From Pseudoxanthomonas sp. SE1 (GTDB lineage: Bacteria; Pseudomonadota; Gammaproteobacteria; Xanthomonadales; Xanthomonadaceae), in NCBI RefSeq assembly GCF_029542205.1, contig NZ_CP113783.1:3525001-3589000 (forward strand): a stretch of 64,000 nt of DNA. Reading direction: 5' to 3'. The notes below the pieces were generated by a model that was not told where the DNA came from, made no database searches, and saw only the letters and a program-made list of their open reading frames with translations. Within the stretch, counting starts at the first letter, position 1; each line of letters opens with the position of its first letter. Shown in pieces: positions 1 through 64,000 of this stretch. Made by a program: the position numbers and the translations under genes.

Positions 1-1
1 G

Positions 2-1414
2 GTGATCCGCACCCTCACGCTCGGCGTGGCAGCCGCGCTGCTCGCCGGCTGCGTCACCGTGGGGCCCGACTACGTGGCGCCGCAGACCGCACCGGCCACG
101 CTGCAGCACGCGGCGTCGGCCGGCTACGTGGCCGACCATCCGGTCGCCACATGGTGGGGCCAGTTCGACGACCCGGTGCTCGACCAATTGGTGCGCGAAT
201 CGCTGCTGGCCAATCCCGACGTGCGCATCGCGATAGCGCGCGTCAACGAAGCGCGCGCGGTGTTCTCCGAACGCCGCCTGGACCTGGCCCCGCACGTCAC
301 CGCCGCGGTGGAAGGCACGCGCACCAAGCAGCCCGTTGAAGGACAGGGCCGCGTGGAGACCGACAGCTACTCCGCCGGCTTCGATGCCGCGTGGGAACTG
401 GATCTGTTCGGTCGCGTGCGCCGCAATACCGAAGCCGCACACGCGGACCTGCAGGCGCAGCGCAATGACCTGCAGGCCGCGCAGGTGACCGTGGCCGCGG
501 AGGTGGCACGCAATTACTTCGAACTGCGCGGCACGCAGAAGCGGCTGGAGGTGGCGCGTCGGATCCTGCAGACACTGGGCGACACCCAGCGCCTCACGGA
601 ATCGCGCTTCGACTTGGGCGCCGGCAGCCAGCTGGAAGTACAGAGCAGTCTGGCGCGCGTGCGTGCGGTGGAAGCCGAAGTGCCCGCACTGGAAGCGAGC
701 GAAGGCCAATCGCGGCATCGGCTCGCCGTGCTGGTGGGCAAGCGCCCCGGTGAACTGGACGCCGTGCTCGCCCCGCGCGAGGCCCCGGCCTTCGCCAAGG
801 CGTTGCCGATCGGCGACACCACCGACCTGCTTCGCCAGCGGCCTGACGTGCGCGCGGCCGAGCGCCGCCTGGCCGCAGCCACGGCACGCGTCGGCGTGGC
901 GACGGCCGACCTGTTCCCGCGGGTCAGCCTGCGCGGTTTCATCGGTTTCCTGTCCGGCGGCTGGGGCAACCTGGTGAACAGCGACAACCGGGCCTGGCAG
1001 GTCACGCCCTCGATCAGCTGGGCCGCGTTCGACATGGGCAGCGTGCGCGCTCGCCTGCGTGCCAGCGAAGCCCAGGCCGATGGCGTGGCGGCGCAGTACG
1101 AAAAGACCGTGCTTGGCGCCCTGGAGGAAACGGAAAACGCACTGCTGTCCTATGCCAAGCAGCAGACGCAGCTGAAATTCCGGCTGGAACAATCCGTTGC
1201 CGCGCGCCGTGCAGCAGAACTGGCCGAAGTCCGGTATCGTGCCGGCTCGTCCGATTTCCTCACCCTGCTGGACGCGCAGCGTACCCAGCTGGCCGCCGAT
1301 GACGCGCTGGCACAGGCAGAGGCAGGCGTGAATGTCGGGGTGGTGGCGATCTACAAATCGCTGGGCGGTTGGGGCGAACAGGACGTGGCCCCCGCGCTCG
1401 CGGCGCAGCCCTGA
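2..1414 (+). CDS. RND efflux outer-membrane lipoprotein (NodT/OprM family)
   Basis: This is the outer-membrane channel of a tripartite RND drug or metabolite efflux pump. The N-terminus is a lipoprotein signal with lipobox LLAGC (Cys 17), followed by VGPDY, which is typical of the family. Two TolC-type repeats of about 200 residues follow; 470 aa is the normal length. The reading frame opens at a GTG at base 2, and the lipobox distance makes that start plausible, but sequence upstream of the window could supply a different one. The pump and membrane-fusion genes are expected upstream, outside the window. No regulator is visible on this side. Confidence 0.9.
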   Translation: MIRTLTLGVAAALLAGCVTVGPDYVAPQTAPATLQHAASAGYVADHPVATWWGQFDDPVLDQLVRESLLANPDVRIAIARVNEARAVFSERRLDLAPHVTAAVEGTRTKQPVEGQGRVETDSYSAGFDAAWELDLFGRVRRNTEAAHADLQAQRNDLQAAQVTVAAEVARNYFELRGTQKRLEVARRILQTLGDTQRLTESRFDLGAGSQLEVQSSLARVRAVEAEVPALEASEGQSRHRLAVLVGKRPGELDAVLAPREAPAFAKALPIGDTTDLLRQRPDVRAAERRLAAATARVGVATADLFPRVSLRGFIGFLSGGWGNLVNSDNRAWQVTPSISWAAFDMGSVRARLRASEAQADGVAAQYEKTVLGALEETENALLSYAKQQTQLKFRLEQSVAARRAAELAEVRYRAGSSDFLTLLDAQRTQLAADDALAQAEAGVNVGVVAIYKSLGGWGEQDVAPALAAQP

Positions 1415-1502
1415 GCACGCCGCGCAGCCTTCACGCGCCCTGAGCCAATCTGGAAAATGTACCGCCGCGCCCACGGGCGCGGCCTGTTCCCTTCGATCGA
1501 GT

Positions 1503-2090
1503 GTGTCCGTGTCCAACCAGAACCTTGCCGTCTTCCCCCCACGCGCCCGTCGCCCTTCCCCCTTGCCCCTGCTGAGCCGCTGGTCCCTGGCCGGCTTGAT
1601 GGCGCTTGCCGCCGGTACGGCCACCGCCGCCGAACCGCGCACGGCCTGGTTCGTGCAGGGCGGCGTTGCTGAAGACGCGCACGCGCTCACGGTTGGCGCG
1701 AGCCGCGACTGGCGTTGGGAAAAGCAGTACCGCTACGGTCACGTCAGCGGCCAGTGGCAGGCCGAAATCGGTCGCTGGCACAGCGACAGCGACAACAGCA
1801 CGCAGGTCGGCTTCACGCCGGCGCTGCGCTGGCGCCCGAATGGCTGGAGCGAAGGCTGGTTCGTCGAAGGCGGCATCGGCGTGAACGTGATCTTCCCGAA
1901 ATACAACACGCGGAAGAAAGAATTCGGCACCACCTTCAACTTCGGCGACCACATCGCCGTGGGCAAGACCTTCGGCGCGGATCGCCAGCACGAATGGTCG
2001 CTGCGTTTCCAGCATTTCTCCAACGCACGCATCGAGAAGCCGAACCCGGGCGAGAACTTCCTGCAGTTCCGCTATACGCACAGGCTTTGA
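1503..2090 (+). CDS. pagL: PagL-type lipid A 3-O-deacylase (acyloxyacyl hydrolase family)
   Basis: This is an outer-membrane beta-barrel esterase expected to remove the 3-O-acyl chain of lipid A. About 195 aa follow the GTG at 1503; a second GTG at 1509 is equally possible and no strong ribosome site decides between them. A signal peptide ends near TATAAE. The C-terminal signature HFSNA...NPGEN carries the His/Ser pair (about H171 and S173) and a Glu near 184. That Glu sits one residue earlier than the spacing I recall for the Pseudomonas enzyme (GxE), so the catalytic acid should be checked. A REP pair follows the gene. Confidence 0.8.
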   Translation: MSVSNQNLAVFPPRARRPSPLPLLSRWSLAGLMALAAGTATAAEPRTAWFVQGGVAEDAHALTVGASRDWRWEKQYRYGHVSGQWQAEIGRWHSDSDNSTQVGFTPALRWRPNGWSEGWFVEGGIGVNVIFPKYNTRKKEFGTTFNFGDHIAVGKTFGADRQHEWSLRFQHFSNARIEKPNPGENFLQFRYTHRL

Positions 2091-2102
2091 CGTTCCGGCT
2101 TT

Positions 2103-2224
2103 TGTAGGAGCGACGTAAGTCGCGACCGCACGGCGTGATGGTCTTTGTAGCGCCAGTACCCCGCGCTTGCTGCGGATTCCCTGGAGCCTCAGTTTTCGCG
2201 GTCGCGACTCTCGTCGCTCCTACA
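2103..2224. repeat. Inverted pair of REP-like elements, family A
   Basis: A 27-bp unit beginning TGTAGGAGCGACG (2103-2129) is repeated in inverted orientation at 2198-2224, with about 68 bp between. The unit itself contains the palindrome CGACGTAAGTCG. The same unit occurs again as an inverted pair at 4475-4625. The pair separates the convergent pagL and lipocalin genes and could fold into one long hairpin in either transcript. Confidence 0.85.
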
Positions 2225-2242
2225 ACGACAACATGCATCTTC

Positions 2243-2791
2243 CTATTTCAGCGGCGCCGCCATGATCAACGGCGACAGGTCGTAGCCCATGGCCTCGCCC
2301 CGGGCCTTCAGCTGCTCGAACTGCGCACGCTCCATCGAGGGTTCGCGCGACAGGATCCACAGGTAGTCGCGGCCGGGCTCGCCCACCATCGCCCACTGGT
2401 AATCCGGATCGAGCGCGATCACCCAGTAGTCTGCCCATGCCCAGGGTAGCCATGACAGCCATTCGGGGGCGAAGCGGACCTCCAGCCGACCCGGGTGACC
2501 TTCCACCGGGCGTGCCACGCCCTGGGCCTGGTCGATGCTGCCGTCCTTCGTCCTGCACGCGTTGAGCACACCGATCTTTCCGGGTGCATCCAGCGAATAG
2601 CGCGCGGTGATGTCGCCCACGCACTGCTTCTGGAATGCCATGGGCAGGTGCGCGATCTCATGCCACTGGCCGGCATAGCGCGAGATGTCCAGGTGTGGCA
2701 CCGAGGTGACAGGCGCGGCGGCCTGCACGGAGAACATGCTGCAGGCCAGCAGTGCGGCAACGGCGATCGGGATCAGGTACCGGCGGTTCAT
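2243..2791 (-). CDS. Lipocalin family lipoprotein (Blc-like)
   Basis: This is a bacterial lipocalin, probably outer-membrane anchored, expected to bind fatty acids or lysophospholipids. The start at 2791 is preceded by AAGGAGCGACC. A short hydrophobic leader ends in LLAC, a usable lipobox. The lipocalin GxW motif is present as YAGQWHEIAHLP, followed by the conserved KQCVGDITARY region and the C-terminal YLWILSREP strand. About 182 aa is normal for Blc. It is a single gene, convergent with pagL. Confidence 0.88.
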   Translation of the reverse strand: MNRRYLIPIAVAALLACSMFSVQAAAPVTSVPHLDISRYAGQWHEIAHLPMAFQKQCVGDITARYSLDAPGKIGVLNACRTKDGSIDQAQGVARPVEGHPGRLEVRFAPEWLSWLPWAWADYWVIALDPDYQWAMVGEPGRDYLWILSREPSMERAQFEQLKARGEAMGYDLSPLIMAAPLK

Positions 2792-2902
2792 CGGTCGCTC
2801 CTTGATGGATGAGAAGGGTGCAACGCATACGCCAGAGACAGAGAAGCGGATGCACCCTACGCTGGAGTGCATCCGCTCCGTGCCACAACTCGGTGCAACG
2901 AT

Positions 2903-3256
2903 CTACTTCGCGGCGAGCGTCAGCCCACTGGCTTCGACACTCGATACGCCTTTGATCTGGCTGGCCACTGCGATGGCCTTGTCCTTCTGCGCCTGGTTGG
3001 CGACAGCGCCAGTGAGCGTCACCACGCCGTTGACGGTCTCGACCTTGATGTCGAGCCCGGACACGTTTTCCGTGGCCAGCAGGTCGGCTTTCACCTTGGT
3101 GGTGATCCAGGTGTCGTTGACGGGCTGCGAGGAGTCGTTCTGCGCATTCTCCTCAGGCTCGTTCGGGGGATTGTCCGCCAGCACATGGGCACTGGAGAAC
3201 AACAGGGCCGTCGACAGAGCGGCGGTCAACAGCGAACGGGTGCGTACATGGGTCAT
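2903..3256 (-). CDS. Periplasmic BON-domain protein (OsmY-like, single domain)
   Basis: A small exported protein of 117 aa with a signal peptide ending near HVLA, an acidic Asn/Glu/Gln-rich linker, and one BON domain (about residues 48-115; motifs ITTKVKADLL, VNGVVTLTG and GVSSVEASGL). BON domains are thought to bind phospholipid; OsmY-type proteins act in the periplasm under osmotic stress. Two ATGs lie six bases apart. AGGAGG directly abuts the first (3262), so the second (3256), six bases after it, is preferred. Confidence 0.85.
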   Translation of the reverse strand: MTHVRTRSLLTAALSTALLFSSAHVLADNPPNEPEENAQNDSSQPVNDTWITTKVKADLLATENVSGLDIKVETVNGVVTLTGAVANQAQKDKAIAVASQIKGVSSVEASGLTLAAK

Positions 3257-3424
3257 GGTCATCCTCCTCTTGTGTTGCGCCACGAGTGTCCGTGCGCCGG
3301 CGTACAACGCACGTGAAAGAACGCGTGTCGTTCAGTTACGCGTTGCGCGACGTTCACGCAGGTGGACAGGTGATCAACGCGCGTATTGCACCTACCATGT
3401 CCGCTGGCTCCTGGAATCGCCCGC

Positions 3425-4465
3425 ATGACTGACACACTCAACGTCGCACTGGTCGGCTATGGTTTCGTGGGCAAGGTGTTCCACGCGCCCCTGATCCAGG
3501 CCACGCCCGGGCTCGCACTGCATACGGTGGTTTCGCGCGACGCCGGCAAGGTGCACGCCGACTGGCCCCGCATGCTCGTCACCGCCGATACGCGCGCGGC
3601 CTTCGCGGATCCCGCCGTGGATCTGGTCGTCATCGCCTCGCCGAACGACTCGCACGCGCCGCTGGCGATCGAGGCGCTCGGCCAGGGCAAACATGTGGTG
3701 GTGGACAAACCGTTCACCCTCACGCTACGGGAAGCGCGGGAGGTCGTGGCGGCGGCGGCGCACGCGGGACGCGTGGCGAGCGTGTTCCAGAACCGTCGTT
3801 GGGATGGGGATTTCCTGACCGTGCGGCGCTTGATCGACGAAGGCCGGCTCGGGCGCGTGGCCGAGTTCCACTCGCACTTCGACCGCTTCCGCCCCGCCGT
3901 GCAGGACCGCTGGCGCGAGCGCGACGAACCCGGTGGCGGGCTGTGGTACGACCTGGGTCCGCATCTGCTGGATCAGGCGTTGCAGCTGTTCGGTGTTCCC
4001 GAGGCGATCAGCGCCGACATCGCCCGCCTGCGCGATGGCGCACGCGCACCGGACTATGTCGACGCCACGCTCCGCTACCCGCACCATCGCGTCATCCTGC
4101 ATGCGTCCACGCTGGTGGCGGGCAACGGCCTGCGTTTCGCGGTGCATGGCACGCGCGGCAGCTATCTCAAGCACGGGCTGGACGTGCAGGAAGACCAGCT
4201 GCGCGCGGGCGTGGTGCCTGGCGCGCCGGGCTGGGGTGTGGACACACGTGCGGGCGAGATCGTAGCCGAACGCGACGGCCGCCTGGTCACCGAAGTCGCG
4301 CAGGCCGAGGCCGGCGACTACCGCCGCTACTACGCCGGCATCCGTGACGCGATCCTGCAGGGCACCGCGCCCCCGGTGACGACACAGGAAGCGCTGGACG
4401 TGATGCGCCTGATCGAGCTGGGCGTGCAGAGTAGCGAGGCGCAGCGCGCGATCCCGCTGGACTGA
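3425..4465 (+). CDS. Gfo/Idh/MocA family oxidoreductase
   Basis: An NAD(P)-dependent dehydrogenase acting on an unknown sugar or cyclitol. The N-terminal Rossmann motif VGYGFVGKVFH (about residues 10-20) and the EKP-type motif GKHVVVDKPFTL are intact. The C-terminal half has the GGGLWYDLGPHLLDQAL signature of the YdgJ-like branch. It is 346 aa, standard for the family. ATG 3425 follows a TACCAT-like -10 sequence by about 25 bases, and no strong ribosome site is seen. It is monocistronic, and the substrate cannot be told from sequence. Confidence 0.88.
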   Translation: MTDTLNVALVGYGFVGKVFHAPLIQATPGLALHTVVSRDAGKVHADWPRMLVTADTRAAFADPAVDLVVIASPNDSHAPLAIEALGQGKHVVVDKPFTLTLREAREVVAAAAHAGRVASVFQNRRWDGDFLTVRRLIDEGRLGRVAEFHSHFDRFRPAVQDRWRERDEPGGGLWYDLGPHLLDQALQLFGVPEAISADIARLRDGARAPDYVDATLRYPHHRVILHASTLVAGNGLRFAVHGTRGSYLKHGLDVQEDQLRAGVVPGAPGWGVDTRAGEIVAERDGRLVTEVAQAEAGDYRRYYAGIRDAILQGTAPPVTTQEALDVMRLIELGVQSSEAQRAIPLD

Positions 4466-4474
4466 CTGCCTCCC

Positions 4475-4625
4475 TGTAGGAGCGACGTAAGTCGCGACCG
4501 CAAGGCCGGAACAACCGGGACACCAGACATCAAGTGCATTGTGCCCACCCAGACGACGGGTCGGGACCGGGCCTGGGATCTTGTGTCGCGGATGGCGTGC
4601 GGTCGCGACTTACGTCGCTCCTACA
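4475..4625. repeat. Inverted pair of REP-like elements, family A
   Basis: The same 27-bp unit as at 2103-2224 lies at 4475-4501 and, inverted, at 4599-4625, with 97 bp between. It again sits between two convergent genes (the oxidoreductase and the HAD hydrolase), the position expected for REP/REPIN elements or for terminator-like hairpins. Confidence 0.85.
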
Positions 4626-4636
4626 GGAACACAGAA

Positions 4637-5254
4637 TCAGGCCATCGCCTTGCCGCGATACGTCCGGTGGTGCGCCATCGCCAGCATGGCCTGGTCTTCG
4701 TGCGTATCGCCGTAGGCATGGATGGCGGCATACGCCTGCGGGTCGCACAGCGCGCGCACGCGACGCACCTTCTCCTCGCCGACGCACTGCGGCCCGGCAT
4801 AGCCGGTGATGCGCCCTTTGCGTTCGGCCAGCACCGAGCACAGCAGGTCGACACCCTGCGCCGCGCACCACGGCACGAGGTAGACATCCAGTCCGCCCGA
4901 CACCACGACGATGCGGTCGCCACGCTCGCGATGCCACGCCAGTCGCGCCATCGCCTCGGGCCGCAGCACACCGGGCAGCACGTCATGTGCGAAGGCTGCG
5001 CCTTGCGCCCGCAGGCGTTCCGCATCCACGCCGCGCAGGCCCACCTGCACGATGCTGGCCCGGGTCGGATTGCCCGCCACCCAGCCACGCCGGTAGCCGA
5101 ACACCACCGGCGCCAGCAGCACGCTGCCGACCAGCAGCCGCGAACGCGCGACGGCCTGGCGCATGAAATCCGGAAACGTCTCGCGCGTGGTCAGCGTACC
5201 GTCGAAGTCGAAGAGCGCGAGGTCCCGTCCGCCCTCGTGCTCAGTGGCCACCAT
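4637..5254 (-). CDS. HAD-IB family hydrolase (phosphoserine-phosphatase-like)
   Basis: A HAD-superfamily phosphatase of 205 aa. Motif I is DFDGTLT (nucleophile D16), motif II is SGG in VVVSGGLDVY, and motif III is GDTHED. Insert and length fit the TIGR01490-type subfamily IB, whose substrates are poorly defined. The 5' end overlaps the stop of the upstream DUF2059 gene by 14 bases on the same strand, so the two are probably translated together. Confidence 0.85.
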   Translation of the reverse strand: MVATEHEGGRDLALFDFDGTLTTRETFPDFMRQAVARSRLLVGSVLLAPVVFGYRRGWVAGNPTRASIVQVGLRGVDAERLRAQGAAFAHDVLPGVLRPEAMARLAWHRERGDRIVVVSGGLDVYLVPWCAAQGVDLLCSVLAERKGRITGYAGPQCVGEEKVRRVRALCDPQAYAAIHAYGDTHEDQAMLAMAHHRTYRGKAMA

Positions 5255-5768
5255 GCGGTGCCGCCGTCTCGGGTTCGGCCTGGGCGCTTTCCAGCTCCTC
5301 GGCCAGCAGCTTCTGCATCTCGGGCATCAGGCTGCCCATGCGCGACTGCATCGCCTCCATCGAGTGCTGCATGACCACCGGCATCTTGTCGACCACCGCC
5401 TGCCCGGCCGGCGTCCGGTAGAACGCGAGCATGCCCTGCACCTCGTCTTCGGTGAACGACTTGCCGTAGATGTCGACGTACATCGGCGCCAGCACCTCCC
5501 ACGACAACTCCTTCTTCATCAACGCCATCATGCGCGTGCTGAGCCGGTCGACGCGTGCCTGCTGTTCGGCAGACAACGTACCCCCGAACGCCTGGCGCAT
5601 CGAACCCGCGTACATGGCATCCATCTGGGCATAGACCTGGTCCAGCATCTGGCGCGTCTTCGTGACGTCCAGCAGCTCGCGCACCGAGGTTTCGCTGGCC
5701 GGCGCGGCGGCGGCAGTGAATATGGGCGACACCACGACAAGCAACAGGCACAGCATCCACTTTTTCAT
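5241..5768 (-). CDS. DUF2059 domain exported protein
   Basis: A secreted, probably periplasmic helical protein of 175 aa. The signal peptide (MKKWMLCLLLVV...AAAAP) follows AGGAGGACGC at a good distance from ATG 5768. The DUF2059 signature is visible in the middle (YVDIYGKSFTEDEVQGMLAFY and TPAGQAVVDKMP). No catalytic residues are known for the family. The last 14 bases overlap the HAD hydrolase gene downstream, which suggests one operon. Confidence 0.85.
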   Translation of the reverse strand: MKKWMLCLLLVVVSPIFTAAAAPASETSVRELLDVTKTRQMLDQVYAQMDAMYAGSMRQAFGGTLSAEQQARVDRLSTRMMALMKKELSWEVLAPMYVDIYGKSFTEDEVQGMLAFYRTPAGQAVVDKMPVVMQHSMEAMQSRMGSLMPEMQKLLAEELESAQAEPETAAPHGGH

Positions 5769-5829
5769 GCGTCCTCCTATGCGGCGCCGACCTTGGCGCC
5801 CGCGCAGCATAGGACATCTCCCGTGCCGC

Positions 5830-6294
5830 TTACCCGTCCGCTTCCAGCAACCGGGCACCGGGACCCTCCTCGCCCAGTTCGTCCCACGGATTGCGCAGCG
5901 GGCACGCCTTCAACGACAGGCAGCCGCAGCCGATGCAGCCGTCGAGCTGGTCGCGCAGGCGGGTCAGGCTGGCGATGCGGGCCTCCAGCGCGGCATGCCA
6001 GCGCGCGGAGAGTTTCTTCCAGTCGGCGGCGGTGGGCGTGCGGTTCTCGGGCAATGAGGACAACGCGGACTGGATCTCAGCCAGCGGAATGCCGGTACGC
6101 TGCGCCACCTTGATGACGGCCACGCGGCGCAACACTTCGCGCGGATAGCGGCGCTGGTTGCCGGCATTGCGCCAGCTGTGGATCAGCCCCTTCGCTTCGT
6201 AGAAGTGCAGCGTGGACACCGCGACGCCCGCGCGCGCGGCCACCTGGCCGACGGTGAGTTCCGTTTCGACGGGCGGATGCTGTTTTCCAGGCAT
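5830..6294 (-). CDS. soxR: Redox-sensing MerR-family regulator SoxR
   Basis: A [2Fe-2S] transcription activator responding to redox-cycling compounds. The MerR winged helix occupies residues 12-80 ([19 protein letters not shown]), then a dimerisation helix, then the cluster motif CX2CXCX5C at Cys 120, 123, 125 and 131 within [14 protein letters not shown]. The 154 aa length is typical. It is divergent from the FMN reductase at 6361; the shared intergenic region holds a SoxR box. In non-enteric bacteria SoxR usually controls a few enzymes and exporters directly, which fits the genes that follow. Confidence 0.95.
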
Positions 6295-6300
6295 GGCGGA

Positions 6301-6331
6301 TTGACCTCAAGAATGGTTGAGGTTCTACCCT
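6301..6331 (+). promoter_or_regulatory. SoxR box and 19-bp-spaced promoter for the FMN reductase
   Basis: CCTCAAGAATGGTTGAGG (6305-6322) is an 18-bp near-perfect dyad, one mismatch from the SoxR operator half-sites CCTCAAG/CTTGAGG. It lies inside a promoter with -35 TTGACC (6301-6306) and -10 TACCCT (6326-6331) separated by exactly 19 bp, the overlong spacer typical of MerR-family targets. The orientation points to the gene starting at 6361. soxR itself starts 11 bases away on the other strand, so the box may also set soxR levels. Confidence 0.88.
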
Positions 6332-6360
6332 GCCACCCCGCCTCCCTGCAACCCGTCCCC

Positions 6361-6933
6361 ATGCGAGATCCACTTCATCTGGCCCTGCTGTACGGCAGCA
6401 CGCGCGAAGGTCGCTTCTGCGACACCGTCGCCGATTGGTTGCGCGCGCAGCTGGCCTTGCGGCGCGACTACACTGTCGATGCCATCGATCCCACCCTGCT
6501 TGATCTTCCGCACCGCCACGGCGGCGCACCCAGCGCCGACCTCGTGAATCTGCAACAACGCATCTGGCGCGCCGACGCCTTCGTGGTGGTGGTGCCGGAG
6601 TACAATCACGGCTATCCCGCCGCGTTGAAGTTCGTGATCGATTCGGTCCAGGCCCACTGGCAGGCCAAACCGGTCGCGTTCGTCGCCTATGGGGGCCACA
6701 GCGGTGGCGTCCGTGCGGCGGAACAGCTGCGGCAGGTATTCTCCGGCCTGCATGCGGTGCCGGTCCGTGATGGCGTGTATTTCGCCCAGGCGTGGGACCG
6801 TTTCGATACCAATGGCAGGCCACGCGAAGGCGATGCCAGCGAACGCGCCGCCCGCCGCATGCTGGACCAGCTGGCCTGGCATGGCCACGCGCTCCGCCAG
6901 GCGCGCGCGGCCTGGCCCTATCCCGCCGGCTGA
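6361..6933 (+). CDS. NAD(P)H-dependent FMN reductase (flavodoxin fold)
   Basis: A flavodoxin-like reductase of 190 aa. FMN phosphate-binding loop GSTREGR lies at about residues 10-16, and the family motif PEYNHGYPAALKFVIDS is intact. ATG 6361 follows the SoxR-type promoter by about 30 bases without a clear ribosome site. As a probable SoxR target it may reduce quinones, flavins or redox-cycling drugs. The ABC exporter starts 53 bases after its stop and could be cotranscribed. Confidence 0.88.
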   Translation: MRDPLHLALLYGSTREGRFCDTVADWLRAQLALRRDYTVDAIDPTLLDLPHRHGGAPSADLVNLQQRIWRADAFVVVVPEYNHGYPAALKFVIDSVQAHWQAKPVAFVAYGGHSGGVRAAEQLRQVFSGLHAVPVRDGVYFAQAWDRFDTNGRPREGDASERAARRMLDQLAWHGHALRQARAAWPYPAG

Positions 6934-6985
6934 GCCGGTACGTTTTCCCCGGCGCGCCGATGCGCGCCCACGATGGACCGACCCG

Positions 6986-8833
6986 ATGTTCCGATTCTTC
7001 GAAACCCGCATCAATCCGTATCCCAAGGGCGAACCCGCCACACCGCCCCGCAAGCTGCTGCCGTTCCTGCTGCACTATTCGCGGCCGCTGTTGCCGTGGC
7101 TGATCGCGATGTCGGTGCTGACCGGTGTGATCTCCGCGCTGGAGATCACCTTCTTCGACTACATGGGGCAGCTGGTCGACTGGATGGGCAGCACGGGCCG
7201 CGACAGCTTCCTGCAGGTGCATGGGCAGACGCTGTTGTGGATGGGCCTGCTGGTGGTGGTGGCCTACCCGCTGCTGGTGCTGGTGCAGTCGCTGATCATC
7301 CACCAGACCATCTTCGGCAACTACCCGATGATCGCCCGCTGGCTGTCGCACCGTTACCTGCTGCGGCAGAGCGTGGGCTTCTTCCAGGACGAGTTCGCCG
7401 GCCGCATCTCGCAGAAGGTCATGCAGACCGCACTGTCGATCCGCGAGACGGTGATGAAGCTGATGGACGTGTTCGTCTACGTCGTCGTCTACTTCGTCGG
7501 CACCGTGGTGCTGGTGGCGCAGGCCGATGTGTGGCTGGTGCTGCCGCTGGTCGTCTGGCTGGTCAGCTACCTGGTGCTGGTGTTCCACTTCGTGCCGCGC
7601 CTGCAGAAGGTCTCGATGGCGCAGTCGGACGCGCGTGCGCAGATGACCGGCCGCATCGTCGACAGCTACACCAACATCCAGACCATCAAGCTGTTCGCCC
7701 ACACCATGCGCGAGCAGGACTACGCCCGCGGCGCGATGGACGAGTTCATGGTCACCGTGCACGCGCAGATGCGGCTGGTCACCCAGCTGACCGTGGCCCT
7801 GCACACGCTCAACGCCTTCCTGCTGGCCAGCATCGCCGGTGTGGCGATCTGGGCGTGGCTGCAGGCATCGATCTCGATGGGCGCCATCGCGGTGGCCATC
7901 GCGCTGGTGATGCGCATCCGCTCGATGTCGGACTGGATCCTGTGGGAAGTGGCCGGCCTGTTCGAGAACATCGGCACCGTCGAGGACGGCATGGGCACGC
8001 TGGCGCAGCCGCTGGCCATCGCCGATGCCAAGGACGCGAAAGACCTGGACGTCGCGCACGGCGAGATCCGCTTCGACCACGTGAAGTTCCACTACGGCCG
8101 CGAGGCCAAGGTGATCGACGACCTGTCGCTGGTCATCAGGCCCGGCGAGAAGGTCGGCATCGTCGGCCGCTCCGGCGCCGGCAAGTCGACGCTGGTGAAC
8201 CTGCTGCTGCGCTTCTACGACGTGGAAGGCGGACGCATCCTGATCGACGGCCAGGACGTGGCGCACGTCACCCAGGAATCGCTGCGCCGGAACATCGGCA
8301 TGGTCACCCAAGACACCTCGCTGCTGCACCGTTCGATCCGCGACAACATCCGCTACGGCCGCCCGGACGCGACCGAGGAAGAACTGCTGCAGGCCTCCGA
8401 GCGCGCACATGCGGACGAGTTCATCCGCGGGCTGACCGACGCCAAGGGCCGCAGCGGCTACGACACCCAGGTGGGCGAGCGCGGCGTGAAGCTGTCCGGC
8501 GGCCAGCGCCAGCGCGTGGCCATCGCGCGTGTACTGCTGAAGGACGCACCGATCCTGGTGCTGGACGAAGCGACTTCGGCGCTGGATTCGGAAGTCGAAG
8601 CCGCCATCCAGGAACAGCTGTACGCGCTGATGGAAGGCAAGACCGTCATCGCCATCGCCCACCGCCTGTCCACCATCGCCGTACTCGACCGCCTGATCGT
8701 GATGGACGGCGGCCGCGTGATCGAAAGCGGCAGCCACGAGGAACTGCTGCAACAGGACGGCCTGTATGCCGCGCTGTGGCGCCGCCAGTCGGGTGGTTTC
8801 ATCGGCGTGGATCTAGAAGAGACTGAAGCCTGA
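6986..8833 (+). CDS. ABC exporter, fused permease and ATPase (MsbA/MDR type)
   Basis: A 615-aa half-transporter. An N-terminal six-helix type-1 exporter domain (about residues 20-330) precedes the nucleotide-binding domain, with Walker A GRSGAGKS near 394, signature LSGGQ near 503, Walker B ILVLDEAT near 523 and the H-loop in AIAHRLS. It should dimerise in the inner membrane and export lipid or drug-like compounds. Its position after the FMN reductase suggests SoxR-linked detoxification, but that is inference. The last 60 bases of the gene are duplicated downstream. Confidence 0.92.
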   Translation: MFRFFETRINPYPKGEPATPPRKLLPFLLHYSRPLLPWLIAMSVLTGVISALEITFFDYMGQLVDWMGSTGRDSFLQVHGQTLLWMGLLVVVAYPLLVLVQSLIIHQTIFGNYPMIARWLSHRYLLRQSVGFFQDEFAGRISQKVMQTALSIRETVMKLMDVFVYVVVYFVGTVVLVAQADVWLVLPLVVWLVSYLVLVFHFVPRLQKVSMAQSDARAQMTGRIVDSYTNIQTIKLFAHTMREQDYARGAMDEFMVTVHAQMRLVTQLTVALHTLNAFLLASIAGVAIWAWLQASISMGAIAVAIALVMRIRSMSDWILWEVAGLFENIGTVEDGMGTLAQPLAIADAKDAKDLDVAHGEIRFDHVKFHYGREAKVIDDLSLVIRPGEKVGIVGRSGAGKSTLVNLLLRFYDVEGGRILIDGQDVAHVTQESLRRNIGMVTQDTSLLHRSIRDNIRYGRPDATEEELLQASERAHADEFIRGLTDAKGRSGYDTQVGERGVKLSGGQRQRVAIARVLLKDAPILVLDEATSALDSEVEAAIQEQLYALMEGKTVIAIAHRLSTIAVLDRLIVMDGGRVIESGSHEELLQQDGLYAALWRRQSGGFIGVDLEETEA

Positions 8834-9028
8834 CGTTCCCTGCTCCCCGCTGCGCAGAAACGTAGGGTGGGCCCGGCCCACCGTCGCCATGCCAGATCAC
8901 GCGCGGCATGGCGCGTTGTTGCGAGGGTGGGCCAGGGCCCACCCTACGGGGTCCTGGCGCCGCCAGTCCGACGACTTCATCGGCGTGGATCCGCAGGAGA
9001 CCGAAACCTGACGTTCCCTTCTCCCCGC
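8777..9028. repeat. 74-bp duplication of the ABC gene 3' end around GTGGG-type REPs
   Basis: Bases 8777-8850 (the last codons of the ABC exporter, its stop and 17 downstream bases) recur at 8955-9028 with about 14 mismatches and no length change, including the frame (ATCGGCGTGGAT) and the TGACGTTCCC after the stop. Between the copies are two inverted units of the GTAGGGTGGGC palindromic family (8861-8884 and 8932-8948). The second copy has no start and is a gene fragment. Confidence 0.85.
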
Positions 9029-9314
9029 ACGGCGGGGAGAAGGTGGCCGGAGGCCGGATGAGGGGCGAGCGCGATAACAGCCCCTACGCGGTCTGCGTCC
9101 GACGTTGGAAGCGGTCCGTCGGCATCGACACTACAGGCTCCGTCGCCCCTCACCCGCCTTCGGCACCCTCTCCCCGCTGCGCAGGGAGAGGGGAGCTGTC
9201 TCGCCGTGCTTGTGCCTGAAAGAAGACGACGCCCTTTATTCCTTCTCCCCACCGCGTGGGGAGAAGAAAAAACGCCGGGTTTCCCCGGCGCCTTTTTGCA
9301 TCATCGTACGCGAA
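8834..9314. other. Intergenic region with palindromic repeats, no gene
   Basis: Apart from the duplicated ABC tail, this 480-bp gap contains CTCCCCGC/GCGGGGAG palindromes at 9021-9042 and 9168-9192, GGTGGCCGGAGGCCGG nearby, and the terminator at 9265-9298. The same kind of CCCCTCTCCC palindromes recurs at 57181-57219 and 58660-58993. I see no gene here. Confidence 0.7.
9265..9298. terminator. Bidirectional rho-independent terminator
   Basis: The stem CGCCGGG/CCCCGGCG (9273-9290) is flanked by AAAAAA on the left and TTTTT on the right, so it can stop transcripts from both directions. It ends the minus-strand membrane-protein gene at 9315 and any read-through from the ABC exporter. Confidence 0.8.
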
Positions 9315-9752
9315 TCACGACAGCCAGCCGCGCCCCTTCGCCTTGCCGCTGTACCACCACAGGAACAGCGCGATCACCACCAGCACCACCGGCATCGCCA
9401 GTCCCGCCGCGCCGTAGGCCGCCCATGCAGGCGTCACCACGTATGCGCCGATGATCTGCACCAGCAGCGCGACCAGCGAGAGCAGGAACATCGTGGTGGC
9501 CCAGCGCTTCTTCAGCAGCAGCCCCACCGCGCCGAGCACGCCGCCGAACACGGCAACGGCGAACGCGATGTTGATCCAGCCGGGCGTGCCTTCGTAGACC
9601 TGCCGCTGCGGTGCGGTCATCAATGCCAGTTGTTCGCTGGACATGTTCACCTGCATGTACCAGAACGCCACGCCGATCAGGTTCCAGACCAGCGCGAACA
9701 CCGCGATGATCCAGTAGCCCGTCGAACGCTTCACCGTCGTTGTGGTCGTCAT
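9315..9752 (-). CDS. Four-helix integral membrane protein of unknown function
   Basis: A 145-aa inner-membrane protein with four predicted hydrophobic segments (about residues 10-32, 55-77, 84-105 and 112-136). The first two are separated by a short periplasmic loop containing MSSEQLALM. The start at 9752 follows GGGAGGGAAG. I do not recognise a specific family; proteins of this size and topology are common in Xanthomonadaceae without assigned roles. The C-terminus is basic (GKAKGRG). Confidence 0.75.
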   Translation of the reverse strand: MTTTTTVKRSTGYWIIAVFALVWNLIGVAFWYMQVNMSSEQLALMTAPQRQVYEGTPGWINIAFAVAVFGGVLGAVGLLLKKRWATTMFLLSLVALLVQIIGAYVVTPAWAAYGAAGLAMPVVLVVIALFLWWYSGKAKGRGWLS

Positions 9753-9835
9753 CTTCCCTCCCCAGGGTTGGTTGTTGGACCGGGAGGGAGCATAGCGCCA
9801 CCGCACGCGATACGCGCGTTACGGTCGGCGCGCGG

Positions 9836-10030
9836 TCAGGCCTCGTCCTGCCCCCATGCGTCGATCTCGACCATGCCGTCACCGTCGACGCTCACGCGCA
9901 CTTCGATGGGCTTGCAGCAGACATGGCAGTCCTCGATGTAGCGCTGGTCGCCGGCCGAATCATCCACGACCAGCGTGATGACTTCCCCGCAGTACGGGCA
10001 GGCGATGTCGGCGGACGGCAGGTGCGGCAT
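9836..10030 (-). CDS. CPXCG-motif cysteine-rich small protein
   Basis: A 64-aa protein with two CxxC knuckles (CPYC near residue 11 and CHVC near 35), the pattern of the CPXCG-motif family, expected to bind zinc. The start ATG (10028-10030) overlaps the stop of the preceding DUF3247 gene as TGATG, so translation is coupled. The C-terminus is acidic. Function is unknown. Confidence 0.82.
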   Translation of the reverse strand: MPHLPSADIACPYCGEVITLVVDDSAGDQRYIEDCHVCCKPIEVRVSVDGDGMVEIDAWGQDEA

Positions 10031-10317
10031 CAGGCCGAGCCCAGCGCCGTCACCGACGCGATACGGTCCAGCCACAGGTAGTGCGCCACCTCCGGGCGCG
10101 TGCCGTCGTCGATGCGCACCACCGCATTGAAGCCCTCACGGCCTTCGGCGTCGCGGAACACCTGCACGCTGGGACGCACCGGCACGATGCCGGTGATCGA
10201 ACCGCCATCGGTGAGCTTCAATTCCACCTTCGCCTCGTCCGGCAACTGCAGGATCAGTGCCTCCATGCGGGCGATGTCGTCCTGCCGGGTGTAGAGATGC
10301 TGCGGCGCCTGCGTCAT
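10030..10317 (-). CDS. DUF3247 family protein (XC5848-like)
   Basis: A 95-aa protein resembling Xanthomonas XC5848, whose structure is a variant Sm-like fold; the family is largely confined to Xanthomonadaceae. Recognisable parts are the KVELKLTDGGSITGIVPVRPSVQVF core and the C-terminal YLWLDRIASV. It forms a coupled pair with the CPXCG protein. RNA binding is possible from the fold but not shown here. Confidence 0.78.
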   Translation of the reverse strand: MTQAPQHLYTRQDDIARMEALILQLPDEAKVELKLTDGGSITGIVPVRPSVQVFRDAEGREGFNAVVRIDDGTRPEVAHYLWLDRIASVTALGSA

Positions 10318-10380
10318 GGTCCTACTCCGTGCGAATGCGGCCCCACCCTAGTCCCGGCCTGGTAAGCGGCCGTGAACACG

Positions 10381-11058
10381 TCAGCGCAGCAGGCGCAGCA
10401 CGTCCTCGGCCGCGGCTTCGGACGAGGCGGGATTCTGTCCCGTCACCAGCCTGCCATCGGTCACCACGTACGACTGCCACACGGCGCCGCGCTCGTAGCG
10501 TCCGCCGTTCTTCTTCAGCACGTCTTCCAGCGAGAACGGCACCACGTCGGCCAGCCCGACCGCCGCTTCTTCCTGGTTGGAGAAGCCGGTCACGCGCTTG
10601 TCCTTCACCAGCGGTTCGCCCAGGGCGCCCCGCGTGTGCCGGAACACCGCCGGTCCATGGCACACCGCCGCCACCGGCTTGCCGGCGGAGAACGCCTGCT
10701 CGATGAGCCGGATGGAATCGGCATCCTCGGCCAGGTCCCACAACGGACCGTGCCCGCCCGGATAGAACACGGCATCGAACTCGCCATCCACCACGTCCTT
10801 CAGGCGCAGCGTGCCGGCCAGCGCGGACAGTGCGTCCGCATCCTCGTTGAAGCGCACGGTGGCGGCCGTCTGCGCATCGGGCGCGTCGCTCTTCGGGTCC
10901 AGCGGAGGCTGCCCGCCCTTCGGCGACGCCAGCACGACCTCCGCGCCCGCATCCTTGAACACGTAGTACGGCGCGGCGAATTCCTCCAGCCAGAACCCGG
11001 TCTTGAGCCCGGTATCGCCCAGGCGATCATGGGAGGTCAGGACCATCAGGATCTTCAT
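10381..11058 (-). CDS. Type 1 glutamine amidotransferase-like protein (DJ-1/PfpI, Hsp31-like)
   Basis: A 225-aa protein of the DJ-1/PfpI superfamily. The nucleophile elbow AVCHGPAVF supplies the reactive Cys, and FYPGGHGPLWDL and the C-terminal VTGQNPASS fit the Hsp31-like branch, which acts as a glyoxalase III/chaperone or stress protease-like enzyme. It stands alone between DUF3247 and gnd. The exact activity cannot be decided from sequence. Confidence 0.85.
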   Translation of the reverse strand: MKILMVLTSHDRLGDTGLKTGFWLEEFAAPYYVFKDAGAEVVLASPKGGQPPLDPKSDAPDAQTAATVRFNEDADALSALAGTLRLKDVVDGEFDAVFYPGGHGPLWDLAEDADSIRLIEQAFSAGKPVAAVCHGPAVFRHTRGALGEPLVKDKRVTGFSNQEEAAVGLADVVPFSLEDVLKKNGGRYERGAVWQSYVVTDGRLVTGQNPASSEAAAEDVLRLLR

Positions 11059-11119
11059 CGGCGTTTCCCTCGTGTCGATGCGGCCAGACTAGCGCTGCCT
11101 GCGATAAGGCCAGGTGAGC

Positions 11120-12025
11120 CTAGCCCTGCTTCACCGCATGCCCGCCGAACTCGTTGCGCATCGCCGCCAGCAGCTTGTCGGCGTAGGAATCGTCATCGCG
11201 CGAGCGCAGGCGTTCCAGCAGCGACAACGTGATCACCGGCGCGGAGACATTGAGGTCGATGGCCTCGGCCACGGTCCAGCGGCCTTCGCCGGAATCGGCC
11301 ACGTACGGCGCGATGCCCTGCATCTCCGGATTCTTCTTCAGCGCATCGGCGGTCAGGTCCAGCAGCCACGAGCGCACCACGCTGCCTTCGCGCCAGATGT
11401 CGGCCAGCGCGCCCAGGTCGAAATCCATCTCCTGCTTCTTCTTGAGGATGGCGAACCCCTCGGCATAAGCCTGCATCATTCCGTACTCGATGCCGTTGTG
11501 GACCATCTTGGCGAAGTGGCCTGCACCGCTCGGGCCCACCCGGCCCCAACCGCTGTCCCGCGCGGGCGCCAGCGTGGCGAACACCGGCTCCAGGCGCGCC
11601 ACCGCCTCGGCGTCGCCGCCGATCATCAGGCTGTAGCCTTCCGCCAGGCCCCACACGCCGCCGCTGGTGCCGCAGTCGACGTAGTGAATGCCGGCATCGG
11701 ACAACAGCGCGGCACGCCGCTGGGTGTCCTTGTAGTTGGAATTGCCACCATCGATCACGGTGTCGCCTGCCGACAGCAGCGGCCGCAACTGGTCCAGCGT
11801 GTCGTCGACCACGTGCCCGGCCGGCACCATCAGCCACACCACGCGCGGCGTGGGCAGCGACGACACCGCGTTCTGCAGGTTCGCGTGCACGACGATGCCG
11901 CGCGCCTCCGCCTGCTGGCGCGCAGCATCGCCCGGATCGTAGCCGCGCACCGCGTGGCCGCCGCGTACCAGCCGTTCGGCCATGTTGGCGCCCATGCGCC
12001 CCAGCCCGATCATCGCCAGTTCCAT
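11120..12025 (-). CDS. gnd: 6-phosphogluconate dehydrogenase, short NAD-type
   Basis: Oxidatively decarboxylates 6-phosphogluconate to ribulose 5-phosphate. Rossmann loop GLGRMG is at residues 7-12; the substrate signature DCGTSGGVWG and the catalytic segment GAGHFAKMVHNGIEYG (Lys and Asn) are intact. The 301-aa length marks the short, usually NAD-preferring GndA/YqeC form rather than the 470-aa enzyme. The start at 12025 fits the Rossmann fold; no zwf or other pathway gene is adjacent. Confidence 0.9.
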   Translation of the reverse strand: MELAMIGLGRMGANMAERLVRGGHAVRGYDPGDAARQQAEARGIVVHANLQNAVSSLPTPRVVWLMVPAGHVVDDTLDQLRPLLSAGDTVIDGGNSNYKDTQRRAALLSDAGIHYVDCGTSGGVWGLAEGYSLMIGGDAEAVARLEPVFATLAPARDSGWGRVGPSGAGHFAKMVHNGIEYGMMQAYAEGFAILKKKQEMDFDLGALADIWREGSVVRSWLLDLTADALKKNPEMQGIAPYVADSGEGRWTVAEAIDLNVSAPVITLSLLERLRSRDDDSYADKLLAAMRNEFGGHAVKQG

Positions 12026-12116
12026 GTGTACTCCCGTGTAGTCAGTCAAGAATGAAAAGGTGCCCGCGCATTGTCCGCCCTGCGCACGGCGATGGCGCGC
12101 ATGCGCGTGCGGCGAC

Positions 12117-12815
12117 TCATGCGGCCAGCAGCCAATCGCGCAGCACCGCCGCGGTTTCCTGCGGCACTTCCAACGGGGGCAGGTGTCCGCAGCGCGCGAA
12201 CACATGCAGACGCGCACCGGGAATATGTTCGTGCAGGATCCGGGATTCCTCCGGCAGCGTCATGCGGTCGTCCTCGCCCACGCCGACCAATGTCGGCACG
12301 GCCAGGGTGGGCAGCAGCGGCAACGAATCGGGACGGTCGATGATGGCGCGCTGCTGGCGCAGGAACGCATCGCGGCCGACACGCTGCGCCATGGCCATCA
12401 CTTCCGCACCCACGGCGTCATCCACCCGGCTCTCGTGCACCAGCTGCGGCAGCAGCTTGCGGGTGACCCCGGCGAAGCGGCCGGATGCGGCCATCGCCAG
12501 TCCCGCCCGGCGCACGGCGAGCCGCTTCGGCGGATCCAGGCGCGCGCTGGTGTCCAGCAATGCCAAGCGTGCCACGCGTTGCGGCGCCTGGCGCAGGATC
12601 TCGAACGCGACATAGCCGCCCATCGACAATCCCGCCAATGCGAACACCGGCGGCGCCGTGGCCAGCACGCGCGCGGCCATGCCGGCGACGCTGTCGTCCA
12701 GGGTGAGGTCAGCGTGATGCACGGTCGCGACGTCGGCCAACGCCACGGCAGGCTGCTGCCACAGGTGCTCGTCACACAGCAGGCCGGGCAGCAGGAGCAG
12801 GGGAAATGAAGCCAT
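12117..12815 (-). CDS. Alpha/beta-fold hydrolase
   Basis: A 232-aa serine hydrolase: oxyanion-side motif LLPGLLCDEHLW, nucleophile elbow GLSMGG, acid in GVGEDDRMT and catalytic His in FARCGHLPPLE. It resembles the BioH/3-oxoadipate enol-lactonase-like group, but the substrate is unknown. It is divergent from the epimerase at 12932 with a short shared promoter region. ATG 12815 gives a protein that starts directly with the first beta strand. Confidence 0.85.
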   Translation of the reverse strand: MASFPLLLLPGLLCDEHLWQQPAVALADVATVHHADLTLDDSVAGMAARVLATAPPVFALAGLSMGGYVAFEILRQAPQRVARLALLDTSARLDPPKRLAVRRAGLAMAASGRFAGVTRKLLPQLVHESRVDDAVGAEVMAMAQRVGRDAFLRQQRAIIDRPDSLPLLPTLAVPTLVGVGEDDRMTLPEESRILHEHIPGARLHVFARCGHLPPLEVPQETAAVLRDWLLAA

Positions 12816-12931
12816 GCCGCCAGTGTAATCACCCGCCTGCCCAACCACCGCCGATCGCCGCCGACGGTCCGTTCCACATCCGCAACACACCCGCCTGCGT
12901 AAGCTGGAGCCACCCCTCACGAGTCCGCTCC

Positions 12932-13828
12932 ATGCGCGTCCTGATCACCGGCGGCACCGGCTTCATCGGCCAGGCCCTCTGCACCCGCCTGCTGCGGGCC
13001 GGCCACACCGTCAGCGTGCTGACACGCGACCCGGCCCGCGCCCGCGCACGGCTGCCGGCCGTGCACGCGTTCGCCTCTCTGGAGGAGGCCAGCGACATGG
13101 AGGCAGTGGTGAACCTGGCCGGCGAACCGCTGATGGCCGGGCGATGGAACGCGGAGCGCAAGGCGGCCTTCATCGCATCGCGGATCGGCACCACGCGGGC
13201 GCTCATCGCATGGATGGCGCGCCAGGCCGCGCGACCGCGCGTGCTGGTCTCCGGCTCGGCGATCGGCTACTACGGCCCGCGCGACGACGTGGCGCTGGAT
13301 GAGTCCGCCGCACCCGGCGACGACTTCGCCGCACGCCTGTGCCGGGACTGGGAAACCGAAGCCATGCAGGCCGAAAGCCTGGACGTCCGCACCTGCCGCA
13401 TGCGCACCGGCATCGTGCTGGGCACCGGGGGCGGCGCGCTGGCGAAGATGCTGCCCCCGTTCCGCATGGGCGTGGGCGGACCGATGGGCGATGGCCGGCA
13501 ATGGATGAGCTGGATCCATCGCGACGACCTGGTCAGCCTGATCCAGTGGTTGCTGGAGCGCGACCAGGCCGGCGGCGCCTACAACGGCACCGCACCCACG
13601 CCGGTGACCAATCGCGACTTCGCACGCGCGCTGGGCAAGGCCCTGCGTCGCCCCGCCGTACTGCCCACGCCGGCCTTCGCGCTGACCCTCGGCTTCGGCG
13701 AGATGGCCCAGCTTCTGCTCACCGGCCAGCGTGTGCTGCCTGCTCACGCCCTGGCGGAGGGATTCACGTTCCGCTTTCCCACGCTGGAGACGGCGCTTGG
13801 AGACCTGCTGCAGCGCCCGGCGAGGTGA
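12932..13828 (+). CDS. TIGR01777 family epimerase (YfcH-like extended SDR)
   Basis: An extended short-chain dehydrogenase of 298 aa with NAD(P) motif GGTGFIGQAL (residues 7-16), the family motif NLAGEPLMAGRWN, SGSAIGYYG and the C-terminal DUF1731-type segment (LPTPAFAL...FRFPTLETAL). YfcH proteins are predicted sugar-nucleotide epimerases with no proven substrate. A TAAGCT -10-like sequence lies about 30 bases before ATG 12932. The long hairpin repeat array begins 32 bases after the stop. Confidence 0.9.
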   Translation: MRVLITGGTGFIGQALCTRLLRAGHTVSVLTRDPARARARLPAVHAFASLEEASDMEAVVNLAGEPLMAGRWNAERKAAFIASRIGTTRALIAWMARQAARPRVLVSGSAIGYYGPRDDVALDESAAPGDDFAARLCRDWETEAMQAESLDVRTCRMRTGIVLGTGGGALAKMLPPFRMGVGGPMGDGRQWMSWIHRDDLVSLIQWLLERDQAGGAYNGTAPTPVTNRDFARALGKALRRPAVLPTPAFALTLGFGEMAQLLLTGQRVLPAHALAEGFTFRFPTLETALGDLLQRPAR

Positions 13829-13860
13829 CCGCGGCCGCCCGCGGGACGTTTTGCCTGAGC

Positions 13861-14496
13861 CACCAGCCCATGTGTGAGTGGAACGAGGCTTTTCGCCTCG
13901 TGCGCCAGCCCGGATGAGAGAAGCGCCAGGCTTTTTTGCTGCCGCGTCAGGCTCTGTGTGAGTAGAGAGAGGCTGTTCGGCTGGCACGTCAGGCTTGATG
14001 AGAGAAGAACGAGGCTTTTCGCCTCATGCGCCAGCCCGAATGAGAGAAGCGCCAGGCTTTTTGGCTGCCGCGTCAGGCTCTGTGTGAGTAGAGAGAGGCT
14101 GTTCGGCTGGCACGTCAGGCTTGATGAGAGAAGAACGAGGCTTTTCGCCTCATGCGCCAGCCCGAATGAGAGAAGCGCCAGGCTTTTTGGCTGTCGCGTC
14201 AGGCTCTGTGTGAGTAGAGAGAGGCTGCTCGGCTGGCACGTCAGGCTTGATGAGAGAAGAACGAGGCTTTTCGCCTCATGCGCCAGTCCGAATGAGAGAA
14301 GCGCCAGGCTTTTTGGCTGTCGCGTCAGGCTCTGTGTGAGTAGAGAGAGGCTGCGCGGCTGGCACGTCAGGCTTGCTGAGAGAAGAACGAGGCTTTTCGC
14401 CTCATGTGCCAGCCCCAATGAGAGAAGCGCCAGGCTTTTTGGCTGCCGCGTCAGGCTCTGTGTGAGTAGAGAGAGGCTGCTCGGCTAGCACGTCAG
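13861..14496. repeat. Nested tandem array: 42-bp units in a 126-bp higher-order repeat
   Basis: Five copies of a 126-bp unit (GAACGAGG at 13881, 14007, 14133, 14259 and 14385), each built from three diverged 42-bp subunits with the cores GAGGCTTTTCGCCTC, CCAGGCTTTTTGGCTG and GAGGCTGTTCGGCTGG. About 15 subunits are present. Each subunit begins with a small stem-loop and ends in TGAGAGAAG or TGAGTAGAG. Because 42 is a multiple of three, long frames stay open on both strands by default; none has a convincing start or family resemblance, so no gene is called. Confidence 0.93.
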
Positions 14497-14568
14497 ATGG
14501 TGTCAGGAGGGTGTCAGGAATTTTGTGTGCCAGGCCAACCATGACGGCACCAAGGAACCTGTATATCT

Positions 14569-14683
14569 CGCAAGAAGAAGGAGCCGGCCCTGAGGCCGGC
14601 AGTGGAGCTGCCGAAGGAACTGCTTGAGCAGCTGGTACCCGGTCCCATGAACCCGGCCGCGCTGGAAGCGGTGTTCCAGCAGC
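14569..14683 (+). pseudogene. Remnant of an IS256-family transposase N-terminus
   Basis: The frame reads KKKEPALRP, then ELPKELLEQLVPGPMNP and AALEAVFQQ, which matches the extreme N-terminus of IS256-type (mutator) transposases. It stops resembling one at 14683. No DDE residues or terminal repeats remain. The fragment lies between the hairpin array and the SDR gene, so this gap has seen an insertion and deletion. The identification rests on about 35 residues. Confidence 0.5.
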
Positions 14684-14778
14684 CACGGTGGCGTCGATCA
14701 CGACGATCTTCATCGCCTGCCGACGGAGGCGTAACGTCCGCGCACTTACGGTCGGGACGTTCCTTCCAGGAGTGCGTC

Positions 14779-15642
14779 ATGGCCACCAAGAAGCGCGTCA
14801 ACCGTCCGCAGGCCCAGCGCCGCCAGCCCGGTCGCCAACCGCGGATGCAGCCCGAACCCGAAACCATCCGCCCCGGCTACCGCGGCAGCGGCCGGCTCGC
14901 CGGCAAGGTGGCGCTGGTGACCGGCGGCGACAGCGGCATCGGGCGCGCCGTGGCAGTGCATTTCGCGCATGAGGGTGCCGATGTCGCGATTGCCTACCTG
15001 GAAGAAGATCGCGATGCACGGGAAACGCAGCGCTTGATCGAGGCCACGGGGCGGCGCGCCCTGGCATTGCGCGGCGACCTGACCACACCGGCCCGCTGCC
15101 GCCGCGTGGTCGCGCGCACGGTGAAACAGCTCGGCGCGCTGGACGTGCTGGTCAACAACCACGCGCAGCAGTACCCCGTGGATGCGCCGGAAGACCTGAC
15201 GCCTGCGCGCCTGCGGCATACCTTCGAGACCAACCTGTTCTCGTTCTTCCACCTGGTCGACGCCGCGCTGGACCACCTGCCGGAAAAGACCGGCTGCATC
15301 ATCAACACCGGCTCGGTGACTGGCGTGCGTGGCCACGATACGTTGCTGGACTATGCCGCGACCAAGGGCGCGATCCATGCGATGACGTTCTCGCTGGCCA
15401 AGTCGCTGGCGGACCGGGGTATCCGTGTCAACGCGGTCGCGCCGGGACCCATCTGGACGCCGCTGATCCCGGCCTCGTTCACCCGCAGGCAGGTGGCGGA
15501 ATTCGGCTCGGACACGCTGATGAAGCGCCCCGGCCAGCCGTCGGAAGTCGCGCCGGCGTATGTGTTCCTGGCCAGCGAGGATGCGCGCTACATCACCGGG
15601 CAGCTGATCCACGTCAACGGTGGCGGGCATATCTCGGCGTGA
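14779..15642 (+). CDS. SDR family oxidoreductase (YghA/YhdF-like)
   Basis: A classical short-chain dehydrogenase of 287 aa with a charged N-terminal extension typical of general-stress SDRs. NAD(P) loop TGGDSGIGRAV lies near residue 50, NNHA in the central strand, and the catalytic Ser (NTGSVTG) and YAATKGA (Tyr/Lys) near residues 180-200; the C-terminus ends HVNGGGHISA. ATG 14779 follows CCAGGAG at good spacing. It is single, and the substrate is unknown. Confidence 0.88.
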   Translation: MATKKRVNRPQAQRRQPGRQPRMQPEPETIRPGYRGSGRLAGKVALVTGGDSGIGRAVAVHFAHEGADVAIAYLEEDRDARETQRLIEATGRRALALRGDLTTPARCRRVVARTVKQLGALDVLVNNHAQQYPVDAPEDLTPARLRHTFETNLFSFFHLVDAALDHLPEKTGCIINTGSVTGVRGHDTLLDYAATKGAIHAMTFSLAKSLADRGIRVNAVAPGPIWTPLIPASFTRRQVAEFGSDTLMKRPGQPSEVAPAYVFLASEDARYITGQLIHVNGGGHISA

Positions 15643-15687
15643 AACCACGCACCGCATACTGACGACATCGTTCCGGTGTCCTCGCCC

Positions 15688-16161
15688 ATGCCGACGCTCC
15701 GCCTCTACCGTCCCGACGACGCCTCCACGCTGGCCGATCTGTACGCCAGATCCGTCATGCACTACGGCCCGCGTGCATACACCGCGGCGCAAGTGACCGC
15801 ATGGGCGGCGACGGCGACTGTCGAGGGAACGGAAGCACGTTGCCGTGACGGACGCCTCGTGCTGGTTGCGCAGGATGGCACAGGAGCGGTGCTGGGCTTC
15901 GGCGACATGGAAGACGACGGGCACCTCGACTTTCTCTACATCGCTCCGGAAGCCGAGGGCATGCGCGTAGGTTCGTTCCTCTACGCCGCACTGGAGGCGC
16001 ATGCGCGGCACTTGCACGTGCCGCGCATCTTCGTGGAGGCCAGCGAACTGTCGCGGCCGCTGTTCGAGCGCCGCGGCTTCCTGATGCTGGGCCGCAACGC
16101 TCTGTCGCTCGGCGGCGTGGCCATCCACAACTACCGGATGGAGAAGCGGTTGCTGGTGTGA
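15688..16161 (+). CDS. GNAT family N-acetyltransferase
   Basis: A 157-aa GNAT fold: N-terminal LYRPDDASTLADLYARS, central strand GFGDMEDDGHLDFLYIAPEAEGMRVGSFLY with the pyrophosphate-binding loop (a variant Q/RxxGxG), and C-terminal LFERRGF and YRMEK. It acetylates an unknown small molecule or protein. A GTG at 15676 in frame is an alternative start; ATG 15688 is chosen because the fold begins right after it. Confidence 0.82.
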   Translation: MPTLRLYRPDDASTLADLYARSVMHYGPRAYTAAQVTAWAATATVEGTEARCRDGRLVLVAQDGTGAVLGFGDMEDDGHLDFLYIAPEAEGMRVGSFLYAALEAHARHLHVPRIFVEASELSRPLFERRGFLMLGRNALSLGGVAIHNYRMEKRLLV

Positions 16162-16233
16162 TGGGCCATCACGCCGGGCTTCCACTCACCCGTAGGCCGG
16201 GTTGGAACGAAGCGCAATCGCGGCATCCACGGG

Positions 16234-16629
16234 CTACCTGCGATCCGCCTTCACCTGCTGCGCCTCGCGCGCCTGCCGTGCCATGTCCTCGTAACGTGCG
16301 CGCAGGGTGTCGAGTTCCTTCTCTTCCATTTCCTCCAGGTCGAGCAATGCGTTGTTGGCGTTGCGCGAGACGCGGATGAGCTCATCCAGCTTGATCTGCA
16401 TGGCTTCGGCATCGCGGTTCTGGGTGTTCTGGATGAGGAACACCATCAGGAAGGTGATGATGGTGGTGCCGGTATTGATGACGAGCTGCCAGGTATCGCT
16501 GAACCCGAACATCGGGCCACTGACCGCCCACGCCAGCAGCACCGCCAGCGCCAGCACGAAACACGTGGGCCTGCCGCTGAACGTGGAAGCCGCCTTGGCC
16601 ACGCGCGTGAACAGGGAGTGGGACGACAT
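16234..16629 (-). CDS. Low-affinity iron permease family protein
   Basis: A 131-aa membrane protein with two hydrophobic helices (about residues 18-40 and 48-68) and a C-terminal amphipathic, highly charged tail (EEMEEKELDTLRARYEDM). The motif TTIITFLMVFLIQNTQNRD is the hallmark of PF04120, named after a yeast iron permease. Iron transport by the bacterial members is not established. It is divergent from the YjbR gene. Confidence 0.82.
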   Translation of the reverse strand: MSSHSLFTRVAKAASTFSGRPTCFVLALAVLLAWAVSGPMFGFSDTWQLVINTGTTIITFLMVFLIQNTQNRDAEAMQIKLDELIRVSRNANNALLDLEEMEEKELDTLRARYEDMARQAREAQQVKADRR

Positions 16630-16774
16630 GGCGGGCGATCCTGTGCATGGCAAGGCAGGCAAGGTAATCCCTTGCACGAAGGCGGGCGTGAACAGGGGCG
16701 TTTCGCGGACAGGCAGTGCCCTCGACCGCGTCGCCGCCAGCGCATCGCCTGCGGCGACGGCGTTAGCATGCGGC

Positions 16775-17161
16775 ATGGATGTCGCCGCCCTCAAACGCCA
16801 CTGCAGGTCTTTGCCCGGCGCCGTCGAACAACGGTACGACGCACCGGCCAACATCCTGGTGTATGCAGTGGGCGGCAAGCGCTTCGCCTACTTCAAGACC
16901 AGTGAACCGGAGCGGTGGCGTTTCAGCTTCAAAGTCCCGCCGGAGCGTTTTCTTGAACTGACCGACCAGCCCGGCATCAAGCCTGCCCGCTGGCTGGGGC
17001 ATCACCGCTGGGTCACGGTGGTGGACGTGTCCGCCATGCCGGCCGGTTACCTGAAGGACCTGGTGGCGTGGTCCCACCGGTACGCCTGGGACAGGTTGAG
17101 CCGGCGGCAGCGTGCCGAGATCCAGGAAGGGGCGTCGGCGCCGGACGGAAAGGTCCGCTGA
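16775..17161 (+). CDS. MmcQ/YjbR family protein
   Basis: A 128-aa protein of the CyaY/YjbR-like fold, annotated as DNA-binding in structures of relatives: LKRHCRSLPGAVEQ..., FAYFKTSE, RFSFKVPPERFLELTDQPGIKPARWLGHHRWV. A TAGCAT -10-like sequence (16764-16769) ends only five bases before the ATG and there is no ribosome site, so the mRNA may be leaderless. The VOC gene follows after 117 bases. Confidence 0.82.
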   Translation: MDVAALKRHCRSLPGAVEQRYDAPANILVYAVGGKRFAYFKTSEPERWRFSFKVPPERFLELTDQPGIKPARWLGHHRWVTVVDVSAMPAGYLKDLVAWSHRYAWDRLSRRQRAEIQEGASAPDGKVR

Positions 17162-17278
17162 GCGCCACGCGCCCCGAATGAAGAAGACCGGCCCGGCGTG
17201 TCGATTCCAGGCACGCCGGTTCGTCGGAGAAAAGAAGCAGGGCCGGCCGGGCCTGCACCATCACCCAAGGAGCGCACC

Positions 17279-17692
17279 ATGAACGTCAATCCCTACCTGA
17301 TCCTCAATGGCGACTGCGAGGCCGCCTTCACCTTCTACGCGCAGGCCACCGGCGGCACGCTGGGCCCGATGATGCGCTTCGAGGGCACCGAAGGCTGCGA
17401 GGACATGCCGGCCGAGTACAAGCAGAAGATCATGCATACGCATGTGATGTTCGGCCAGACCGTGCTGATGGGGTCGGACAACCACCCGGCCCATCCGTAC
17501 GATGGCGTGAAGGGCTGTTCGGTGTCGCTGTCGGTGGACAGCATCGCCGATGCTGAACGCATCTTCGCCGCGCTCTCCGATGGCGGCCAGGTGACCATGC
17601 CACTGGCGCAGACCTTCTGGGCGGTACGCTTCGGCATGCTGGTCGACAAGTTCGGCGTACCGTGGATGATCAACTGCGAGAAGGATGCCTGA
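17279..17692 (+). CDS. VOC family protein (PhnB/glyoxalase-like)
   Basis: A 137-aa PhnB-type protein (YLILNGDCEAAFTFYAQATGG at the start, GCSVSLSVDSIADAERIFAAL in the middle, WAVRFGMLVDKFGVPWMIN at the end). AAGGAGCGCACC precedes ATG 17279. The gene stands 91 bases before an ECF42-type sigma factor. Such sigma genes usually sit next to small DGPF/YCII or PhnB-like partners, so this protein may belong to that module. Its ligand is unknown. Confidence 0.87.
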   Translation: MNVNPYLILNGDCEAAFTFYAQATGGTLGPMMRFEGTEGCEDMPAEYKQKIMHTHVMFGQTVLMGSDNHPAHPYDGVKGCSVSLSVDSIADAERIFAALSDGGQVTMPLAQTFWAVRFGMLVDKFGVPWMINCEKDA

Positions 17693-17783
17693 TGCCCGTG
17701 CGGGGACGTCATGCACACGGTGATGCCCCTGTTCGCTGCGCTGCGACTTTCACCGATCGCGGCGCCGTGGTGTGATGCGCGGC

Positions 17784-19049
17784 ATGTCGACGACCCCTAC
17801 CCATCGCGCGATCGATGCCGTCTGGCGCATCGAATCCGCACGCGTGATCGCCGGTCTCGCCCGCATGCTGCGGGACCTGGACCTGGCCGAGGAACTGGCG
17901 CAGGACGCGCTGGTGTCCGCCCTGGAAACCTGGCCCCGTGACGGCGTGCCGGACAATCCGGGGGCCTGGCTGATGACCACCGCCAAGCGCCGCGCGATCG
18001 ACCGGTTGCGGCGGCTCCAGCTGCTGGACCGCAAGCACGAGGAGCTGGCGCGCGAACTGGAGGACGTGCAGGAGGAACGGCGCGCGCGTGACGAGGACGC
18101 GCTGGACCACGACATCGACGACGACCTGCTGCGGCTGGTCTTCGTGTCGTGCCATCCGGTGCTGTCGATGGAGGCCCGCGTGGCGCTGACGCTGCGCCTG
18201 CTGTGCGGGCTGACGACGGACGAGATCGCGCGCGCGTTCCTGACCTCGGAACCCACCGTCGCCCAGCGCATCGTGCGCGCCAAGCGCACGCTGGCCGAGG
18301 CCGACGTGGCGTTCGAGGTGCCACGCGGGGAAGAACTGCAGGAGCGTCTTTCGTCGGTGCTCGGCGTGGTGTACCTGGTCTTCAACGAAGGGTACTCGGC
18401 CACCAGCGGTGACGGCTGGATGCGGCCCGCGCTGTGCGAGGAAGCGCTGCGGCTGGGCCGCATGCTGGCCGCACTGGCGCCGCGCGAACCGGAAGTGCAC
18501 GGGTTGGTCGCGCTGATGGAGATCCAGGCCTCGCGCCTGCACGCGCGCACCGGCAAGGACGGTGAGCCGGTGTTGCTGCTGGACCAGGATCGTGGCCGTT
18601 GGGACCACCTGCTCATCCGGCGTGGCCTGGCCGCGCTGGAGCGTGCCGAGCAGCTGGGCGGTGCATTCGGCCCGTATGCCCTGCAGGCCGCCATCGCCGC
18701 CTGCCATGCCCGCGCCGGTACGGCGGACGCGACGGACTGGGCGCGGATCGCGACGCTGTACGCGGCATTGGCACAGGTGAATCCGTCACCGGTGGTCGAA
18801 CTGAACCGCGCGGTCGCGGTGTCGATGGCTGCCGGCCCGGCCAGTGCGTTGCCGCTGGTGGACCGGCTACGCGACGAACCGGCGATGAAGCAGTACCACC
18901 TGCTGCCCAGCGTCCGCGGCGACCTGCTGTTCAAGCTGGACCGCCGCGACGAAGCACGTGCGGAATTCGAGCGCGCAGCGGCGATGACCCGCAACGCACG
19001 CGAGCAGGCCCTGCTGCTGGCGCGCGCGCGCGAATGCGCTGCCGGATAG
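17784..19049 (+). CDS. ECF sigma factor with C-terminal TPR-like extension (ECF42 type)
   Basis: An RNA polymerase sigma factor of 421 aa. Sigma-70 regions 2 and 4 fill the first 170 residues (LAEELAQDALVSALETWP, then a helix-turn-helix around LTTDEIARAFLTSEPTVAQRIVRAK). A 230-residue helical extension (DUF6596/TPR-like) follows, with ECF42 hallmarks YLVFNEGYSATSG and LNRAVAVSMAAGP. ECF42 factors have no anti-sigma; the extension is thought to control activity. ATGs at 17775 and 17784 are both possible; the second matches family N-termini. Confidence 0.88.
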   Translation: MSTTPTHRAIDAVWRIESARVIAGLARMLRDLDLAEELAQDALVSALETWPRDGVPDNPGAWLMTTAKRRAIDRLRRLQLLDRKHEELARELEDVQEERRARDEDALDHDIDDDLLRLVFVSCHPVLSMEARVALTLRLLCGLTTDEIARAFLTSEPTVAQRIVRAKRTLAEADVAFEVPRGEELQERLSSVLGVVYLVFNEGYSATSGDGWMRPALCEEALRLGRMLAALAPREPEVHGLVALMEIQASRLHARTGKDGEPVLLLDQDRGRWDHLLIRRGLAALERAEQLGGAFGPYALQAAIAACHARAGTADATDWARIATLYAALAQVNPSPVVELNRAVAVSMAAGPASALPLVDRLRDEPAMKQYHLLPSVRGDLLFKLDRRDEARAEFERAAAMTRNAREQALLLARARECAAG

Positions 19050-19058
19050 CAAGCCCCG

Positions 19059-20798
19059 TTACATCCAGCGCGACAGGCGGATCTCGGGCCCGGCCAGCGC
19101 GGCGGTCTGGTCGTAGTCCAGTTCGCGCAGTTCCTGCGAGGTGTGTTTCACCAGGTCGCTGACTTTCAACCGTCGCCTGTCTCCATGGCCCCCTGCCAGC
19201 ATCCGGCGCCAGTTCTTCACCAGCGCATAGGTGAACGCGCCATGCTGGACAGCGCCGTGCTCGTATTCGTATGCGAACTCGCCTTCCTGGCACGCGTACA
19301 CCAGCAGCGGCATGTACGGCCCCTTGTGGCCGAGCTTCTTGCGCATCTGGCGCGCCTGGCCCAGTGGCAACGTGCGTACCGGCAATGCGTAGCCCAGGCG
19401 GCCGCTCATGTCGCCCAGCGGCATGGTGTCCTGGTCGACGGCCAGCTGCTTGCGCTCGGTGAGTTCCAGTTCGCGCGGCACCCACATCTCCCTGGCGGCG
19501 TCCCACTTCATCGCACGATGGCGGATATCGTCCGGCGGGTTGAGTCCGCGCATGCGCGCCGGACCGCCCTTGGCCATGCCGCCGGAATGGCAGCAGTCCA
19601 GCAGGATGCTGAAGTCCACGTCGTACGGCAGCTGCACGTAGCGCTCGAACAGCCAGTCGTCGGTGAGCGCGGTGTCCTCCGTCCAGTCGAAGTCGTAGGG
19701 CACCAGCGTCTCGTCCATGCGATCGACGCGGTCGCCCAGACCGTAGCTGGGCAGCTGGGCGCCGTGCCCGCTGTAGTACAGGATGCGCTGGTCGCCGCTG
19801 CGCACGCCTTCGAGCAGCCAGTCCACGCGTTCGCGGATGCCGTCGGCGGTGGCGCGCTCGTTCAGCACCACGCGGATGTCGCCGGCATCGAAGCCCTGTT
19901 CCTGCAGCATCGCGCTCATCAGGAAGACGTCGTTGACGCAGCCGGCCAGGCGCTGGTCCGGGTCGGGATAGTCGTTGATGCCGATCAGCAACGCACGCTT
20001 GCGCGGCGTCGCCACGCGGCAGGCGACCGGCCTCTGTTCGCGCAGGGCACGGGTGATGCGCGTGGTTTCATCGTTGAGCACATCGAACCAGAACGTGCTG
20101 ATGGCCTGCGGATGGCGCAGGTACTCCTCGGCCGCATGGTCGGCGTTGCCGGGAATGTCGAAATGCGTGTCGACCTGGCGGAAGTTGTCCGCCGTGATGG
20201 ACACGCGGGCGGTGAACACCGAATCGAAGCGGTTGTAGAGGTGGTACCAGAAGCGCGCCTTCTCGATCGCGCTGAGCCGGCCGGCCTGGTACTCGCCGCG
20301 CACGAAGGGATTGCCGATCTGCGAGCCCAGCGATGCGAAGTAGCGGCCACTCGCGGTGGCGCGCGTTTCTTCATGGGTGAAGGTGTCGTAACAGACCAGT
20401 GATCCGAGACTGTGGCCCAGCACCACATGCGGTTTCGTCGCCTCGATGCGCTGCACAAGGCGCGTGCGGGTCTGCTTGCGGAACGTTGCGCTCTCGACCC
20501 ACTTCACCACCATGCCGGCAGTGTGGCGCAGCTTCGAATCGTCCCCGCGCGCGCGCCTGAACGGGGCGGTGATGCCGTTCGCCAGCAGTCGCGCCAGTGC
20601 TTCGAGCGTGTCGCCCAGGCTGACCTTGTGCTGGGCGAAGATGTCGTCGTAGTGGCAGTACTGGATGTCGAGCGCACGCTCGGCATCGACCTGGCGGCAG
20701 GCGTCGTGGATCGCCGCCTCCCACTGCTGCTGCCATGCGCCGCCCGGCGGATGCTGCCCTACGCCATGCACGCACAGGATACGTAGTGCCGTTGCCAT
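19059..20798 (-). CDS. Hydrolase-caspase fusion (alpha/beta hydrolase-like plus metacaspase)
   Basis: A 579-aa two-domain protein. Residues 5-250 look like an alpha/beta hydrolase (HGVGQHP at 11-17, nucleophile elbow GHSLGS at 128-133). Residues 265-579 form a type I metacaspase-like C14 peptidase: RALLIGINDYP, catalytic His in YYSGHGAQ (H345) and catalytic Cys in DCCHSGG (about C403). No signal peptide, so it is cytosolic. ATG 20798 follows GAGGAAG. Bacterial caspases cleave after Arg/Lys; some act in cell death or defence. The partner and role of this fusion are unknown. Confidence 0.85.
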   Translation of the reverse strand: MATALRILCVHGVGQHPPGGAWQQQWEAAIHDACRQVDAERALDIQYCHYDDIFAQHKVSLGDTLEALARLLANGITAPFRRARGDDSKLRHTAGMVVKWVESATFRKQTRTRLVQRIEATKPHVVLGHSLGSLVCYDTFTHEETRATASGRYFASLGSQIGNPFVRGEYQAGRLSAIEKARFWYHLYNRFDSVFTARVSITADNFRQVDTHFDIPGNADHAAEEYLRHPQAISTFWFDVLNDETTRITRALREQRPVACRVATPRKRALLIGINDYPDPDQRLAGCVNDVFLMSAMLQEQGFDAGDIRVVLNERATADGIRERVDWLLEGVRSGDQRILYYSGHGAQLPSYGLGDRVDRMDETLVPYDFDWTEDTALTDDWLFERYVQLPYDVDFSILLDCCHSGGMAKGGPARMRGLNPPDDIRHRAMKWDAAREMWVPRELELTERKQLAVDQDTMPLGDMSGRLGYALPVRTLPLGQARQMRKKLGHKGPYMPLLVYACQEGEFAYEYEHGAVQHGAFTYALVKNWRRMLAGGHGDRRRLKVSDLVKHTSQELRELDYDQTAALAGPEIRLSRWM

Positions 20799-21019
20799 CG
20801 CTGCTTCCTCCCTGATGTGGTCCCGGCGTCCGCGCAGGCGAGGTGACCTCGCATGGCGTGGATGCCCGGCCGACAGTATCGGAGCAGCGGGTCGCATGCC
20901 GTGACACGGGCAGCACTCCGTCGCCGCAGGGCAACCGGCTCCTCAGGGAAGCCACCGCACGGCAGGGAGCGCGCGGTTCATCCCTGACAACGCCAGGCAG
21001 TGGCGGGGGCGGACACCGG

Positions 21020-21538
21020 TCAGGCGGCGGGGCCGAGGTAATCCAGCTTGCCCAGAGGCACCCCGTTGTGGCGCAGGATGGCGTAGGCGATGGTCACATG
21101 GAAGAACAGGTTCGGCAGTGCGAAGCCGAGCAGGTAACCGCGACCATTGAACGTCAGGTCGCCGCGCGAGCGCGTGGACAGCGTGACCGCACGATCTTCG
21201 CTGCCCTCGAAGGCGCTCTCCTCGAAGGTGCCGAGATACGCGGATACGGCATCCAGTCGCGCGAACAGCTCGGCGAACGTGGTCTCAATGTCCTCGAAGC
21301 GCGGCGATTCGACACCGGTCAGTCGCGCGGCACCGAACTTCGCGGTATCGGTCGCCATCTGCACTTGTCGCACCAGTGGCAGCATGTCGGGATACAACCG
21401 CGACTGCAGAAGGACGGCCGGTTCATACCCTTGCGCGCGCGCATGCGCTTCGCCCTTCTCCAGGACCAGGCGCAGGTTGCCCAGCGCACGCAGGAAGACG
21501 GGGACCGAAGCCTGGTACATCGAAAGCGCTGCGCTCAT
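21020..21538 (-). CDS. DUF1993 domain-containing protein
   Basis: A 172-aa helical protein of the DUF1993 family: start MSAALSMYQASVPVFLRALGNL, then YPDMLPLVRQVQMATDTAK and the C-terminal LPNLFFHVTIAYAILRHNGVPLGKLDYLG. The fold resembles DinB-like four-helix bundles and the function is unknown. It is a single gene. Confidence 0.82.
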   Translation of the reverse strand: MSAALSMYQASVPVFLRALGNLRLVLEKGEAHARAQGYEPAVLLQSRLYPDMLPLVRQVQMATDTAKFGAARLTGVESPRFEDIETTFAELFARLDAVSAYLGTFEESAFEGSEDRAVTLSTRSRGDLTFNGRGYLLGFALPNLFFHVTIAYAILRHNGVPLGKLDYLGPAA

Positions 21539-21845
21539 GGCGGAGTTCCGTGGAAAGTGAAGCGCGAGCATAGTCGGGCGACGGCGCATTGATTAGCCAC
21601 CTTTCGCGGGAGAATGCATCCCATCGCGCGAGTCCCGCGCGGAAACACCTGCGTGACGCGCAATGGATGCGCGCTTTCCTGCGTTCCATTCGCGGGAAGG
21701 TGCGTCGCCATCATCGATCTTGGGCAGCATCGGGCTGCGCCCATCTTCTCCGTGCAACGACAGCTGCCCTGGCATTCCGCCCGGACCTGTCGCTGGCAAC
21801 ACCGCTCTCCCTCCCCTCGCGGTGTTCCTGCTGGAGTTGATGGCA
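21539..21845. other. Divergent intergenic region
   Basis: This 307-bp gap separates DUF1993 (minus) from the beta-barrel gene (plus). It must hold both promoters. I saw no convincing small gene or stem-loop. Short frames reading through it lack ribosome sites. Confidence 0.5.
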
Positions 21846-22379
21846 ATGAAGAAGAACAAGATCCTGTCCCGCACCCTCCTCGCCCTGCTTGTCGGTGCTT
21901 CCGCATTCGGTGCGCAAGCCGCCGACAAGGGGTTCCATGTCGGCGCAGGCGTGGGCCAGTCGCTGGTGGACGAAGCCGGTTACGACGACGAGGACACCGC
22001 GTTTTCCGTGTTCGGTGGTTACCAGTTCAATCGCTGGTTCGGTCTTGAAGGTGGTTACGCAGATCTCGGCAAACTGGAAACCAACGGCATCGGCCGCGAC
22101 ATCGAAGCCAGCTCGGTCTACCTGACCGCAGTGGGCACGGTGCCCTTTACCGACACGTTCTCCGGCTACGCCAAAGCCGGCTTCCAGCGCTGGGACCTGG
22201 ATACTGCGCTGCCGGGCGTGACCGGCACCACGGACGACAACGGCACCGACCCGGTCTACGGCGTCGGCCTGCAGTACCGGCTCAACGACAAGGTCGCCCT
22301 GCGTGGCGAATACAGCCGCTTCGAAGTGGAAGATGCCGATCTTGACCTGGCGCAACTCCAGGTCCGCTACGACTTCTGA
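21846..22379 (+). CDS. Outer-membrane beta-barrel protein (OmpA/OmpW-like, 8 strands)
   Basis: A 177-aa exported barrel. The signal peptide MKKNKILSRTLLALLVGASAFGAQA is followed by alternating strands (GFHVGAGVGQSLV, FSVFGGYQFNRWFGLEGGYADLG, SSVYLTAVGTVPF, FSGYAKAGFQRW, VYGVGLQYRLNDKVALRGEYSRF) ending LQVRYDF with the C-terminal Phe needed for BAM insertion. Two in-frame ATGs (21840 and 21846) exist; GGAG lies nine bases before the second. There is no peptidoglycan-binding domain, and a terminator follows. Confidence 0.87.
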   Translation: MKKNKILSRTLLALLVGASAFGAQAADKGFHVGAGVGQSLVDEAGYDDEDTAFSVFGGYQFNRWFGLEGGYADLGKLETNGIGRDIEASSVYLTAVGTVPFTDTFSGYAKAGFQRWDLDTALPGVTGTTDDNGTDPVYGVGLQYRLNDKVALRGEYSRFEVEDADLDLAQLQVRYDF

Positions 22380-22401
22380 GCTGCATCCCACCGCAAGCCC
22401 G

Positions 22402-22435
22402 GAGCCGCTGGTCCTGCCAGCGGCTCTTCTTTTTC
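22402..22435 (+). terminator. Rho-independent terminator of the beta-barrel gene
   Basis: A 10-bp stem GAGCCGCTGG/CCAGCGGCTC (22402-22411 and 22417-22426) with a 5-base loop, followed by TTCTTTTTC, 22 bases after the stop codon. Confidence 0.88.
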
Positions 22436-22489
22436 TGCGGATGATGCGACTGCGTTAGCATCGGCGGCCTCCCTGCTTCCGAGATCCCC

Positions 22490-23008
22490 ATGCCCGCCTG
22501 GACCGATCACATCCGCGACGTGCCCGACTTCCCCAAGCCCGGCATCCTGTTCAAGGACATCACGCCGGTGCTGGCGGATGCGGCCGCATTCGCCGATGCG
22601 ATCGCCTCGCTGGCCGAGCCCTGGCGGAGTGCAGGCATCGACGCGGTGGTGGGCGTGGAAGCGCGCGGCTTCATCCTGGGCGCCGCGCTGGCGCACGAGC
22701 TTGGCGTGGGCTTCGTGCCGGTACGAAAGCCAGGCAAGTTGCCCGCCCATACGCTCGCGCTGGACTATGGGCTGGAGTACGGCCGTGATCGCCTTGAAAT
22801 CCATGCGGATGCCATGACGGCCGGTGCGCGCGTTGTCGTGATCGACGACGTACTGGCCACCGGCGGCACGCTCAAGGCGGCCGTGCACCTGGTCGAACAA
22901 CAGGGCGCTACCGTTGTCGGGACGGGCGTGCTGGTCGAACTCGGCTTCCTGGGCGCGCGCAGCGCATGGAACCACCCCGCGCCGCTGCACGCGTCCGTGG
23001 TGTTCTGA
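22490..23008 (+). CDS. apt: Adenine phosphoribosyltransferase
   Basis: Converts adenine and PRPP to AMP in purine salvage. It has 172 aa, the usual length. Conserved parts are the N-terminal IRDVPDFPKPGILFKDITPVL, VGVEARGFILGAAL and the PRPP-binding loop VVVIDDVLATGGT; the adenine-site segment FVPVRKPGKLP is intact. A TAGCAT -10-like sequence lies about 27 bases before the ATG. It is monocistronic. Confidence 0.96.
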   Translation: MPAWTDHIRDVPDFPKPGILFKDITPVLADAAAFADAIASLAEPWRSAGIDAVVGVEARGFILGAALAHELGVGFVPVRKPGKLPAHTLALDYGLEYGRDRLEIHADAMTAGARVVVIDDVLATGGTLKAAVHLVEQQGATVVGTGVLVELGFLGARSAWNHPAPLHASVVF

Positions 23009-23044
23009 CATCCATTGGGTCGCCGCGTCGCGCGGCCACCGCAT

Positions 23045-23254
23045 TCAATCGACGACGCGGGTCACGTAGGCGCCCGTACCCACGACCAGGAAGGTGTCGT
23101 TGTCGATGCGGCGCACTCGGCTTCCATCTTCCAGCACATACGTGGGCGTCCCGGGATGGTCGCCATGCGCAGCGTCTTCTTCGTTTCCGCGATGTACCTG
23201 GATCCGGCAGCGACGACCCGAAGCATCCTGCGCAGTGAAGACATGCGTGCTCAT
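23045..23254 (-). CDS. Small hypothetical protein (69 aa)
   Basis: A 69-aa protein without recognised domain: MSTHVFTAQDASGRRCRIQV followed by an acidic stretch and a beta-rich end (YVLEDGSRVRRIDNDTFLVVGTG). CCAGGAG eight bases before ATG 23254 supports translation. The pattern suggests a small beta-sheet protein. A strong terminator for the RNA candidate lies 91 bases upstream, so it probably has its own promoter. Confidence 0.6.
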   Translation of the reverse strand: MSTHVFTAQDASGRRCRIQVHRGNEEDAAHGDHPGTPTYVLEDGSRVRRIDNDTFLVVGTGAYVTRVVD

Positions 23255-23344
23255 GCGGCGTACTCCTGGCGGCGGGGTGGCCAAGCATAGGTCTCGACGC
23301 GTTAAGCACCCCGAAGCGGGACGTAAGCAATCCGTGTGTTCGCG

Positions 23345-23378
23345 AAAAAACGAGGGGGAGGCGTTGCACCTCCCCCTC
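23345..23378 (-). terminator. Strong rho-independent terminator (minus strand)
   Basis: A perfect 10-bp stem GAGGGGGAGG/CCTCCCCCTC (23352-23361 and 23369-23378) with a 7-base loop, followed on the minus strand by a spacer base and six T. It ends the RNA candidate, over 300 bases downstream of the nearest minus-strand protein gene. Confidence 0.88.
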
Positions 23379-23497
23379 AGGCGCCGAAGCGCGAGACCCG
23401 TCATGTGTCGGGCATGACGGACCATGGACCGGTTCCTTGGGGATTTGGGCCGGTCCACCTACCTGTCAGACGGGGAGTGCCGACAGATAGTTGTCGG
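23345..23497 (-). ncRNA. Candidate structured small RNA with its own terminator
   Basis: Read on the minus strand, this segment gives a chain of perfect stems: CCGACA/TGTCGG (23497-23480), GGACCGG/CCGGTCC with a C-rich 17-base loop (23456-23426), CCGTCATG/CATGACGG (23420-23398), GCGCTTCGGCGC (23392-23381), then a terminator stem followed by TTTTTT. No open frame with a ribosome site lies here. More short stems (CCTGCTTCTGCAGG and GGATGGGCATCC) lie just upstream, so the 5' end may reach about 23545. No Rfam family could be assigned by eye. Confidence 0.6.
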
Positions 23498-23681
23498 GAG
23501 AAGAGGATGCCCATCCGGCACCTGTGCCTGCAGAAGCAGGCCTCCCTCCCTTTGATGAATCCCCGCGCATATCGCGCGACGACGATGAGCCGTCACGCGA
23601 TGCTGCACGGGTTACCTCGCTCGGGACTGACTTCAAAAATGCGTCCCGCATTCCGCTTTTTCCGCATGCCGCGCCACACTG

Positions 23682-24164
23682 TCACGATGCGCGCATTGCC
23701 CGGCTGAGATGCTTGGTGTTGTTGCGATGCAGGTAGCGCTCGACGAGGCCCTGCAGATCGCGGGCACGCTGGTCCTGCTGGTCGAACCGCGCAAGTACCT
23801 CGTTCCAGTTGCCGTCCTGCGCCCAACGGATGAAACGGACGTAGATGCCGTGCCAGGAGCCGAACTCGCGCGGCAGATCCGACCAGTACGCGCCCGTCTG
23901 CGCTACCCAGAGGACGGCCTCGATGAACCGGCGCGCGTTGCCGCCATGGCGCGCACGCGCGCCTACCCGGCCCGGCAGGGCCTGCATCAGGAAATTCCAT
24001 TCTTCGGTGCTGAGCCGCTGCGTGATCGGCCACTGGCTGATGGCGCGCGGTCCCAGGCCCTGGGGCAGCGGCCAGGCTTGCACTCCCGCGGCGATGCCGG
24101 ACTGTCCTGTCACGCGCTCGCTGCCTTCTTCACGCAGCGTGCCGACCAATGCGTCATGCCGCAT
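23682..24164 (-). CDS. Orphan IS5-type transposase N-terminal domain protein (DUF4096-like)
   Basis: A 160-aa protein whose middle (about residues 50-125) matches the N-terminal, DNA-binding part of IS5-family transposases: LSTEEWNFLMQALPGR, RRFIEAVLWVAQTGAYWSDLPREFGSWHGIYVRFIRWAQDGNW. The DDE catalytic domain is absent: the frame ends normally 30 residues later, and no terminal repeats are seen. It may be a domesticated DNA-binding protein or a relict. ATG 24164 has GGGGG seven bases upstream. Confidence 0.7.
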   Translation of the reverse strand: MRHDALVGTLREEGSERVTGQSGIAAGVQAWPLPQGLGPRAISQWPITQRLSTEEWNFLMQALPGRVGARARHGGNARRFIEAVLWVAQTGAYWSDLPREFGSWHGIYVRFIRWAQDGNWNEVLARFDQQDQRARDLQGLVERYLHRNNTKHLSRAMRAS

Positions 24165-24258
24165 CCGGGGAGCCCCCATCCATCACCCGGGCGGATCCCC
24201 GCGCCGTGGTCATGACGGCGCAGCCGCCCACTTCACAGACTCGCTTCAGATTACGCAT
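24154..24258 (-). CDS. Possible 34-residue leader peptide overlapping the IS5-type gene
   Basis: A short frame starting MRNLKRVCEVGGCAV (ATG 24258, preceded by AGAGAGG) ends at a TGA that overlaps the start of the next gene by 11 bases, as in coupled genes. There is no recognised family. It could be a leader peptide or chance. Confidence 0.25.
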   Translation of the reverse strand: MRNLKRVCEVGGCAVMTTARGSARVMDGGSPDAA

Positions 24259-24439
24259 GACACCTCTCTCTTGCTGGTCGATCGTTCGCTCTGGAACACC
24301 CATGCCCAACGCCCCTTCACCTTCCGGGGAAGGCCCCTCCTGCGACGGCACCGCCGCGAATGCGCCGTTACGGCTTGCATGTCGAGGCGCAGCCGGGTGA
24401 TATATGGGACGAAATCGTGATGAAAGGCACAGTCCGGAC

Positions 24440-25102
24440 ATGAGAGATAAGCGGGACCCGGATGGCACTGGGCCTGACGTGGGCAGCGTGCTGCGCTCCC
24501 AGAACACCGACGACCTGCCACCTCCGGACCAGGCGTCAGTCACCCAGCTGCTGTGCGATGTGGAGAAGGGGCAAGCCGGGGCCTGGAACCAGATCTACGC
24601 GTTGCTGTACCGCGACCTGCACCAGATCGCCCGGTCGCAGATCCGCCAGCAGCGCCGCAGCCATGTGAGATCACCCACCTCGCTGATCAGCGAGACCTGG
24701 CTCAAGCTCGCCAGTGCCGATTTCAGCGTCGAAAATCGCGCCCATCTCGTGGCCCTGGTGGCGCGCGCGATGCGTTTCGTGCTGCTGGACGAAGTACGGC
24801 GCGCGTTGGCGGAGAAGCGCGGCGAAGGCATGGACCTGTTGCCGCTGGACGAAAACACGGAGCCGGCGCAGACCTCCAGGCTGGAACAATTGCTGATCCT
24901 CGATCAGGCCCTGAACGACCTTGCCAAGCTGGATGCCCGGCTGGCGCAGGTGGTGGAGATGCGCTATTTCGGTGGCCTCAGCGAGCTCGAGATCGCCGGC
25001 GTGCTCAAGGTGACCGAGCGCACCGTGCGCCGGGATTGGCGCAAGGCGCGTGCCTTCCTGTTCAGCCACCTCGGTGACGGCGAGTTGCCTGAACCGCTTT
25101 GA
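24440..25102 (+). CDS. ECF-type sigma factor (TIGR02999/Sig70_X6-like)
   Basis: A 220-aa sigma factor. Region 2 spans about 45-110 (VTQLLCDVEKGQAGAWNQIYALLYRDLHQIARSQIR), and region 4 with its helix-turn-helix is at about 165-210 (YFGGLSELEIAGVLKVTERTVRRDWRKAR). This subgroup is often paired with Ser/Thr kinases instead of anti-sigma factors; none is adjacent here. An upstream ATG at 24404 is possible. It is divergent from the IS5-type gene. A small acidic protein follows. Confidence 0.85.
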   Translation: MRDKRDPDGTGPDVGSVLRSQNTDDLPPPDQASVTQLLCDVEKGQAGAWNQIYALLYRDLHQIARSQIRQQRRSHVRSPTSLISETWLKLASADFSVENRAHLVALVARAMRFVLLDEVRRALAEKRGEGMDLLPLDENTEPAQTSRLEQLLILDQALNDLAKLDARLAQVVEMRYFGGLSELEIAGVLKVTERTVRRDWRKARAFLFSHLGDGELPEPL

Positions 25103-25255
25103 CCGGGCAGGTCACGTATCTTTCATTACGCGCCACGTCCTGGATCGCAGCCGGAAGGCGAATGATCCCGATGTGAGCAAGAACCTTCCTCTCCCTCAAA
25201 GGTCCACGGCCCCGGAAGCGGGGCCGTTGTCGTCATCTGCCAAGGGGGCGATGTG

Positions 25256-25525
25256 ATGAAGACCTGCCTGACCCACGCCCTGCACCTGTTCGACGCCTAT
25301 TCCGACATGGCGGATGAAGAGCAGTCGGCGGCGCTGGCCGTCCTGAGACGGACCGACCCGATCCTGCATGATGCGCTGGTCCACCTGCTGGTCACCGACG
25401 CACTGGACCATGAGATGGACGTGCCGCCCTGGAGCATCCACGCCCCGGGCACTTCCATGCCGGGCGACGACGCGCCCGATGGCGAGACGGCGCAACCGGC
25501 AGGCGGGCTCGCGCGCCACGCCTGA
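25256..25525 (+). CDS. Small acidic hypothetical protein downstream of the sigma factor
   Basis: An 89-aa protein (MKTCLTHALHLFDAYSDMADEEQSAAL..., then LRRTDPILHDALVHLL) with a helical N-terminal half and a Pro/Asp-rich, disordered-looking C-terminus. AAGGGGGC lies before the start; GTG 25253 is an alternative. The helical part resembles the short region that precedes the kinase domain in proteins next to TIGR02999 sigma genes, so it may be a truncated partner; that is inference. Confidence 0.55.
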   Translation: MKTCLTHALHLFDAYSDMADEEQSAALAVLRRTDPILHDALVHLLVTDALDHEMDVPPWSIHAPGTSMPGDDAPDGETAQPAGGLARHA

Positions 25526-25634
25526 CAGCGATGCCAACCTGCGGCTTGTCGCGCACGCCGATGCAATGCGGGGAAGGCCTGCGGCGCGATGCTGCAGCCT
25601 CGGACCACCGTCCGCGTCATGAGGGCACGCCGCC

Positions 25635-26273
25635 ATGTCTCCCATGCAGGGCTATCCCGCCGGCCGCACCGCGCTGCTCTTCATAGATCCCTACAACGAC
25701 TTCCTCGCGGAAGGGGGAAAACTCTGGCCATTGGTCGCCGACGTCGCGCGCAGCGTGGATCTGCATGCCCATCTGCGCACCGTGGTGTCCTGCGTCAGGC
25801 AGGCGGGATTGCCCGTGTTCATCGTGCCGCACCATCGCTCGGAACCCGATGATTTCAATGGCTGGGACCACCCGACGCCCTACCAGCTGGGCGCGGCACG
25901 CGTGCAGCCCTTCGCGAAGGACAGCTGGGGCGGGGAGTGGCATCCGGACTTCGCGCCACAACCTGGCGACATCGTCGCCAAGGAGCACTGGGGCGGCAGT
26001 GGATTCTCCAATACCGATCTCGATTACCTGCTGAAACAGCACCGCATCACCCACGTGATCCTGGTGGGCCTGATCGCCAACACCTGCATCGAAACCACGG
26101 GCCGGTTCGCCTCGGAATTGGGCTATCACGTGACCCTTGTCCGCGATGCCACCGCAGCCGCCAGCGCGGCCGCGATGCATGCCGCGCACGAGATCAACGC
26201 GCCTACTTACGCGCACGCGATCCTGACCACCGAGGGCCTGGTCGATGCCCTGACCGCCCGCGCGCGCGGTTGA
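25635..26273 (+). CDS. Isochorismatase-family cysteine hydrolase
   Basis: A 212-aa cysteine hydrolase with the Asp-Lys-Cys triad visible: D in LLFIDPYNDFL, K in VAKEHWGGSGF and C in GLIANTCIETTGRF, plus the cis-peptide region. Members hydrolyse isochorismate, nicotinamide, N-carbamoyl amino acids or act on other amides; the substrate is undetermined. ATG 25635 is directly upstream of the fold. Confidence 0.88.
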   Translation: MSPMQGYPAGRTALLFIDPYNDFLAEGGKLWPLVADVARSVDLHAHLRTVVSCVRQAGLPVFIVPHHRSEPDDFNGWDHPTPYQLGAARVQPFAKDSWGGEWHPDFAPQPGDIVAKEHWGGSGFSNTDLDYLLKQHRITHVILVGLIANTCIETTGRFASELGYHVTLVRDATAAASAAAMHAAHEINAPTYAHAILTTEGLVDALTARARG

Positions 26274-26285
26274 CCTGCGTCCGTC

Positions 26286-27029
26286 CTACCTCCGCAACGA
26301 CCACGCCGCGTAATCCGTCGCCGCAATGCGGGCAATCCCCGTGGGCAGCAGCGTGTCGTCATCCAATGGCATGCCGAAATACGGGGCGTCGGCCGCGGCC
26401 CTGACCTCGCGCGGATCGCCACAGGACCGCAAGTGATCGGCAACGAATGTGGCCATCGGGCGCGCCTGCGGCCCGGCGATCTCCACGATGCCCTCCGCCG
26501 GTGTCGAATCAACCACCACCGCCAGCATGGCGGCCACATCATCGGCCGCGATCGGCTGCATGCGTGCGCTCGGCAGCAGGATGTCATCGCCCTGCATGCC
26601 GGACTGCGCGATGCCATCCAGGAACTCGAAGAACTGCGTCGCACGCACCAGGGTGTATGGCACGCCGCCGGCCCGGATGCGCTGCTCCTGCGCCCACTTG
26701 GCGCGGAAATAGCCGCTTCCCTGCAGGCGCTCGGTACCCACCACCGACAATGCCACGTAGTGACGCACGCCGGCGTGCGCTGCGGCTGCCAGCAGGTGTC
26801 CGGTGGAGGCTTCGAAGAACGCCTTCACCGCCGCGTCCTCGAACGAAGGCGCATTGGCGACATCGACGACCACATGGGCCCCCTCGAGGGCGGCTGCCAC
26901 GCCTTCCCCGGTCACTGCATCCACACCGGTGGACGGCGCTGCAGCCACCACGTCATGCCCCTTGGCCTTGAGCAGCGCGACCAGGCGCTTCCCGATCAGA
27001 CCGGTACCTCCCACAACGACGACTTTCAT
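26286..27029 (-). CDS. Atypical SDR / NAD(P)H-binding protein (NmrA-like)
   Basis: A 247-aa atypical short-chain dehydrogenase: N-terminal GGTGLIGKRLV, VVVDVANAPSFED, HYVALSVVGTERLQGSGYFRAKWAQEQ (the YxxxK-like segment reads YFRAK) and VRATQFFEF. Such proteins act as NAD(P)H-dependent quinone or isoflavone-like reductases or redox sensors. It is convergent with the isochorismatase gene, with a 12-base gap. Confidence 0.85.
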   Translation of the reverse strand: MKVVVVGGTGLIGKRLVALLKAKGHDVVAAAPSTGVDAVTGEGVAAALEGAHVVVDVANAPSFEDAAVKAFFEASTGHLLAAAAHAGVRHYVALSVVGTERLQGSGYFRAKWAQEQRIRAGGVPYTLVRATQFFEFLDGIAQSGMQGDDILLPSARMQPIAADDVAAMLAVVVDSTPAEGIVEIAGPQARPMATFVADHLRSCGDPREVRAAADAPYFGMPLDDDTLLPTGIARIAATDYAAWSLRR

Positions 27030-27336
27030 GGATCGACTCCCTTGGGTTGGATGGAATGACGGCAACCGGAGCCGTCATGTCTCCCAGGACGCGGTACCGC
27101 GCCACGGCGTGACAGCCCCCCGCCGGTCGCGGCCGCGATGCGCGTTTCCCGTCCGCATGCTGAGGCATGCGTCGCAATCCGACTCACAGTCACGCCGGAC
27201 GCCGGCCGCGCTGCCCCGTTCATCATCACGACGGAACGTGGAAGTGCGACGGTGTTAGCAGCCGGTCCCCCGGGGGTTGTCGCTAGCATGGCGTCGTCGG
27301 GCCGCCACCGGTCCGGTTCTCGCGCAAGGAGCGCAC
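27030..27336. other. Divergent intergenic region
   Basis: A 307-bp gap between the divergent SDR and a hypothetical gene. It contains a small dyad ATGACGGC/GCCGTCAT near 27057-27079 and a CTAGCAT -10-like sequence about 50 bases before the next ATG. No gene is seen. Confidence 0.5.
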
Positions 27337-27759
27337 ATGACCACACATGCGGCCGCCGGATTCGCCGGCACCTGGCACTTGCTTCCCGAGCAGTGCGACT
27401 ACCAACTCGGGCGCCCTCCGCGCAGGGGGCTGTACCAGCTCGACTGCGCCGCCGACGGCGCGCTTTCGATCGCGTCGGAATGGCTGGGCAAGAACGGCAA
27501 GCGGCATCGCGCCGCCTTCGACGGACGCGTCGACGGCACACCGTATCCGTACCACAGCACGCCGCATGCCGATGCGCTGAGTTTCGAATCCGTATCCCCC
27601 ACGCAGCTCCACTCCACCACCTGGCACGATGGCCGCGAAGTGCAATGGTCGGAACGCGAACTGGTCGATCCGGACACCCTCGTGATCCGCATGCGCGGCC
27701 ATCTCAGTGATGGCCGCTGCTACACCAATGTCGGCGTCTACCGGCGCGAGGACAGCTGA
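27337..27759 (+). CDS. Hypothetical cytosolic beta-rich protein
   Basis: A 140-aa protein without signal peptide that begins FAGTWHLLPEQCDYQLGRPPRRGLYQL and continues with alternating strands (FESVSPTQLHSTTWHDGREVQWSERELVDPDTLVIRM). The GTW opening and about eight strands recall small lipocalin/FABP-like barrels; that is a guess from pattern. AAGGAGCGCAC precedes ATG 27337. A shared terminator separates it from the convergent gene. Confidence 0.65.
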   Translation: MTTHAAAGFAGTWHLLPEQCDYQLGRPPRRGLYQLDCAADGALSIASEWLGKNGKRHRAAFDGRVDGTPYPYHSTPHADALSFESVSPTQLHSTTWHDGREVQWSERELVDPDTLVIRMRGHLSDGRCYTNVGVYRREDS

Positions 27760-27806
27760 GGCCACGGCGGAACACCATGCCTGCCACTCTCCCCAGCAAC
27801 TGACAC

Positions 27807-27834
27807 AAGAAGGGCGCCCATGGGCGCCCTTCTT
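27807..27834. terminator. Bidirectional terminator, perfect 28-bp palindrome
   Basis: AAGAAGGGCGCCCA is followed immediately by its exact inverse complement, giving a 14-bp stem with A- and T-rich ends, between two convergent genes. Confidence 0.8.
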
Positions 27835-27879
27835 CATGCACGCCGGTCCCGGACATTCACATCCGGGACTGGATGCGGG

Positions 27880-28716
27880 TCATCGCGTCTGCACGCAGTT
27901 CTGCAGCCACAGTACGCGCTTGAAATCGTCATAGCGCAGGAACTGGCCCTTGAACGTCACCTTGTCGCCCTTGCGGAACGTCAGTACGTTGGCCAGCTGG
28001 TTCGGACGGAACAGGCAGGCCACGCCGACACGCGGCTCATTGTCGCCCGGCACCTGGATTAGCATCTTGCCCTGGTCGGGGATCTCGAACGACACGTTGT
28101 AGTCCTCCCCATCTTCCTGCACGTAATCCACCCGGCCACGCAACGCGTAGTTGCGGCCTTTGTGGCGCGCGGTGACGGCCACGGCATTGCCCTTGGCTTC
28201 ACGCGCGATCTCGCGCGAGAACATGAAGACATCCTTCACCGTCACATCGGCGTTGTTCTGCGTCTTCGCGCCCTGGGCCGCGGCGGCACGGCCTTCCTTG
28301 CCCCCCTTCAACTTGGCGAACAGCGTGCACATGTAGGGACGCATGGCATCGGCCTTGGCCATCTGGCCCTTTTCGGTCTTGACCGTCATCTGCACGGTCG
28401 CATCCTTGCCGTCGGCGCTCACGTTGATCAGGGTCGGGATGGCGCGCGTGGTGCCGGTGGAACGCTGTTCGACCAGCATGGAGCCGGTCTCGACATCCTC
28501 GGTGATCACGTCCATCTTCTCGGCGATCATGATGCCGCGCAGTTGTCCCATCGCATCCTTGACGGTCGAATCCGGCACCGTGACGCGGCTGCTGAAATCG
28601 GTGCCGGAGAAGATGCTGCCGGACTTGCTGAAGTTGTCCTCGCATTCACCCGCGATGGCCGCGGGCGCCACGCTCGACAGGGCGAGCGCGATGGCGGCAA
28701 GTAGCTTGTAGGTCAT
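27880..28716 (-). CDS. Exported OB-fold (tRNA_anti-like) protein of unknown function
   Basis: A 278-aa secreted protein: signal peptide MTYKLLAAIALALSSVAPAAIA, a middle domain with beta strands (VDVITEDVETGSMLVEQRSTG...), and a C-terminal OB-like domain (about residues 190-275) with YALRGRVDYVQEDGEDYNVSFEI, GVACLFRPNQ and GDKVTFKGQFLRYDDF. The last resembles the tRNA_anti-like family found in periplasmic lipoproteins. Four Cys may form disulfides. No enzymatic motif. Confidence 0.65.
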   Translation of the reverse strand: MTYKLLAAIALALSSVAPAAIAGECEDNFSKSGSIFSGTDFSSRVTVPDSTVKDAMGQLRGIMIAEKMDVITEDVETGSMLVEQRSTGTTRAIPTLINVSADGKDATVQMTVKTEKGQMAKADAMRPYMCTLFAKLKGGKEGRAAAAQGAKTQNNADVTVKDVFMFSREIAREAKGNAVAVTARHKGRNYALRGRVDYVQEDGEDYNVSFEIPDQGKMLIQVPGDNEPRVGVACLFRPNQLANVLTFRKGDKVTFKGQFLRYDDFKRVLWLQNCVQTR

Positions 28717-28923
28717 GTGGTCCTCACATAGTGGAAGTGTCTGGGGTCCGGATACGACGGGCGGTGCTTCCTGCCCGCGCCAGACCCGGCCCCACGGCAT
28801 TCTTGCAAGGGCCCCCGTGCACCACAAGCCGTCACTGTCATTCACGGGCCACGCATGCCTTGCCGGGTCGATGATGCCCCTGCCATAGAATGCGCACCCC
28901 CTCTTCAAACGCGCATCAAATCC

Positions 28924-29376
28924 ATGACCGCACGCCCTCGTCGTTCCCTCCGCCACGCTGGTCTCGGCATTCCGGTGGTGGCGGGATCGTTGCTGCTGTC
29001 GGGCATGGCATACGGCGACGATCCGCCCGCCGCGCGTGCGCTCCCGCCAGACGTGCAGGCCGATGTCGCCGCGATCGCCGGGCATCTGGCGCAGGTGAGC
29101 GATACCGCATCGCCGCTGTCATGCGACAAGGCCGTGGAGAACGCCCGCTGGGGCGTGGAGACCATGCTGGAGGTCGGCGAGAAGAACCTTCGCGCCGGCT
29201 ACATGAGCCCGTCCGCCTACGATGCGGCCACCCCGGCACTGAAGCGCCTGCTGGCTGCACTGACCACGGAGGACTGCGCGGCCGCCACCGGCGCGCGGCG
29301 CGACTTCTACCAGTGCATGTCCAGCGACTACAACCATGTCTACGCATGCGGCAAGGCACATCCCTTCGATCCATGA
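28924..29376 (+). CDS. Exported hypothetical protein with conserved cysteines
   Basis: A 150-aa protein with an N-terminal signal (basic stretch, then VVAGSLLLSGMAYG) and a helical mature part containing four Cys (LSCDKAVENARWG, TEDCAAATG, YQCMSSDYNHVYACG). It is not recognised. A TAGAAT -10-like sequence lies about 30 bases before ATG 28924. It is divergent from the OB-fold gene. Confidence 0.6.
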   Translation: MTARPRRSLRHAGLGIPVVAGSLLLSGMAYGDDPPAARALPPDVQADVAAIAGHLAQVSDTASPLSCDKAVENARWGVETMLEVGEKNLRAGYMSPSAYDAATPALKRLLAALTTEDCAAATGARRDFYQCMSSDYNHVYACGKAHPFDP

Positions 29377-29485
29377 CGCGCGCGGTTGACCATCGTCGAA
29401 GCGCGGGCCACCCTTTCCGCATGAACATCCAACGCTCACCGACAAGGGCGACGACCGCGCGCCATGCATCGCGGCAGGACGGCTG

Positions 29486-30064
29486 ATGGCATCGCCGCAA
29501 GTTCCGGACTGGTTGCAGGAATGGGCGAGCTTCGCGATTCCCGTCGCGCAGGCGCTCGGGATCCTGCTTGCCGCCTGGCTGCTGCTGCGCCTGCTGCGCA
29601 TCGTGGTGCGGCGGATCTGCGAGCACTATCACCTGCCCGCGCAGGTCGCCGTCAGTGCACGCCGGTTGCTCGGCGTGCTGGTCTACGTCTCGGCCTTCAT
29701 GGTCGCGCTGGGCCGGCTGGGCGTGTCCGGCAGCGTGCTGTGGACCGCACTGACGGGTTTCACCGCCGTGGCGGCCGTCGCGTTCTTCGCCGCCTGGAGC
29801 GTGCTGTCCAACATCTTCTGCAGCGTGCTGATCCTGACCACGCGTCCGTTCCGCGTGCACGACCACATCGAAGTGCTGGAGAACGGCGACAAGCCCGGCC
29901 TGCGCGGGCGCGTGATCGACATCAACCTGCTCTACACCACCCTGCTGGAAGAAGATGCCCTGCGCGGCGACACCGTGCTGCAGATCCCCAACAGCCACTT
30001 CTTCCAGCGCACCACGCGGCGCTGGCGGTCGGGGACGCCGCCCGCGACCACCTCGCCCGAATAG
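29486..30064 (+). CDS. Small MscS-type mechanosensitive channel
   Basis: A 192-aa minimal MscS protein. There are three membrane helices (about residues 13-36, 58-80 and 86-110); the third, pore-lining helix carries the Gly/Ala pattern TGFTAVAAVAFFAAWSVLSNIFCSVLILTTRPF. A short MscS beta domain follows (HDHIEVLENG...GRVIDINLLYTTL, IPNSHFF), and the C-terminal alpha/beta vestibule is missing. It should gate ion flow under osmotic shock. AGGA lies before ATG 29486. Confidence 0.85.
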   Translation: MASPQVPDWLQEWASFAIPVAQALGILLAAWLLLRLLRIVVRRICEHYHLPAQVAVSARRLLGVLVYVSAFMVALGRLGVSGSVLWTALTGFTAVAAVAFFAAWSVLSNIFCSVLILTTRPFRVHDHIEVLENGDKPGLRGRVIDINLLYTTLLEEDALRGDTVLQIPNSHFFQRTTRRWRSGTPPATTSPE

Positions 30065-30082
30065 TCCGCCAGCGCTGGTGCC

Positions 30083-32227
30083 CTAGGCCGCGGCCAGTGC
30101 GCGAGCACGGCCATGGGCGCGATCCTGCGGCGCACGCGCATCCAGCACGAACACATTGACGGCTCCATTGAGCTCGCGCGCCTGGTCTTCCATCGAGCGG
30201 GCGGCGGCCGATGCCTCTTCCACCAGCGCTGCATTCTGCTGGGTGGTTTCGTCCATCTGCGCGATGGCCTGGTTGACCTGCTCGATGCCGGCACTCTGCT
30301 CCTGCGAAGCAGCCGAGATCTCTGCCATGATGTCGGTCACCCGCTGCACGGCGGTGACGATTTCACCCATCGTCGCGCCGGCCTGGTTCACCAGCGCCGA
30401 GCCATCGGCCACCTTGTCCACCGAGGTCTCGATCAGGCCCTTGATCTCCTTGGCTGCGTTGGCGCTGCGTTGGGCCAGCGTCCGGACTTCCGATGCGACC
30501 ACGGCGAAGCCACGGCCCTGCTCGCCGGCCCGCGCCGCTTCCACCGCCGCATTAAGGGCCAGGATATTGGTCTGGAAGGCGATGCCGTCGATGACCGAGA
30601 TGATCTCGGCGATCTTGCGGGAAGACTGCTCGATCTCGCTCATCGTCGTGACCACGCGCGCGACCGTCGTGCCGCCTTCCGATGCCACGCTAGCCGCACC
30701 GATCGCCAGCTGGTTCGCCTGGCGTGCGGAGTCGGCGTTCTGGCGCACGGTGGAGGTCAGTTCTTCCATCGAAGCGGCGGTTTCCTCCAGGTTCGCGGCC
30801 TGCTGCTCTGTGCGGCGCGACAGGTCGCTGTTACCCGCCGCGATCTCGCCTGCGGCCGTGTTGATCGACGACGACGCACCCTGGATCTGGCGCACGATGG
30901 TGCGCAACTGCGCCACCGTGGCATTGGCATCGTCCCGCATGGTGGCGAACACGCCGTGGAAGTCGCCCTCCATCCGCGCCGTCAGGTCGCCGCGCGCGAT
31001 GGCCTGCAGCAGCGACGACACATCCGCCAGGTTGCCATCGGTGGTTTCCATCAGGCGGTTCAGGCCGTCCACCATGTCGCGGAAATCGTGCTGGTAGCGT
31101 TGCGTGTCGCCGCGACGACTGAAATCGCCCGATGCCGCGGCCTGCGCCAACTGCCTGATCTCGGCATTGATCGCCGAAAGGTTCGCCTTGGTGGTGCGCA
31201 TGGCGTCGGTCAGGGCGGCTTTCTCGCCGGGCAACGCCTCCATGTCGATGGAGAGGTCGCCGACCGCATAGCACTGCATGATCTCCACCAGCCGCTGCAT
31301 CACCGCGATGTGCGATGCCACCAGGGCGTTGGTGTCGCGCACCATGCGCCCGTATTCGCCGGGGAAGCGCGAATCGTCCATGCGGAAGCTGATCCTGCCT
31401 TCGTCATGGCGCAACGCCATTTCGCCCTGCTCGGCGATCACGCCCTGCAGGGTCGCGGTCATGTCGGCCATTGCGGTGCCCAGCTGGCCGATCTCGTCGC
31501 CACTGCGCACTTCCACGCGCTTGTCCAGGCGACCGGCGGCGACCGCGCGCGCAGCGGCCGCGGCGGCGACCACGGGACGGATCACCGACCGGCGTATCCA
31601 CCACGCCAGCACCAGCACCAGCACGACGGCGGCGGCGACCGACAAGGCCGCGCACGCCACCAGCATGCGGCGTGCTTCCTGCGAACGCGCCACCACCGCC
31701 GCATCGGCGATCATCTTGGTGCGCGCCACCAGGGCTTCGAGCGTCTCGCCCAACTGGCGGTCCATGCCCTTCACCAGGCGATCGCCTTCCTGCGTGTCGT
31801 AACCCGCTGCCGCGAACTGTTCCAGGGCCGCGCGGTAGTTGCCTTCCAACTCGCGGTGCTGGGTGGCGAAATCGGCCGCCAGCCTGCGCGCCTGCGGATC
31901 GGCGATGCTGCTGGACAGGGTCTTCGCCAGGGCGGCCACTTCGCGCCCCTTCTGGTCGAAGGCGCCGACGTACTTTGTACGCTGCTCCTCGTCGTGCCCG
32001 CGGATGAGGATGTTCTTCCACTCCTGCACCTGCACGCGGAAGTCGCGGCTCAGGCGCTCGCCCTCCGCGGCCTGGGCCACCTGCACGGGCACTTCGGTGG
32101 AAAGGCTGAACCACGCCGAGCCCAGGCCGGCCAGTGCGCACAACAGGATGACGGCAAGCCCCAGGGTCAGGGCACCCAGCAGCTTGGTCTGCAGGCTGAG
32201 GGGACGGGAAGCGGTATTCGACGACAT
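30083..32227 (-). CDS. Methyl-accepting chemotaxis protein
   Basis: A 714-aa transducer: TM1 about 17-39, a helical periplasmic four-helix sensor domain (40-186), TM2 about 187-210, HAMP (211-265), two further HAMP-like repeats (about 295-435), then the MCP signalling domain whose hairpin tip [38 protein letters not shown] is intact. No C-terminal CheR-docking pentapeptide. The ligand is unknown. It is isolated from other che genes, so it is an orphan receptor feeding a distant array. Confidence 0.93.
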
Positions 32228-32379
32228 GGCGGTACGACGTTGGGAAGGAATGCACCTTCCTTAGCGGCGCGCAGCGCGGCGAATTGACGCATCGCCGCCC
32301 TGCATCGCGCAATCCACGACCGCCATCTCTTTGTTGCAGTTTGATGACACGCGCCGAGCCACACGGCAGCGCGTATGGC

Positions 32380-33618
32380 TCAGCGCGATGGCTCGCAGGC
32401 GACGCCGGCCGGAACAGTGCGCGCGTCGAGCCTCCGCCGCGCCCATGCATAGACCAGCAGGCCCACCACGGCGGTCGCCGCACCGACGTAGCCGGTCGAG
32501 GTCCAGCCGAAGCCGGCGGTGATCGCCATGCCGCCCAACCAAGGGCCGAGTGCGTTCGCGGTATTGAAAGCGGCATGGTGCGACGCGGCCGCGAGCGTCT
32601 GCGCATCGCCCGCCACGTCCATCAGGTGCGACTGCAGGATGGGGCCGAGCGCGCCCATCAGGCCGATCGCCACGGTAGCGAGCAGGATCGTCGGCAAGGC
32701 GTTCGCCAGCAGCGGGAACAACAGCAGCGCCACGACCGCCCACGCCAGCACCATCCATGCGCCGCGCAGCTGGAAGCGGTCGAACAGCCAACCGCCGACG
32801 AAGTTGCCGATCACGCCGCCCACGCCGAAGCCGGCCAGGCCCAGCGGAATCCAGGCCGGCGACACGCGTGTCACCTCCAGCATCGTCGGCGCGAGGTAGC
32901 TGAAGACGCAGAACATGCCCGCGAAACCGATCGCGCCGATGCCCAGCGCCTGCCAGACCGGCACGCGGTTGAAGGCACGCAGTTCATCCAGCGGCCTCGC
33001 CTTCGGCCCATCGATGCCGACCGGCAGCCAGATGGCCAGCAACAGGCCCGTCGCCAGCGCGATGATCGCGACGAAGGCGAATACCCAGCGCCAGTCGATC
33101 ATCTGCCCCAGCCACGTGGCCAGCGGATTGCCGATCAGGATGGCCAGCGTCAGGCCCAGCATCACCAGGCTGATCGCACGGCCGCGCCTGTGGGGCGGAC
33201 TGATCGCCACCGCCGTCAGTGCGGCCACGCCGAAGTACGCGCCATGCGGCAGGCCGGCGATGAAGCGGAACACCAGCAGGCTTTCGTAGGTCGGCCCGAG
33301 CGCGCTGGCCAGATTGCCCAGCGCATAGAAGCCCATCAGGGCGAGCAGCAGCGTCTTGCGCTTCCAGCCCGCGCCCAGGATCGCCAGCAGCGGTGCACCG
33401 ACCACCACGCCCAGCGCATAGGCGCTGATCAGATGCCCCACCTGCGGTTCGGTCACGCCGAGCGAGGCCACCATGTTCGGCATCAGCCCCATGCTGGCGA
33501 ACTCGCTGGTGCCGATGGCAAAGCCCCCCAGCGTCAGCGCGAACAGGATCAGGCCGATCTGGCGCGCGGTGAGCTGGTCGGCAACGGAGGGAAAGGAAAC
33601 CGGCGGCGTAACGTCCAT
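32380..33618 (-). CDS. MFS transporter (DHA1, AraJ/YdhP-like)
   Basis: A 412-aa twelve-helix major facilitator protein. The helix 2-3 signature appears as GWKRKTLLLALMGFYALGNL, and the DHA1 motif in helix 5 as GLTLAILIGNPLATWLGQ. AraJ-type members export sugars, drugs or purine analogues. It is single; the start at 33618 (MDVTPPVSF) leaves a 20-residue cytosolic leader before helix 1. Confidence 0.9.
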   Translation of the reverse strand: MDVTPPVSFPSVADQLTARQIGLILFALTLGGFAIGTSEFASMGLMPNMVASLGVTEPQVGHLISAYALGVVVGAPLLAILGAGWKRKTLLLALMGFYALGNLASALGPTYESLLVFRFIAGLPHGAYFGVAALTAVAISPPHRRGRAISLVMLGLTLAILIGNPLATWLGQMIDWRWVFAFVAIIALATGLLLAIWLPVGIDGPKARPLDELRAFNRVPVWQALGIGAIGFAGMFCVFSYLAPTMLEVTRVSPAWIPLGLAGFGVGGVIGNFVGGWLFDRFQLRGAWMVLAWAVVALLLFPLLANALPTILLATVAIGLMGALGPILQSHLMDVAGDAQTLAAASHHAAFNTANALGPWLGGMAITAGFGWTSTGYVGAATAVVGLLVYAWARRRLDARTVPAGVACEPSR

Positions 33619-33703
33619 GACGCATTATGCTGCGGCGCAGCAGCCACAGTCGACCCCATGACTGGAACGCTGTCCGCCATCCGCCCTCAGTGCCGGCAGC
33701 GCC

Positions 33704-34318
33704 TCACTTGGCGACGAACTTCAGCGGTCCCGTGTACTGCGGCCAGGCGATCGAGGCGGGGCCACGCGTGTTGAGCGCGGTTTCCGGCTTTTCGCCGGCC
33801 TCGGTCGTGACGCGCGTCATCAACGTCGGCATCCAGAAGTTGACCGCGAAGGTCGCGTCGCGACGGATCACCGGATTCACCGACAGCGTGGTGGTCTTGC
33901 CCGGTTCGATCCGGAACGTCACCACATCCTCGTTCACGAACGCGCCTCGTTCCAGCATCTTCTTCACGCTGAAGGCCGTGGTCATTTCCAGGCCGATGCC
34001 GGTGACGCGGTAGTCGCCCGCCGGCAACGAGAGGGTCTCCTGCTGGCCGTAGCGGGTCATGTGGTTGAGCGGGAAATCGATGAACTGCTTGTTGACCAGC
34101 GAGAACACCACCTGGCCGTCGCGCACGCCCCATTCCAGCGCGCCGCTCTTCAGCTGCTCGTCCACCTTCTTGGGCAGTTCCTTCTCGCTGGTGAACGGCT
34201 TGACGTCCACCACCAGGGTGCCGGTCTCCATCATCGCCGCCTGCGGCGCCTGCTCCTGCGCCGACACGGACACCGCTACGCCTGCCTGCAGCAGCAGGCC
34301 CATCAACACGTTCCGCAT
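33704..34318 (-). CDS. Exported hypothetical protein
   Basis: A 204-aa secreted protein with signal peptide MRNVLMGLLLQAGVAVSVSA and a mature beta-rich domain (TGTLVVDVKPFTSEKELPKK, VFSLVNKQFIDFPLN, YRVTGIGLEMTTAFSVKKML, VVTFRIEPGKTTTLSVNPVI). CCAGGGGG precedes ATG 34318. No family is recognised; the layout recalls DUF2846-type or carboxypeptidase-regulatory-like small domains. Confidence 0.6.
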   Translation of the reverse strand: MRNVLMGLLLQAGVAVSVSAQEQAPQAAMMETGTLVVDVKPFTSEKELPKKVDEQLKSGALEWGVRDGQVVFSLVNKQFIDFPLNHMTRYGQQETLSLPAGDYRVTGIGLEMTTAFSVKKMLERGAFVNEDVVTFRIEPGKTTTLSVNPVIRRDATFAVNFWMPTLMTRVTTEAGEKPETALNTRGPASIAWPQYTGPLKFVAK

Positions 34319-34398
34319 GTAGTCCCCCTGGAGGCGCCCCCCGGCGCGCACGCGCCATTCCATCGCAGTCGGGTCAGCCGCGCAATCCCGCCGGACGC

Positions 34399-35688
34399 TC
34401 AGCGGTCCGCCACGCGGAACGGCAGGTTGGCGTACGCGGCATGGCCCTGCCCATCGAGCACGTCCACGAACAGCCGGTACGCACCCGGTTTGCCAGGGGC
34501 AGCGAAACGCACCCCACCCTTGCCGTCGTCCTCCATCGCCAGTGCCACCGCCGGCGGCACGTCCTCGCGGTCACCGCCGATGCTGGTGGCCGTGGTTTCG
34601 TACAGCACCGTCCAGCGATAGCGCAGCGTGTCGCCGTCGGCATCGCGTGCATCGACCCGCGCGGTGTATTCCCTGCCTGGTTCCAGCGTGATGCTGTCGA
34701 TGGCGGGCCGACTGTCCAGCGTCAACGGCTGGATCGATGGCGCCCGGTTGGATGGCCACGCACCGGTCCATACGTACTGCATCGCATCCACGGCCGGCGT
34801 GCTTTCCCCGCTCGGCAGGAACAGGCCGTACCACGTGGGCGTGCGCTCCTGCTTGTTGCCCCACAGGAAGACGTACGAGCCCAACCCCTGCTTCGTGTCT
34901 GCGGCGATCACCTGCTCGTAGCGTTGCTGCAGCAGCATCGCCTTGCGCGAGGCGTCGTCCTCGATCGGTGCCTTCCATGCCGTCAGCGGACTTTCCCAGT
35001 GCCCGGTCGGGCCCCATTCGGTCACCACGTACGGGCCGGTCCAGCCGCTGGTCACCAGCTTCTCCGGCAATGCGCCGATGTCGCCGTAGAGCTGGATGCC
35101 GATCAGGTCCAACGACGGCGCGCGCGCCTTCAACAGGTCGATCAGCTTCCGGTCGAAGCCGGCCAGCGTGGTCATCACCGGATGGTGCGGATCTTCGCGA
35201 TGGATCATGTCCGCGATCCGCCCGACCGCGTCCCACACCTTCGGGTTGCTGTAATGCAGGTTCAGTTCGTTGCCCACCACCCACATCAGCACGGCGGGAT
35301 GGTCGCTGTAGAGGCCCACTTCCCGGCGGATGCGTTCGAGCTGTTCCGCCACGGCGGCGTCGTTGTCGTAGTCGAAGCCGTGGCGCTCGTTGCCCACGTC
35401 GATGCCCATCGCCACCTTCAGCCCGTTGCGCTGCGCACGGTCCAGCATCGCGCGCACCTGGACGTGATCGGTTCCCGTGCTCCAGGTGCGGAAGCTGTTG
35501 CCTCCGCGCGCGGCCAGCGCTTCCTGGCCGCCACCGGCCATGCCCGCACCTTTCACGTGGAAGGGCTCGCCGTCCACCAGCATCACGTATGCGCCCTCCT
35601 GCTGCACGATGCGGACCTGCGACGGCGCCGCGAGTACCCACGCGGGCGCAGCCAGGGCAAGGATCGACACGAACAGGCGCTGCAGCAT
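34399..35688 (-). CDS. Exported glycoside hydrolase-like TIM-barrel protein (GH2/GH5-like)
   Basis: A 429-aa secreted enzyme. The signal peptide MLQRLFVSILALAAPAWVLAAP is followed by a GH2-type TIM barrel: acid/base Glu in MWVVGNELNLHY and nucleophile Glu in YVVTEWGPTGHWES, with RTWS and DHPAVLMW also typical. A C-terminal Ig-like domain (about 340-425; DGDTLRYRWTVLYE) follows. It should cleave a beta-linked glycan in the periplasm or outside; linkage unknown. GGAGAACGCCCGC before ATG 35688 sets the start. Confidence 0.82.
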   Translation of the reverse strand: MLQRLFVSILALAAPAWVLAAPSQVRIVQQEGAYVMLVDGEPFHVKGAGMAGGGQEALAARGGNSFRTWSTGTDHVQVRAMLDRAQRNGLKVAMGIDVGNERHGFDYDNDAAVAEQLERIRREVGLYSDHPAVLMWVVGNELNLHYSNPKVWDAVGRIADMIHREDPHHPVMTTLAGFDRKLIDLLKARAPSLDLIGIQLYGDIGALPEKLVTSGWTGPYVVTEWGPTGHWESPLTAWKAPIEDDASRKAMLLQQRYEQVIAADTKQGLGSYVFLWGNKQERTPTWYGLFLPSGESTPAVDAMQYVWTGAWPSNRAPSIQPLTLDSRPAIDSITLEPGREYTARVDARDADGDTLRYRWTVLYETTATSIGGDREDVPPAVALAMEDDGKGGVRFAAPGKPGAYRLFVDVLDGQGHAAYANLPFRVADR

Positions 35689-35770
35689 GCGGGCGTTCTC
35701 CGGGCACATGGACGACGGGGCATCATGCCACGCAGCCCGTCGTGGCACGGACGGGCGCTAGAATGCAGGC

Positions 35771-36157
35771 ATGAACACCATCCTGATCCCCGTCTCCATC
35801 GGCGAACTGGCCGACAAGATTTCCATCCTCGAGATCAAGGCCGAGCGTATCGATGACGCAGGCAAGCGCGCGCACGTGCAGGTGGAACTGGAGGGCCTGA
35901 ATGCCCTGTGGAGCGGGCTGGCGGCCGCGCAGCCGGAACTGGCCGCCCTGAAGGCGGACCTGCGCACCATCAACGAATTGATGTGGGACGTGCAGGATGC
36001 CTTGCGCGCCAAGGAAGCGGCGCAGGCCTTCGACGCCGGCTTCATCACGCTCGCACGCGCGGTGGCGCAGCACAACGGCAAGCGCATCGAGGTGAAGAAC
36101 GCCATCAACCGCCAGGCCGGCTCGCGCTTCATCGAAGAGAAGCAGTACCAGGCCTGA
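35771..36157 (+). CDS. DUF6165 family protein
   Basis: A 128-aa helical protein (ILIPVSIGELADKISILEIKAERI...ELAALKADLRTINELMWDVQDALRAKE, RVEVKNAINRQAGS-like end). The DUF6165 assignment is from pattern; no function is known. TAGAAT (35759-35764) ends six bases before the ATG and no ribosome site is present, so the transcript is a good candidate for a leaderless mRNA. Confidence 0.75.
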   Translation: MNTILIPVSIGELADKISILEIKAERIDDAGKRAHVQVELEGLNALWSGLAAAQPELAALKADLRTINELMWDVQDALRAKEAAQAFDAGFITLARAVAQHNGKRIEVKNAINRQAGSRFIEEKQYQA

Positions 36158-36166
36158 CGGCGGCAC

Positions 36167-36373
36167 TCACGCCGCGCCGTGGCGCTCGCGAATCACCTGC
36201 AACCGTTCGCGGTAGTACAACGCATCGGCGGCAACCTTCGGCGGATTGTCCGCCAGCCACTCCAGCGCGTCATGCAGGATCGCCGCCTTGTCGGCTTCGG
36301 GGGCTTCCAGCGCGGTGTCCACGCGGTCCAGCTGGAGGATGACGTCTTCGCGGGTGCTCTGGGCCATGGCCAT
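36167..36373 (-). CDS. Small helical hypothetical protein (68 aa)
   Basis: A 68-aa soluble helical protein (STREDVILQLDRVDTALEAPEADKAAILHDALEWLADN, then YYRERLQVIRERHG). AGAGGAAC precedes ATG 36373 (MAMAQ); a second ATG at 36367 is possible. No family recognised. It is convergent with DUF6165 with a nine-base gap. Confidence 0.6.
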   Translation of the reverse strand: MAMAQSTREDVILQLDRVDTALEAPEADKAAILHDALEWLADNPPKVAADALYYRERLQVIRERHGAA

Positions 36374-36479
36374 GTTCCTCTGGGATGGATCACAGCGTAG
36401 GACACGCTGTGTCGTCAGCACGTCACGGCGCACGCCACCGCAAGCGTAAGCTACCCGCCGCACGTTGCCGGAGTACCTC

Positions 36480-37514
36480 ATGGCGCTCGTCCCGTCCCTG
36501 CCGGGCATCGACCTTCCGCTCATCCAGGCGCCCATGGCGGGCGTGCAGGATGAAGCGCTCGCCGTGGCCGTGGCCGGTGCGGGCGGCCTCGGGTCGCTGC
36601 CATGCGCGCTGCTCGGCGCCACGCAGCTGGAAGCGGCGCTGCGGACGTTCGCGACGCTCGAACGCCCCATCAACCTCAACTTTTTCTGCCATGCGATGGC
36701 AGATCCCGATCTGGCGGATGAGCAGCGGTGGCGGAACGCGCTTGCGCCGTACTTCGATGCGTTCGGTGTTGAACCTCCCCCGCCTTCCACGGCCGGTGCG
36801 CGCCGGCCCATCGATGCGGCCACCGTGGATCTGCTGGAACCGTTCCAGCCGAAGATCCTCAGCTTCCACTTCGGCCTGCCCGACACCGCCCTGCTGGCGC
36901 GCATGAAGGCGTGGGGCGCGCGGGTGATGGCGTCCGCCACCACGGTGGAGGAAGGCCGCTGGCTGCAGCAGCGTGGAGTCGACCTGGTGATCGCGCAGGG
37001 GATCGAAGCCGGCGGCCATCGCGGGCATTTCCTTTCCGACGACCTCACCGCGCAACCGACCACCCTCGACCTCGTCACCACGCTGGCGAAGGTGCTGACG
37101 GTGCCGGTCATCGCCGCAGGCGGTGTCGGCGACCGTACCGATGTGCAGCGGTTGCTGGCGGCAGGTGCCAGTGCGGTGCAGGCCGGCACCGCCTATCTGC
37201 TGTGCCCGGAAGCCACCACGGCGGCCGTGCATCGCGCCGCGCTCCAGCAACAGGATCGCGGTAGCGCGATCACCAACCTTTTCAGTGGCCGCCCCGCGCG
37301 CGGCCTGGTCAATCGCCTGATGCGCGACCTCGGCGCGATCTCCACGCTGCCACCCGCCTTCCCCTGGGCATCGCAGGCCCTCGTCCCCCTGCGCGCGGCG
37401 GCGGAAGCGCGCGGGCTGGATGACTTCTCGCCGTTGTGGTCCGGCACCCGCCCCGGGCGGTTCCCTGACATGGGCGCGGCAGCGGTGACGCGGGCGTTGA
37501 TGGGCGTGGACTGA
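36480..37514 (+). CDS. Nitronate monooxygenase-like flavin enzyme
   Basis: A 344-aa FMN TIM-barrel enzyme of the NMO/2-nitropropane dioxygenase family. N-terminal PLIQAPMAGV, the FMN/phosphate loops GIEAGGHRGHF and AAGGVGDRTDVQRLLAAGASAVQAGTAYL, and the catalytic-His region in EAGGHRG are present. It oxidises nitronates such as propionate 3-nitronate, or acts as an NADH:quinone reductase in some relatives. The start at 36480 directly precedes the first strand. Confidence 0.88.
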   Translation: MALVPSLPGIDLPLIQAPMAGVQDEALAVAVAGAGGLGSLPCALLGATQLEAALRTFATLERPINLNFFCHAMADPDLADEQRWRNALAPYFDAFGVEPPPPSTAGARRPIDAATVDLLEPFQPKILSFHFGLPDTALLARMKAWGARVMASATTVEEGRWLQQRGVDLVIAQGIEAGGHRGHFLSDDLTAQPTTLDLVTTLAKVLTVPVIAAGGVGDRTDVQRLLAAGASAVQAGTAYLLCPEATTAAVHRAALQQQDRGSAITNLFSGRPARGLVNRLMRDLGAISTLPPAFPWASQALVPLRAAAEARGLDDFSPLWSGTRPGRFPDMGAAAVTRALMGVD

Positions 37515-37534
37515 GCGGTACCGCGTGACCACCC

Positions 37535-39025
37535 TCAGAAACGCGCCGGAAACGTCCTGACACTCCACTTTGCGTTCTTCTCGTCCAGCGTCGCTGCCAG
37601 CAGGGTCTCGCCATCCGTGCGCACGTTGACCAGACCGTAGACCAGGCCCGACACCACGTAGGCTCCCCGCGCCTTGCGGGATCCCTTCTTCGGGCGCAGA
37701 TCGCCCGCCTTGGTGGTGCGGTAGTGCAGCGTGGTGCGGGCAAGATCGTCGTCCTCGACGGCCGTACCCCCGGGCACCTCGATCCTGTCCAGCTTGCCGA
37801 CCGCATAGGAGCGGGCGAGTTCGGTGGAGTACACCAGCGGCGTCACGATCTCGTCCTTGACCACCGTCAGGTGACCGGTCGCGCCGCTGGCGGCCACGAT
37901 GGCCGGCCGCGGGTGATCGTGCCCCTCGGCGTCCCCTGATGAAATGATGGTCGCCGAGGGCGCCATCGCCTGGAGGAAGGCCAGCGACACATCCGCGCTT
38001 CCGTGGTGGCAGGCCTTGGCCACGTCGCATTGCAGGTCCAGCAGGCTGCCGGCCATCGCATGCAGGATGTCCTGCTGCGCGTCCTTGTTCAGATCACCCG
38101 TCAACAGGGTGCGCGTGCGCCCGTAGTCGACGCGCAGCAGGATGCTGTGGCCGTTGGTGTTCAAGTCGGCCTGGCCCAGGTTGCGCAGCGCCGCGCGTCC
38201 CTGCACCTCGGCCTCGATGGGGGCCAGCACGCGGATGGACAGGTCGCTGGTATCGGGATCGAAGCCGGGCAGCCAGGGCGTCTCGTCGCTGAGCCTGGCG
38301 AACGCGCAATGGCCGCCCTCCGCGGTGGTGGTATCGGCCACGCGCCGGATGAACTTCGCCCACTCGCCCTGCAACGGCCGGGGGCTTGCGGCATCCAGGC
38401 CCTGCAGCGCGGAAGCGCGGTCATCCAGCAGGTCGACCAGGTAGCGCTCACCGTCGTGCTCCACCACCTCGCCGAGCGACCGCTTGCCGTCCAGCGTCCA
38501 CCACGAAACACCGGCGTGATAGAAGCGGTCGACGTGGATGGCGTCCGCATCCAGTTCCTCGGTCACGTCGACGCCCAGCAGGTCGGAAAGGCCGCCGTAG
38601 TGGTCCTCGTCGTTGTGCGACGAAATCAGGGCGTCCAGTTCCACGCTGGACAGCCCGTAGTCCTTCACGAACTTCCAGTCGATGAAATCCGCCGCCGATT
38701 TTCCGCTGGGCTGCTTGTCGCGCGGAAATCCCCCGTCGATGAGGATGTGCTGGAAGGAGGGCGTCTTCACCAGCACGCCATCGCCCTGCCCCACGTCGAT
38801 GAAGTAGAACTCCAGCAGCGATGTCCCATCGAGCGCGGAGGCCAGCACCCATCCCGTCCTGCCGCGCGCGGTGACCTTGCGCCGGCTGCCGGTGCCCGGC
38901 GCGCCTTCGAATTTCACCCCGTCGCCCCACAGCAGGTAGGCGAAGGCCTTCCCTTCCTCGGCCGCGTCGTACATCGGCACGGGCTTCCTGGAGCCAACGA
39001 ACGCGTCGAACGGATTGTCGATCAT
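37535..39025 (-). CDS. ComEC/Rec2-like MBL-fold metallohydrolase with N-terminal SH3-like domain
   Basis: A 496-aa cytosolic protein. About residues 25-65 look SH3-like (KVTARGRTGWVLAS). The metallo-beta-lactamase fold follows: FIDVGQGDGVLVK (75-87), metal site SSHNDEDHYGGL (135-146) and the distal ACHHGSADVS. It resembles the soluble nuclease-like domain of ComEC but has no membrane part, so it is not the DNA uptake channel. Such stand-alone proteins occur near defence and stress genes; the substrate is unknown. Confidence 0.82.
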   Translation of the reverse strand: MIDNPFDAFVGSRKPVPMYDAAEEGKAFAYLLWGDGVKFEGAPGTGSRRKVTARGRTGWVLASALDGTSLLEFYFIDVGQGDGVLVKTPSFQHILIDGGFPRDKQPSGKSAADFIDWKFVKDYGLSSVELDALISSHNDEDHYGGLSDLLGVDVTEELDADAIHVDRFYHAGVSWWTLDGKRSLGEVVEHDGERYLVDLLDDRASALQGLDAASPRPLQGEWAKFIRRVADTTTAEGGHCAFARLSDETPWLPGFDPDTSDLSIRVLAPIEAEVQGRAALRNLGQADLNTNGHSILLRVDYGRTRTLLTGDLNKDAQQDILHAMAGSLLDLQCDVAKACHHGSADVSLAFLQAMAPSATIISSGDAEGHDHPRPAIVAASGATGHLTVVKDEIVTPLVYSTELARSYAVGKLDRIEVPGGTAVEDDDLARTTLHYRTTKAGDLRPKKGSRKARGAYVVSGLVYGLVNVRTDGETLLAATLDEKNAKWSVRTFPARF

Positions 39026-39423
39026 GGACGTCCTCTCGGGACCGTGGCGAAGGAGGGACGCGACCCGGGGCAATGGCCATGTTCGCGCTCCTCCATGCCA
39101 ACGCCATGACGATGCGTACAAGGTCATCCATCGGTCGGGCCGCCGCGCTCGAAGCATTCCCGGTGTCGGCGCCTCCCTGCTGGCGGGCTTGAGCCCGCCC
39201 TACGCCGCCCTACGCCGCCCTACGCCGGCCTGCGGATGCCGCGGATGCCGGACCAGAACAGGACGGCGGCCAACGACAGGCCGCTCGCGGCACGCGCGAC
39301 CAAGCCGCCGGAGGTCCGACGGAACGGGGTATCGGAGGACGGGCTTCGCCAGCGTGGACCGGCCGTGGAAGTGGTAGCGTTGCACCCGTAACGCTGCAGG
39401 CCGCCATCCGGGGGGAGGCCACG
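39026..39423. other. Intergenic region with short repeats
   Basis: A 398-bp gap between divergent genes. It contains the GCGGGC/GCCCGC palindrome and the 10-bp tandem repeat described at 39182-39235; otherwise nothing gene-like with a ribosome site is seen. Confidence 0.5.
39182..39235. repeat. GCGGGC-type REP followed by CCCTACGCCG tandem repeat
   Basis: GGCGGGCTTGAGCCCGCC (palindrome, family B) runs into CCCTACGCCG repeated three times. The repeat looks like expansion of the CCCTACG end of the same element seen at 45562-45584. Confidence 0.75.
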
Positions 39424-40869
39424 ATGAAACTGTTCCTGCCGAGTCCGATGACGCTGCTGCTCGCCCTGCTGATCAGCCTTTTCCTGTTGCGGTCGGACAC
39501 CCTGCAGGCGGTGCAGACATCGGGCGTGCACGCACATGCCGCGTCCCCCGCAACCCGGGTGAACACACCGCATGCTGCAGGGCTGGTGGAAACGTCGCCC
39601 CCGCGTCCCGTGCGGACAGACGGCGCGACCGCTCCGCCCGCGACGGCGCCGCCGCAGACCGACCCGTTCGTGCCGGTGTATATCGTGACCTCGCGCGACA
39701 CCTGGCAGGGAATCCGCGGGCTGGCCCGTGATGCGGTGGCGCGGCGCGACAGCACCGGCATGCCGGTGGTGATTTCCGAAACCCGGGCCGACCGCCTGGG
39801 CGAGATCAGCCACTACGTGCATGCCAACGAGCGTCGCTGCGGCGGCTATTTCGCATTCCCCAGCCGCGCGCAGGCCGACGCCTTCGTCAGTGCGGATCGC
39901 GCGAAGCAGGCGATGACGAAATCACTGCTCGCCGGCTACACCCTCGACAACCAGGCCACCGTGAGCCGCTGGTTGCCGCAGGTGCAGGAACAGCGCCTCT
40001 ACGACACCATCAACCACCTCTCCAGCTATCGCAACCGCTACTTCGCCAGCAGCCACGGCAGGACATCGGCCGAATGGATCCGGGACCACTGGCAATCGCT
40101 CGCCGCGGGCCGCAGCGATGTCACCACCGAGCTGTTCACCGCCTGCACGAACTGCAGCACGCAGCCTTCGGTCATCCTCACCATCCGGGGCTGGGACCTG
40201 CCCAACGACGTCGTGGTGCTGGGCGCGCACCTGGATTCGATCAACGGCAGCACCCCCTACGATCCCAACCAGCATGCGCCGGGCGCCGACGATGATGCAT
40301 CGGGCATCGCCACGCTCACCGAGACGTTGCGCATCGCACTGGCCGACGGCTGGCAGCCACGGCGCACGGTGAAGTTCATGGGCTATGCCGCGGAGGAAGT
40401 GGGCCTGCGCGGCTCCAACGCCATCGCGCAGTCGTTCCGCGCCAGCGGCGTCAACGTGGTCAGCGTGCTGCAGGTGGACATGACCAACTACAAGTCCGGC
40501 GCGGTCACGGACATGAAGCTGATCAGCGACTACTCCAACACCAATCTGAAGACCTTCTTCATCACCCTGTTCGACACCTACCTGGCGCCGATGGGCCTGA
40601 CGCGCGGCAGCGTCGCGTGCGGTTACGCGTGCTCCGACCATGCGTCGTGGACCAACGCAGGCTATCCCGCCGCGATGATGTTCGAGGCCGGCGATCCCGG
40701 CGGCAGCTTCCCCTACATCCACACGCCCTACGACACGCTGGCGACGATGGGCGAATCGGCGCAGCACAGCGTCAAGTTCACCCAATTCGCCCTGGCCTAC
40801 CTGGGCGAAACCGCCAAGACGCGCGGCAAGGTCACCGGCGGGCCGGCGCAGGTGTTGCCGGCGCAGTGA
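39424..40869 (+). CDS. Secreted M28 leucyl aminopeptidase
   Basis: A 481-aa zinc aminopeptidase resembling the Vibrio/Aeromonas enzyme. An N-terminal signal anchor (MKLFLPSPMTLLLALLISLFLL) and a Pro/Thr-rich linker are followed by the propeptide region and the peptidase: GAHLDS, GADDDASG (metal Asp), AAEEVGLRGS (catalytic and metal Glu), VDMTNYK and YIHTPYDTL (metal His). The disulfide-like CGYACSDHASWTNAGYPA is conserved. It releases N-terminal hydrophobic residues outside the cell. Confidence 0.92.
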   Translation: MKLFLPSPMTLLLALLISLFLLRSDTLQAVQTSGVHAHAASPATRVNTPHAAGLVETSPPRPVRTDGATAPPATAPPQTDPFVPVYIVTSRDTWQGIRGLARDAVARRDSTGMPVVISETRADRLGEISHYVHANERRCGGYFAFPSRAQADAFVSADRAKQAMTKSLLAGYTLDNQATVSRWLPQVQEQRLYDTINHLSSYRNRYFASSHGRTSAEWIRDHWQSLAAGRSDVTTELFTACTNCSTQPSVILTIRGWDLPNDVVVLGAHLDSINGSTPYDPNQHAPGADDDASGIATLTETLRIALADGWQPRRTVKFMGYAAEEVGLRGSNAIAQSFRASGVNVVSVLQVDMTNYKSGAVTDMKLISDYSNTNLKTFFITLFDTYLAPMGLTRGSVACGYACSDHASWTNAGYPAAMMFEAGDPGGSFPYIHTPYDTLATMGESAQHSVKFTQFALAYLGETAKTRGKVTGGPAQVLPAQ

Positions 40870-41048
40870 ACCCGCGAACGGCGGGATGAGGACGGTGACA
40901 GCGGCGGTCGGTGTCGTTGACCACCGCGCCGGTGCGGCTCGTCACCGCCGGGTTGAGCCGGTTCGAAGCCGGGTCCGATGATGGCCTCGCGCCTTCGGCC
41001 GCCCTCGCAGGGCGGACCGCAGGCCCCCGCCTCTTCATAGGAACCCGG

Positions 41049-41339
41049 ATGAATACCCAGCACTTCCTCATCAGCGCGCTGTTCATCGCTTCGCTCACCG
41101 GCTGCGCGGCCGTGGCCACCAAGACCAATACCCTGTCCGACGAACGCATCCTGTCCGAAACCGGCGGCGTGCTGGGCCTGTCGCCGTCGGAGCTGACCCT
41201 GGTCGAACGCCGCACCGAAGGCGTCAACACCTACGTGACGCTCAAGGCCAGCAACGGCAAGACCTACGCCTGCACCGTCAATGGCGGCAACCTGTTCTCG
41301 TTCGGCATGACCAACCCGCCGGTCTGCAACCCGCGCTGA
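41049..41339 (+). CDS. Small lipoprotein of unknown function
   Basis: A 96-aa lipoprotein: leader MNTQHFLISALFIASLTGC gives lipobox LTGC (Cys 19). The mature part has a beta-rich core (LTLVERRTEGVNTYVTLKASNGKTYACTVNGG) ending PPVCNPR, with two Cys that may pair. No family is recognised. Confidence 0.72.
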   Translation: MNTQHFLISALFIASLTGCAAVATKTNTLSDERILSETGGVLGLSPSELTLVERRTEGVNTYVTLKASNGKTYACTVNGGNLFSFGMTNPPVCNPR

Positions 41340-41523
41340 GTCCCCTCGCGGCGCGCACCGCCCGCCCATCGACACCGCCGTGCGAGCGCAGCGTCGCGGC
41401 CTGGCGTTCACCCCGGACGCCATCCGCCACACGGCATCGGCCGCCCGCGCCGCCGATGCACGCGGCTGCCCTGTCCCGCACAATGCCAGCGGCCTGTCGG
41501 AAGGCCGGGGACTGACGCACGCC

Positions 41524-42684
41524 ATGCACGACCACGCTGACACTGCCTTCCCGCACGCGCACGTGCACGCGACGCCGCGCCGCCGGCGCGTGCGCTTCGC
41601 CGTGCTGGTCGCGGTCGTGACCGGGTGGTGGACGCTGTACGGCCTGATGCTGGCGCGGCAGCTGGTCGACATGCGATCCGCCAGCGGCGAGGTGTACGGC
41701 TGGACAGGCGCACTGACGTACGCCGTCGGCAGCACCTGGGCCTGGGTGCCGATGACCGTGGTCGCCTACCTGGTGGTGTCGCGCTTTCCACTGGGCGGCC
41801 GGCACCTCGGAAGGAATGTCGCGATCAACGCGGGCCTCGTGGCCGGCTTCATCGTGGCGAAAGCCGTGTACGCCTGGCTGTCGAACCCTGTCTTCGACTG
41901 GTACCCGACGCTGCCGCCCCTGCTCGACCTGCTGGGCACCAGCGTCAGCAACAATCTGATCCTCGGCATCATGGTGGTGGCCATGGTCCACGGCATCGTC
42001 TACTTCGAACACACCGAAGACCGCGAGCACCGGGTGACGGCGCTGGAGAAAAGCCTGGCGCTGGCAAGGCTGGAGGCGGTGCGGGCGCAGCTGAATCCGC
42101 ACTTCCTGTTCAACGCGCTCAACTCGGTGGCCGAGCTGATGCAGACCGACGTGGAACAGGCCGACCGCATGCTGGTCGCCATCTGCGACATGCTGCGCGA
42201 CGGACTGCGTGCCGACCAGTTGCAGGAGCGGCCACTGCGCGACGAGCTGAAGCACGTCCGCAACTATCTGATGATCGAAGAGATCCGGCTGGGCCAGCGG
42301 GTGAACGCCAGCGTGCGGGTGGACGATGCCTGCCTGGACATCCCGGTGCCCACGCTGTCCCTGCAGCCGCTGGTGGAGAACGCCATCGTCCATGCGATCG
42401 CGCGATCGCGCGCCCCCGGCTGGGTGACCGTGGCGGCCTGGCAATCGGGACAGACGCTGCACCTGTCCGTGGAGAACTCGCGCGCCGTCGAAGGCGCCCG
42501 CAAGGACGGCAACGGCCTGGGCCAGCGCGCGGTGGAAGAACGATTGCGGCTGCTCTATGGCGAGCGTGGCCAGCTGCACCGCGGCGAAAGCGACCCGGAG
42601 GTCTACCGCGTGGAGCTGCAGGTGCCGCTGCCCGATCCCCGTGCGCTGCCCACCGCGCCAGCCGCGAGGGAAGCAACGTGCTGA
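41524..42684 (+). CDS. LytS/AlgZ-type sensor histidine kinase
   Basis: A 386-aa inner-membrane kinase: four hydrophobic helices (about residues 25-155), a short linker helix (EHRVTALEKSLALARLEAVRAQLN), the His_kinase motif PHFLFNALNSVAELM with the phospho-accepting His, and a compact ATPase domain (LQPLVENAIVHAI, then GNGLGQRAVEERLRLLYG). Its stop overlaps the GTG start of the response-regulator gene by seven bases, so the two form a translated pair. Confidence 0.92.
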   Translation: MHDHADTAFPHAHVHATPRRRRVRFAVLVAVVTGWWTLYGLMLARQLVDMRSASGEVYGWTGALTYAVGSTWAWVPMTVVAYLVVSRFPLGGRHLGRNVAINAGLVAGFIVAKAVYAWLSNPVFDWYPTLPPLLDLLGTSVSNNLILGIMVVAMVHGIVYFEHTEDREHRVTALEKSLALARLEAVRAQLNPHFLFNALNSVAELMQTDVEQADRMLVAICDMLRDGLRADQLQERPLRDELKHVRNYLMIEEIRLGQRVNASVRVDDACLDIPVPTLSLQPLVENAIVHAIARSRAPGWVTVAAWQSGQTLHLSVENSRAVEGARKDGNGLGQRAVEERLRLLYGERGQLHRGESDPEVYRVELQVPLPDPRALPTAPAAREATC

Positions 42685-43418
42685 CCGCCGTCATCGTCGA
42701 CGACGAACCGCTGGCACGGCAGCGATTGCGACGCCTGCTGGGCAAGGTCGCCGGCACGGTCATCCAGGTGGTGGCCGAATGCACCGATGTGGATGAACTC
42801 ATGCGCCTGGCGCGGCGCACGCAGGTGGACGTGCTCTTCCTCGACATCGAACTGCCCGGCGGCAACGGCTTCACCGCGCTGCGGCGGTGGAACGGCCCGC
42901 CCCCCAGGGTGGTGTTCGTCAGCGCCTACGACCAGCACGGCGTCCAGGCGTTCGAGGACCGGGCGGTCGATTACCTGCTCAAGCCGGTCTCGGCGGAGCG
43001 GCTGCGGGAAACCGTATCGCGCCTGGTGGCGCTGCCCGACACGCCGCCGCGCACGCCGCCGGCCAGCGGGCGCCAGCTTTCGCTGCAGCTGGGCCGGCGC
43101 ACCCTGCGCGTGGACGAGACGGATATCCAGGTCGTGCGCGCGCAGGGCAACTACCTGGACATCGAAACGAAACGGGGCACGTTCACCTACCGGCGTCCGC
43201 TGGGTGAGTTCATCAAGGAACTCGATGCCACCGCATTCCTGCGCGCACACCGGTCCTCGGTGGTCCGTATCGCCGCCGTCACGGAAATCCTGACCCTGGG
43301 CTCCGGCCGCTACCGCCTGACGCTGGACTGCGGACGGGTGATCGTGACCGGGCGCCGCTATCGGGACGAGGTGCAGTCGCTCCTGGCGACCGCGCCGCCC
43401 GCGTCCGCATCGGCCTGA
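42678..43418 (+). CDS. LytTR-family response regulator (AlgR-like)
   Basis: A 246-aa regulator: receiver domain (residues 1-120) with the acidic pair in VDDEP, phospho-Asp in VLFLDIELPGGNG, and Lys in YLLKPVS; then a LytTR DNA-binding domain (about 140-240; VRAQGNYLDIETKRGTFTYRRPL and FLRAHRSSVV). The start is GTG 42678, inside the kinase gene end, with GAGGGAAGCAAC before it. Target genes are not evident nearby. Confidence 0.92.
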   Translation: MLTAVIVDDEPLARQRLRRLLGKVAGTVIQVVAECTDVDELMRLARRTQVDVLFLDIELPGGNGFTALRRWNGPPPRVVFVSAYDQHGVQAFEDRAVDYLLKPVSAERLRETVSRLVALPDTPPRTPPASGRQLSLQLGRRTLRVDETDIQVVRAQGNYLDIETKRGTFTYRRPLGEFIKELDATAFLRAHRSSVVRIAAVTEILTLGSGRYRLTLDCGRVIVTGRRYRDEVQSLLATAPPASASA

Positions 43419-43436
43419 GGCCGCCGGACGTTTCCG

Positions 43437-44600
43437 TCAGTTCTCCGGCGTGTTGAGGAGGGACCGGCACATGCCGCCCGCCGGTCCTTCGGAACGGATG
43501 CGGATGTCCGCCACACGCCACGCCTGGGCCTTGTCGGGGACGGTCACGAAGCTGACGTCGCACGAGGTATAGGCGCCGGATTGCGACAGCACACGACCCG
43601 ATGCCGCGCTCACGACCGCCGACCGGGTGTCCGCCTGGTCGCTGTAGCTGATGAACCGCATCCCGGAGGCTTCCGTCACCTGCGGATTCGCGCCGAGCCG
43701 GGCCAGCGCCAGCGCTTCGGGCTTGCCCAGCCACACCATCAACATGGATCCCTCCAGTTCGGTGACCTTTCTGCCCGCCTGGACCTTCTTCGCAATCGCG
43801 AGGAATTCCTGCTCGGCCCGGTCCGCGTCGATGATGGGTTGCGCGAATGCCTGCGCTTGCGCATCCAGCGTCTCCATCTTCGCGCCCACCGCCGCCAGTT
43901 CGCTCCGGTTCTTCGCGATCTCGGCCTCGGTCAATCGCCTGTCCCTTGCCCCGCCCGGTTTCTGCGCCTTCCAGATATCCCGCCAGACGAAACTCCCCAC
44001 GTTGACGATGCTCGTGGCCTGGGCGACCGAGATGACCTCGCCGATCCCGAGCGGCGCCAGGCCCGCATTGAGCCGGGCGGGATCCATCGCGTCCCATCCT
44101 CCTGCCGCATGCAGGGCGGACCGCGTCAGCAGCTCATTGCAGGCCAGCATGCCGGCCTTCCGGTAGGCGGGGTTCGACGCGGATTGCCACGGCGTGGGCG
44201 GCAGCGGCACGTTGTCCGCGTCGCGCGTGAACTGATAACTGCGCTCGCCCATGCGCCAACGCAGCGGCACCGCGACCGCGGGCCCCGTCGCGCGCCTGGA
44301 CTTCGGCGACGCCGGTATGGACTCGACCGGACATTCGAACTGCAGCTTCAGCACGCTCCAGTCCGGCTTGCCCGCGTTCTCGTACAGACCGAACACCTCG
44401 ATCTCGCGGATCGACGTGGGCTCCAGCATCGCCTCCATCGGGGTGCGGTCGGCCATCATGAGGTGGGTGAAGTAGAGCTCCCGGTCCCCGGGATCGCCTT
44501 GCGCATGCAGCATCAGCATGTTGGCCGATGCCATGCCCGGCAAGGCTGCCAGGGCCATCGCGACCAGCGCACGCGCCGCACGACGCATCCCTGTTCTCAT
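43437..44600 (-). CDS. Exported hypothetical protein (387 aa)
   Basis: A secreted protein with signal peptide MRRAARALVAMALAALPGMASA after a short leader; ATG 44600 or 44588 are the likely starts. The mature part includes beta-rich segments and a long charged coiled region (RRLTEAEIAKNRSELAAVGAKMETLDAQAQAF) near residues 225-260. Cysteines are spread (FECPVES, MLACNELL, YTSCDVSF and GGMCRSLL). Not recognised; it is convergent with the LytTR gene. Confidence 0.6.
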   Translation of the reverse strand: MRTGMRRAARALVAMALAALPGMASANMLMLHAQGDPGDRELYFTHLMMADRTPMEAMLEPTSIREIEVFGLYENAGKPDWSVLKLQFECPVESIPASPKSRRATGPAVAVPLRWRMGERSYQFTRDADNVPLPPTPWQSASNPAYRKAGMLACNELLTRSALHAAGGWDAMDPARLNAGLAPLGIGEVISVAQATSIVNVGSFVWRDIWKAQKPGGARDRRLTEAEIAKNRSELAAVGAKMETLDAQAQAFAQPIIDADRAEQEFLAIAKKVQAGRKVTELEGSMLMVWLGKPEALALARLGANPQVTEASGMRFISYSDQADTRSAVVSAASGRVLSQSGAYTSCDVSFVTVPDKAQAWRVADIRIRSEGPAGGMCRSLLNTPEN

Positions 44601-44840
44601 CTCGACTGCGTCCACACCCATCCTCCGTTCCATTTCGATCACCCGTGCACCCTCGTCCGCCGCGACGCGCGATGGTATCCGCCCCCGCGGGGGGATGTCC
44701 CTGGGGCGCATCGCCGGCATGGCAAGCCTTGCATGGCATGGGACGAAACGCCGGTCATCCGCACCCCCGCGGATGTCGTTGATCACAGGCGCCACGATGC
44801 GAAGCGCATGGCACGTCAGCCGGCGCAGGTGTTGCCGGTG

Positions 44841-44909
44841 CCGTAGGGTGGGCCCTGGCCCACCGTTGGATGGAGGCGGATACCGTGCGAAGGTGGGCTC
44901 GAGCCCACC
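44841..44909. repeat. GTAGGGTGGGC-type palindromic repeats, family B
   Basis: CCGTAGGGTGGGCCCTGGCC is followed by its inverse half (to 44865), and a second dyad GGTGGGCTCGAGCCCACC lies at 44892-44909. Relatives occur at 8861-8948, 39182, 45512-45584 and 49284-49308. The elements lie just upstream of the PPOX gene. Confidence 0.82.
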
Positions 44910-44934
44910 CGACAGGCCGCCTTGGGAGACCGAC

Positions 44935-45516
44935 ATGAGACACGCGTTCGCGAACATCGCCTTCACCCCTGCGGTCCGCGACGTGCAGGCGCGCGACGGC
45001 AGCCGTGCGCAGTACGCGCGGGCCTTCGAATCCGGCGACGAGGTGCGCAATGCCGAACTCGGGGCCGACGAAGCCGCCTTCATCCATGCGCAGCGCAGCT
45101 TCTACATGGCCACCGTATCGGAAACGGGCTGGCCGTACGTGCAGCACCGCGGCGGCGCACCGGGCTTCCTGCGCGTGGTCGATGCGAAGACGCTGACCTT
45201 CACCGACCTGCCCGGCAACCGCCAGTTCATCAGCGTGGGCAACGTGGCACAGGACGACCGCGTGGCGTTGATCCTGATGGACTACACGCATCGCCAGCGC
45301 CTGAAGCTGCTGGGCCGGTTGAGCGTGGAAGAGTCACCGGGCGCGGGACGAACCGAACGCACGATGACGATCCACGTGGAAGCCTTCGACTGGAACTGTC
45401 CGAAGTACATTCCCGTGCGGTTCGAAGCGGAAGATGTGCAACGTGTACTGGACGAGCGCGACCGGCGGATTGCGGAACTGGAAGCGCAGCTGGCGGCGCT
45501 ACGCGGAACGCCGTAG
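44935..45516 (+). CDS. Pyridoxamine 5'-phosphate oxidase family flavoprotein
   Basis: A 193-aa FMN-binding split-barrel protein: FIHAQRSFYMATVSETGWPYVQHRGG, TDLPGNRQFISVGNVAQDDRVALILMDY and RLKLLGRL; the C-terminus ends in a coiled coil (ERDRRIAELEAQLAAL). It belongs to the PPOX-like/DUF2470-type group acting on flavin or F420-like cofactors rather than the true PdxH. GGGAG precedes ATG 44935. Confidence 0.85.
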   Translation: MRHAFANIAFTPAVRDVQARDGSRAQYARAFESGDEVRNAELGADEAAFIHAQRSFYMATVSETGWPYVQHRGGAPGFLRVVDAKTLTFTDLPGNRQFISVGNVAQDDRVALILMDYTHRQRLKLLGRLSVEESPGAGRTERTMTIHVEAFDWNCPKYIPVRFEAEDVQRVLDERDRRIAELEAQLAALRGTP

Positions 45517-45584
45517 GGCGGGCCCTGGCCCGCCGTTCGAGGGGTACGGATGGCGTGCGATGGCGGGCTTGAGCCCGCCCTACG
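45512..45584. repeat. Pair of family B palindromic repeats
   Basis: CGTAGGGCGGGCCCTGGCCC (45512-) and the related GGCGGGCTTGAGCCCGCC (45562-45579) followed by CTACG. The first element begins within the last codons of the PPOX gene (…GGAACGCCGTAG), so it supplies the stop codon. Confidence 0.8.
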
Positions 45585-45586
45585 CG

Positions 45587-46117
45587 CTAGCGCTTCCGAC
45601 GTGCCGACACTCCCACCAGGCAATGATCGCCGCGGCGCGCGTGCAGGAAAAGCAGCGTGCTGCCGGAGTCGCGGCGGTAGACAGGCTCGGGGAGACCGGC
45701 GTGGGGATGCCCCGGGAAATGAAGGCGCGCGTCGATGCGGCGCGCGAGTTCCGTTGCATCGATGCACGGCCCGCCGCGCAGCTTCGCGTAGGACCGATAG
45801 GGCTTTCCGGCGGCATCGACGCGCGTGTACGTCTCGTACACCGACACGCCGTCCCTGGTGGAGAAGGGGCGGCCATGGAAGTCCCAGTGCCCGTCGCCGG
45901 GGGCGGGCACCGTTGCGGGCAAGGACAGCGAGGCCAGCGCAGTCACTTCGTTGCCCGGTACGGTGACGCGCGTCAGCCATTCACTGCTGTGCAGGTGGCG
46001 CGCCGTACGCGCGCCGTCGAAATGGGTGCAAGCAACGCCGCCGATGCCGAGGGCCATGACCGCCGCGACGCGTATCGCGGACGGCCCGGTCCGTGGTGTC
46101 GCGACGGCGCGTCGCAT
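45587..46117 (-). CDS. Lipoprotein-like exported protein
   Basis: A 176-aa protein with an N-terminal hydrophobic stretch (IRVAAVMALGIGGVAC) ending in a lipobox-like GVAC. The mature domain has VTVPGNEVTALASLSLP, WDFHGRPFSTRDGVSVYETYTRVD and SGSTLLFLHARRGDHCLVGV. No family is recognised. It follows the FKBP gene (same strand, 10-base gap), so the two are probably one operon. Confidence 0.65.
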   Translation of the reverse strand: MRRAVATPRTGPSAIRVAAVMALGIGGVACTHFDGARTARHLHSSEWLTRVTVPGNEVTALASLSLPATVPAPGDGHWDFHGRPFSTRDGVSVYETYTRVDAAGKPYRSYAKLRGGPCIDATELARRIDARLHFPGHPHAGLPEPVYRRDSGSTLLFLHARRGDHCLVGVSARRKR

Positions 46118-46127
46118 CGTGCGTCCC

Positions 46128-46481
46128 TCAGGTGCCCAGCAGTTCGACGTCGAACTTCAGCGTCGCGTTCGGCGGGATGACGCCGCCGGCGCCGCGGGCG
46201 CCGTAGCCGAGATTGGCGGGGATGATGAGGGTGCGCTGGCCGCCGACCTTCATGCCCTGCACGCCTTCGTCCCAGCCCTTGATGACCATGCCGCCGCCAA
46301 GGGGAAAGATGAAGGGTTCGCCGCGGTCCTTGCTGGAGTCGAACTTGGCGCCCTGCGCGCCGTTCTCGTACAGCCAGCCGGTGTAGTGCACGGTGACATT
46401 GCTGCCGGGCTTGGCCTCGACGCCGCTGCCGACGACGGTGTCTTCGAATTGCAGGCCGGAAGCGGTGGTGGTGAATGCCAT
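46128..46481 (-). CDS. FKBP-type peptidyl-prolyl cis-trans isomerase
   Basis: A 117-aa single-domain FKBP without signal peptide. Active-site residues are visible in VTVHYTGWLYENG, FDSSKDRGEPFIFPLGGGMVIKGWDEGVQGMKVGGQRTLIIPANLGYG and the C-terminal LKFDVELL. It catalyses prolyl isomerisation in the cytosol and assists folding. The lipoprotein gene lies ten bases after its stop. Confidence 0.95.
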   Translation of the reverse strand: MAFTTTASGLQFEDTVVGSGVEAKPGSNVTVHYTGWLYENGAQGAKFDSSKDRGEPFIFPLGGGMVIKGWDEGVQGMKVGGQRTLIIPANLGYGARGAGGVIPPNATLKFDVELLGT

Positions 46482-46593
46482 GATGGGTTCCTTGTAGGGA
46501 GTCTCGTGGGCCGTAGTTTATCGCTCTGGTGGTCCGCGCGATGAAAGAAGGCGGCACATAGGACGGTCCCTGATGCGGTCTGCGCAAACAGAA

Positions 46594-46617
46594 AATGGCG
46601 AGCCGAAGCTCGCCATT
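46594..46617 (-). terminator. Terminator of the beta-helix gene
   Basis: A 10-bp stem AATGGCGAGC/GCTCGCCATT with a CGAA loop; on the minus strand it is followed by TTCTGTTTG. It lies 92 bases after the stop of the beta-helix gene. Confidence 0.78.
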
Positions 46618-46708
46618 CTGCTGCATGTCTTTCGGATCCGGCGTCGGGTCCAAAGCCCCTGGGGGACCGGACCCGTTCCACGTAAGGCACGCCCCCCGTT
46701 ACGCTGGC

Positions 46709-48103
46709 TCAGGGAGCATCAAAAATGTTGTCGCCGATGATCGATCCCGCGCCGGACGCGATGGTGTATGCGCTATAGCGAAAGGTATTCATCTTCACGA
46801 TATTGCAGACACTATTCACTTCGTTGACGTAGACATCGTAGTCGGCACCTGTTCGGGCGACATTGCTTTCGAAATGATTTCCGATGATCTTGCTCGACCT
46901 GAGGTAGCCATTGGTTCGCAGATCGCTGCGGAAGTTGTCGCGGAACGTATTGCCGTCCACGGTGATCCTGGTACTGGCGCCTGCCAACGTGGCGACGGAG
47001 GCGGGAGACGGACCCGTTTGGAGCAGGCCGATGTCGCAGCTCACGAACGAGCAGCCACTGATCTTTCCTTTGCTGCAATCGTCCAGGAACAAACCGGCCC
47101 GCCCGTTGAGCTTGGAGCTGGAGGACAGGTACATGGCCTCGACGCTGAAATCCTGCACGTTACTCAAGCGAAGCGCCGCCCCGCTTGTGGCAGACCCGCC
47201 GTCGCAGCCGCCCTTCGCGATATAGACCGACTGCCAACCGTTCACCCGGATGTCGTCGCCGGAGGCATTGACGCTGACGCAGCTGTCGATGATCAGAGTA
47301 TTGGAAATGCCGTCGGAAACGACCTGTCCCTGCGCCAGGCCTCGAACATCGTCGGCGTCGATCCAGCTGACATTGTTAAGTGCGAGACATTCGGAGAAGT
47401 AATGGAACGAGGAATCCCGGTCCATCCTGTGGCCGATATTGTTGTTCCAGTAATAGCACCCCTGGAACCTCGCCTTGCCTACGAAACGCGTCCATACCGC
47501 GCTGTCGTATCCGATGAAGGTGCAGTCGAAGCAATTCAACACGTTGTTGTGATAGATCTGGCTGTAGCCCCAGAACTGGATCGCAGCGCCTCCCGGCGTC
47601 TTGGCATGACCGAGCTCCTGCAGCGTCAGGTTACGGAGGGTCAGCACCGAGGCGGACTGTGTCGTCGCTGCACTTCTCATGTAGCGGAACGCAGGCAATC
47701 CATGGTTCCGCGTCCTGAAGATGGACCGCCGGCCGTTCTCGCCAGCGAATTCGATATCCACCCCCTCGGGAATCGTGACGGAATCGTGCAGGTAATACTC
47801 CTTCGCCAGAAGCCAGATGGTCCCACCACCTTTTGACACGAGGTGTTGAATGGCTGCATTCACGGCAACTGTGTCGTCAGTCACCGCATTGCCTACCGCA
47901 CCGAAGTCTTCCAGCGTCACGCGTTCGCGTAGCTTGTCCTGCGCGGTACGCACGATCGCACTCGGGTCACTCTGCTGGTAACTGACATCATCTGCGCTGA
48001 TGATTGACTGTGCCTTGGTGCTGGGTGCCGCCGACGCGAATAACGTAGCCGCTGCGGCCGCCCCACCACCCGCTGAGATCCACTTCCTGCGTTCCTTGTC
48101 CAT
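46709..48103 (-). CDS. Tat-exported parallel beta-helix protein (pectate-lyase-3/tailspike-like)
   Basis: A 464-aa protein. The N-terminus has a twin-arginine signal (RRKW at 5-8, then a Gly/Ala-rich core). The helix starts with the pectate_lyase_3 signature VTLEDFGAVGNAVTDDTVAVNAAIQ near residue 60 and continues with right-handed coils rich in Asn and Ser (SKIIGNHF, GNTFRDNF). It probably binds or cleaves a polysaccharide. AAGGAGA precedes ATG 48103. Base composition is visibly lower in GC than the neighbours, a sign of transfer. No glycan genes are adjacent. Confidence 0.8.
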   Translation of the reverse strand: MDKERRKWISAGGGAAAAATLFASAAPSTKAQSIISADDVSYQQSDPSAIVRTAQDKLRERVTLEDFGAVGNAVTDDTVAVNAAIQHLVSKGGGTIWLLAKEYYLHDSVTIPEGVDIEFAGENGRRSIFRTRNHGLPAFRYMRSAATTQSASVLTLRNLTLQELGHAKTPGGAAIQFWGYSQIYHNNVLNCFDCTFIGYDSAVWTRFVGKARFQGCYYWNNNIGHRMDRDSSFHYFSECLALNNVSWIDADDVRGLAQGQVVSDGISNTLIIDSCVSVNASGDDIRVNGWQSVYIAKGGCDGGSATSGAALRLSNVQDFSVEAMYLSSSSKLNGRAGLFLDDCSKGKISGCSFVSCDIGLLQTGPSPASVATLAGASTRITVDGNTFRDNFRSDLRTNGYLRSSKIIGNHFESNVARTGADYDVYVNEVNSVCNIVKMNTFRYSAYTIASGAGSIIGDNIFDAP

Positions 48104-48312
48104 CTGGGTTCTCCTTACTTCTGGTCCATGGTGATTTGGAATTTTCGGCCGCATTACGAATGGCCGGCCTCATCTTATCGACGACGTCCGCATTTTTGAT
48201 GTCCTACGCCTACGCGATCCATGGCGGACCCCGGATGCACAGTGCTTACCTTGGTCCGCCGGGAGAATCCTTGCGTTTGTCTTTGGCCGATGAGCAGCGG
48301 CAGGCGAGACAA

Positions 48313-48343
48313 GAAAAAAGGCGAGCCGAGGCTCGCCCTTCTT
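48313..48343 (-). terminator. Terminator after the 48360 gene
   Basis: Stem GGCGAGC/GCTCGCC (48320-48337, inner bases CGAG) flanked on the minus strand by TTTTTTCTT. It is downstream of the minus-strand gene ending at 48360 and resembles the hairpin at 46594. Confidence 0.8.
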
Positions 48344-48359
48344 CTGCAAGACGCTGCAC

Positions 48360-48827
48360 TCACACCGCCGGCTCAGGCTCCTGCCTGCGCTTGCGATTGA
48401 ACCGGGCGCCCAGCGCCTCCTTCAACGTGTCCAGGCCATCGCCGCGGCCGGCTACCTTGAGGTGGGCGTAGCCTTCGAGGGAGGCGACCATCAGGTCGCT
48501 GCCGAGGGCCATTTCGCTGTCGATCATGCGGTCGTAGACGCGTTGCAGGCGGGCGAGCAGTGGGCGCAGGGCGTCGAGGGCGGCCAGGTCGGCGCGGTAT
48601 TCGTCCACGTCGAAGTTGCGCGGCAGTACGTCGGGGTGTTTGCCCAGGGTGATGACGGCCTGGCGGCAGAAGGCTTCGGACTTGTCGCCCATCTTGGTCA
48701 GTTCGCGGCGCTCGTCGGGGGTCAGGCCGATCAGGCCGGTGAGGTGCTGCTCCAGGGTGGCGATGGCGCCTTCGACGGCGGCCAGGTCGTCGTCGTTGAG
48801 GCGCAGGGAGATGCGGTTCTGGGTCAT
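48360..48827 (-). CDS. Hypothetical helical protein (155 aa)
   Basis: A soluble all-helical protein: NRISLRLNDDDLAAVEGAIATLEQHLTGLIGLTPDERRELTKMGDKSEAFCRQAV, then LGKHPDVLPRNFDVDEYRADLAALDALRPLLARLQRVYDRMIDSEMALGSD; the end is basic (RFNRKRRQEPEPAV). GGAG precedes ATG 48827. The pattern is seen in conserved hypothetical proteins of several bacterial phyla; I know of no function. Confidence 0.7.
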   Translation of the reverse strand: MTQNRISLRLNDDDLAAVEGAIATLEQHLTGLIGLTPDERRELTKMGDKSEAFCRQAVITLGKHPDVLPRNFDVDEYRADLAALDALRPLLARLQRVYDRMIDSEMALGSDLMVASLEGYAHLKVAGRGDGLDTLKEALGARFNRKRRQEPEPAV

Positions 48828-48934
48828 GTTCACTCCATTGATCACATTGAAAGGACACGTCGGCGTTCATCGCCGACGACCGCAGCCTAGCGTGCAGCGC
48901 GCGGGATTGCCTCTCACAAATGCGGGGCGCGGGA

Positions 48935-49275
48935 CATGCAAGATGGAGCACGGAATGCCAACGATGGGGCGCGGAAAGCCATCGATGGCTTCCGGAATGT
49001 GAGGTCTGGAGCTCGGAGCCTTGCAGATGGCTTTCGGAAAGCCAGGGTATGGCTCCCGGAAAGCGATCGATGGGTCTTTGAAAGCGATCGATGGCTTTCA
49101 ATGTGAGAGCGACGGCGCTCGGAATGCCATCGATGGGTTTAGGAGAGCGATCGATGGCTCTCGGAAAGCCATCGATGGCATGGGGGAGCCCGGCGTCTGG
49201 GATTCGGAGCTCGATCGATGGGGCTCAGCGCTCCATCGATGGGGCTCAATGTGAGAGCGATGGGGCTTGGAATGC
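48935..49275. repeat. 21-bp minisatellite with ATCGAT dyad core
   Basis: An imperfect tandem array with consensus GGAAAGCCATCGATGGCTCTC. ATCGATGG occurs at 48981, 49066, 49087, 49129, 49150, 49171, 49214 and 49235; spacing is 21 bp or a multiple, with one 43-bp step. The core is self-complementary (CCATCGATGG). As the period is a multiple of three, a heptapeptide repeat (RKAIDGS-like) can be read on the plus strand, but stops and indels interrupt it and no start is convincing. It fills the gap upstream of the 48827 start. Confidence 0.88.
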
Positions 49276-49283
49276 CATCTCGT

Positions 49284-49308
49284 GCGTAGGGTGGGCCCTG
49301 GCCCACCG
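49284..49308. repeat. Family B palindromic repeat
   Basis: GCGTAGGGTGGGCCCTGGCC plus its inverse half, directly after the minisatellite and six bases before the end of the next minus-strand gene. Confidence 0.8.
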
Positions 49309-49314
49309 TGCGCG

Positions 49315-49734
49315 TCACGTGCGGCGGGGCGCGAACCAGCGACGGACCGAAGGCAGGAAGAGCATCGCCGCGACGGCGATACGCAGGAAGGAGGCCAGCG
49401 TAGCTATCCATTGCGCGCCCCATATGCCGCGCCGTAGCAGCGTCAGCAGGACGAAGGCGGAAAGCACCGTGGTCATCACCAACCACACTCTCGCCCATTG
49501 CCACCGACGCCATAGCGCGAAGCACATGGCGACGCAGTAAGCGCCATTGATCGAGGCTACCGGAAGGAACAATCCGATATCTCCGGATGAACCTCGCCAG
49601 AGCGAAAGCATTTCAAGCACGTAGTGCGTCAGATAGCACGCCAGCGTGGCCCGCAATGCGGGAGGCATCGCAGGGCTGCTGGTTGGTGGAAACGTCGCGG
49701 TGGGCGCTTGGTACGGATTGGGTGATTCGCTCAT
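49315..49734 (-). CDS. Small integral membrane protein of unknown function
   Basis: A 139-aa protein beginning MSESPNPYQAPTAT (a Pro-rich cytosolic head ending NPYQAP, common in small membrane proteins) followed by about four hydrophobic helices (LACYLTHYVLEMLSLW; GLFLPVASINGAYCVAMCFALW; WARVWLVMTTVLSAFVLLTLL; LRIAVAAMLFLPSV). Its ATG overlaps the stop of the upstream gene as ATGA, so the two are translationally coupled. Confidence 0.7.
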   Translation of the reverse strand: MSESPNPYQAPTATFPPTSSPAMPPALRATLACYLTHYVLEMLSLWRGSSGDIGLFLPVASINGAYCVAMCFALWRRWQWARVWLVMTTVLSAFVLLTLLRRGIWGAQWIATLASFLRIAVAAMLFLPSVRRWFAPRRT

Positions 49735-50411
49735 CCCGCCACCGTTTGCGATCCCGCTTTCATCTTCAGCGCTTCGGACAGCAGGGATTCGTAGAGTTGC
49801 AGCCGTATGCGCATCAGCGTGGCCAGGGTGATGATGAGCCACAGCAAGATCAGAAGGACTGCGACCAGCACCTCCCAGAGGGGCATGTCGAGAATGTCGC
49901 CGACGTTGCGCAGGAAGAGATAGGCCGCCGCCATCGCCGGCAGAATGCCGAGACGGTCAAGACCGCCCGCCAGCAGGCCTATCTTCGCCATCAGTTGGCG
50001 CTGGGTCAGCGCGACCATCCTCTGGCATCCACTCAAGGCGTGCACCGGCTGCTGGCACAGCCACGCGATGATCGCCTCGAATTCCGGGCGATCGTGGTCC
50101 AGTTGCTCCACCTGTTCCCTCCGCCAGTTCCACATGGTCATGCCCAGCGTCCAGACGTGCCGGACGAAGACCGGCAGCCATGCCACCACCATGATGGCGA
50201 AAGCGATCTGCACCAGGGTCAGCATCCAGGGCGCCGCGGGAAGGATGCGCACGAGGATCAGCGGAATGAGTGCAAGGACGCATCCCACACCACCGACCAT
50301 GTTGGCGACGCGGTAGAGCGGAGGGGTATTGAGGATGGCCGAGGGGCCGTCCGGTACGGCGCGCAGGCGGCGCTCCAGTTCGGCGAAGCTCAGCGTGTCA
50401 TTGGTTGGCAT
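49731..50411 (-). CDS. Multi-pass membrane protein with a soluble helical insert
   Basis: A 226-aa protein: soluble head (FAELERRLRAVPDGPSA), helices at about 42-62 and 66-88, a charged cytosolic segment (RREQVEQLDHDRPEFEAIIAWLCQQPVHALSGCQRMVALTQRQLMAKIGLL), then helices at about 155-172 and 178-200. No family recognised. Coupled to the 49734 gene and 23 bases after the zinc-ribbon gene. Confidence 0.7.
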   Translation of the reverse strand: MPTNDTLSFAELERRLRAVPDGPSAILNTPPLYRVANMVGGVGCVLALIPLILVRILPAAPWMLTLVQIAFAIMVVAWLPVFVRHVWTLGMTMWNWRREQVEQLDHDRPEFEAIIAWLCQQPVHALSGCQRMVALTQRQLMAKIGLLAGGLDRLGILPAMAAAYLFLRNVGDILDMPLWEVLVAVLLILLWLIITLATLMRIRLQLYESLLSEALKMKAGSQTVAG

Positions 50412-50434
50412 GCCACGGTTCCTTGTGGGGGTGG

Positions 50435-50758
50435 TCAGGTGCGCGGAGGTATCACGGGCTCGTCGAAGCTGGTGCCGCAGCCGGCGCAGTAGTTCGTGCG
50501 GCGGAAGGAGCCGGAGGGTCGCAGGCTGAGCCAGGTGGTGTAGCCACCCACGGCGCTCTTGCAGCGTGGGCACGCGATGCTGCGCGAGAGGACCACGCAT
50601 GCCACGTAGCCCAGTACGAAAACCAAAGCGGCGGCGCTGTAGATGGCGTGCCCCCAGATGCCGTGGGCCAGGGTCAACCCGGCGGCCAACACGAGGCAGG
50701 CGGTGCCGATGCCGAGGTAGCGCGCTTTTCGCTGGCGCAGGTAATCGCGGATGGTCAT
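50435..50758 (-). CDS. Membrane protein with C-terminal zinc ribbon
   Basis: A 107-aa protein: basic N-terminus (MTIRDYLRQRKARYLG), two hydrophobic helices (about 15-35 and 38-58) and a zinc-ribbon-like tail with IACPRCKSAVGG and YCAGCGTSFDEP (CxxC...CxxC). It is the first gene of a three-gene minus-strand cluster with the 50411 and 49734 genes. Function is unknown. Confidence 0.7.
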   Translation of the reverse strand: MTIRDYLRQRKARYLGIGTACLVLAAGLTLAHGIWGHAIYSAAALVFVLGYVACVVLSRSIACPRCKSAVGGYTTWLSLRPSGSFRRTNYCAGCGTSFDEPVIPPRT

Positions 50759-50860
50759 GCCCTTCCCCAAGGCCGATGCGCAAGGACTATGCCATGCGCG
50801 GCCTCCTCCGTCAGGCCGTCACGCTAGCGACAACAGAGTCGGCGGCAGCCATGAAACGCG

Positions 50861-50945
50861 TACCCCGGGTAAGGCCGAAGGCCGCACCCGGGGATCGGAA
50901 CAGTTCCGTGTAATGCGCCCCGGGTGCGCTGTGCTTACCCGGGCT
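50861..50945. repeat. CCCGGGT-type palindromic repeat pair
   Basis: Two imperfect dyads, TACCCCGGGTAAGGCCGAAG... (50861-50894) and CGCCCCGGGTGCGCTG... (50916-50945), related to each other in inverted order (CCCGGGTAAG against CTTACCCGGG). They lie between two minus-strand genes and may act as a terminator-like structure. Confidence 0.65.
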
Positions 50946-50959
50946 ACGCTGGCTCCGCG

Positions 50960-51895
50960 CTACTCGAACAGCTTGGTGGAATCCTCGACGAAGACGAAGC
51001 GGCTCAGCACCCAGCCCTGGGTGCCGCGGTACCAGACGAAGTACCAGACGATGGCGTGTTCGTCGAAACGGTGGAGGAAGATCGTGCGTATCAGGGAGTC
51101 GCCCATTGTGTCGTTGCGCAGCAACTCGTAGCCGGTGCTCTTTCCGAACCGGGCGCCCCAGGTGTCCTGGTGGGTCTTCACCTGCTTGTTGAAGTCGTCC
51201 ATCTGCGCCTTCGTCACCAGGGCGTGCGGTAGCGCCAGGTCAAAGCCTTCGGCGGGATTGCCCGCCACGATGAACTGCATGATGCGGTCGGACAGCGCCA
51301 CGGCCGCGTCGGCCGAAGGCAGTGCCCGTGCCGCTCCCACGACGCGCTCCTGTCCCGCCGGTGGCGCCCTGCGGGCGACCAGCGCGGCGATCTTCTCGCC
51401 GAAGATGGCGGTGGACTGCTCGCTTTCCACTCTGGGTTCGGTCACGCGGTTGGAGGCGATGTTGGCCGCTTGGGTGGCCTTGACGAATCGCTGGCCCAGC
51501 TCGGTCGCATAGAACGCCACCAGCGCCTCCGCATCGGCAGGGAGGAGACTGTCCTCCAGTGCATGCGCGAACGCTGCCTTCGCTTCAGCCTGGTCGTAGT
51601 CGCAGTAGCTCGCCATCATCGCGTTGTAAGCGGCTTCGGCCTCGGCGAACTCCGGCTCGCCGCGCTGGATGCCGCCGAGCAGCTGTGGGTTGGTCTTGAT
51701 GGCCGAGTCGAGGTCGTACCTCGCCATCTTCTCGTGGCAGATCATGATGCCGTCTTCGAAGGTCTTGTCGAACGCCAAGGCCTCCGTCACACGCATGCCG
51801 TGCGAGGGCTCAGCCGCCTGCGCGGACGCCGCCGTGGTGGCGGCCAGCAGGCACGCCGTCATCGCGCATGCGCGCGTCATTCCTTGCTTGACCAT
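50960..51895 (-). CDS. Exported DUF2059-like protein
   Basis: A 311-aa secreted protein. The signal peptide (MTRACAMTACLLAATTAASAQA) lies just after MVKQG. The middle has ALEDSLLPADAEALVAFYATELGQRFVKATQAAN, close to the DUF2059 signature seen at 5241-5768. The C-terminal third (HRFDEHAIVWYFVWYRGTQGWVLSRFVFVED) is beta-rich and differs from simple DUF2059 proteins. Function is unknown. Confidence 0.65.
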   Translation of the reverse strand: MVKQGMTRACAMTACLLAATTAASAQAAEPSHGMRVTEALAFDKTFEDGIMICHEKMARYDLDSAIKTNPQLLGGIQRGEPEFAEAEAAYNAMMASYCDYDQAEAKAAFAHALEDSLLPADAEALVAFYATELGQRFVKATQAANIASNRVTEPRVESEQSTAIFGEKIAALVARRAPPAGQERVVGAARALPSADAAVALSDRIMQFIVAGNPAEGFDLALPHALVTKAQMDDFNKQVKTHQDTWGARFGKSTGYELLRNDTMGDSLIRTIFLHRFDEHAIVWYFVWYRGTQGWVLSRFVFVEDSTKLFE

Positions 51896-52011
51896 GTGTC
51901 CCCTTGCCGTGTGCAGGGAGAGGCCGGGTGCGGCGTCTCCGTGATGCGTGCGTTTGCGGGCGCAGACCCCATTGCGCCCGCGGGAGACTATGCCATGCCG
52001 GGCGTGCAGCG

Positions 52012-52230
52012 TCAGGCGGTGACGGCGGCGACGATGTGGTCGGCGGTGTCGGCGAGGTGGGTGAAGCAGTGGGCCAGGCCGGCGCGGGGGAGGATGAGGT
52101 CGTCGGGGTTCTGGTGTTCGGGGGTGCTGAGCTGGGCCAGCAGGTGCAGGTGGTCGCGCAGGGCCTGCAGTTCGGCGTGGGCTTCGATGGGCAGGTGGTA
52201 GCCGGGGTCGGCGGGCGTTGCGTGCTTCAT
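52012..52230 (-). CDS. XAC0095-like small protein
   Basis: A 72-aa helical protein: PGYHLPIEAHAELQALRDHLHLLAQLS, then LPRAGLAHCFTHLADTADHIVAAV. The pattern (YxLPxxA...LRDHLxLxAxL...CF...A) recalls the Xanthomonas XAC0095-like family. GAAGGATTCGCC precedes ATG 52230. Function is unknown. It is the last chromosomal-composition gene before the AT-richer island. Confidence 0.62.
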   Translation of the reverse strand: MKHATPADPGYHLPIEAHAELQALRDHLHLLAQLSTPEHQNPDDLILPRAGLAHCFTHLADTADHIVAAVTA

Positions 52231-52571
52231 GGCGAATCCTTCCGCGTGCGTGGTGCAAGGCGTGCCTGCGGGCGCGGCGTGCGCCCGCAGGGTGTCGGGA
52301 GGGTCGAAGCTGCAATCAGCCAGCCGGGCGTATTTCCCCGAAGGGTGTTCTATTCCGCCACCCTCCCGACGTAGAACGGACTGCGTCGGAAGTGCCCGAT
52401 GCATTGGGCATAAGAAACCCGCCTGAGTTGCCGGGGCGGGTGCCGCTGATTGCCGGAGATTCGACGCTCCTTGGAGGCAAGTTTGCTTCGGGGATGGCGG
52501 GGTGTCTATTTACATTTTGCACTCAGAGAACAATCACCTTAAAGTCCTATGAACTCGGGGGAGCAAGAAAG
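52231..52571. other. Left boundary region of the AT-richer island
   Basis: A 341-bp gap in which composition changes from high GC (to about 52490) to markedly lower GC. No integrase, tRNA or clear direct repeat marks the junction. The promoter of the 52572 gene must lie in the last 100 bases. Confidence 0.5.
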
Positions 52572-53828
52572 ATGTCGACCATTTCAGCTTGCTGCGCTAA
52601 GGCAGCGACCGAGATCGGGGCCTGGGGGGCCATCTCGCAGACACTGAACTCCTCGTTTGCAAGCGCATTCGTGTCAGCGCTCGCGGGCGCCGCATTTGGT
52701 GTTTGGGGCGCACAGAAACTCTCAGAAAGATCTGCGCGCAGGAGAGAGCTCTTGGAGGCTATGCGACAGACAAATGCAATTGTCGTGTTAGCAGCCACGA
52801 TCGCCAATCAAGCATTGGCGGTAAAGCGTCAACAAGTCGGACCACTGGCGGATAAGTTCTTTGCGGATCGAAAAGTTGCGGAAAACGCATTCGCAGCGCG
52901 CCCGACCGGAGCTCCTCCAACCGGGGTTCATTTCGTTGCCGAACTAACGAAGATAACGCCGCTGACGTTACCTACGGATGCGTTGAAGAACCTTGTATTC
53001 GGCTCTCAGCGCATGCCAGGGCAAGCACTAGCCCTTATTTCGATGGTTGATCAGTCTGCGAATGAGCTTGGAAATGCGATCTCAGTACGATCTGAGTTAA
53101 TTGATAATTTCAAGATCAGGAATCCAACAGACCCTACCTTTATCCAGGACTACTTTGGACTTAAGAGAGCCGATGGTCACACCGATGCCATGTATCACGA
53201 CGCCATGGACGCGATCGTCCAGTACACAAATGACATAGCCTTCTTCGCCGCTGAGCTTGCAGAGGCGCTGCAAGCGCACGGGAGGTTGGTACGGAACGAC
53301 CTGAAAAAATTGGCACCGACCGCTCCAGATGTGAACACGGTTGATTTCGCTGGGCCAAGGGCCTCTGGACTTCTTCCGCCACGCTCTGACTACGCGGCGT
53401 GGCTTTCAGGTATTCAGTCGAAAGGTCACTCAACGGAGAAGAGCATGTCCAAAGTCGATTGGAAGGATCACCAGCGCCGAGCAAACGAGTTGAGTGATGG
53501 GATAAGGCGCTATCTACTTGCGATCAACGCTGGCGGCATCGCCGTCATGTTTGCCCTGGCGGGGGCAATGCTGGAGAACGGAGTTCCGCCGCGTTGGGTC
53601 ATCGTTCCATCTTTACTCTTTGCATCCGGAGTTCTCTTCGTAGGAGTAAGCATGTTCCTCGCGCGAACGCGTGAGATTAGCCGTGAGGAAGCGGCAAGGA
53701 GTGAAGAGCAGCCGCCTTCGTTCTCCAAGTTCATGAAAAGCTCTCCCTACAACAAAGCTAGCCTGGCCGCATTCTTGGCAGCGGTTGTCGCAGGCCTGCG
53801 GGAACTGAGTGGAATTTTGCCTACATGA
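52572..53828 (+). CDS. Membrane-associated protein of unknown function in the SIR2-HerA island
   Basis: A 418-aa protein. A hydrophobic segment lies near residues 25-48 (SSFASAFVSALAGAAFGVWGAQ), then a long soluble helical region (about 50-305), then two helices near 320-345 and 350-370 (AINAGGIAVMFALAGAML; VIVPSLLFASGVLFVGVSMF), a short basic link and a last hydrophobic stretch. GGGGGAG precedes ATG 52572. Codon use and GC fit the island, not the chromosome. It is convergent with herA, 134 bases apart. No family is recognised; it may be a second defence module or an accessory factor. Confidence 0.7.
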   Translation: MSTISACCAKAATEIGAWGAISQTLNSSFASAFVSALAGAAFGVWGAQKLSERSARRRELLEAMRQTNAIVVLAATIANQALAVKRQQVGPLADKFFADRKVAENAFAARPTGAPPTGVHFVAELTKITPLTLPTDALKNLVFGSQRMPGQALALISMVDQSANELGNAISVRSELIDNFKIRNPTDPTFIQDYFGLKRADGHTDAMYHDAMDAIVQYTNDIAFFAAELAEALQAHGRLVRNDLKKLAPTAPDVNTVDFAGPRASGLLPPRSDYAAWLSGIQSKGHSTEKSMSKVDWKDHQRRANELSDGIRRYLLAINAGGIAVMFALAGAMLENGVPPRWVIVPSLLFASGVLFVGVSMFLARTREISREEAARSEEQPPSFSKFMKSSPYNKASLAAFLAAVVAGLRELSGILPT

Positions 53829-53962
53829 AAGGCTGAGTCATCACAGATCTAACATTGGGAGCAGCGGTGCGTGGACGCTGGAGAGTCCTCAAGATCTTCC
53901 GTTGATCCATAACCATCTTAGTTGCAAGAAGCGGTCGGCCCGACGGCAGCGGACTTAACAAG

Positions 53963-55744
53963 TCAGAGCAACCTCGGCCTCCACAAGCTCTCAAGATCGA
54001 CGTCATCGCTGTCCGGCCTCAGCTCCCGACCCATGGGATCTACCTGCAAAACAAGGGGAAGGTCGAAGGCAGTCCCTGTCGCCACACACGCGCCCTGAGA
54101 AAGGCTCGGGATGAGCCCCTTGGATAGTGAATCTAACGTGGTGATCGTGTTGTCGATCAGGAGAAGATCTCGATCATTGACTAATCTATGTATGAAGAAG
54201 TTGTGCAGCTGGGACACAATTGTTGGCGATATGTCAGCCGGCCTTTGACTTGACAGGGTGATGTAGAAGCCAAATTTTCTGCCTTCCTTCACGATCTCCT
54301 CGAACATCTCAAGCCGATAGTCCTTCCAGCTCTCCTGCTCTCTACTCGACTGCTGAGAAAGAATGTTATGAGCCTCATCAATGATGAGAGTGAATGTTCC
54401 ATCTGGAGGCTGCGCTACTCTGGCCCTATGAGCGCCGTAGTAGTGCTTCGCTACGAGCAGTGGAAGGATCTTCTTGACCGCGTTGCTACACCTCTTAAGG
54501 GATATTACGGTAACCGTTTGCTCCCCAACTTCTCCCCGAGCAACCTCTACGACCCTACTTAGCTCAGCAGAGACCGACTCGATCCTCTTAAGAAGAGGCT
54601 GGATGAAATCAAACTGAACATACCCATGCACAAGATCATTAACCAGCTGAAGGTTTGCCCTGATTTGCAGCTGCAAGAATGAATCTAGTTGACTGAGATC
54701 CATCGTTTCCACTGTTGCTGCAAGATGTGCGTCGTAATTTGCGCCATCCGAGTCGAAGTAGACACCTCCGTCTGGACGAAAGAACTTCGAAAATCCGGAA
54801 TGCCAACTGATTCTTTTCAGGGCATCTGAAACTTCGTTTGCACCCAGCAACCTTGCAATAGATCTCAACAAATCCAGCGACTCAGGCCTGGGGCGAGCGG
54901 CACACATCGCCTTTCTGAAAGAAGAGTGTGCGTATCTAGTGAGCGAATCTGCGTTGTTCGCATACCTCGCCCTGCCGAGGACCAATCTATTCAGGAATGG
55001 CTGCTGCGTATTGGGAGTTGCCTGGAAGAGAAGAGCCAATGTCTCCGCACTCCAGAATTCCGACTCTTGCAACTTGAACTTGTCCCCGTTGTCGACGCGA
55101 GTGTTCAAATCGTAGACCGTCTTGGATGCACGAGGAACCAACTGCGCTCCCGTGTACTCGCCATTGAAGTCGATTATTACGAACCTACTGACACCTTCTA
55201 TGGATGCGTACTTTTTCTCAAACAGCGCCGTGTAAAGCTTTGCCAGCGTGTTGGACTTCCCGCTACCCGTATTTCCGAAGATCCCGATGTGCGTATTGAA
55301 CAGGCGCCTCCAGGGCAGCCCCACTTCTATTCCTTCCTTAAGTAGTCTTCCTATTACCACCGCGACACCGGCGTCAGGCTTAGTGAAGATGGTCGAGATC
55401 TGCTCTTCATTAAGAAGCTGAGCCTGATCCTTGATCATGGGCATGAACTTTATGCCCTGAAGAAATTTCCCTGACTCAAAGTATCCGACCGGCCTTACAT
55501 CTACGCGCCTCGTGAAATCTACTCGTACGCCGTCTATCTCGGACTTTTTTTCGTCCAAGTACTCACCCTCGACCAAGCACACGATCTTTCGGAAGCCGCG
55601 CTGTATCGAGATGTACTCTCTTATCGATACGCCTTTGTACTGCTCCCCCTTGTAGAACAGAACTTCGCGATTGGACTCTTCAAATATCTTCAGAGATATT
55701 TTCGTTCCGTTTACTGCGACAACCTCACCAACTACGATCGTCAT
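53963..55744 (-). CDS. herA: HerA-family ATPase/helicase of a SIR2-HerA defence pair
   Basis: A 593-aa hexameric P-loop ATPase. N-terminal HAS-like barrel (residues 1-90; VGEVVAVNGTKISLKI), Walker A GNTGSGKS at 157-164, VIIDFNGEY at about 189-197, Walker B LIIDEAHN at 453-460 and the arginine-bearing SSQRPADIS at 498-506. In SIR2-HerA systems HerA assembles with SIR2 into a large complex needed for phage-triggered NAD+ loss. It starts two bases after the SIR2 stop, so they are one operon. AT-richer than the chromosome. Confidence 0.88.
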   Translation of the reverse strand: MTIVVGEVVAVNGTKISLKIFEESNREVLFYKGEQYKGVSIREYISIQRGFRKIVCLVEGEYLDEKKSEIDGVRVDFTRRVDVRPVGYFESGKFLQGIKFMPMIKDQAQLLNEEQISTIFTKPDAGVAVVIGRLLKEGIEVGLPWRRLFNTHIGIFGNTGSGKSNTLAKLYTALFEKKYASIEGVSRFVIIDFNGEYTGAQLVPRASKTVYDLNTRVDNGDKFKLQESEFWSAETLALLFQATPNTQQPFLNRLVLGRARYANNADSLTRYAHSSFRKAMCAARPRPESLDLLRSIARLLGANEVSDALKRISWHSGFSKFFRPDGGVYFDSDGANYDAHLAATVETMDLSQLDSFLQLQIRANLQLVNDLVHGYVQFDFIQPLLKRIESVSAELSRVVEVARGEVGEQTVTVISLKRCSNAVKKILPLLVAKHYYGAHRARVAQPPDGTFTLIIDEAHNILSQQSSREQESWKDYRLEMFEEIVKEGRKFGFYITLSSQRPADISPTIVSQLHNFFIHRLVNDRDLLLIDNTITTLDSLSKGLIPSLSQGACVATGTAFDLPLVLQVDPMGRELRPDSDDVDLESLWRPRLL

Positions 55745-55746
55745 CG

Positions 55747-56898
55747 TCAGCCCCTCAAACTCTGCTCTGGCGCCGCGACCTCTGCACCTACCTGCTTAAG
55801 CGAGAGAACTGATTCATTGAACGCAGTGAAGGTGAGTTTCTTTCCGTCCGGAAGAAGAATGAATCGGACGTTCGGATGCATGCCTAGAATTGGCGCTAGA
55901 CGGTTATATTCCGCCTCGTCAAAGCAACACACATAGACCTGTAGCTTCGGGTTCGACAATGATCTCTTGACGAGATTCAGTATGTGCTCGTCAGCGAAGG
56001 AGAATCCAAAGGTGATAAGAACCGAGTTCGGCCTCTCTAGCTCGTAGCTAAGCATCCTGAGCATTTGATAGTAGTGCTCTTCAAACACAGTCTCATGAAA
56101 CTTCCACTTCGTGGGATTTACGATCGGGAGCTTCTTATACTCCCGCATGAATTCTTCGGTTTCATCTTCCTCAAATTCCGGCGCAACAAGGTCGTCCGAA
56201 CTTAGCTCGTCGTCCATCAGCGATGTTGAGAACGGCCGTAGGCGCTCAAGTAGGCCTTCGCCAAGCACGGGTCCCGGAAGCTTGTTTCGATAGTCAACTA
56301 GGATCGACTGATCTCGTCTTCTCCAATGTACCGAACCATGAATGTGGACAAGATTGATTTGAGGGATTGAAACCATTTCTCTTTCAAAGATTCCGGTCTG
56401 CGAGGTGATCGTACTGAAGTTCTTTGCCTGCAAGCGCCTGGTCTGAAACCCACTCGTTCCGTCGTTGAGTAGAAATTCAATCACGCCGCTCTCTATCAGT
56501 TCGTCAGCCACGATCGATATGCACGGATCATAGTTCGTTGTAAACACATTGCACCTCCTGTCAGGACTCCTCCTCATCGACAGGACGTGAAATATTGTGA
56601 GCAGTAGCTTCTTGTAGTTCGCTAGCACTAACTCCTTATCTACGTCACCCTGAATGTCGGCACGCGATAGTGTCATCGCTGGTAGCACACATTCTTTGTA
56701 GTAGTGCATGAACAGTGCGGAGAGCTTTGCATCATCTTCGCCGAAGCTTGTCGCGAGGGTTTCGATGGTGCACGTCTCATCGAGCTCATCTTTGATGGAT
56801 AGAGCAAGGGTTGGTAGGACTCCAAAAGAGGCTCCTGAGCCAATCAAGAAGCTCAAGTTCTTGTCGTAGACGGCAGCAAGCTTTATCTCTCGATCCAT
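55747..56898 (-). CDS. sir2: SIR2-domain NADase of a SIR2-HerA (Nezha-like) defence pair
   Basis: A 383-aa SIR2-family protein. NAD-binding FLIGSGAS (17-24), catalytic Asn in TTNYD (N122) and catalytic His in HIHGS (H187) are present; GFSFADEHI (297-305) matches the usual C-terminal motif. No zinc cysteines of deacetylase sirtuins, as expected for NAD+-hydrolysing effectors. AAGGAG abuts the first ATG (56904), so the second (56898), six bases after it, is chosen. It forms an operon with herA. Phage defence is inferred from the gene pair, not from this locus. Confidence 0.88.
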   Translation of the reverse strand: MDREIKLAAVYDKNLSFLIGSGASFGVLPTLALSIKDELDETCTIETLATSFGEDDAKLSALFMHYYKECVLPAMTLSRADIQGDVDKELVLANYKKLLLTIFHVLSMRRSPDRRCNVFTTNYDPCISIVADELIESGVIEFLLNDGTSGFQTRRLQAKNFSTITSQTGIFEREMVSIPQINLVHIHGSVHWRRRDQSILVDYRNKLPGPVLGEGLLERLRPFSTSLMDDELSSDDLVAPEFEEDETEEFMREYKKLPIVNPTKWKFHETVFEEHYYQMLRMLSYELERPNSVLITFGFSFADEHILNLVKRSLSNPKLQVYVCCFDEAEYNRLAPILGMHPNVRFILLPDGKKLTFTAFNESVLSLKQVGAEVAAPEQSLRG

Positions 56899-56946
56899 GC
56901 GCATCTCCTTGCACTAGGGCATTCGCCTTTGGCGGCTTTGCAAAAG

Positions 56947-56970
56947 AAAAGGGGCTCTCGCGAGCCCCTT
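56947..56970 (-). terminator. Terminator of the nrdJb transcript
   Basis: Stem AAGGGGCT/AGCCCCTT around CTCGCGAG (56949-56970), followed on the minus strand by TTCTTTTG. It separates the ribonucleotide reductase genes from the SIR2-HerA operon. Confidence 0.85.
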
Positions 56971-57012
56971 CGTAGATTCTGACGACCTCTTATAAGAGGA
57001 TTGAGTCATGCA

Positions 57013-57846
57013 TCACCCGCACTTCGAATAACCACAGTTCAAACACGTCGCACACCCGTCCATGATGACGAGGGCCTTGGTGCTGCACTTGTGGCAGAGC
57101 GTGGCGGAGGGCGGGAAGCTGGCGCCATCGCCGGTCACGGCGATGTCTTCCGAAGAGCCAGGGACCGCGCTGCCCCCATCTGCCCTTCGGGCATCTTCCC
57201 CCGCGATGGCGGGGGAAGAGGGAGTTGCGCTTACGTCAGCGTTTTTTTTTGCGCGGTCTTCGTACTGCTTGCGCTTCTCGGCCAGGATGGCGCGCTGGTG
57301 CGCGCTTATTTCCGGGTCGTGGATCAGGCCGATCGACTTCATGTGCTCTTCCACGATGGCGCCCAGCTCGGCCACCAGCGACGGCATGTACACGCCACCG
57401 GCCTTGAAGTAGCCACCGCGCGGATCGAACACGGCCTTCATCTCGTCCACCAGGAACGTCACGTCGCCGCCCTTGCGGAACACCGCGCTCATGATGCGCG
57501 TCAGCGCCACGATCCACTGGAAGTGCTCCATGGACTTGCTGTTGACGAAGATCTCGAACGGACGGCGCAACTCATGCTCCGTGCCCGCGTTCAACACGAT
57601 GTCGTTGATGGTCACGTACATGGCGTGCTCCACCAGCGGCGACTTGATCTTGTAGGTGCTGCCGATGAGGACTTCCGGGCGCTCGATGCGCTCGTGCATC
57701 TGGATGATGTTGTCCTGCGGCGTTTCCTTTTCCACCGTCTCGCGCGCCACCGACGCCGTGGGAATCAGCGCAGCGGCTTCGCGCGCCTTGTCTTCCGGGG
57801 TGAGCACGCTGTAGCCCTTGATTTTCTTGTCGATCTTGACGGCCAT
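57013..57846 (-). CDS. nrdJb: B12-dependent ribonucleotide reductase, C-terminal subunit (NrdJb)
   Basis: The C-terminal part of a split class II ribonucleotide reductase, as in Pseudomonas NrdJb. It has the TSCPD-type domain (SPLVEHAMYVTINDIVLNAGTEHELRRPFEIFVNSKSMEHFQW) and the C-terminal redox tail with CHKC and CATCLNCGYSKCG, which should re-reduce the NrdJa active site. At 277 aa it is longer than usual: about 40 residues before the tail are encoded by an inserted palindromic repeat. A run of nine A (minus strand) encodes KKN just upstream of the insert. Confidence 0.85.
   Translation of the reverse strand: MAVKIDKKIKGYSVLTPEDKAREAAALIPTASVARETVEKETPQDNIIQMHERIERPEVLIGSTYKIKSPLVEHAMYVTINDIVLNAGTEHELRRPFEIFVNSKSMEHFQWIVALTRIMSAVFRKGGDVTFLVDEMKAVFDPRGGYFKAGGVYMPSLVAELGAIVEEHMKSIGLIHDPEISAHQRAILAEKRKQYEDRAKKNADVSATPSSPAIAGEDARRADGGSAVPGSSEDIAVTGDGASFPPSATLCHKCSTKALVIMDGCATCLNCGYSKCG
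57181..57219. repeat. Palindromic repeat inserted in the nrdJb reading frame
   Basis: TGCCC/GGGCA (57181-57193) is followed by TCTTCCCCCGC/GCGGGGGAAGA (57194-57219, 11-bp stem). The same kind of stem is present between genes at 58670-58690 and in the CCCCTCTCCC elements. Here it is translated in frame as part of nrdJb. Confidence 0.8.
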
Positions 57847-57964
57847 GACGGTGGAATCCTGTTCGTGTTCTGAAAGTTGTCATCGATGGGCGGGGCCTGG
57901 CCTTCCGGGCCGGCGACCGCCCCAACCCTCCCCCGGACCCGGGGGAGGAGGGGTGCATCAGGTC

Positions 57965-58555
57965 TTACTTACGGGCCGCTTTTTTTGCTGCTTTCTTTGC
58001 GGCTTTCTTCGGGGCTGCCTTGCGGACGGCTTTCTTGGCCGCCTTCTTGGGCGCGGCTTTCTTCGCCGCTTTCTTCACGGGCGCCTTGCGGGCGACCTTC
58101 TTTGCTGCCTTCTTCACCGACTTTTTGGCGACGGCCTTCTTGGCCGTGGCTTTCTTGGCGACCTTCTTGGCGGCCTTCTTCACCGTCTTCTTGGCGGTGG
58201 CCTTCTTGGCGGTCTTCTTCGTCGCCTTCTTGGCGGCCTTCTTGCCGGTCACCTTCTTCTGCAGGCTGGCGGCTTCGGCCTTGGCGGCGGTACTGGCGGC
58301 GGCCAGCTTCTTCTTCGCCTTGGCAACGGTCTTCTTCACCGCCTTGGTGGCCTTGTCGGTGCGCTTGGCCACGGCCTTCTTCGCCTTGGCGATATCGGCG
58401 GTGACCGTCTTGCGCGCCTTCTTGGCCGCCTTCTTGGCCTTGGCGACCGTTTCGCTGGCGGTGGAGGCCACCGCTTCGCCGATGCCTGCCACTGTCTCCT
58501 TCACGCTCTCGGCGGCGCCGGAGAGCGTCGCCGTGACACCATTACCGTTGCTCAT
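57965..58555 (-). CDS. Histone H1-like, Lys/Ala-rich DNA-binding protein
   Basis: A 196-aa basic protein. Residues 1-40 form an Ala-rich helix without excess charge; the remainder is dominated by KKAAKK, KKTVKK, KKAAPKK and similar short repeats, like AlgP and bacterial H1-type proteins that bind DNA nonspecifically. TAAGGAGGGCAGC before ATG 58555 is a very strong ribosome site, so high expression is likely. It lies between nrdJa and nrdJb on the same strand. Confidence 0.87.
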   Translation of the reverse strand: MSNGNGVTATLSGAAESVKETVAGIGEAVASTASETVAKAKKAAKKARKTVTADIAKAKKAVAKRTDKATKAVKKTVAKAKKKLAAASTAAKAEAASLQKKVTGKKAAKKATKKTAKKATAKKTVKKAAKKVAKKATAKKAVAKKSVKKAAKKVARKAPVKKAAKKAAPKKAAKKAVRKAAPKKAAKKAAKKAARK

Positions 58556-58659
58556 GCTGCCCTCCTTAGTGGGCGAGGTTAGTGACGCTGCCGATGCTAT
58601 ACCCGATTGCGCGGGGTGGAACGGTGAAGCGGGTGAATCGGTGGTTCAACTTCCCGGGT

Positions 58660-58993
58660 GAGCCCCTTCCCCCGCGTGCGGGGGAAGGTCGGGATGGGGG
58701 CGCTTTTCGCGAAGAGCCAAAGCAACTCGCTGCGCTCGCTCCCCTCTCCCGCCCCTTCGGGGCACCCTCTCCCGCGAGGGGAGAGGGGTAACGCGATGCT
58801 GCTTTCCTTCGCTCCTTTCCTGATGGACAGGGAGAGGAGTACCGCTTTGTTTCTTCCCTTCTCCCCTTGTGGGAGAAGGTGGCCGAAGGCCGGAAGAGGG
58901 GCCGCTTTTCGCTGGGAGCAACAGCAACTCGCTGCGCTCGCTCCCCCTCTCCCGCCCCTTCGGGGCACCCTCTCCCGCGAGGGGAGAGGGGTC
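58660..58993. repeat. Two-copy block of CCCCTCTCCC palindromes
   Basis: A segment starting CAACTCGCTGCGCTCGCTCC and ending in the palindrome CCCTCTCCCGCGAGGGGAGAGGGG appears twice (about 58726-58790 and 58928-58993) with near-identical sequence. Further palindromes CCTTCCCCCGC/GCGGGGGAAGG (58667-58689) and CTTCTCCCC/GGGAGAAGG lie between. The gap 58556-58998 holds no gene; the histone-like promoter must be in it. Confidence 0.82.
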
Positions 58994-58998
58994 AAACA

Positions 58999-61149
58999 TC
59001 AGAACTTGCCGTAATACCCTTCCTTCAACGCATCGAACAGGTTGGCGGCGGTGTGCATTTCGCCGTCGTACTCGATCTGCTCGTTGCCCTTCACTTCGAT
59101 GACGTTGCCGTCTTCCAGCTCGAAGCGGTAGGTGGTGTTCTCCAGGTCGGCTTCCTTCACCAGCACGCCCTGGAAGGCGGCCGGGTTGAAGCGGAACGTG
59201 GTGCAGCCCTTCAGGCCCTGCTGGTGAGCGTAGCGGTAGATGTCCTTGAACTGCTCGTACGGGTAGTCCGTGGGCACATTGGCGGTCTTGGAGATGGAGC
59301 TGTCCACCCACTTCTGCGCGGCGGCCTGCACGTCGACGTGCTCCTTCGGGCTGATGTCGTCGGCGGCGATGAAGTACTCCGGCAGCTTGGCGTCGGCGTC
59401 GTCCGAGAACGGCATGGCCTTGGGATTGACCAGTTCGCGGTAGGCCAGCAGCTCGTACGACCAGACGTCGACCTTTTCCTTGGACTTCTTGCCTTCGCGG
59501 ATCACGTTGCGGCTGTAGTGGTGCGCGAACGAGGGCTCGATGCCGTTGGAGGCGTTGTTGGCCAGCGACAGGCTGATGGTGCCGGTGGGCGCGATGGAGC
59601 TGTGGTGGGTGAAGCGGCTGCCGACTTCGGCCAGCTCGTCCACCAGGTCGGGGGCGACGCTGGCCACGCGCTGCATGTAGCGGCTGTACTTGGCGTGCAG
59701 CACCTTGCCGGGGATCTCCTGGCCGACCTTCCAGCCGTCCTTCGCCATTTCCGGGCGCTGGCGCAGCATGGCGGCGGTGACGGTGAACAGCTCGTCCATG
59801 ATGGGCGCGGCGCCCTTTTCCTTCGCCAGGGCCAGGCCCATTTCCCAGCCGGCCACGGCCATCTCGCGGGCGATGGCCTCGGTGAACTCGCAGGAGGCCG
59901 GGCTGCCGTACTTGTGCTTGAGCATGGTCAGCGTGCTGCCCAGGCCCAGGAAACCCATGCCGTGGCGGCGCTTGCGCAGGATCTCGGCGCGCTGCTGTTC
60001 CAGCGGCAGGCCGTTCACTTCGACCACGTTGTCGAGCATGCGGGTGAACACGCGCACGACTTCCTTGTATTCCTCCCAGTCGAAGCGCGCCTGGTCGGTA
60101 AAGGGGTCGCGCACGAAGGTGGTCAGGTTGACCGAGCCCAGCAGGCAGGCGCCGTAGGGCGGCAGGGGCTGTTCGCCGCACGGGTTGGTGGCGCGGATGG
60201 TTTCGCACCACCAGTTGTTGTTCATCTCGTTGACGCGGTCGATCAGGATGAAACCCGGCTCGGCGTAGTCGTACGTGGACACCATGATCATGTCCCACAG
60301 GTGGCGCGCGCGGATGTGGCCGTAGATCTTGCAGGCCACCAGACCGTCGTCGCGGACGATGTAGTTCTTGTGGGTGGGCCACTCGCGCCAGACGACCTGG
60401 GCGGCGTCCTCGACGTCGATGTCGCCCTTCTCCTTGATGTTCACCGGGAACACCAGCGGCCAGTCGGCGTCGGTGTCCACGGCTTCCATGAAGCCGTCGG
60501 TGATCAGCAGGGACAGGTTGAACTGGCGCAGGCGGCCGTCTTCGCGCTTGGCGCGGATGAAGTCCTTGACGTCCGGGTGGGAGATTTCGAACGTGCCCAT
60601 CTGCGCGCCACGGCGGCCACCGGCGGAGGACACGGTGAAGCACATCTTGTCGTAGATATCCATGAAGGACATCGGGCCGGAGGTGTACGCACCGGCGCCG
60701 GCGACGAAGGCGCCCTTGGGGCGCAGCGTGCTGAACTCGTAGCCGATGCCGCAGCCGGCCTTGAGGGTCAGGCCGGCTTCGTGGACCTTGTCCAGGATGC
60801 CGTCCATCGAGTCCTCGATGGTGCCGGACACGGTGCAGTTGATGGTGCTGGTGGCCGGCTTGTGCTGCTGGGCGCCGGCGTTGGAGGTGATGCGGCCGGC
60901 GGGAATGGCCCCGCGGCGCAGCGCCCACACGAAGCGCTCGTACCAGTAGGCGCGCTTTTCCGGGGTGGCTTCGGCGTCGGCCAGGGCACGGGCCACGCGC
61001 TGGTAGGTGCCATCGATGTCGGCGTCCAGGGCGTCGCCCTGCTTCGTCTTCAGCCGGTACTTCTTGTCCCAGATGTCCTGGGATGCCGGTTGCATGGGAA
61101 TCAGGGCAGGCTGTTCCGTCTTGACCGCCTCAAGGCGCACCGTACTCAT
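58999..61149 (-). CDS. nrdJa: Adenosylcobalamin-dependent ribonucleotide reductase, catalytic subunit (NrdJa)
   Basis: Class II ribonucleotide reductase reducing ribonucleotides to deoxyribonucleotides with adenosylcobalamin, oxygen-independent. It has 716 aa. Visible are the first active-site cysteine in TSTINCTVSGTI, the catalytic NPCGEQPLPPYGACLLGSVNLT (thiyl Cys and Glu), SSIAPTGTISLSL and the C-terminal end LKEGYYGKF. The redox tail is on nrdJb, 1.1 kb downstream, with a histone-like gene between. AGGAGA lies 11 bases before ATG 61149. NrdR-type boxes lie upstream. Confidence 0.93.
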   Translation of the reverse strand: MSTVRLEAVKTEQPALIPMQPASQDIWDKKYRLKTKQGDALDADIDGTYQRVARALADAEATPEKRAYWYERFVWALRRGAIPAGRITSNAGAQQHKPATSTINCTVSGTIEDSMDGILDKVHEAGLTLKAGCGIGYEFSTLRPKGAFVAGAGAYTSGPMSFMDIYDKMCFTVSSAGGRRGAQMGTFEISHPDVKDFIRAKREDGRLRQFNLSLLITDGFMEAVDTDADWPLVFPVNIKEKGDIDVEDAAQVVWREWPTHKNYIVRDDGLVACKIYGHIRARHLWDMIMVSTYDYAEPGFILIDRVNEMNNNWWCETIRATNPCGEQPLPPYGACLLGSVNLTTFVRDPFTDQARFDWEEYKEVVRVFTRMLDNVVEVNGLPLEQQRAEILRKRRHGMGFLGLGSTLTMLKHKYGSPASCEFTEAIAREMAVAGWEMGLALAKEKGAAPIMDELFTVTAAMLRQRPEMAKDGWKVGQEIPGKVLHAKYSRYMQRVASVAPDLVDELAEVGSRFTHHSSIAPTGTISLSLANNASNGIEPSFAHHYSRNVIREGKKSKEKVDVWSYELLAYRELVNPKAMPFSDDADAKLPEYFIAADDISPKEHVDVQAAAQKWVDSSISKTANVPTDYPYEQFKDIYRYAHQQGLKGCTTFRFNPAAFQGVLVKEADLENTTYRFELEDGNVIEVKGNEQIEYDGEMHTAANLFDALKEGYYGKF

Positions 61150-61400
61150 GGTTGTGTTGTTCTCCTGAAAACGACTGGAACTATTCAATGGCTGTGGCGG
61201 ACGGACCAAGGCCCGCCCCGGTGTTTCATCACGGACCCGGACGGCAGGGACGACGCTGCGGGCGGCTGCAGAAGCTGCGCCGCGCCGGTGGCCGGATTGT
61301 GGAAGTGGGACCTGCCGTTGCCATGGTGCCCACTGCTTCCCTCGCCCTCATGCGCCAATCCCCAAAGGCGCCCGATTTCCCAAGCGTAAAGCCCGAAAAA

Positions 61401-61447
61401 ACACCAGTGCTTGGGTCCGCTTCGTGCTGGACCGCAACATCTTGTGT
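61401..61447 (-). promoter_or_regulatory. Pair of NrdR-like boxes upstream of nrdJa
   Basis: On the minus strand ACACAAGATGTTGCGG (61447-61432) and ACCCAAGCACTGGTGT (61416-61401) match about 12 and 10 of 16 positions of the NrdR-box consensus as I recall it, and their starts are exactly 31 bp apart, the three-turn spacing known for NrdR sites. They lie about 250 bases before the nrdJa ATG. Repression by NrdR when dATP is plentiful is the expected role. Confidence 0.6.
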
Positions 61448-61677
61448 CCGCACGAAGCCGTCAAACTACGCCCGGGGGTGCCCCCTGTCAACCGGATTGA
61501 CATGACAATTGCATGGCATCCACCCCACCGTCCGTCATCACGTCCCGGCACCGGATGAGGGGCCGCAGGGGCTGAACTTCATTGCAGGTTTAAGGGTCCG
61601 TCAGCAGACTCATTCAGGTTGAACGGGGGCCCTTCCGGCCCCACTCCCTTCCCGACGCAACGACCTGCCGACCGACC

Positions 61678-63153
61678 ATGAAGAATGCGCTGCGCCCGTT
61701 TCCCACCCTGCTGGCCCTGACCGCCGCCGCGGCGTTCGGCGGTTTCGCCGCCACCGGCCTGAATGACCTGCTGCAGAAGCCGGCCCAGGCCGCCCCTGTC
61801 GCCGCAGCCGCCGTCCCGGCCGCCGCCGCCCTGCCCACCACGGTGGACGGCCAGGCGCTGCCCTCGCTGGCGCCGATGCTCAAGCGGGTCACGCCGGCGG
61901 TGGTCAGCGTGTACAGCCGCCAGACCGTGCGGGTGGCCAGCCCGCTGGGGCCGTTCGGCGACGACCCGGTGTTCCGCCGGTTGTTCGGCATCCCCGACAT
62001 GCCGCGCGAGCGGGTGGAGCGCGCACTGGGCTCGGGCGTGATCGTCGATGCCACCCGCGGCTACGTGCTGACCAACCACCATGTGGTGGAGAACGCCGAC
62101 GGCGTGTCGGTCACGCTGAGCGACGGCCGCCAGGTGGAAGCCGAGTTCATCGGTTCCGACCCGGATACCGACATCGCGTTGATCCGCATCCCCACCCAGG
62201 GCCTGACGGCGGTGCCGATGGCGAACAGCGACCAGCTGCAGGTCGGCGACTTCGTGGTGGCGATGGGCAACCCCTACGGCCTGGGCCAGACGGTCACCTC
62301 GGGCATCGTGTCGGCGGTGGGCCGCAGCGGCATCCCGGTGGCCGGCTACCAGAACTTCATCCAGACCGACGCCTCGATCAACCCCGGCAACTCCGGCGGC
62401 GCATTGGTCGACCTGCAGGGCCGGCTGGTGGGCATCAACACCGCCAGCTTCAATCCGCGCGGCAGCATGGCCGGCAACATCGGCCTGGGCTTCGCGATCC
62501 CGATCAACATGGCGCGCGGGATCATGGACCAGCTGATCGCCAACGACGGCGTGGTGCGCCGGGGCACGTTCGGGGTGGAATCGCAGGACGTGGACGAACG
62601 CGTCGCCCGGGGCCTGGGCCTGGACGCCCCGCGTGGCGCGCTGCTCACGCGCGTGTATGCGGGCTCGGCCGCCGCCGCCGCGGGCCTGCAGCCCGGCGAC
62701 GTGGTGCTGGCCGCCAACGGCCAGCGCATCGACAACCGCGCCGCGCTGCACAACTTCGAAGGCCTGCAGCCGGTGGGCGCGCGCGTGGCGCTGGAGGTAC
62801 GCCGCGACGGCAAGCCACTGCAACTCGACGTGGCGTTGAAGGAAGGCGTGCGCAGTGCGGAAGGCGCCACCCTGGACGCACGCCTGACCGGCGCCACGCT
62901 GAAGGAACTGGACGAATCCGCACGCCAGATACTGCGCAGCCAGGGCGCCAACGGTGGCGTGCAGGTCAGCAACGTGACGCGCAACAGCCGCGCGTGGAAC
63001 AGCGGGCTGCGCCCGGGCGACATCATCGTGGCGGGCAGCAGCGGCGAATTCGGCGACCTGCCCAGCTTCCGCGCCAGCTTCGAACGCAAGCCGGAGCAGC
63101 TGGTGTTGCAGATCCTGCGCGGGCGCGGCACCGGCCGCCTGCTGATGCGGTAA
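61678..63153 (+). CDS. DegQ/HtrA-type periplasmic serine endoprotease
   Basis: A 491-aa Do-family protease. The signal peptide (MKNALRPFPTLLALTAAAAFGGFAA) is followed by an Ala/Pro linker and the trypsin-like domain with His in TNHHVVENADG, Asp in DPDTDIALIRI and Ser in INPGNSGGALVD. PDZ1 (about 295-385) and PDZ2 (about 410-490, degenerate) follow. It degrades misfolded envelope proteins. It has its own promoter and a 528-bp gap to nrdJa on the other strand. Confidence 0.93.
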   Translation: MKNALRPFPTLLALTAAAAFGGFAATGLNDLLQKPAQAAPVAAAAVPAAAALPTTVDGQALPSLAPMLKRVTPAVVSVYSRQTVRVASPLGPFGDDPVFRRLFGIPDMPRERVERALGSGVIVDATRGYVLTNHHVVENADGVSVTLSDGRQVEAEFIGSDPDTDIALIRIPTQGLTAVPMANSDQLQVGDFVVAMGNPYGLGQTVTSGIVSAVGRSGIPVAGYQNFIQTDASINPGNSGGALVDLQGRLVGINTASFNPRGSMAGNIGLGFAIPINMARGIMDQLIANDGVVRRGTFGVESQDVDERVARGLGLDAPRGALLTRVYAGSAAAAAGLQPGDVVLAANGQRIDNRAALHNFEGLQPVGARVALEVRRDGKPLQLDVALKEGVRSAEGATLDARLTGATLKELDESARQILRSQGANGGVQVSNVTRNSRAWNSGLRPGDIIVAGSSGEFGDLPSFRASFERKPEQLVLQILRGRGTGRLLMR

Positions 63154-63237
63154 TGCGCGGTGGCGGTGTGCGGGCATAACAGCCCGTTCACCGCCGTGCA
63201 TTAGAGTGGCCCCATCCCCCGTCCACAGGAGCCCACC

Positions 63238-63606
63238 ATGACCATGCCCACCAATACCGATGCGCTGAAGTCCAACCTGGGCGAAGCCGGTTCGCACTTG
63301 GCGTCGGCCGCCGCAGCGGCCGGCGAAGCGATCAAGGGTGCCGCCAGCGCCGCGGGCGACGAACTTCGCCTGGGCAAGGCCAACGTGAAATCGGAACTGG
63401 CCGACACCGCGCTGTCCGGCATCGCCGCTGCCGAAGCCGGCGGTGGCGCCGCGCGTGAGCAGGTGGACGCGCTGATGGACAAGGGCCGCGACCTGATCGA
63501 CAGCGCCGCCGACCTGATCCGCGAGCGCCCGCTCGCTTCGTTCGGCGTGGCCTTCGCGGCCGGCTGGATCATCGCCAAGCTGGCGCGCAGCGGCGGCGAC
63601 AAGTAA
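63238..63606 (+). CDS. YqjD/ElaB-like (DUF883) small membrane-anchored protein
   Basis: A 122-aa protein: a long Ala-rich amphipathic helix (residues 10-95) and one C-terminal membrane helix (ASFGVAFAAGWIIAKLA), the layout of ribosome-associated YqjD/ElaB proteins. AGGAG lies before ATG 63238; a second ATG at 63244 is possible. The holin-like gene follows after nine bases, so they likely form one operon. Confidence 0.82.
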   Translation: MTMPTNTDALKSNLGEAGSHLASAAAAAGEAIKGAASAAGDELRLGKANVKSELADTALSGIAAAEAGGGAAREQVDALMDKGRDLIDSAADLIRERPLASFGVAFAAGWIIAKLARSGGDK

Positions 63607-63615
63607 GCCGACCGC

Positions 63616-64000
63616 GTGAGCGACGCGCCCCGCGAGTCCGAAGCCGGTGCATCCGGCGACACGCCGCCACCGGATTTCGCCGACAGCCTGAAGCAGGTCG
63701 GCGCGGCCGGGCGTGCCGCGTACGGTTCCGCGAAAGACGCCGGCCGCGCGTTCCGTGGACTGGTATCGGCCGACTTCGCGCTGGCGCGCAGCGCCTTCGG
63801 CCGCGCGCTGGCATGGGCCTGCGTGGCGATCGTGTTCGGTGCCTCGGCCTGGTTGCTGGTCACCGGTGCGCTGATCGCGCTGATGCAGCGCTTCGGATTC
63901 TCCTGGCTGCAGGCGCTGTCGCTGGCGGCCTTCATCAGCCTGGCCATGACCGCGTTCGCGGCGTGGAAGGTAGGCCGCTACTTCGACTACACCGGCATGC
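63616..64000 (+). CDS. Phage-holin-family-like membrane protein (partial, cut by window end)
   Basis: The frame from GTG 63616 stays open to the last base. The visible 128 residues have an acidic, disordered head (SDAPRESEAGASGDTPPPDF), an amphipathic helix, and two membrane helices (ALAWACVAIVFGASAWLLVTGALIALM and ALSLAAFISLAMTAFAAWKVG). This layout is the phage_holin_3_6-like/DUF1469 type commonly next to YqjD-like genes; it is not a phage holin in this context. Confidence 0.72.
   Translation, partial: MSDAPRESEAGASGDTPPPDFADSLKQVGAAGRAAYGSAKDAGRAFRGLVSADFALARSAFGRALAWACVAIVFGASAWLLVTGALIALMQRFGFSWLQALSLAAFISLAMTAFAAWKVGRYFDYTGM

Follow-up and report, generated by a model that had tools for sequence, protein, structure and literature searches.

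The window analysed here, a stretch of 64,000 nucleotides of Pseudoxanthomonas sp. SE1 (contig NZ_CP113783.1, positions 3,525,001 to 3,589,000), carries adjoining genes for a SIR2 protein and a HerA ATPase, which raises the questions of whether the pair is an anti-phage system and how it came to its present place. A preliminary description read the pair as a SIR2-HerA (Nezha-type) defence operon of undecided arrival. In the reading that we favour, at a probability of roughly 0.82, the pair is a two-gene SIR2-HerA anti-phage operon acting by NAD+ hydrolysis and is the current occupant of a slot between nrdJb and an sRNA-Xcc1/XAC0095 flank (Table 1).

Table 1. Features at the SIR2-HerA locus (positions within the window)
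Feature	Coordinates	Strand	Basis or remark
XAC0095-family small gene, left border	52012..52230	-	NCBIfam NF047335, 61.1 bits (cut-off 34)
sRNA-Xcc1 family RNA, left border region	52286..52370	-	RF02221, 61 bits (gathering 53)
Variable cargo interval	52518..57012		blastn against 15 relatives and junction alignments
418-aa membrane-like ORF, second cargo gene, convergent to HerA	52572..53828	+	Matches 36 database proteins (E ≤ 0.001), counting itself
HerA/DUF87 ATPase gene, 593 aa	53963..55744	-	PADLOC PDLC04097, DUF87, fold search
SIR2 gene, 383 aa, predicted NADase	55747..56898	-	PADLOC PDLC04089 and alignment to 8j4u
Intrinsic-terminator-like hairpin between nrdJb and SIR2	56948..56971	-	
nrdJb, encoding the C-terminal (TSCPD) part of the split B12-dependent ribonucleotide reductase, at the conserved right border	57013..57846	-	Pfam TSCPD; NrdJb names in Pseudoxanthomonas
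nrdJa, large ribonucleotide reductase gene, upstream of nrdJb	58999..61209	-	Pfam Ribonuc_red_lgC, E 1.2e-127; extent of the ORF as listed, the true start may lie further in

Both open reading frames of the preliminary description (383 and 593 aa) were recovered, with SIR2 directly upstream of HerA on the minus strand and the two-base gap between them at 55745-55746. The SIR2 product matched its PADLOC family at E 1.3e-52 and Pfam SIR2_2 at E 9.4e-8, above the curated cut-off. The earliest in-frame ATG (56904) would give 385 aa and the second (56898) 383 aa; by our reading of the sequence, AAGGAG directly abuts the former and is well spaced from the latter, so the 383-aa start is the better one. 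The NADase residues described as intact, N122 (codon 56533-56535) and H187 (codon 56338-56340), sit in FTTNYD and HIHGSVHW, respectively, and aligned with N168 and H227 of the E. coli SIR2 chain 8j4u (numbers counted by hand from the alignment) in phmmer and profile alignments to solved chains. Both were invariant in 53 of 53 aligned sequences, comprising the window protein and 52 of 120 listed database relatives. At E ≤ 0.001, 2283 database proteins matched SIR2, not necessarily all of the divergent SIR2-HerA group. In the structure-based comparison, which the preliminary description had named as a check, the single-chain AF2 model (pLDDT 88) lay closest to the SIR2 subunits of SIR2-HerA systems, at about 20% sequence identity to the solved members, and sirtuins ranked well below that group. 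In V. cholerae, the active-site residues of SIR2 are also numbered N168/H227, and replacing them by alanine abolished immunity to the phages ICP1, ICP2 and ICP3 (PMC11559045, in excerpt).

The HerA product matched its PADLOC family over almost its whole length (E 1.2e-170) and Pfam DUF87 above the curated cut-off (E 1.7e-16). The complete P-loop set reported earlier was confirmed, with Walker A GNTGSGKS at residues 157-164 (55253-55276) and IIDEAH at residues 454-459, its Walker B (DEAH) lying at 54368-54379. The Walker residues were invariant in all 32 aligned HerA sequences, the window's included; across related loci, Walker A was found in 47/48 and Walker B in 45/48, the misses being frames with at least 23 stops. 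The single-chain HerA model was of moderate confidence (pLDDT 77), and its fold search did not single out SIR2 partners, HerA of DUF4297 complexes matching as well. Excerpts of the V. cholerae study report that herA deletion raised plaquing of ICP1, ICP2 and ICP3 (PMC11559045).

Of 50 related loci drawn from GTDB species genomes, 47 have SIR2 adjoining HerA. Going by record titles, the loci come from Gamma-, Beta- and Alphaproteobacteria and also from Firmicutes, where HerA identity is 32-43%. Clustering of 453 ORFs from 46 loci (45 of the 50 related loci plus the window, some with short flanks) yielded no flanking family in more than four loci, and the most recurrent one occurred in four, three of them Legionella; the unit thus consists of two genes, so far as seen. 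Any match to the window HerA was present in only 3/37 other Pseudoxanthomonas genomes, partial and 23-38% identical, a patchy occurrence that fits horizontal gain.

The order of the genes, their catalytic residues, the predicted fold and the co-occurrence of SIR2 with HerA as a pair place the locus among SIR2-HerA systems, and provide good evidence that it is a new, divergent member of this known kind of defence system, as far as sequence and predicted structure can tell. It shares the two-gene organisation, the catalytic Asn/His and the HerA Walker motifs with the Nezha/SIR2-HerA systems of E. coli (8j4u, 8sub, 8su9) and V. cholerae A103, and these systems were among the best structural matches. 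The broad assignment of the preliminary description thus stands, whereas the narrow name Nezha does not apply: identity is about 20%, and against the NCBIfam anti-phage SIR2/HerA equivalog models (NF042942, NF042943 and NF042944) SIR2 scored 70.3 bits (cut-off 500) and HerA 112.3 bits (cut-off 800) and 118.3 bits (cut-off 850). The E. coli SIR2 chain is longer (415 aa compared to 383 aa) and belongs to a large 12:6 SIR2:HerA complex, whereas the window proteins were modelled as single chains. The SIR2-HerA entries 8yhx/8yho and 8wld/8w9l (PsSIR2) are not close relatives either, since their identity to the window proteins is about 20%. The HerA-DUF4297 defence complexes (8ziq, 9c1n) share a related HerA ATPase, but the partner there is, by entry titles, a DUF4297 protein in place of SIR2.

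By analogy with these solved relatives and with the excerpts of PMC11559045, HerA would assemble into a ring ATPase on which SIR2 multimerises. SIR2 would be switched on by a trigger of phage origin, probably a DNA structure that HerA acts on, and the activated SIR2 would hydrolyse NAD+, so that the infected cell shuts down before phages are released. For the window pair, both immunity to phage and loss of NAD+ are accordingly predicted by the same analogy.

The AT-richer composition noted earlier was borne out (GC 0.517 for 52400-57100; rest of the window: 1-kb mean 0.669, minimum 0.585, 115 segments). We found nrdJb in 35 of 38 genus genomes, SE1 included. Homology with 15 relatives (blastn) ran through nrdJb and ended at its stop codon; the left edge fell at 52516-52517 in five of them (L102, L106, L110, L111 and L113), and in the remainder the far border was different or more distant. 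In the junction alignments, the cut lay at the nrdJb stop codon in all 10 loci displayed and the left edge was identical within one base in all six displayed for that side; beyond these edges, towards the cargo, the loci share no visible sequence. The sRNA-Xcc1 match at the left border is the sole one in the SE1 genome. Among the 22 genomes in which sRNA-Xcc1 was matched, 16 place a match downstream of nrdJb by our comparison of two tables by eye, in the nrdJb direction in 15/16; 14 lie within about 11 kb, and two, at about 14 and 21 kb, score below the Rfam cut-off. One genus member (G036) carries up to 10 matches, and given this range of copy number the element may itself be mobile. Across the genus, GC averaged 0.520 in the first kilobase after nrdJb compared to 0.630 for nrdJb, and was at most 0.58 there in 31/34 loci compared to 14/27 loci of other family genera.

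The content of the slot was compared using one genome per Pseudoxanthomonas species. The first kilobase after nrdJb formed 30 clusters in 34 loci, window included (tblastx, E ≤ 1e-10), as four pairs and otherwise single loci; taking up to 1.5 kb gave 31 clusters in 35 loci with the same four pairs. The control kilobase before nrdJb formed one cluster in 33 loci at the same threshold, and each side of a degQ-like gene formed one cluster in 30 loci. These results show that the region following nrdJb is a hypervariable slot, of which the SIR2-HerA pair is the cargo in SE1, with conserved flanks, variable content and a far border common to only part of the relatives.

We then scanned 40 chosen slot ORFs, called by a longest-ORF rule rather than a gene finder, from 30 of the 34 relative loci (L132, L133, L140 and L141 left out) with PADLOC, along with a small, hand-picked control of ten proteins (seven encoded in the window and three close to the integron described below). 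At E ≤ 1e-40, a line drawn after the results were seen (best control, 1.4e-33), 13/40 slot proteins in 9/30 loci matched compared to 0/10 controls; at E ≤ 1e-5, the figures were 24/40 (20/30 loci) and 2/10. Since 21/30 loci lacked a strong match in the proteins scanned, the term defence hotspot rests on nine loci plus the window. The strong matches were Drt3b (L102), PDC-S33 and PDC-S20 (L103), PDC-S06 (L104), PDC-M36A (L105), DarG and PDC-S42 (L107), PtuA (L110), a phospholipase effector with an oligonucleotide cyclase that we read as CBASS-like (L111), LmuA and LmuB (L124) and a type I methyltransferase (L131). PDC names denote PADLOC candidates, not proven systems. In the favoured reading, the slot between nrdJb and sRNA-Xcc1/XAC0095 holds different cargos in different Pseudoxanthomonas species, several of these being defence systems.

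Three further observations concern the cargo. In L108, a 1186-aa slot ORF in the opposite orientation (L108:3188-6748, minus strand) has a ThsA-like region at residues 2-246 (E 3.9e-28) and also matches LmuA (E 1.3e-24), and is another possible SIR2-type effector. Translations of L114 9460-11163 (plus strand) read as transposase-like ORFs within the cargo. The 418-aa ORF of the window is, over residues 15-284, 59% identical to a 281-aa uncharacterised protein (P0123) that lacks its C-terminal part; its best PADLOC match was weak and Cas11-like (E 0.0078), and it could be a second small cargo module. It was rejected as a third SIR2-HerA component, since tblastn (E ≤ 1e-5) did not match it anywhere in loci L003-L071, which include the SIR2-HerA loci L022-L071.

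The slot resembles the core defence hotspots cDHS1 and cDHS2 of P. aeruginosa, as excerpted from PMC10250203, in its fixed core flanks, a varied cargo that includes defence matches, a non-coding RNA bordering it and no tie to one mobile-element group, and it shares lower GC with cDHS1. Unlike in these P. aeruginosa loci, one border is the nrdJb stop codon itself; the genus here is Pseudoxanthomonas, and with one genome per species the comparison covers differences between species. No paper on an nrdJ-linked defence hotspot was found among the open-access literature matches listed, which does not prove absence.

A terminator-like hairpin followed nrdJb in at least 7 of 35 loci, the window among them (mononucleotide-shuffle mean, 0.38); this is a lower bound because the hairpins of L126 and L127, seen by eye, escape the scan. 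The first ORF of at least 100 aa was co-directional with nrdJb in 26/34 loci and started within 150 bp in 24/34 (one-sided binomial, 0.0015), and this arrangement, together with the small number of loci with a terminator-like hairpin, is the ground for a bolder reading in which the reductase transcript would often extend into the cargo. It is conceivable, though we think it doubtful, that in Pseudoxanthomonas the nrdJb 3' end serves defence modules as a dedicated docking site, with cargo behind the stop codon, mostly co-directional, many modules readable as an extension of the reductase mRNA and defence thereby coupled to dNTP supply, and with recombinase-free exchange through nrdJb and the sRNA-Xcc1/XAC0095 flank where present. 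The window is not a clean example of such read-through, given its terminator-like hairpin, which separates nrdJb from SIR2 and argues for a promoter of SIR2's own.

The arrival left undecided earlier is partly answered by the slot, and three routes were weighed. As the preliminary description had noted, no integrase is seen: none of the three long ORFs of the interval has an integrase family match in Pfam, PADLOC or NCBIfam. Integrase-type insertion at the nrdJb 3' end was rejected, as the longest exact downstream match to the last 80 bases of nrdJb was 7-13 bases in all 35 loci (within stretches of 0.3 to 14 kb, 57 kb for the window), which looks like chance. The operon could instead have come as a gene cassette of the chromosomal integron at about 2.549-2.557 Mb (L150), some 1 Mb from the pair, which encodes a full-length IntI (474.8 bits); sRNA-Xcc1, present at the slot border, is reported with symE on Xanthomonas integron cassettes in excerpts of PMC12444791. 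This origin is extremely improbable: a covariance model built from seven native attC sites found at least 15 sites in the integron, those seven included, but none at E ≤ 1 in the window or eight other slot loci. An attC remnant suspected by eye at about 53850-53962 drew no support from a pattern search, a regular-expression scan or the covariance model, and the only pair that the regular-expression scan gave, at 53428-53495, lies within an ORF and looks like chance. Of the routes of cargo exchange that remain, the simplest would be homologous recombination between conserved flanking sequences; we put it forward by inference only, and excerpts of PMC10250203 name it as a possible route for the P. 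aeruginosa hotspots.

Two other accounts concern function. In the first, the pair would serve genome maintenance, with SIR2 as an NAD+-dependent enzyme of a different type, such as a deacylase or an ADP-ribosyl transferase, and HerA as a translocase in DNA repair; the structural ranking above sirtuins, the lack of a recurrent third gene family beside the operon, the patchy occurrence in the genus and the other defence systems in the slot all make this very unlikely. In the second, the operon would have decayed or fallen silent and persist only because it arrived recently, for which speak the terminator directly upstream and the absence of any match to a sigma-70-type promoter, the type scanned for, in 52300-57200; with both genes full length and all tested catalytic residues intact and within the family's invariant set, we regard this as very unlikely too.

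As a predicted anti-phage SIR2-HerA pair, the operon belongs to a divergent, widespread group without a close solved relative, which is useful for testing how general the features of SIR2-HerA systems are. Of more use is the slot, a constant position that is easy to search for in Pseudoxanthomonas genomes and perhaps in those of other Xanthomonadaceae, and its uncharacterised genes are candidates for new defence systems because known systems sit beside them.
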